Of a stretch of 14,386 nt of DNA, positions 1 through 14,386 are shown piece by piece (positions within the stretch are counted from its first letter, which is position 1; each line of letters starts with the position of its first letter). Both the position numbers and the translations under genes were made by a program. Under the pieces are notes generated by a model. It saw only the letters and a program-made list of their open reading frames with translations, was not told where the DNA came from and made no database searches. This DNA is from Methanoregulaceae archaeon (GTDB taxonomy: Archaea; Halobacteriota; Methanomicrobia; Methanomicrobiales; Methanospirillaceae), in NCBI GenBank assembly GCA_013331215.1, contig DUGU01000115.1, positions 1 through 14,386 on the forward strand. Reading direction: 5' to 3'.

Positions 1-67
1 ATTCACTATGATAATCGGGGCGGTACGCTTTCCGCCGTCCCGCGCCCTTCCCCACGGGAGATGCACC

Positions 68-1444
68 GTGAGACCGTTCATGAAATCCGTCTTCCTCCTC
101 TTCGCTGTCGTCGGCCTCTGCGTCTGCGCCGTTCAGGCAGCCACGCCGGCCGCGACATGGGGCGCGTCCCAGACCGTCAGGGCTTCCTCCTCGCTGGCGG
201 TGGCGCAGTCGACCCTCCCGACGGTGGCCGGCGTGTCCGCCGATATAACTTCCACGGCCGTTTCGAAGGCCGCAACGCAGACCTCCCGGTCTGCGACATC
301 GCCGACCGTCCGCACGGCGACACCACGCCCCTCTACGACCGCCGCGAGGACCACCGCGGCGCCGACGAAGGCGACCACGCCACAGCCATCGATGACCGTC
401 ACGAGCAGAACGACGGAGGCTCCGACGGAGGACATCCCCGCCCCAACGGCCGAACAGAACCTGACGGTGCCCTCGCCGACGGACTCTCCGAACGCCACGT
501 TCTCCACGCCCTGGCCGAACGCCACGACGTATGAATACTACTACCCGACAGAATACCGGACGCAAGACATCGATCCGGGGATGACGCCCTACACCGGTCC
601 GACTCTGCTGGAAACCATCGAACCGACCCCGACCTGGGAGGTTCCGGCCAACCTCACGAACGTAACGCCGACGGACCCGCAGGTGGCGATGCCGTACATC
701 ACGGCAGAGGTGGTTGAGTCGCCGACGTTCGAGATTCCGCCCGGCGCGTACGGAGTCGAGCCGGTCCCGAGCCCGACCGAGACTGAGGCGCCGTTCCCGA
801 TCTCCGGACCTCAGGACGTCGCAGGCTCGTCGTTTCTGCCGCGCTGGCTGAGCTATCTGCTCTTTATCTTCCTCGGGATCTCGGGCGTGGCCGGCATTGC
901 GCTGGTCGGATCGTACGCCGGCCTCGGGCCGTCAGGAGAGCCCGCTGTCGGGATCGCATCCACGCGTTCTGCCCCGTCCCAAGCGAGAGAGGTACGCCTG
1001 CTACAGCCCGGCGCGCCCGAGCCCACGATGGAACAGCAGGTACTGATAGACCGAATCGAGCGTTTCGTGCCGCAGTCGATGCATGTCGAGCGCCTCGGGC
1101 GGAACCTGTTGCGATTCGAGCACGGCGCGCAGGCCAGCGCACAGGACCGCTCCATCCGGCTCGGTAGGCTCCTCATCTTCTCCGCCATCCCGTCGGCGCC
1201 GGTACCTGCGCCGGCAACGGCCTGGGCACGGACTCACGGATTCCGAGTCCTCGCTGTCGACGGCTCCGGCATGGCCCTCGTGATGCCGGCTCTCTCGAAC
1301 GGGGGCCGCAGTGTCCTCGGCGTTCTCCCCGTCGGCGAGATGGTCGAGGGCGCGAGTCCGGTCCCGATGCCGGTTCTGCCCGGGGAGAGCGATCGGGGCG
1401 TAGTGTCCCGCTCGGCCTCAACGGCGGGCACGGGTATTCTCTAG
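68..1444 (+). CDS. Single-pass membrane protein with Thr/Ser/Pro-rich ectodomain, function unknown
   Basis: I do not recognise a family. The GTG at 68 is preferred because GGGAG lies at 56-60 with a 7-nt spacer; the ATG at 80 is in frame but has poor spacing, and the ATG at 8 would place untypical residues before the signal peptide. The 458-residue product begins with a signal peptide (about residues 1-24, ending VQA). A low-complexity Thr/Ser/Pro/Ala stretch follows to about residue 255, with several N-glycosylation sequons (NLT, NAT, NVT) and a tyrosine-rich patch (YEYYYP). One hydrophobic membrane segment lies at about 260-287. The C-terminal ~170 residues should be cytoplasmic and include a more ordered part (MEQQVLIDRIERFVP onward) of unknown fold. 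The predicted topology is N-terminus outside, C-terminus inside, which fits a surface stalk or sensor-like protein, but that is inference. It is convergent with kup, with stop codons 21 bp apart. The coding call is strong; the function is open. Confidence 0.8.
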   Translation: MRPFMKSVFLLFAVVGLCVCAVQAATPAATWGASQTVRASSSLAVAQSTLPTVAGVSADITSTAVSKAATQTSRSATSPTVRTATPRPSTTAARTTAAPTKATTPQPSMTVTSRTTEAPTEDIPAPTAEQNLTVPSPTDSPNATFSTPWPNATTYEYYYPTEYRTQDIDPGMTPYTGPTLLETIEPTPTWEVPANLTNVTPTDPQVAMPYITAEVVESPTFEIPPGAYGVEPVPSPTETEAPFPISGPQDVAGSSFLPRWLSYLLFIFLGISGVAGIALVGSYAGLGPSGEPAVGIASTRSAPSQAREVRLLQPGAPEPTMEQQVLIDRIERFVPQSMHVERLGRNLLRFEHGAQASAQDRSIRLGRLLIFSAIPSAPVPAPATAWARTHGFRVLAVDGSGMALVMPALSNGGRSVLGVLPVGEMVEGASPVPMPVLPGESDRGVVSRSASTAGTGIL

Positions 1445-1470
1445 GCCGGCACATCGCGGCCGGATCTAGA
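1441..1470. terminator. Imperfect inverted repeat between convergent stop codons
   Basis: The 21-bp gap between two convergent genes, together with both TAG stops, forms an imperfect inverted repeat. CTAG-G-CCGG on the left pairs with CCGG-AT-CTAG on the right across a loop of about 10 nt. Both genes end inside the CTAG arms. It may act as a shared two-way terminator, but no T-run follows on either strand, so the call is weak. Confidence 0.25.
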
Positions 1471-3346
1471 GCTCGACCCGCGTAACTACGCCGTGGATCC
1501 GGTTCGCCGGCAGTTTGTAGAACTGGACAAACGACGGCGAGAGTCGTTTGATCAGGGCGAAGACCTTCCAGACGATGTTCGTCGAGACGATCTCGTCGAG
1601 GCCGTAGAAGATCGTCTTTTCCTGGATGCCGGCCTCCCTGAAGATCGCAACCACGTCGAGCATCTCGAGGTATCCCGAACGCACCTCAAAGAGCCGGATG
1701 CCCGGCACCGGGCTTTTTCTGAACTCCCACGAGATCCCGAATGGGCGGTCGAGAGTCCTGATCGAGACGAGGACGTTGTCCTCGTAGATGATATTGTTCT
1801 CGAATATGGTCAGGCCGACATACGGCGGCACCTGCTGAAAGTCGCGCGCGAAGAAGAGTGCCGTCCCCTCGATCTTCGGCTTGGCCGCGTAGACCTCCCG
1901 GAAATCGTTCAGGAACCGCTGGAATGGGATCGGCTGGAGGTACCGGTAGATCCGCTTCTGGCCGAAGTGAAAGATCACGATGATCGAGAACGGGACCGCG
2001 GCGAGGACGAGGGACCAGTAAGCCCCTGCGGGCAGCTTGGTCAGGGTCGCGAGCAGGAACGTGATATCGATCATCGTGATCCCCGCGGCGATGAGGGCTT
2101 TGCCGCGGTGGCCGCGCAGGAAGAGGATGCTCGTGATCAGGGTGCCGGTCAGGGCCATATCCCCGGTGACGGCGAGACCGTACGCGGCAGCGAGGTTCGA
2201 GGAGGCTTTGAAGACGACCATAACGAGGAGAACGGCCACGAGCAGGAGCCAGTTTACGATATCAATGTAGATCTGCGACCGGAGCTCGCTTGAGGTATAA
2301 TCGATCTTCAAGATCGGCAGGATCCGGGTCGTGATCCCCTGGTAGACGATCGAGAAGATCCCGCTGATCATGGCCTGCGATGCGATCACCGTCGCAGCGA
2401 TAGAGAGCACGAGAAGAGGAATGTAGACGAGCGGGGCCTGGGCGTAGAACATCTCGAAGAGGAGGTTGCCCGGCTGCTGGTGCCGGAGCAGGAAGGCCCC
2501 CTGACCGAGGTAGTTGATCACAAGCGCCACGAAGACAAATGCCCACGCCCGCCGGATCGGGGCGCCCCCGAGGTGGCCCATATCGGCGTAGAGAGCTTCG
2601 CCGCCGGTCGCGCAGAGGATCACCGACGAGAGGACGAAGAAGCCGGCAATCCCATGGCCGCCGAGGAAGGCGATGCCGGCGAGCGGGTTGAATGCGCCGA
2701 CCATGAACGGAGCCTGGACGAGTGAGACGAGGCCGGAGAGGGTCAGTACCACGAACCAGACGACCATGATCGGCCCGAACGTGAAAGCGACACGTTCGGT
2801 GCCGCGGCGCTGAAAGGAGAAGAGGAGTATGGCGATGACAGCGGCGATCAGGATGAGTGTGCCCTGGGCAAGCCCTTCGAGGCCTGGGATCAGCTCGAGC
2901 CCCTCGACAGCCGAGAGGATGCTGATGGCAGGGGTGATCACGCCGTCGCCCATCAGGAGCGAGATGCCAAGGATGGTTACGAGCGTGACGAAACTCGCGG
3001 TCCGACCTTTCCGAAGGAGCGGGATGAGAAGCTCGCGGAGCACGATGGTTCCACCTTCTCCCTTTTTGCCAAGGCTCATGGCGAGCCACGCGTACTGGCC
3101 CGTGATGATCAGGATGAGCGTCCAGATAATCAGGGAGAGGACGCCGAGGATGTTCTGCTCGGTCGGAGGCGTCGTGAGGAAGATGACGGCCAGCGTGTAG
3201 ATCGGGCTCGTACCGATGTCGCCGAAGACCAGCCCCATCGATTTGACGACGCTCCCGACATTCACCTCGCGGCCGTTCTCCGCCGCCGACTGCTTGGTCT
3301 CGGTCCGCCGGGCCGAGAGCAGGGCATCGTCCCTTCCCCCTCTCAT
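1466..3346 (-). CDS. kup: Kup-family potassium uptake transporter
   Basis: This is a K+ uptake permease of the KUP/HAK/KT family (K_trans), which imports potassium across the cell membrane, in known members usually with protons. The family N-terminal signature FGDIGTSPIY lies at residues 41-50. About twelve hydrophobic segments follow, then the usual soluble C-terminal region (about residue 480 onward), ending VVTRVEL. The ATG at 3346 gives 626 residues, close to the 622 of E. coli Kup. The longer open frame back to 3460 is rejected because it runs through the promoter palindrome at 3372-3387. A G-run (GGGGGGA) sits only 2 nt before the start, so translation may use a very short leader. The residues before the signature (1-35) are charged and variable. 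The gene stands alone on this strand; a role in osmotic or ionic balance is inferred from the family. Confidence 0.95.
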   Translation of the reverse strand: MRGGRDDALLSARRTETKQSAAENGREVNVGSVVKSMGLVFGDIGTSPIYTLAVIFLTTPPTEQNILGVLSLIIWTLILIITGQYAWLAMSLGKKGEGGTIVLRELLIPLLRKGRTASFVTLVTILGISLLMGDGVITPAISILSAVEGLELIPGLEGLAQGTLILIAAVIAILLFSFQRRGTERVAFTFGPIMVVWFVVLTLSGLVSLVQAPFMVGAFNPLAGIAFLGGHGIAGFFVLSSVILCATGGEALYADMGHLGGAPIRRAWAFVFVALVINYLGQGAFLLRHQQPGNLLFEMFYAQAPLVYIPLLVLSIAATVIASQAMISGIFSIVYQGITTRILPILKIDYTSSELRSQIYIDIVNWLLLVAVLLVMVVFKASSNLAAAYGLAVTGDMALTGTLITSILFLRGHRGKALIAAGITMIDITFLLATLTKLPAGAYWSLVLAAVPFSIIVIFHFGQKRIYRYLQPIPFQRFLNDFREVYAAKPKIEGTALFFARDFQQVPPYVGLTIFENNIIYEDNVLVSIRTLDRPFGISWEFRKSPVPGIRLFEVRSGYLEMLDVVAIFREAGIQEKTIFYGLDEIVSTNIVWKVFALIKRLSPSFVQFYKLPANRIHGVVTRVEL

Positions 3347-3371
3347 TTCCCCCCGTACACTATGCCGGGAC

Positions 3372-3387
3372 CGGGTATTAATACCCG
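3372..3387 (-). promoter_or_regulatory. Perfect 16-bp palindrome with probable kup TATA box
   Basis: CGGGTATTAATACCCG is a perfect palindrome 25 bp upstream of the kup start. Its TATTAATA core fits an archaeal TATA box, which would put transcription start roughly 8 nt before the ATG. The symmetry also suggests an operator for a dimeric repressor competing with TBP, but no regulator is known here. Being symmetric, it could also fire towards the S-layer gene, though that start codon is about 290 bp away. Confidence 0.5.
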
Positions 3388-3596
3388 ACATGAAGGATCG
3401 CGGTCGATCCGCGTGGCGGGACCGCGGCCCCTGCCGCACCTGCCCGGCCGTGACGAGCAAAAGCCTCCCCGGAAGCCGGCATCCCGACAGGCAGATACCG
3501 AATCCAATATTTTACGCGGATATATGGGCCACATGGACATGAAATGACGCTCCGCCCATCCATTTTCTCCGAATTCCTCCGATGCGTTTGAGAAGG

Positions 3597-3604
3597 TTTT
3601 TAAA
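3597..3604 (+). promoter_or_regulatory. Probable TATA box of the S-layer gene
   Basis: TTTTTAAA follows a purine-rich stretch (GAGAAGG) that could serve as a BRE. With normal archaeal spacing, transcription would start near 3625-3630, giving a leader of about 50 nt before the ATG at 3679. AT-rich boxes further upstream (around 3505 and 3520) are alternatives. Confidence 0.4.
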
Positions 3605-3648
3605 GAAAGAATGCTGATTTTTGAGAGGTATCTTACTGCTGTATCATG

Positions 3649-3665
3649 CGTAATGAACCATTACG
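3649..3665 (+). promoter_or_regulatory. Perfect hairpin in the S-layer mRNA leader, next to the ribosome binding site
   Basis: CGTAATG, a 3-nt AAC loop, and CATTACG form a perfect 7-bp stem. It ends 3 nt before the AGGTGA ribosome binding site (3669-3674). It could stabilise the 5' end of an abundant mRNA or tune ribosome access; both roles are inference. Confidence 0.45.
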
Positions 3666-3678
3666 AGTAGGTGAATTC

Positions 3679-6600
3679 ATGAGATTTACGAAGCATCTGG
3701 CACTGTTCTTCATGCTCTCCCTCGCAGTCGTCGGACTGGCGAGCGCAGCGGGCGTGGGAACATTTTCTCTCGAGCAGACAAAGTCTGCCGACGTGGGCCA
3801 GATTGGCGTTGCAACCCTTTACATGGACAACACGTGGCAGCCGCAGGCTGACGACGTGTGGGTCACTGCGAAGTGGGACGGCGCCGTTCTTGGCTACATC
3901 AGCACTGACTGGAAGGTCGGGAACTCCGTTTCGGCAACGCCGAACGGCACGAACTCGCTCTTCCTCCAGATGGCTGACCTGACGAACAAGTATGGCAACG
4001 GCAAGATCGCCATCGCTGACATCAACTTCAAGCCGCTCACGACGGGCTCCTCGCCGCTGACGGTGACGATCGATCATGTCCGCGGTCACACCGGTGTCGA
4101 CGAGACGAACTTCACCGACATGACGGCGTCGGCCGTCGCGACGCAGGGCACCTTCGCGGTGGGCGGCAACGTCACCCCGACGCTCACGGTTCCGACCGTC
4201 GTCACGCCGACAGGCAACGTCACGGTGACGCCGACGGGCAATGTCACGGTGACGCCGACGGGCAATGTCACGCCGACGGTGCCGACGGTCGTTCCGACGG
4301 GCATTCCTGTTGGGAACCCCAAGGCGATCCTGAAGGCGGGCGACACGGTCTTCATCGGCGAGTATGGTCTTGACCTCTCGGCGCTGGGCGTTGCCGACGG
4401 CACGACCCTGGGCTGGTTCCAGGCCGGGTCGAACGTCGCGACGAGTTCGCCTGACGACACGCTGATCGTCTCGAGCGCGAAGGCGTTCAACGTCGTTCCG
4501 GGAACCCGTGCGGGTGCCTGGTACAACCTGAACAACAACCGTGCCCTGGCCATCAACGTCAAGGACCCCTCGCTCAACGTGCGCGTCTGGGACGTGCAGT
4601 CCAACAAGGATGTTACGGGCAAGACCGTGACGGCCGGCCGGCTGCTCTCGTTCCGCATTGACTCGAACCTCGACTCCGTCTACTCGCAGCGCGGTACCGC
4701 CGCGGGCGTGACGATCAAGGTCAAGGACAAGGCGGGCAACGTCTACGCGTCGCTGATCGACAACACGGGCGCCCAGAACAGCCTCGTCGTTCCGGTCACC
4801 TCGTCCTCGATGCTCGTTGCGGGCAAGGGCACCAACGCCTCGATGTGGGACACGGCCAACGCGAACTACAAGACGGGCGAGTACAAGGTCTGGGCCGAGT
4901 CGAACCTGAACGGGATCAAGGACAACTACAAGGACCCGTCGGGTGCTGACTACACCGGCAAGACCATCACGAGCCAGTACAGCCTGACCATCGGCCAGGA
5001 CGTGCTGACGCTTGTCGCGAACACCGACGTCGCGGTCGTTCGGAACAACGACTTCGCCGTGACCATCACGGGCCGGCCGAACCAGGCGTACAACCTCTGG
5101 CTCTCCGGCACGAGCGACATGGGTGGCTCGGGCAACCAGCCGCCGCTGATCAAGGAAGGTCAGACGGGCGCGAACCTCTCCGACCCCGCGACGGGCACGT
5201 ATGTCTTCGACAGCACGGGCCGCACGGTCGCGGAGGATGTCCCGGTCGCCCCGGCCAACACCACGAACCCGTGGTATGCCAAGGTCACGACCGACGACAA
5301 CGGCAAGCGCACGATCGGTTTCTCGACCGATGCGAACACCAAGGACAAGACCTACACGCTCCGTGTTCAGTGGACGGACCCGGCAACGGGGAACTTCAAG
5401 TATGACACGGTGAAGGTCGAAGTCGTCAAGGGCGCGGTCACGATCAAGACGAGCGGCAACGCGTCGTTCTTCCTGGGCGAAGAGATCACGCTCTCGGGCA
5501 CGGACACCGACTCCGAGACGATCCACCTGTTCATCACCGGTCCGAACCTGCCGAGCGGCGGGGCGAACCTCGCGGACCTGCTGCCGGTCGTCGATGGTGA
5601 CGTAGCAACCTTCACCACGGAGAACGTCGCTGCGGACAACACGTGGGAGTACAAGTGGGCGACGGCGAACCTGAACGTGGACGCCGGGTCGTACACCATC
5701 TACGCCGTTGCGACGCCGAACAACCGTGACAACCTCCGGTCGGCCAAGTATGCAACGGCCTCGCTGATCATCAAGAAGCCGTTCGTGACGGCGAACGCCT
5801 CCGCGGCGGTCGTTGCGAAGGGTGACGAGCTCAAGATCACGGGCATTGCCGAGGGCAAGCCGGCGAACCTGGCGGTCTGGCTGTTCGGCACGAACCTGTA
5901 TCTTGCCGACACGGCAACGGTCAAGGACGACAGCACGTATTCGTACACGGTCTCGCGCGGCACGACGCAGAACCTGGCGACAGGCCAGTACTTTGCGGTC
6001 CTCCAGCACCCGATGTACAACGGCATCTTCGATGTGGCCGAGGTCGTTGAGGGCGGTATCACGCGTGTCTACGACACGTCGGGCAACTTCTTCATCGCGG
6101 CCGGTCCGGGCCGTCTGCAGGGCTCCGACGCGGCCAACGCGCTGGTGAACCTGATCAACGGCGCGAACATCGACGACACCTACACCAAGCTGTCGTTCGC
6201 GGTCGAAGAGGCGACCATCAACATCGCGGCGGTCCCCGACAAGCATGTGGGCGACACGTTCGATGTCACGGGCACGACCAACCTCGCCCCGGGGGACAAC
6301 CTCCTGGTGACGATCACGTCGAGCTCGTTCAAGCCGACGGACAAGTCGCAGGCCTCGGGCTTCAGCGGCGTCTCGGGCTCGACACCGGTGGTCAAGGGCG
6401 CACAGGGCAACACGTTCAACTTCACGGTGAACGCGGGCCAGTTCCAGCCTGACACCTACGATGTCAAGGTCGAGTCCGTCGAAGCGGCCTCGAGTTCGAC
6501 CGGGACGTTCAACGTCGTCGCGGGCCAGGGCAACGTTACCGTCGCCCCGACCACGCCGGCATCGAACGTGACGACGAACGTCACGTCGACGGCGGCAACG

Positions 6601-6729
6601 GCGACGGCAGCGACGACGGCGAGCAACGGCACGGCAACGGCCACGCCGACCCGGTCGCCCGGATTCGGTGCGGTCGTGGCCCTCGTCGGCCTCGGCGCAG
6701 TCGCGGTCCTCGTCCTCCGCAGAGAGTAA
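3679..6729 (+). CDS. S-layer-type surface glycoprotein with N-terminal cohesin-like domain, DUF3821-like region and PGF-CTERM anchor
   Basis: Likely a major cell-envelope protein of 1016 residues. The ATG at 3679 is chosen because AGGTGA at 3669-3674 precedes it by 4 nt and a clean signal peptide follows (residues 1-23, ending ASA). Residues about 25-161 resemble a cohesin-type beta-sandwich: a VGQIGVATLYMDN strand, a middle 'VWVTAKWDGAVLGYIS' strand pair, 'GKIAIADINFKPLTTGSSPLTV' and a closing QGTFAV strand. A Thr/Pro linker (165-210) with VTVTPTGN repeats leads to a DUF3821-like region (about 211-440, starting near ILKAGDTVFIGEYGLDLS). Ig-like segments lie at about 441-584, 585-698, 700-843 and 844-948. 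A Thr/Ala/Asn-rich stalk (950-993) ends in PGF (994-996), a hydrophobic helix and RRE, which is the PGF-CTERM signal processed by archaeosortase in known cases. Many NxT/S sequons suggest N-glycosylation. The S-layer role and anchor are well supported; the cohesin assignment rests on pattern matching by eye. Confidence 0.9.
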   Translation: MRFTKHLALFFMLSLAVVGLASAAGVGTFSLEQTKSADVGQIGVATLYMDNTWQPQADDVWVTAKWDGAVLGYISTDWKVGNSVSATPNGTNSLFLQMADLTNKYGNGKIAIADINFKPLTTGSSPLTVTIDHVRGHTGVDETNFTDMTASAVATQGTFAVGGNVTPTLTVPTVVTPTGNVTVTPTGNVTVTPTGNVTPTVPTVVPTGIPVGNPKAILKAGDTVFIGEYGLDLSALGVADGTTLGWFQAGSNVATSSPDDTLIVSSAKAFNVVPGTRAGAWYNLNNNRALAINVKDPSLNVRVWDVQSNKDVTGKTVTAGRLLSFRIDSNLDSVYSQRGTAAGVTIKVKDKAGNVYASLIDNTGAQNSLVVPVTSSSMLVAGKGTNASMWDTANANYKTGEYKVWAESNLNGIKDNYKDPSGADYTGKTITSQYSLTIGQDVLTLVANTDVAVVRNNDFAVTITGRPNQAYNLWLSGTSDMGGSGNQPPLIKEGQTGANLSDPATGTYVFDSTGRTVAEDVPVAPANTTNPWYAKVTTDDNGKRTIGFSTDANTKDKTYTLRVQWTDPATGNFKYDTVKVEVVKGAVTIKTSGNASFFLGEEITLSGTDTDSETIHLFITGPNLPSGGANLADLLPVVDGDVATFTTENVAADNTWEYKWATANLNVDAGSYTIYAVATPNNRDNLRSAKYATASLIIKKPFVTANASAAVVAKGDELKITGIAEGKPANLAVWLFGTNLYLADTATVKDDSTYSYTVSRGTTQNLATGQYFAVLQHPMYNGIFDVAEVVEGGITRVYDTSGNFFIAAGPGRLQGSDAANALVNLINGANIDDTYTKLSFAVEEATINIAAVPDKHVGDTFDVTGTTNLAPGDNLLVTITSSSFKPTDKSQASGFSGVSGSTPVVKGAQGNTFNFTVNAGQFQPDTYDVKVESVEAASSSTGTFNVVAGQGNVTVAPTTPASNVTTNVTSTAATATAATTASNGTATATPTRSPGFGAVVALVGLGAVAVLVLRRE
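4219..4283 (+). repeat. 24-bp in-frame tandem repeats coding VTVTPTGN linker
   Basis: Two near-identical 24-bp units (4219-4242 and 4243-4266) are followed by a partial third unit and preceded by a diverged one. They encode Thr/Pro linker units, each with an NVT sequon. The copy number could change by slippage, altering the distance between the cohesin-like domain and the rest of the S-layer protein. Confidence 0.75.
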
Positions 6730-6737
6730 CCCAATCT

Positions 6738-6750
6738 CCCCTCTTTTTCG
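6738..6750 (+). terminator. Possible T-rich terminator after the S-layer gene
   Basis: A pyrimidine-rich run with five T residues lies about 15 bp after the S-layer stop codon. Archaeal RNA polymerase can terminate at short U-tracts without a strong hairpin. No stable stem is visible before it. Confidence 0.35.
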
Positions 6751-7053
6751 CACCGACAGTCTTCTGCAGGCTCATTGCTCGAGCCCCCGCAAGGACCGTC
6801 CATCATGATGTAAGGCTGACGATCCGCAGCCTCCGATGACACCCCGATCGAAGCCCGATACCCCGGTAATTTTCTTCATAATCGCAGACGCGCATGAATC
6901 CCCTGTACCGGCACGGCGAATGGCCGGCCATCGACAACCGCTCCGGGAAGCAAAAAAACGATTATTCCCGGCACGAATATCTCGCAAGCCCGCTGGCGGG
7001 GATTCATTGAGCGAAGGTCCGCGGACGAATCGGGAATCGCCGTCCCCTCCGGC

Positions 7054-7080
7054 ATTAAATACATAAAGGAGTATATCAAT
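7054..7080 (+). promoter_or_regulatory. AT-rich promoter candidate upstream of the dockerin protein gene
   Basis: ATTAAATACATAAAGG and a second box AGTATATCAA lie in an AT island and could serve as TATA boxes, giving a leader of roughly 70-90 nt. An alternative TTTTATG at 7141-7147 lies about 27 bp before the ATG at 7172 and would give a nearly leaderless transcript. The sequence alone does not decide between them. Confidence 0.35.
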
Positions 7081-7171
7081 CTACGCCCGGAACATCTCCG
7101 TGATTCGTGTCGATTATTACCTTCGGAAATAACACAACTGTTTTATGGGGTGAACTTCAAGTTTAGATCGA

Positions 7172-9400
7172 ATGGAATGCAGCCCTTTTTTCCGGATCGG
7201 TCTCCTCGTGCTAGCCGCCATGATCGCGACGCCGATCGTGTCAGCGGCGACCGTCCAGATCTCCGGTCCGACTGTAATCTCATCCCCCGGGACGTACGTC
7301 CTGACCCAGGACATCGCCACCGGCCAGAGCCCGGCGATCGCGATCCGCTGCTCCAATGTTGTGTTCGACGGCAACGGGCACACCATTGACGGCGTGGACG
7401 CGGGGGGATCGTTCGGGATCCAGGTCAACAACGGCAATACGCCGCTCACGGGCGTCACCGTGAAGAATGTGCGGCTTACCGACTGGTATTACGGGCTCTA
7501 CTACAAGTACGCGAACGGCGGCCGGATAGAAGCCGTACGGGCACAATCGAACCAGAACGCGGGCATCTGCCTCGCCTACGCGAACGACAACGTGCTCACC
7601 GGCTGCACCGCGACCGGGAACGAGCAGGGCATCCTCCTCTCCTTCGACTCGTCGCGAAACCGGATCGAGTCCTGCACGATGTCCTCCAACGACGACGCCG
7701 GGCTCTGGCTCGCCTCGACCGGCCGCGGCACGAACGGCATCACCTACGACTCGACCGGGAACCGTGTCACCGGGAACACGGCCACCGGCAACGGCAGGAT
7801 GGGGCTCTACGTCGACTTCTCGGCGGGGAACGTCCTCTCGTCGAATACGGTCTCGGGTAACGGAGACTACCAGATCTTCCTCGACTATTCCTCCAGCAAT
7901 CGGATCGAGTCGAACACCGTCTCCGGCGGTACGGAGCAGGGAGTGTACCTCTACGATGCGGACAGCTGCACGATCTCGGGCAACACCGTGTCGGGAGCCG
8001 GGGACTACGGGATCTACATCTCGTCGACGACAGGCCTGACCATCAGCGGCAATACCCTCACCCATAACGGTGTCGGCGGAATCGCCCTGAACGGCGAGGC
8101 GACCATTCCGGCCGACGGCAATCGGGTCGTCTCGAACACTATCCGCGATAACGGACAGCACGGGATCTTCATCTGCAGGTCGAGCGGCAACACCGTCACG
8201 AACAATCTCTTCTCGAACCCCGTCAACGCCCTGTACGGTGGCAGCTGCGGCCCGAGCACCTGGTCGACTCAGGCGCAGGCGGGACCCTCGATCGTGGGCG
8301 GCCCCACACTCGGCGGCAACTTCTGGGGCACTCCTTCCGGGACCGGCTTCTCCGAGACGGCCGCCGACGCGAACCGCGACGGGATCTGCGACCGTCCCTT
8401 CGCGATCAACTCGGGCAACTCGGACCCCCTCCCGCTGGCACGGACCTCCGGGACTCCGACGGCGATCCCGACGACGACGTCCACGGTATCCCCAACGCCC
8501 ACGGCGACGTTAACGCTCTCGTCCACCCCCTCGCCGACCGCTACCGTGACTGCGACACCCCCGGCGGCGCAGGCCCCGTTCCCCGGAGCCCACAACCTGC
8601 CCTGCACGGTCGAGGCCGAACAGTTCGACGCCGGCGGCGATGGTGTCGCGTACCACGACTATGAATCCACGAACCTCGGGACCAACACGGCCCTCCGTCC
8701 CGGCGTGGGCGTGGACATCGACACCGAGACTGGGACCACCAACGTCGGGTACACCCGCGATGGCGAGTACCTCAAGTACACGGTCGATGCGGCCAGCGTG
8801 GGCAGCTTCTCCCTCGCACTGCGGGCCGCGAACCCCGACCCGGCCGCGAAGGCGTTGAAGGTCTATCTCGACGGCGCCTCCGCAGGACAGGTATCGGTCG
8901 GCCCGACCGGTGGCTGGAGCACCTATCAGGACTTCCCTGCGTCCGCTCCCATTGTCTTCCCCGCGGGCCGCCACGTCGTGACCATCGCGTTCGAGGGGGT
9001 CGGCCGGGTCAACCTTGACCGTCTCGCCTTCTCGGCCGCCGCTCCGACCGTCACGACGCCGGCACCGGCGCCGACAACGATCGCGCCCACGACCATGGTC
9101 ACCCCCCCGCTGGTCATTCTTCCCTCGCTCACACCGACGGCGACGCCCACCGCACGACCCGAGCTGCAGAACCCCACGCTTCCGGCCCTCCCCGGCGCGA
9201 CCGGCTCGCCGCGTGACTCCGACAGCAATGGCCGATATGAGGACGTCAACGGCAACGGGCGTACCGACTTCGGCGACGTGACGCTCCTCTTCAACAACCT
9301 CAATACGGTCGGGAGCACCTACCCGGTCCAGACCTTCGACTTCAATGGAAACACCCGGGTCGATTACGGCGACGTGACCGTGCTCTACGGCCAGCTCTGA
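7172..9400 (+). CDS. Secreted NosD-type beta-helix protein with CBM6-like module and C-terminal type I dockerin
   Basis: A 742-residue extracellular protein. The ATG at 7172 gives a good signal peptide (residues 1-26, ending VSA). Residues about 40-420 form a right-handed parallel beta-helix of the NosD/PbH1 type, with repeated 'GNTVSG' and 'NRIESNTV' turns and the NFWG...DGICDRPF end motif typical of archaeal NosD-like surface proteins. After a Thr/Pro linker (430-465), residues about 470-622 look like a family 6 carbohydrate-binding module (start VEAEQFDAGGDG, then VGYTRDGEYLKYTV, end VNLDRLAF). A second linker leads to a type I dockerin with two calcium loops, D691-D702 (DVNGNGRTDFGD) and D723-D734 (DFNGNTRVDYGD), each with Asp/Asn at positions 1, 3, 5, 9 and 12. 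There is no PGF-CTERM, transmembrane segment or other anchor, so surface attachment would need a cohesin partner; the S-layer-type protein upstream is the obvious candidate. No catalytic motif was recognised, so the ligand is unknown. No good Shine-Dalgarno lies near the ATG (GGGGTGA is 18 nt away). Confidence 0.9.
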   Translation: MECSPFFRIGLLVLAAMIATPIVSAATVQISGPTVISSPGTYVLTQDIATGQSPAIAIRCSNVVFDGNGHTIDGVDAGGSFGIQVNNGNTPLTGVTVKNVRLTDWYYGLYYKYANGGRIEAVRAQSNQNAGICLAYANDNVLTGCTATGNEQGILLSFDSSRNRIESCTMSSNDDAGLWLASTGRGTNGITYDSTGNRVTGNTATGNGRMGLYVDFSAGNVLSSNTVSGNGDYQIFLDYSSSNRIESNTVSGGTEQGVYLYDADSCTISGNTVSGAGDYGIYISSTTGLTISGNTLTHNGVGGIALNGEATIPADGNRVVSNTIRDNGQHGIFICRSSGNTVTNNLFSNPVNALYGGSCGPSTWSTQAQAGPSIVGGPTLGGNFWGTPSGTGFSETAADANRDGICDRPFAINSGNSDPLPLARTSGTPTAIPTTTSTVSPTPTATLTLSSTPSPTATVTATPPAAQAPFPGAHNLPCTVEAEQFDAGGDGVAYHDYESTNLGTNTALRPGVGVDIDTETGTTNVGYTRDGEYLKYTVDAASVGSFSLALRAANPDPAAKALKVYLDGASAGQVSVGPTGGWSTYQDFPASAPIVFPAGRHVVTIAFEGVGRVNLDRLAFSAAAPTVTTPAPAPTTIAPTTMVTPPLVILPSLTPTATPTARPELQNPTLPALPGATGSPRDSDSNGRYEDVNGNGRTDFGDVTLLFNNLNTVGSTYPVQTFDFNGNTRVDYGDVTVLYGQL

Positions 9401-9412
9401 GATCGCCCTTCA

Positions 9413-9423
9413 TTTTTATATAC
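9413..9423 (+). promoter_or_regulatory. TATA box for the oxidoreductase-archaeosine gene cluster
   Basis: TTTTTATATAC is a near-consensus archaeal TATA box. Transcription would begin near 9444, about 10 nt before the ATG at 9454. No Shine-Dalgarno is visible, so the first gene probably has a very short or no leader. The T-run may also help end transcription of the gene before it. Confidence 0.65.
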
Positions 9424-9453
9424 TACGACTCCCTCCCCCTCTCCTGAACCGCC

Positions 9454-10104
9454 ATGGAGAACGTACTTATCGTCTATGCCGCGCCCGAGCCCAAGTCCCT
9501 GAACGGCGCCCTGCTCGCGGCCGCCCTCAAGACCCTGACCGACCAGGGCAGGTGCGTGGAGGTCTCGGACCTCTACGGTATGAAGTTCAAGGCCGTGCTC
9601 GACGCAGCGGACTTTCCGGACCGGTGGAACACCACGGTCTTCGACCCGGCCGCCGAGCAGATGCACGCGATCGCCACCGACTCGATCGCACCCGACATCG
9701 CGGCCGAGATCGAGAAGGTCCGGCGAGCCGACCTGCTGATCATTCAGTTCCCGATCTGGTGGACCTCGATGCCGGCGATCCTCAAGGGCTGGTTCGACCG
9801 CGTCTTCGCCCAGGGGTTCGTGGTGAACGTCGGGACGGGCGAAGTGTACGGCCGCGGGCTCCTCCGGGGCAAGAAGGCCCTGGTGGTCGTGACGGCCGGC
9901 TCGCCGGCGGAGCTCTATGCCCCCGGCGGCCCGCACGGCGACCTCCACGAACTCCTCCGGCCGCTGACCCACAACCTCCTCGAGTTCTGCGGCCTCGAGG
10001 TGTTCCCGACCCACGTGGTCTATAACGCGACAGGGATCGCTCCCGACGACGCGGACCGCGAGATCGAACTGTACCAGGACCGCCTTCTGGCGATCGAGGC
10101 GTGA
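9454..10104 (+). CDS. NAD(P)H dehydrogenase (quinone)-type flavoprotein, flavodoxin-2 fold
   Basis: A 216-residue cytoplasmic flavoenzyme of the Flavodoxin_2 family (NQO1/MdaB-like), in which known members use NAD(P)H to reduce quinones or similar acceptors with two electrons. Visible family features are the N-terminal beta-alpha unit VLIVYAAPEPKSLNGAL (flavin phosphate side), the strand and loop RADLLIIQFPIWWTSMPAIL with FPIWW at 99-103, the helix KGWFDRVFAQGF, and a late flavin-binding loop TAGSPAELYAPGGPHGDL (147-164), where many relatives have TTGGS. Length and order are normal. The real acceptor in a methanogen, which would not use ordinary quinones, is unknown; an F420-, flavin- or thiol-stress role is possible but unsupported here. 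The gene leads the cluster, and the next start lies 34 bp downstream. Confidence 0.88.
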   Translation: MENVLIVYAAPEPKSLNGALLAAALKTLTDQGRCVEVSDLYGMKFKAVLDAADFPDRWNTTVFDPAAEQMHAIATDSIAPDIAAEIEKVRRADLLIIQFPIWWTSMPAILKGWFDRVFAQGFVVNVGTGEVYGRGLLRGKKALVVVTAGSPAELYAPGGPHGDLHELLRPLTHNLLEFCGLEVFPTHVVYNATGIAPDDADREIELYQDRLLAIEA

Positions 10105-10138
10105 CGCTTATGACGAGCGAATGCATACGGTGTAAGCC

Positions 10139-10696
10139 ATGACGCAGCTCTCCGAACCCGAGGGGAAGACGGCCCTCTCCCTCGCCCGCCGGGCCGTCGA
10201 GGCCGCGGTGCGGCGCGAGCCGTTCGACCGGGGAGCCCTCCCGCCGATCTTCAACGAACGGCGGGGTGTCTTCGTCACCCTGACCGAGAACGGACAACTC
10301 CGTGGGTGCATCGGCCTTCCATACCCGATCGCACCGCTCGGCGATGCGATCGTCGAGGCCGGAGCGTCGGCCGCGCTCAAGGACCCGCGGTTCCCCTCGG
10401 TGCGGCCGGCCGAGCTTCCCCTGCTCCGGGTCGAGGTGACCGTGCTGACCCTGCCGACGCCGATCCCCGGACCGGCTGAGAGCCGGGCGGACCATGTCGA
10501 GGTCGGTCGGCACGGCCTGATCGTACGCGGCCAGGGCACGAGCGGTCTGCTCCTGCCGCAGGTCGCCACCGAGTATGGCTGGACGCCCGTGGAGTTCCTC
10601 GACCAGACCTGCAACAAGGCCGGCCTCAGGATCGGGTGCTGGCGGACTCCCGGGGTCGAGGTCAGCCTCTTCGAGGGCCAGATCTTTCACGAGTAG
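10139..10696 (+). CDS. AMMECR1 family protein
   Basis: A 185-residue protein of the AMMECR1 family (TIGR00296), widespread in archaea and eukaryotes, with unsettled biochemical function. The hallmark LRGCIG lies at residues 54-59, after FVTLTENGQ. Further family blocks are [13 protein letters not shown], the EVTVLTLP strand, [19 protein letters not shown] and a final W-rich part ([10 protein letters not shown]). Length is normal, and no fused MEMO domain is present. The start has GGTG at 10129-10132 with a 6-nt spacer; an upstream ATG at 10121 runs into a stop at once. The stop lies 7 bp before tgtA, and the tgtA ribosome binding site shares its last base with this stop codon, so the two are almost certainly co-transcribed. 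The link to tRNA modification is by position only. Confidence 0.92.
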
Positions 10697-10703
10697 GAGC
10701 AAC

Positions 10704-12158
10704 ATGGCGTTCGGGTTCGAGCAGCAGCACAAGGACATCGCCGGCCGGGTCGGGCGGCTCAGGGTCGGGGGAAAAGTCGTCAGGACCCCGGCCCTGCTCC
10801 CGGTGGTCAACCCCCACCTTCAGATCGTCACGCCGGCGGAGATGCACGCGATGGGCGTCGAAGCCCTTATCACGAACGCCTACATCTTCTACCGGAGCGA
10901 CCGGTTCCGCGACGCCGCGCTCGAGCGCGGGCTCCACGCGGTCCTCGACTTTCCCGGCGTGATCATGACCGACTCCGGGTCGTTCCAGCTCTCGGTCTAC
11001 GGCGACGTCGAGCTCGGTAACCGCGAGACCCTCGCGTTCCAGCAGCGGATCGGCTCGGAGATCGTCGTCCCGCTCGACCTCCCGACCCCGCCGGCCGCCG
11101 ACCGCGCCACGGCCGAGGCCGAGCTCGCGACCACGCTCTCGCGGATTGACGAGGCCCGCGGGATCGTCGGCGACGCCGCGCTCCTCGCGGCCCCGGTCCA
11201 GGGCGGGCTCTTCGAGGATCTCCGCGAGAAGGCCGGCCGGGCCGTGAGCAACAGCGGCGCCGTGATCGCCCCGATCGGGGCCGTTGTACCGCTCATGGAG
11301 AACTACCGCTACCGCGACCTTGTGCGGGTCGTGCTCGCGGCCAAGCGCGGTCTGTCGCCCGGCGCCTGCGTCCACCTCTTCGGCGCCGGCCACCCGGCCA
11401 TGCTCGCGCTCGCCGTCGCCATGGGCTGCGACCTCTTCGACTCGGCCGCGTACGCGCTCTACGCGAAGGAGGGGCGGTACCTGACCGTCCACGGCACCCT
11501 CGCGCTCGCCGAGCTCGGGGAGCTTCCCTGCTCTTGCGCGGTCTGCCGTGCGTACTCGGCCGACGAGCTTCGTGCTTCGCCCGAGCGGGAGCGGCTCCTC
11601 GCCCTCCACAACCTCGCGGTGACCCTCGGCGAGATGGCGCGGATCCGGCAGGCGATCCTTGACGGCACCCTCTGGGAGCTCGTGGACGAGCGCTGCCGGT
11701 CCCACCCCCGGCTCCTCGACGGCTACCGCGAGCTTCTGAGAGCGTCGCCCTCGCTCGAGGTCTTCGACCGTTCGACCAAGCGGCGGTTCTTCTACCGCGG
11801 CGACGAGTCCTGCGGCCGCACCGAGGTCGTCCGGTATCACCGCGACCTCGCCCGGTTCTCGCTCTCGGGCCGGGTCCTTGTCTCGTTCGAGAACCGGCCC
11901 GAGCCCGGATACGACCACTGCCTCGGTTTCCGCCCCCCCTTCGGCCCCTATCCCCCTGCGCTCGCCGAGACCTTCCCGATCGGCCAGTGCGAGGTCCCGT
12001 CCTGGGACGAGGCGATGGTCGGGACCGGTTGCGAGGGGCTTGCAGTACTCTCGCAGGCGAACCCCGACGCGGTGTTCACGGTCCGCTGCGAGGAGCGGTG
12101 GGCCTCGCTCGTCGCGTCCGCGGTCCCCGGGGCGCAGGTGCTCGCCGATGAAGATTGA
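10704..12158 (+). CDS. tgtA: Archaeosine tRNA-guanine transglycosylase (TgtA, no PUA domain)
   Basis: This enzyme swaps guanine-15 in the tRNA D-loop for preQ0, the first tRNA step of archaeosine synthesis. The ATG at 10704 is chosen for GGAG at 10696-10699 (4-nt spacer) and a normal family N-terminus; the open frame upstream overlaps the AMMECR1 gene. The 484-residue product has the general Asp in MTDSGSFQ (D90), PLDLPTPP (124-130), PVQGGLF (164-170), the nucleophile region [10 protein letters not shown] (D243/D246) and a zinc site CSCAVC (C276, C278, C281) with H302. The C-terminal part ends with the C1-like block [26 protein letters not shown] and about 70 further residues. No PUA domain is recognisable, unlike the longer fused archaeal TGTs of about 580 residues; here the PUA sits in ArcS. 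The last 11 nt overlap arcS, which suggests coupled translation. Confidence 0.95.
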
Positions 12159-13821
12159 GATCCGCGCCCGCGACGGGCTCGCCCGCGGCGGGACCCTGGT
12201 CCACGACGACCTCCGCCTCCCGTCTCCGGCTGCGGCCGAGACCGCCGCGCTCTTCCCCTCCCTCGGACTGCGGTCACACGAGAACGTGCCGCTGGCAGCC
12301 GGCGAGGCCTTCGTCAGGGCATGGCTCGTCCCGGGCGGCGAGCCGCACGCGGTCCACCCGGCCTCGACAGAGCCTGTCCCGACGGGTGCGGTCCTCATGG
12401 TCGCGAACTGGCACACGGCCCTCGCCGATCCGGCCGCGTACGTACGGTTCATTGTCGCACTGAAGGAGCGGCTTCCGCCCGACGCTCCCTGGTACGCACC
12501 GGCCGCCGCCCTCCCATCGAACGCGGCCCTGCTCGCCTGGACCGGGTTCGACCTCTTCGACTATACTGGCCCTGACCTCGCGACGTCCCGAAGTCGCTTT
12601 CTCATGCCCGAGGGCGGGTTCTCCGCCGACGCGCTAGAGAGCGGTTTTTGCTCCTGCCCCGGGTGCGCTGCGGGTGACCTCGGCATGCACAACCGGCTCG
12701 CCCTCGACCGCGAGCTCGCGCTCGTCCGACGGTTCGTCCACGACGGCCGGCTACGGGACCTGGTCGACGCCCGCTGCCGCCTCGACGCGAACCTCGTCGC
12801 CGTCCTGCGCCTGCTCGACCGGCGGTACGCGTTCGTGGAGCGCTGGACCCCCGTGACGGGTCCCGCGCCCATGCGCGCGAACTCGGCCGAGGCGCTCGGC
12901 CGGCCCGAGGTTCGCCGTTTTGCCGAACGCGTACTCGAGCGGTACCGGCCGGCCCGCGCGGACACGGTCGTGCTCCTCCCCTGCTCCGCGCGAAAGCCCT
13001 ACTCTCTCTCCCGCAGTCACGCCCTCTTCCAGGGCGCGGTTCGCAGCCGGGCGCACGAGCTGATCGTGACCTCCCCTCTCGGGATCGTTCCGCGGGAGCT
13101 CGAGCTCTGCTACCCGGCCGCGCACTACGACGTCCCCGTGACCGGGTACTGGGACGCGGAGGAGGTCGCCGTGATCGCGGCCACCCTCGCCGCCTACCTC
13201 TCCCGCCACGGCTTCTCGCGCGTGATCGCTCACCTCGAGGGCGGGGCCCTCCGCGTGGCCGAGGCAGCCGCCCGTGAGGTCGGGTGCACGCTCGAACCGA
13301 CGGTCGTCGACGGCCGGCCGACCTCCGACGCCTCCCTCGCGCTCCTCGACGCGTCTCTCGACGGGAGCCGTCGGCAGCACGAGGACCCGCTCCGCGGCCT
13401 CGCGCTCTACCAGTTCGACTGCGAGGTGACACCCGCCGGGCTCCGGAGCCGCGGGCGCTATCCCAATGTCCAGTACCTCCGCGGCCGGAACCCCGTCTTC
13501 GGGATCGATGCCGAGGCCGGCCTGCTCCGCCCGACCTTCGAGGGCTGGTCCCTCCTCGGCAACGGCTACCGCGTCGAGATCGACGACTTCGTGCCGCAGG
13601 GCGACGTCCTCGCCCCCGGCGTCCTCGACGCGGACCCACGGATCCGTCCTGGCGACGAGGTGCTCGTGGTCGGCCCGTCTGCGTACGCGACCGGGCGCGC
13701 GGCCATGTCGGCCGGCGAGATGCTCAGGTCCACGCGCGGAGTCGCGGTTAGGAGGCGTAAAGTAATGAAACGGGAGCGCGAAATAATGCAGAAGAACCAC
13801 GGGGGTTCGGAGGCAGTCTGA
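12148..13821 (+). CDS. arcS: Archaeosine synthase ArcS (TGT paralogue with PUA domain)
   Basis: ArcS acts on preQ0 in tRNA after TgtA; in some archaea it attaches lysine, and the radical SAM enzyme RaSEA then yields archaeosine. The ATG at 12148 follows AGGTG (12136-12140, 7-nt spacer) inside the end of tgtA. In 557 residues: a TGT-like N-terminal domain (about 1-260) with FDLFDY (D135/D138) and a retained zinc-type set CSCPGC (C168, C170, C173) with H181; the ArcS signature PC-x3-KPY-x2-S-x2-H at 278-291 ([14 protein letters not shown]); a core around [12 protein letters not shown]; and a C-terminal PUA domain (about 458-538, [10 protein letters not shown] to RGVAVRRR). A charged tail of about 20 residues follows the PUA. 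The stop abuts the GTG of the next gene. The identification is firm because of the signature; whether this ArcS works alone or with RaSEA cannot be told from the window. Confidence 0.95.
13750..13767 (+). promoter_or_regulatory. Internal Shine-Dalgarno and ATG near the end of arcS
   Basis: AGGAGGCG is followed, after 7 nt, by an in-frame ATG at 13765. Internal initiation would yield only the 18-residue arcS tail, [18 protein letters not shown]. It may be chance, since AGG-AGG encodes two Arg of the tail, or it may hold ribosomes near the next gene's start. Low confidence as a functional site. Confidence 0.2.
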
Positions 13822-14386
13822 GTGTACAGAGTGGTGGAGGCCGAACCGCTGGCCGACCGCGTGCACGCGCTCGTGGTCGAGGCGCCGCACGTGGCCCGGC
13901 ACGCACGGGCCGGGCAGTTTCTGATCGTCCGCGTCGATCCGGAGGGCGAGCGAATACCCCTCACGATCTCGGCCGTCGACGGCGACCTGGTCCGGGTGAT
14001 CTTCATGGCGGTCGGCGCGACCACGCACCGCCTCGCCGAGCTCGGGCCCGGGGACGCGATCCGGGACGTGGCCGGTCCGCTCGGGAGGCCCAGCGAGGTT
14101 CCCGAGAACCTGACCTGCGTCGTCGTCGGAGGAGGGGTCGGCATCGCTTCCTGCCCGATCATCGCCCGGACCCTGAAGGCGGCCGGAAACCGCGTGATCG
14201 GGATTATCGGGGCGCGGAACGCGGACCTCCTGATCCTCGAGGACGAGATGCGGGCGGCCTGCGACGACCTGTACGTGACCACCGACGACGGCTCGAAGGG
14301 GCGGCACGGCTTCGCCGCGGACGTGCTGAAGGAGATGATCGAGCAGGAGGAGATCGGCTGCGTCTGGATCATCGGCCCGGCGATCA
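13822..14386 (+). CDS. SudB/NfnA-like FAD/NAD(P)-binding oxidoreductase subunit (3' end outside window)
   Basis: The first 188 codons of a ferredoxin-NADP reductase-like subunit of the sulfide/dihydroorotate dehydrogenase-type FAD/NAD-binding family, which in known members moves electrons between NAD(P)H and ferredoxin or a partner subunit. The GTG at 13822 directly follows the arcS stop and has GGAGG at 13809-13813 (8-nt spacer). Seen are an FAD-binding beta-barrel with RIPLTIS (44-50) and GPLG (85-88), an NAD(P)-binding fold with GGGVGIA (103-109), TDDGSKGRHG (154-163) and the start of the IGPA motif (184-187). The expected C-terminal cysteine cluster for [2Fe-2S] would lie beyond the window; full relatives have about 280 residues. 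In many archaea a GltA/SudA-like partner follows, which cannot be checked here. Co-transcription with arcS is very likely; a link to archaeosine chemistry is speculation. Confidence 0.9.
   Translation, partial: MYRVVEAEPLADRVHALVVEAPHVARHARAGQFLIVRVDPEGERIPLTISAVDGDLVRVIFMAVGATTHRLAELGPGDAIRDVAGPLGRPSEVPENLTCVVVGGGVGIASCPIIARTLKAAGNRVIGIIGARNADLLILEDEMRAACDDLYVTTDDGSKGRHGFAADVLKEMIEQEEIGCVWIIGPAI

Follow-up and report, generated by a model that had tools for sequence, protein, structure and literature searches.

A cohesin module on an archaeal S-layer glycoprotein suggests that other proteins may be displayed on the surface coat

Introduction

Does an archaeal surface layer carry its own receptor for the protein encoded by the next gene? 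To our knowledge, cohesin and dockerin modules have long been catalogued in archaeal genomes with no obvious role assigned to them. The window analysed here, a stretch of 14,386 nucleotides from a Methanoregulaceae archaeon (GenBank assembly GCA_013331215.1, contig DUGU01000115.1), places an S-layer gene beside a gene for a dockerin protein. A preliminary description, made from the sequence of the window, had suggested the S-layer as the scaffold on which this carbohydrate-binding protein docks. Our analysis partly supports that reading, with the binding itself putative.

Results and Discussion

Organization of the locus

The features of the two genes are collected in Table 1. The S-layer protein is a member of the NCBIfam S-layer glycoprotein family NF041431. 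It scores 876 bits, above the equivalog cut-off of 600, and has PGF-CTERM at its C-terminus. The match is confined to residues 217–1016, and DUF3821 lies at residues 220–415. The linker that precedes this body has N-glycosylation sequons at residues 164, 180, 188 and 196 (sequence count). The full-length model was poor (pLDDT 54.2, pTM 0.30) and was used solely for the low pLDDT (<50) of residues 162–297.

The neighbouring gene had been described as encoding a secreted, unanchored beta-helix/CBM6-like protein with a two-loop dockerin, and the domain matches bear this out. Both 12-residue calcium loops are complete and the PF00404 match is above its cut-off, which identifies a type I dockerin by sequence. 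The maximum 19-residue mean hydropathy past residue 40 is 1.15, and therefore no membrane anchor of its own is seen.

Table 1. Features of the S-layer and dockerin genes in the window.
Feature	Position	Strand	Basis
S-layer glycoprotein gene with N-terminal cohesin module, 1016 aa	3679..6729	+	NF041431, DUF3821, PGF-CTERM matches
Signal peptide, residues 1-23	3679..3747	+	MRFTKHLALFFMLSLAVVGLASA; boundary set by eye
Cohesin module, type C, residues 24-162	3748..4164	+	
Thr/Pro-rich linker, residues 163-219	4165..4335	+	sequence count
S-layer body, residues 217-1016	4327..6726	+	NF041431 match range
PGF-CTERM anchor signal, residues 990-1015	6646..6723	+	TIGR04126, E 2.5e-7
T-run past the S-layer stop codon, terminator-like	6744..6748	+	alignment A8; presumed function
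Conserved promoter/5' leader region of the dockerin gene	7056..7171	+	alignment of 5 species; presumed function
Secreted beta-helix/CBM6/dockerin protein, 742 aa, anchor not seen	7172..9400	+	NosD/beta-helix, CBM_6, Dockerin_1 matches
CBM6 module, residues 513-621	8708..9034	+	PF03422, E 3.4e-16
Dockerin type I domain, residues ~689-738	9236..9391	+	PF00404 (Dockerin_1), E 4.0e-8 and 4.3e-8 in two scans, above cut-off
Calcium loop 1, DVNGNGRTDFGD	9242..9277	+	sequence
Calcium loop 2, DFNGNTRVDYGD	9338..9373	+	sequence

The two genes are probably separate transcription units, because the gap between them is 442 bases long and contains both the T-run and the conserved leader; on the same three features we reject a single operon. 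T-runs occur at roughly the same place in the four other species of alignment A8, and TTACCTTCGGAAATA in the leader region is exact in six of the seven orthologs of the dockerin gene. An Rfam scan of the window at gathering thresholds gave no match.

The N-terminal domain

A cohesin-like domain had been proposed tentatively at about residues 25–161 of the S-layer protein, together with a comparison to cohesin folds as a check. That comparison gave a match: the predicted structure of residues 24–162 is a beta-sandwich of the cohesin fold. By sequence, the isolated domain matched the Pfam cohesin model weakly (E 0.054, 14.1 bits against a cut-off of 24.1), the same model found no match at E ≤ 5 in the whole S-layer protein, and phmmer and a profile search of PDB sequences returned no cohesin. 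In profile–profile comparison with 17 Pfam-matching cohesins, the S-layer type on its own reached 79.3% and its family 97.1%, against 0.7% for a control segment. Two relatives exceed the Pfam cohesin cut-off, namely the type-A L243 (34.0 bits) and the type-B L046 (24.7 bits). Eighteen database proteins share the conserved domain at E ≤ 0.01, and DUF3821 is present in 16 of these; this conservation rules out chance. Predicted fold and sequence homology thus confirm the N-terminal domain as a cohesin, for which dockerin binding is putative.

Conservation of the gene pair

An ortholog of the dockerin gene is present in all seven genomes of the genus. The end of an S-layer gene lies directly upstream in six (G000 and G214–G218); the contig of the seventh, G213, begins 388 bases before the dockerin gene, inside the gap. 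The cohesin/S-layer fusion could be read through in only two of the seven (G000 and G217), and no S-layer-fused cohesin was found in G213, which is 74% complete.

The dockerins were compared in a tree of 99 segments covering at least 49 of the 61 model positions; shorter matches, L011 and L224 were left out. The seven S-layer-adjacent dockerins form their own clade (100/96), beside which group three dockerins from other genes of G214, G217 and G218 (96/90). The remaining 92 segments are a sample, the best matches of 12 genomes, and many forks of the tree are unresolved. The linker motif 'YP' is found in 7/7 of the S-layer-adjacent dockerins versus 0/92 of the others, and a linker Trp in 0/7 versus 88/92. 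We used this tree rather than ranking by the A3 dockerin profile, which was made from the same seven dockerins and would have made the ranking circular.

Could the genes be neighbours by chance, or through shared ancestry of the locus, with independent roles? The T-run and separate leader between them would fit, as would the conservation of other genes of the locus (AMMECR1 and tgt, labelled by eye, in L034). We consider it highly improbable, given that the dockerin is kept in 7/7 orthologs as a distinct clade and that dockerin genes also adjoin two S-layer paralogues that have no cohesin (G213:C208 and G215:C32), a recurrence of the S-layer/dockerin neighbourhood. The conserved adjacency also speaks against a second alternative, in which the N-terminal domain keeps its cohesin fold for lattice assembly or spacing while the dockerin protein docks on a different cohesin. 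Homologues close to the N-terminal domain moreover sit on single-pass stalk proteins without a lattice part and on a dockerin-bearing protein, and such a role seems unlikely.

A wider set of cohesins and dockerins

The preliminary description had suggested searching Methanomicrobiales genomes for other dockerins; that search returned 15–31 matches in each genus genome. The source genome has 19 at E ≤ 1e-3, one of them of the S-layer-adjacent type, and eight cohesin-like domains of the S-layer cohesin's family. The S-layer cohesin could therefore bind others too. The genus genomes carry further cohesins, many on membrane-anchored stalks. Two tandem cohesins were found on L002, L046, L047, L061 and L062, and no protein with three or more among those read. 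Two database proteins have both a cohesin and a dockerin and resemble adaptor scaffoldins. P0010 has two cohesins and a dockerin, with a type-C cohesin alongside an ordinary dockerin. Type-C cohesins are not restricted to the S-layer protein, and those on other proteins cluster with the S-layer domain from their own genome (L029 with L041, L037 with L035). Type C therefore need not be private to the S-layer-adjacent dockerin.

The S-layer cohesin might accordingly be a general dock for ordinary (WIAANEP-type) dockerins, with the adjacent protein as one client or bound elsewhere. That one of the 19 dockerin matches is of the adjacent type would suit this alternative, as would the same-genome grouping, which looks as if partners were shared, and no other surface protein is likely to be as abundant as the S-layer protein. 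Types A and B, however, occur with ordinary dockerins both in the genus and in G197; among the genomes read, by contrast, the genus alone showed type C and the distinctive dockerin clade. We regard a general dock as a serious but somewhat doubtful possibility.

Cohesins of the A1 family at E ≤ 1e-20 are present in 8 of 232 genomes, and these are the top eight in dockerins at E ≤ 1e-3 (15–32 each, versus at most 13 elsewhere). G197, the nearest genome outside the genus, is the sole outsider among them, and elsewhere in the order no genome matches the cohesin family strongly. It has three type-A and three type-B cohesins; no type-C cohesin was found, the 30 dockerins read include none of the S-layer-adjacent type, and its best S-layer protein carries no cohesin. 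Because only two lineages are involved, one genus and one relative, the co-occurrence does not count as several independent events. The matched pair of the preliminary description gains indirect support from the conserved adjacency, the distinct dockerin clade and the joint absence from G197 as far as read, but a single pair is too small a picture.

The cargo was scanned in 18 dockerin ORFs or C-terminal pieces of up to 554 aa from the source genome, longer proteins being represented by their C-terminal parts. Matches were to CBM6, beta-helix, NHL, PKD, PQQ, RCC1, PD40, GDSL lipase and S8 and C1 peptidases, and none to a glycoside hydrolase at E ≤ 1e-3. Cellulosome cargo is dominated by plant-cell-wall enzymes, and the scanned cargo is not; we reject a plain cellulosome for the lack of glycoside hydrolases in the cargo scanned.

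Proposed docking at the surface layer

We think it probable that the S-layer cohesin captures the neighbouring dockerin protein with calcium, as one tier of a genus-wide display system. The lattice protein would present its cohesin at the outer, N-terminal end, on a flexible and probably glycosylated linker, and the PGF-CTERM signal would hold the C-terminus at the membrane. The dockerin protein would be secreted unanchored and then caught from outside through its C-terminal dockerin, which would display its beta-helix and CBM6 on the cell surface. There it would most likely serve in binding to sugars, to a sheath or matrix, or to partner cells. Type-A and type-B cohesins on membrane-anchored stalks may take the many other dockerin proteins, with proteins having both modules serving as adaptors. 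This suggests a surface coat on which other proteins would be displayed through putative docking.

A bolder form of the proposal makes the crystalline S-layer itself the scaffoldin, with one cohesin per protomer in a dense, ordered array over the whole cell, a dedicated dockerin class, and stalked cohesins and adaptors as further tiers. It would amount to an archaeal equivalent of the cellulosome in two dimensions, for adhesion and not digestion. We put it forward tentatively, as about evenly balanced but leaning slightly to the doubtful side.

Comparison with known systems

Among the NF041431/DUF3821 S-layer glycoproteins of Methanomicrobiales, residues 217–1016 make up a full member. The N-terminal cohesin and linker are extra; the S-layer proteins read in G213 (C208), G215 (C32) and G197 lack such a domain. 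Clostridia have anchoring scaffoldins with SLH domains, such as SdbA and OlpB. A passage of PMC9012536 describes how the S-layer-tied cohesin of such scaffoldins receives dockerin proteins. The likeness is an S-layer-linked cohesin at the cell surface for dockerin-bearing proteins, although docking is putative here. In the clostridial case a separate cohesin protein is attached by SLH repeats, whereas here the cohesin lies within the S-layer protein, one per chain. Unlike the clostridial systems, the cargo scanned here had no glycoside hydrolase match.

The cohesin and dockerin of Archaeoglobus fulgidus (PDB 2xdh) have been used as a working pair, and the portions of PMC9705933 at hand describe neither an S-layer fusion nor a multi-protein scaffold for them. 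ANME archaea have large dockerin/cohesin sets and scaffoldin-like proteins with cohesins plus a dockerin, and an S-layer plus dockerin proteins have been described in ANME-2c (extracts of PMC9012536 and PMC5244752). Large archaeal sets, scaffoldin-like proteins with both modules and, for ANME-2c, the S-layer link are common to both, judging from these extracts. There the S-layer goes with a dockerin; here the S-layer protein of a methanogen genus bears the complementary half, the cohesin. An S-layer/cohesin fusion of this kind was not recognised among the open-licence papers that our searches listed.

At this locus the cohesin sits on a lattice-forming S-layer protein, next to a candidate partner gene that is itself conserved, and the genus as a whole has a set of anchored receptors, adaptors and cargo. 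Should the two proteins bind, archaeal cohesins would gain a concrete function, a route by which a methanogen loads proteins onto its surface layer would be shown, and a natural ordered display platform would be at hand. The term methanogen, used in the preliminary description, holds at the level of the genus: McrA is not in the 66.5%-complete assembly that contains the window, but is present in four of the seven genus genomes, including all three good ones.

Domain organization of the two genes

The first approximately 215 residues of the S-layer glycoprotein lie outside its NF041431 match. They consist of a signal peptide, a domain at residues 24–162 and a linker rich in Thr and Pro that has four N-glycosylation sequons. 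The domain is a cohesin, as far as prediction can settle the matter, and 16 of its 18 database homologues (E≤0.01) carry DUF3821. The product of the next gene ends in a dockerin whose two calcium loops are both complete; no membrane segment was seen in this protein. Both the S-layer N-terminal domain and the anchorless dockerin protein had been noted in the preliminary description and are confirmed here. The window genome comprises 2.15 Mb and is 66.5% complete.

Features of the gene pair (nucleotide positions unless residues are stated)
Feature	Position	Strand	Match
S-layer glycoprotein gene	3679–6729	+	NF041431, 876 bits, residues 217–1016
DUF3821 in S-layer glycoprotein	residues 220–415
PGF-CTERM in S-layer glycoprotein	residues 990–1015
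Secreted beta-helix/NosD, CBM6 and C-terminal dockerin protein	7172–9400	+

Conservation of the gene pair

Each of the other six genomes of the genus has a likely ortholog of the dockerin gene, identified as its best match to the beta-helix part (60–93% identity), and all seven orthologs have the C-terminal dockerin. The end of an S-layer gene is directly upstream of the dockerin gene in six of the seven genomes. In G217, the whole S-layer gene shares the contig, as in the window; in G214, G215, G216, and G218, its end occupies the outermost bases of the contig. The G213 contig begins 388 bases before the dockerin gene, inside the intergenic gap. An S-layer gene start with a cohesin of type C, one of the three types (A, B, and C) into which the family splits, is seen in six of the seven genomes; no such start was found in G213. 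In the window genome and G217, the contig spans the entire fusion. In the other four, the contig stops within or just past the cohesin domain, and we infer the fusion from the protein start and, in G215 and G218, also because the upstream genes match.

Contig breaks recur within the S-layer gene of G214, G215, G216, G218, and G217 (loci L260/L123, L035/L124, L252/L121, L033/L125, and L262/L034, respectively). They fall close to the gene end and either inside or immediately downstream of the cohesin region. They may reflect near-identical copies or within-population variation of the gene. S-layer paralogues without a cohesin also adjoin dockerin matches (G213, contig C208, L111 and L223; G215, contig C32, L112).

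A separate dockerin class

The typical dockerin of the window genome reads LYFNQMTWIAANEP...FDYNGNGRIDFADVVWLFNHL. The S-layer-adjacent dockerins follow the pattern FNNL...YP...FDFN.N.RIDY.DV..LY, with that of G215 the most divergent. A tree was built from 99 segments, sampled as best matches in 12 genomes. These seven form one clade in it (support 100/96), and its neighbors are three dockerins from other genes, in G214, G217, and G218. Orthologs would be expected to group in any case; the informative difference is the altered linker, which has YP in 7/7 S-layer-adjacent versus 0/92 other segments and Trp in 0/7 versus 88/92.

Distribution and proposed pairing

The A1 profile of this cohesin family matched 8 of the 232 genomes of the order at E≤1e-20, namely the seven genus genomes and G197, a relative outside the genus; eight further genomes gave weaker matches (2.4e-12 to 3.6e-6). 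The same eight strong genomes are the richest in dockerins (19, 27, 16, 31, 15, 18, 22, and 32 at E≤1e-3), the highest count elsewhere being 13. Dockerins occur in 115 and Pfam cohesins in 53 of the 232 genomes, mostly few per genome. Besides the S-layer protein, A1-family carriers are short secreted proteins that combine a Thr/Pro-rich stalk with a hydrophobic segment at the C-terminus (hydropathy peak of at least 1.85 in 15 of 17 checked, the exceptions being L037 and L057). Two database proteins, P0010 and P0021, join cohesin of this family to a terminal dockerin.

G197 has three type A and three type B cohesins and no type C; of its 35 dockerin matches, 30 were read, and none of these has the S-layer-adjacent signature. 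In the genomes read, type-C cohesins and S-layer-adjacent dockerins have the same distribution. Other proteins carry type C as well, and these copies resemble the S-layer domain of the same genome, which hints at common partners. The matched pair proposed in the preliminary description is well supported by the genome evidence, with the two neighbors as predicted partners; the S-layer cohesin may bind the neighboring dockerin, others, or both. PGF-CTERM proteins are held at the membrane by the C-terminus, so the S-layer cohesin would likely face outward on its linker. It would capture the dockerin protein, which has no anchor of its own.

Archaeal cohesin–dockerin binding is established for Archaeoglobus (PMC9705933). 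Scaffoldin-like proteins are reported for ANME archaea and, for ANME-2c, S-layer plus dockerin proteins (PMC9012536); high numbers are reported in ANME-1 and ANME-2a (PMC5244752). Among the open-licence papers listed by literature searches, no title or abstract start names a cohesin-bearing S-layer protein in methanogens.

A cohesin and, by eye, a fasciclin-like domain share one anchored protein in L038 (1–1503) and L059 (1348–2886). Other families of the order have weak cohesin relatives (L049–L056), encoded by open frames that span 807 to 1355 aa, and one Pfam cohesin (G120:C1:1096348) lies inside a 9331-aa frame. P0010 appears by eye to have a third cohesin-like domain (residues ~355–480), between its second cohesin and a CBM.

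Cargo

Among 18 dockerin ORFs or C-terminal pieces of the window genome, the accompanying domains are CBM6, beta-helix, NHL, PKD, PQQ, RCC1, and PD40 repeats; three pieces have no further domain. The enzymes are one GDSL lipase, one subtilase, and one papain-like match, and no glycoside hydrolase was found at E≤1e-3. These domains, together with the lack of a glycoside hydrolase match, point more to a probable role in adhesion and surface decoration than to polysaccharide digestion.

Surroundings of the pair

A strongly conserved leader (7056–7171) precedes the dockerin gene and has no Rfam match. It contains TTACCTTCGGAAATA, exact in six of the seven orthologs and altered in G218, with no other exact copy in the window or the other loci read. 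N-glycosylation sequons are depleted in all seven dockerin orthologs (0–4 versus approximately 10 expected from shuffles). Among 14 further proteins or pieces that bear a dockerin, only L007 is depleted to this degree; the S-layer protein is near its shuffle expectation. The protein encoded upstream, at 8–1444, is Thr-rich and has a hydrophobic segment and, by eye, a C-terminal domain. Relatives with 41–44% identity precede the S-layer start in L033, L035, and L040, and its C-terminal part is similar by eye to that of the cohesin protein P0013.
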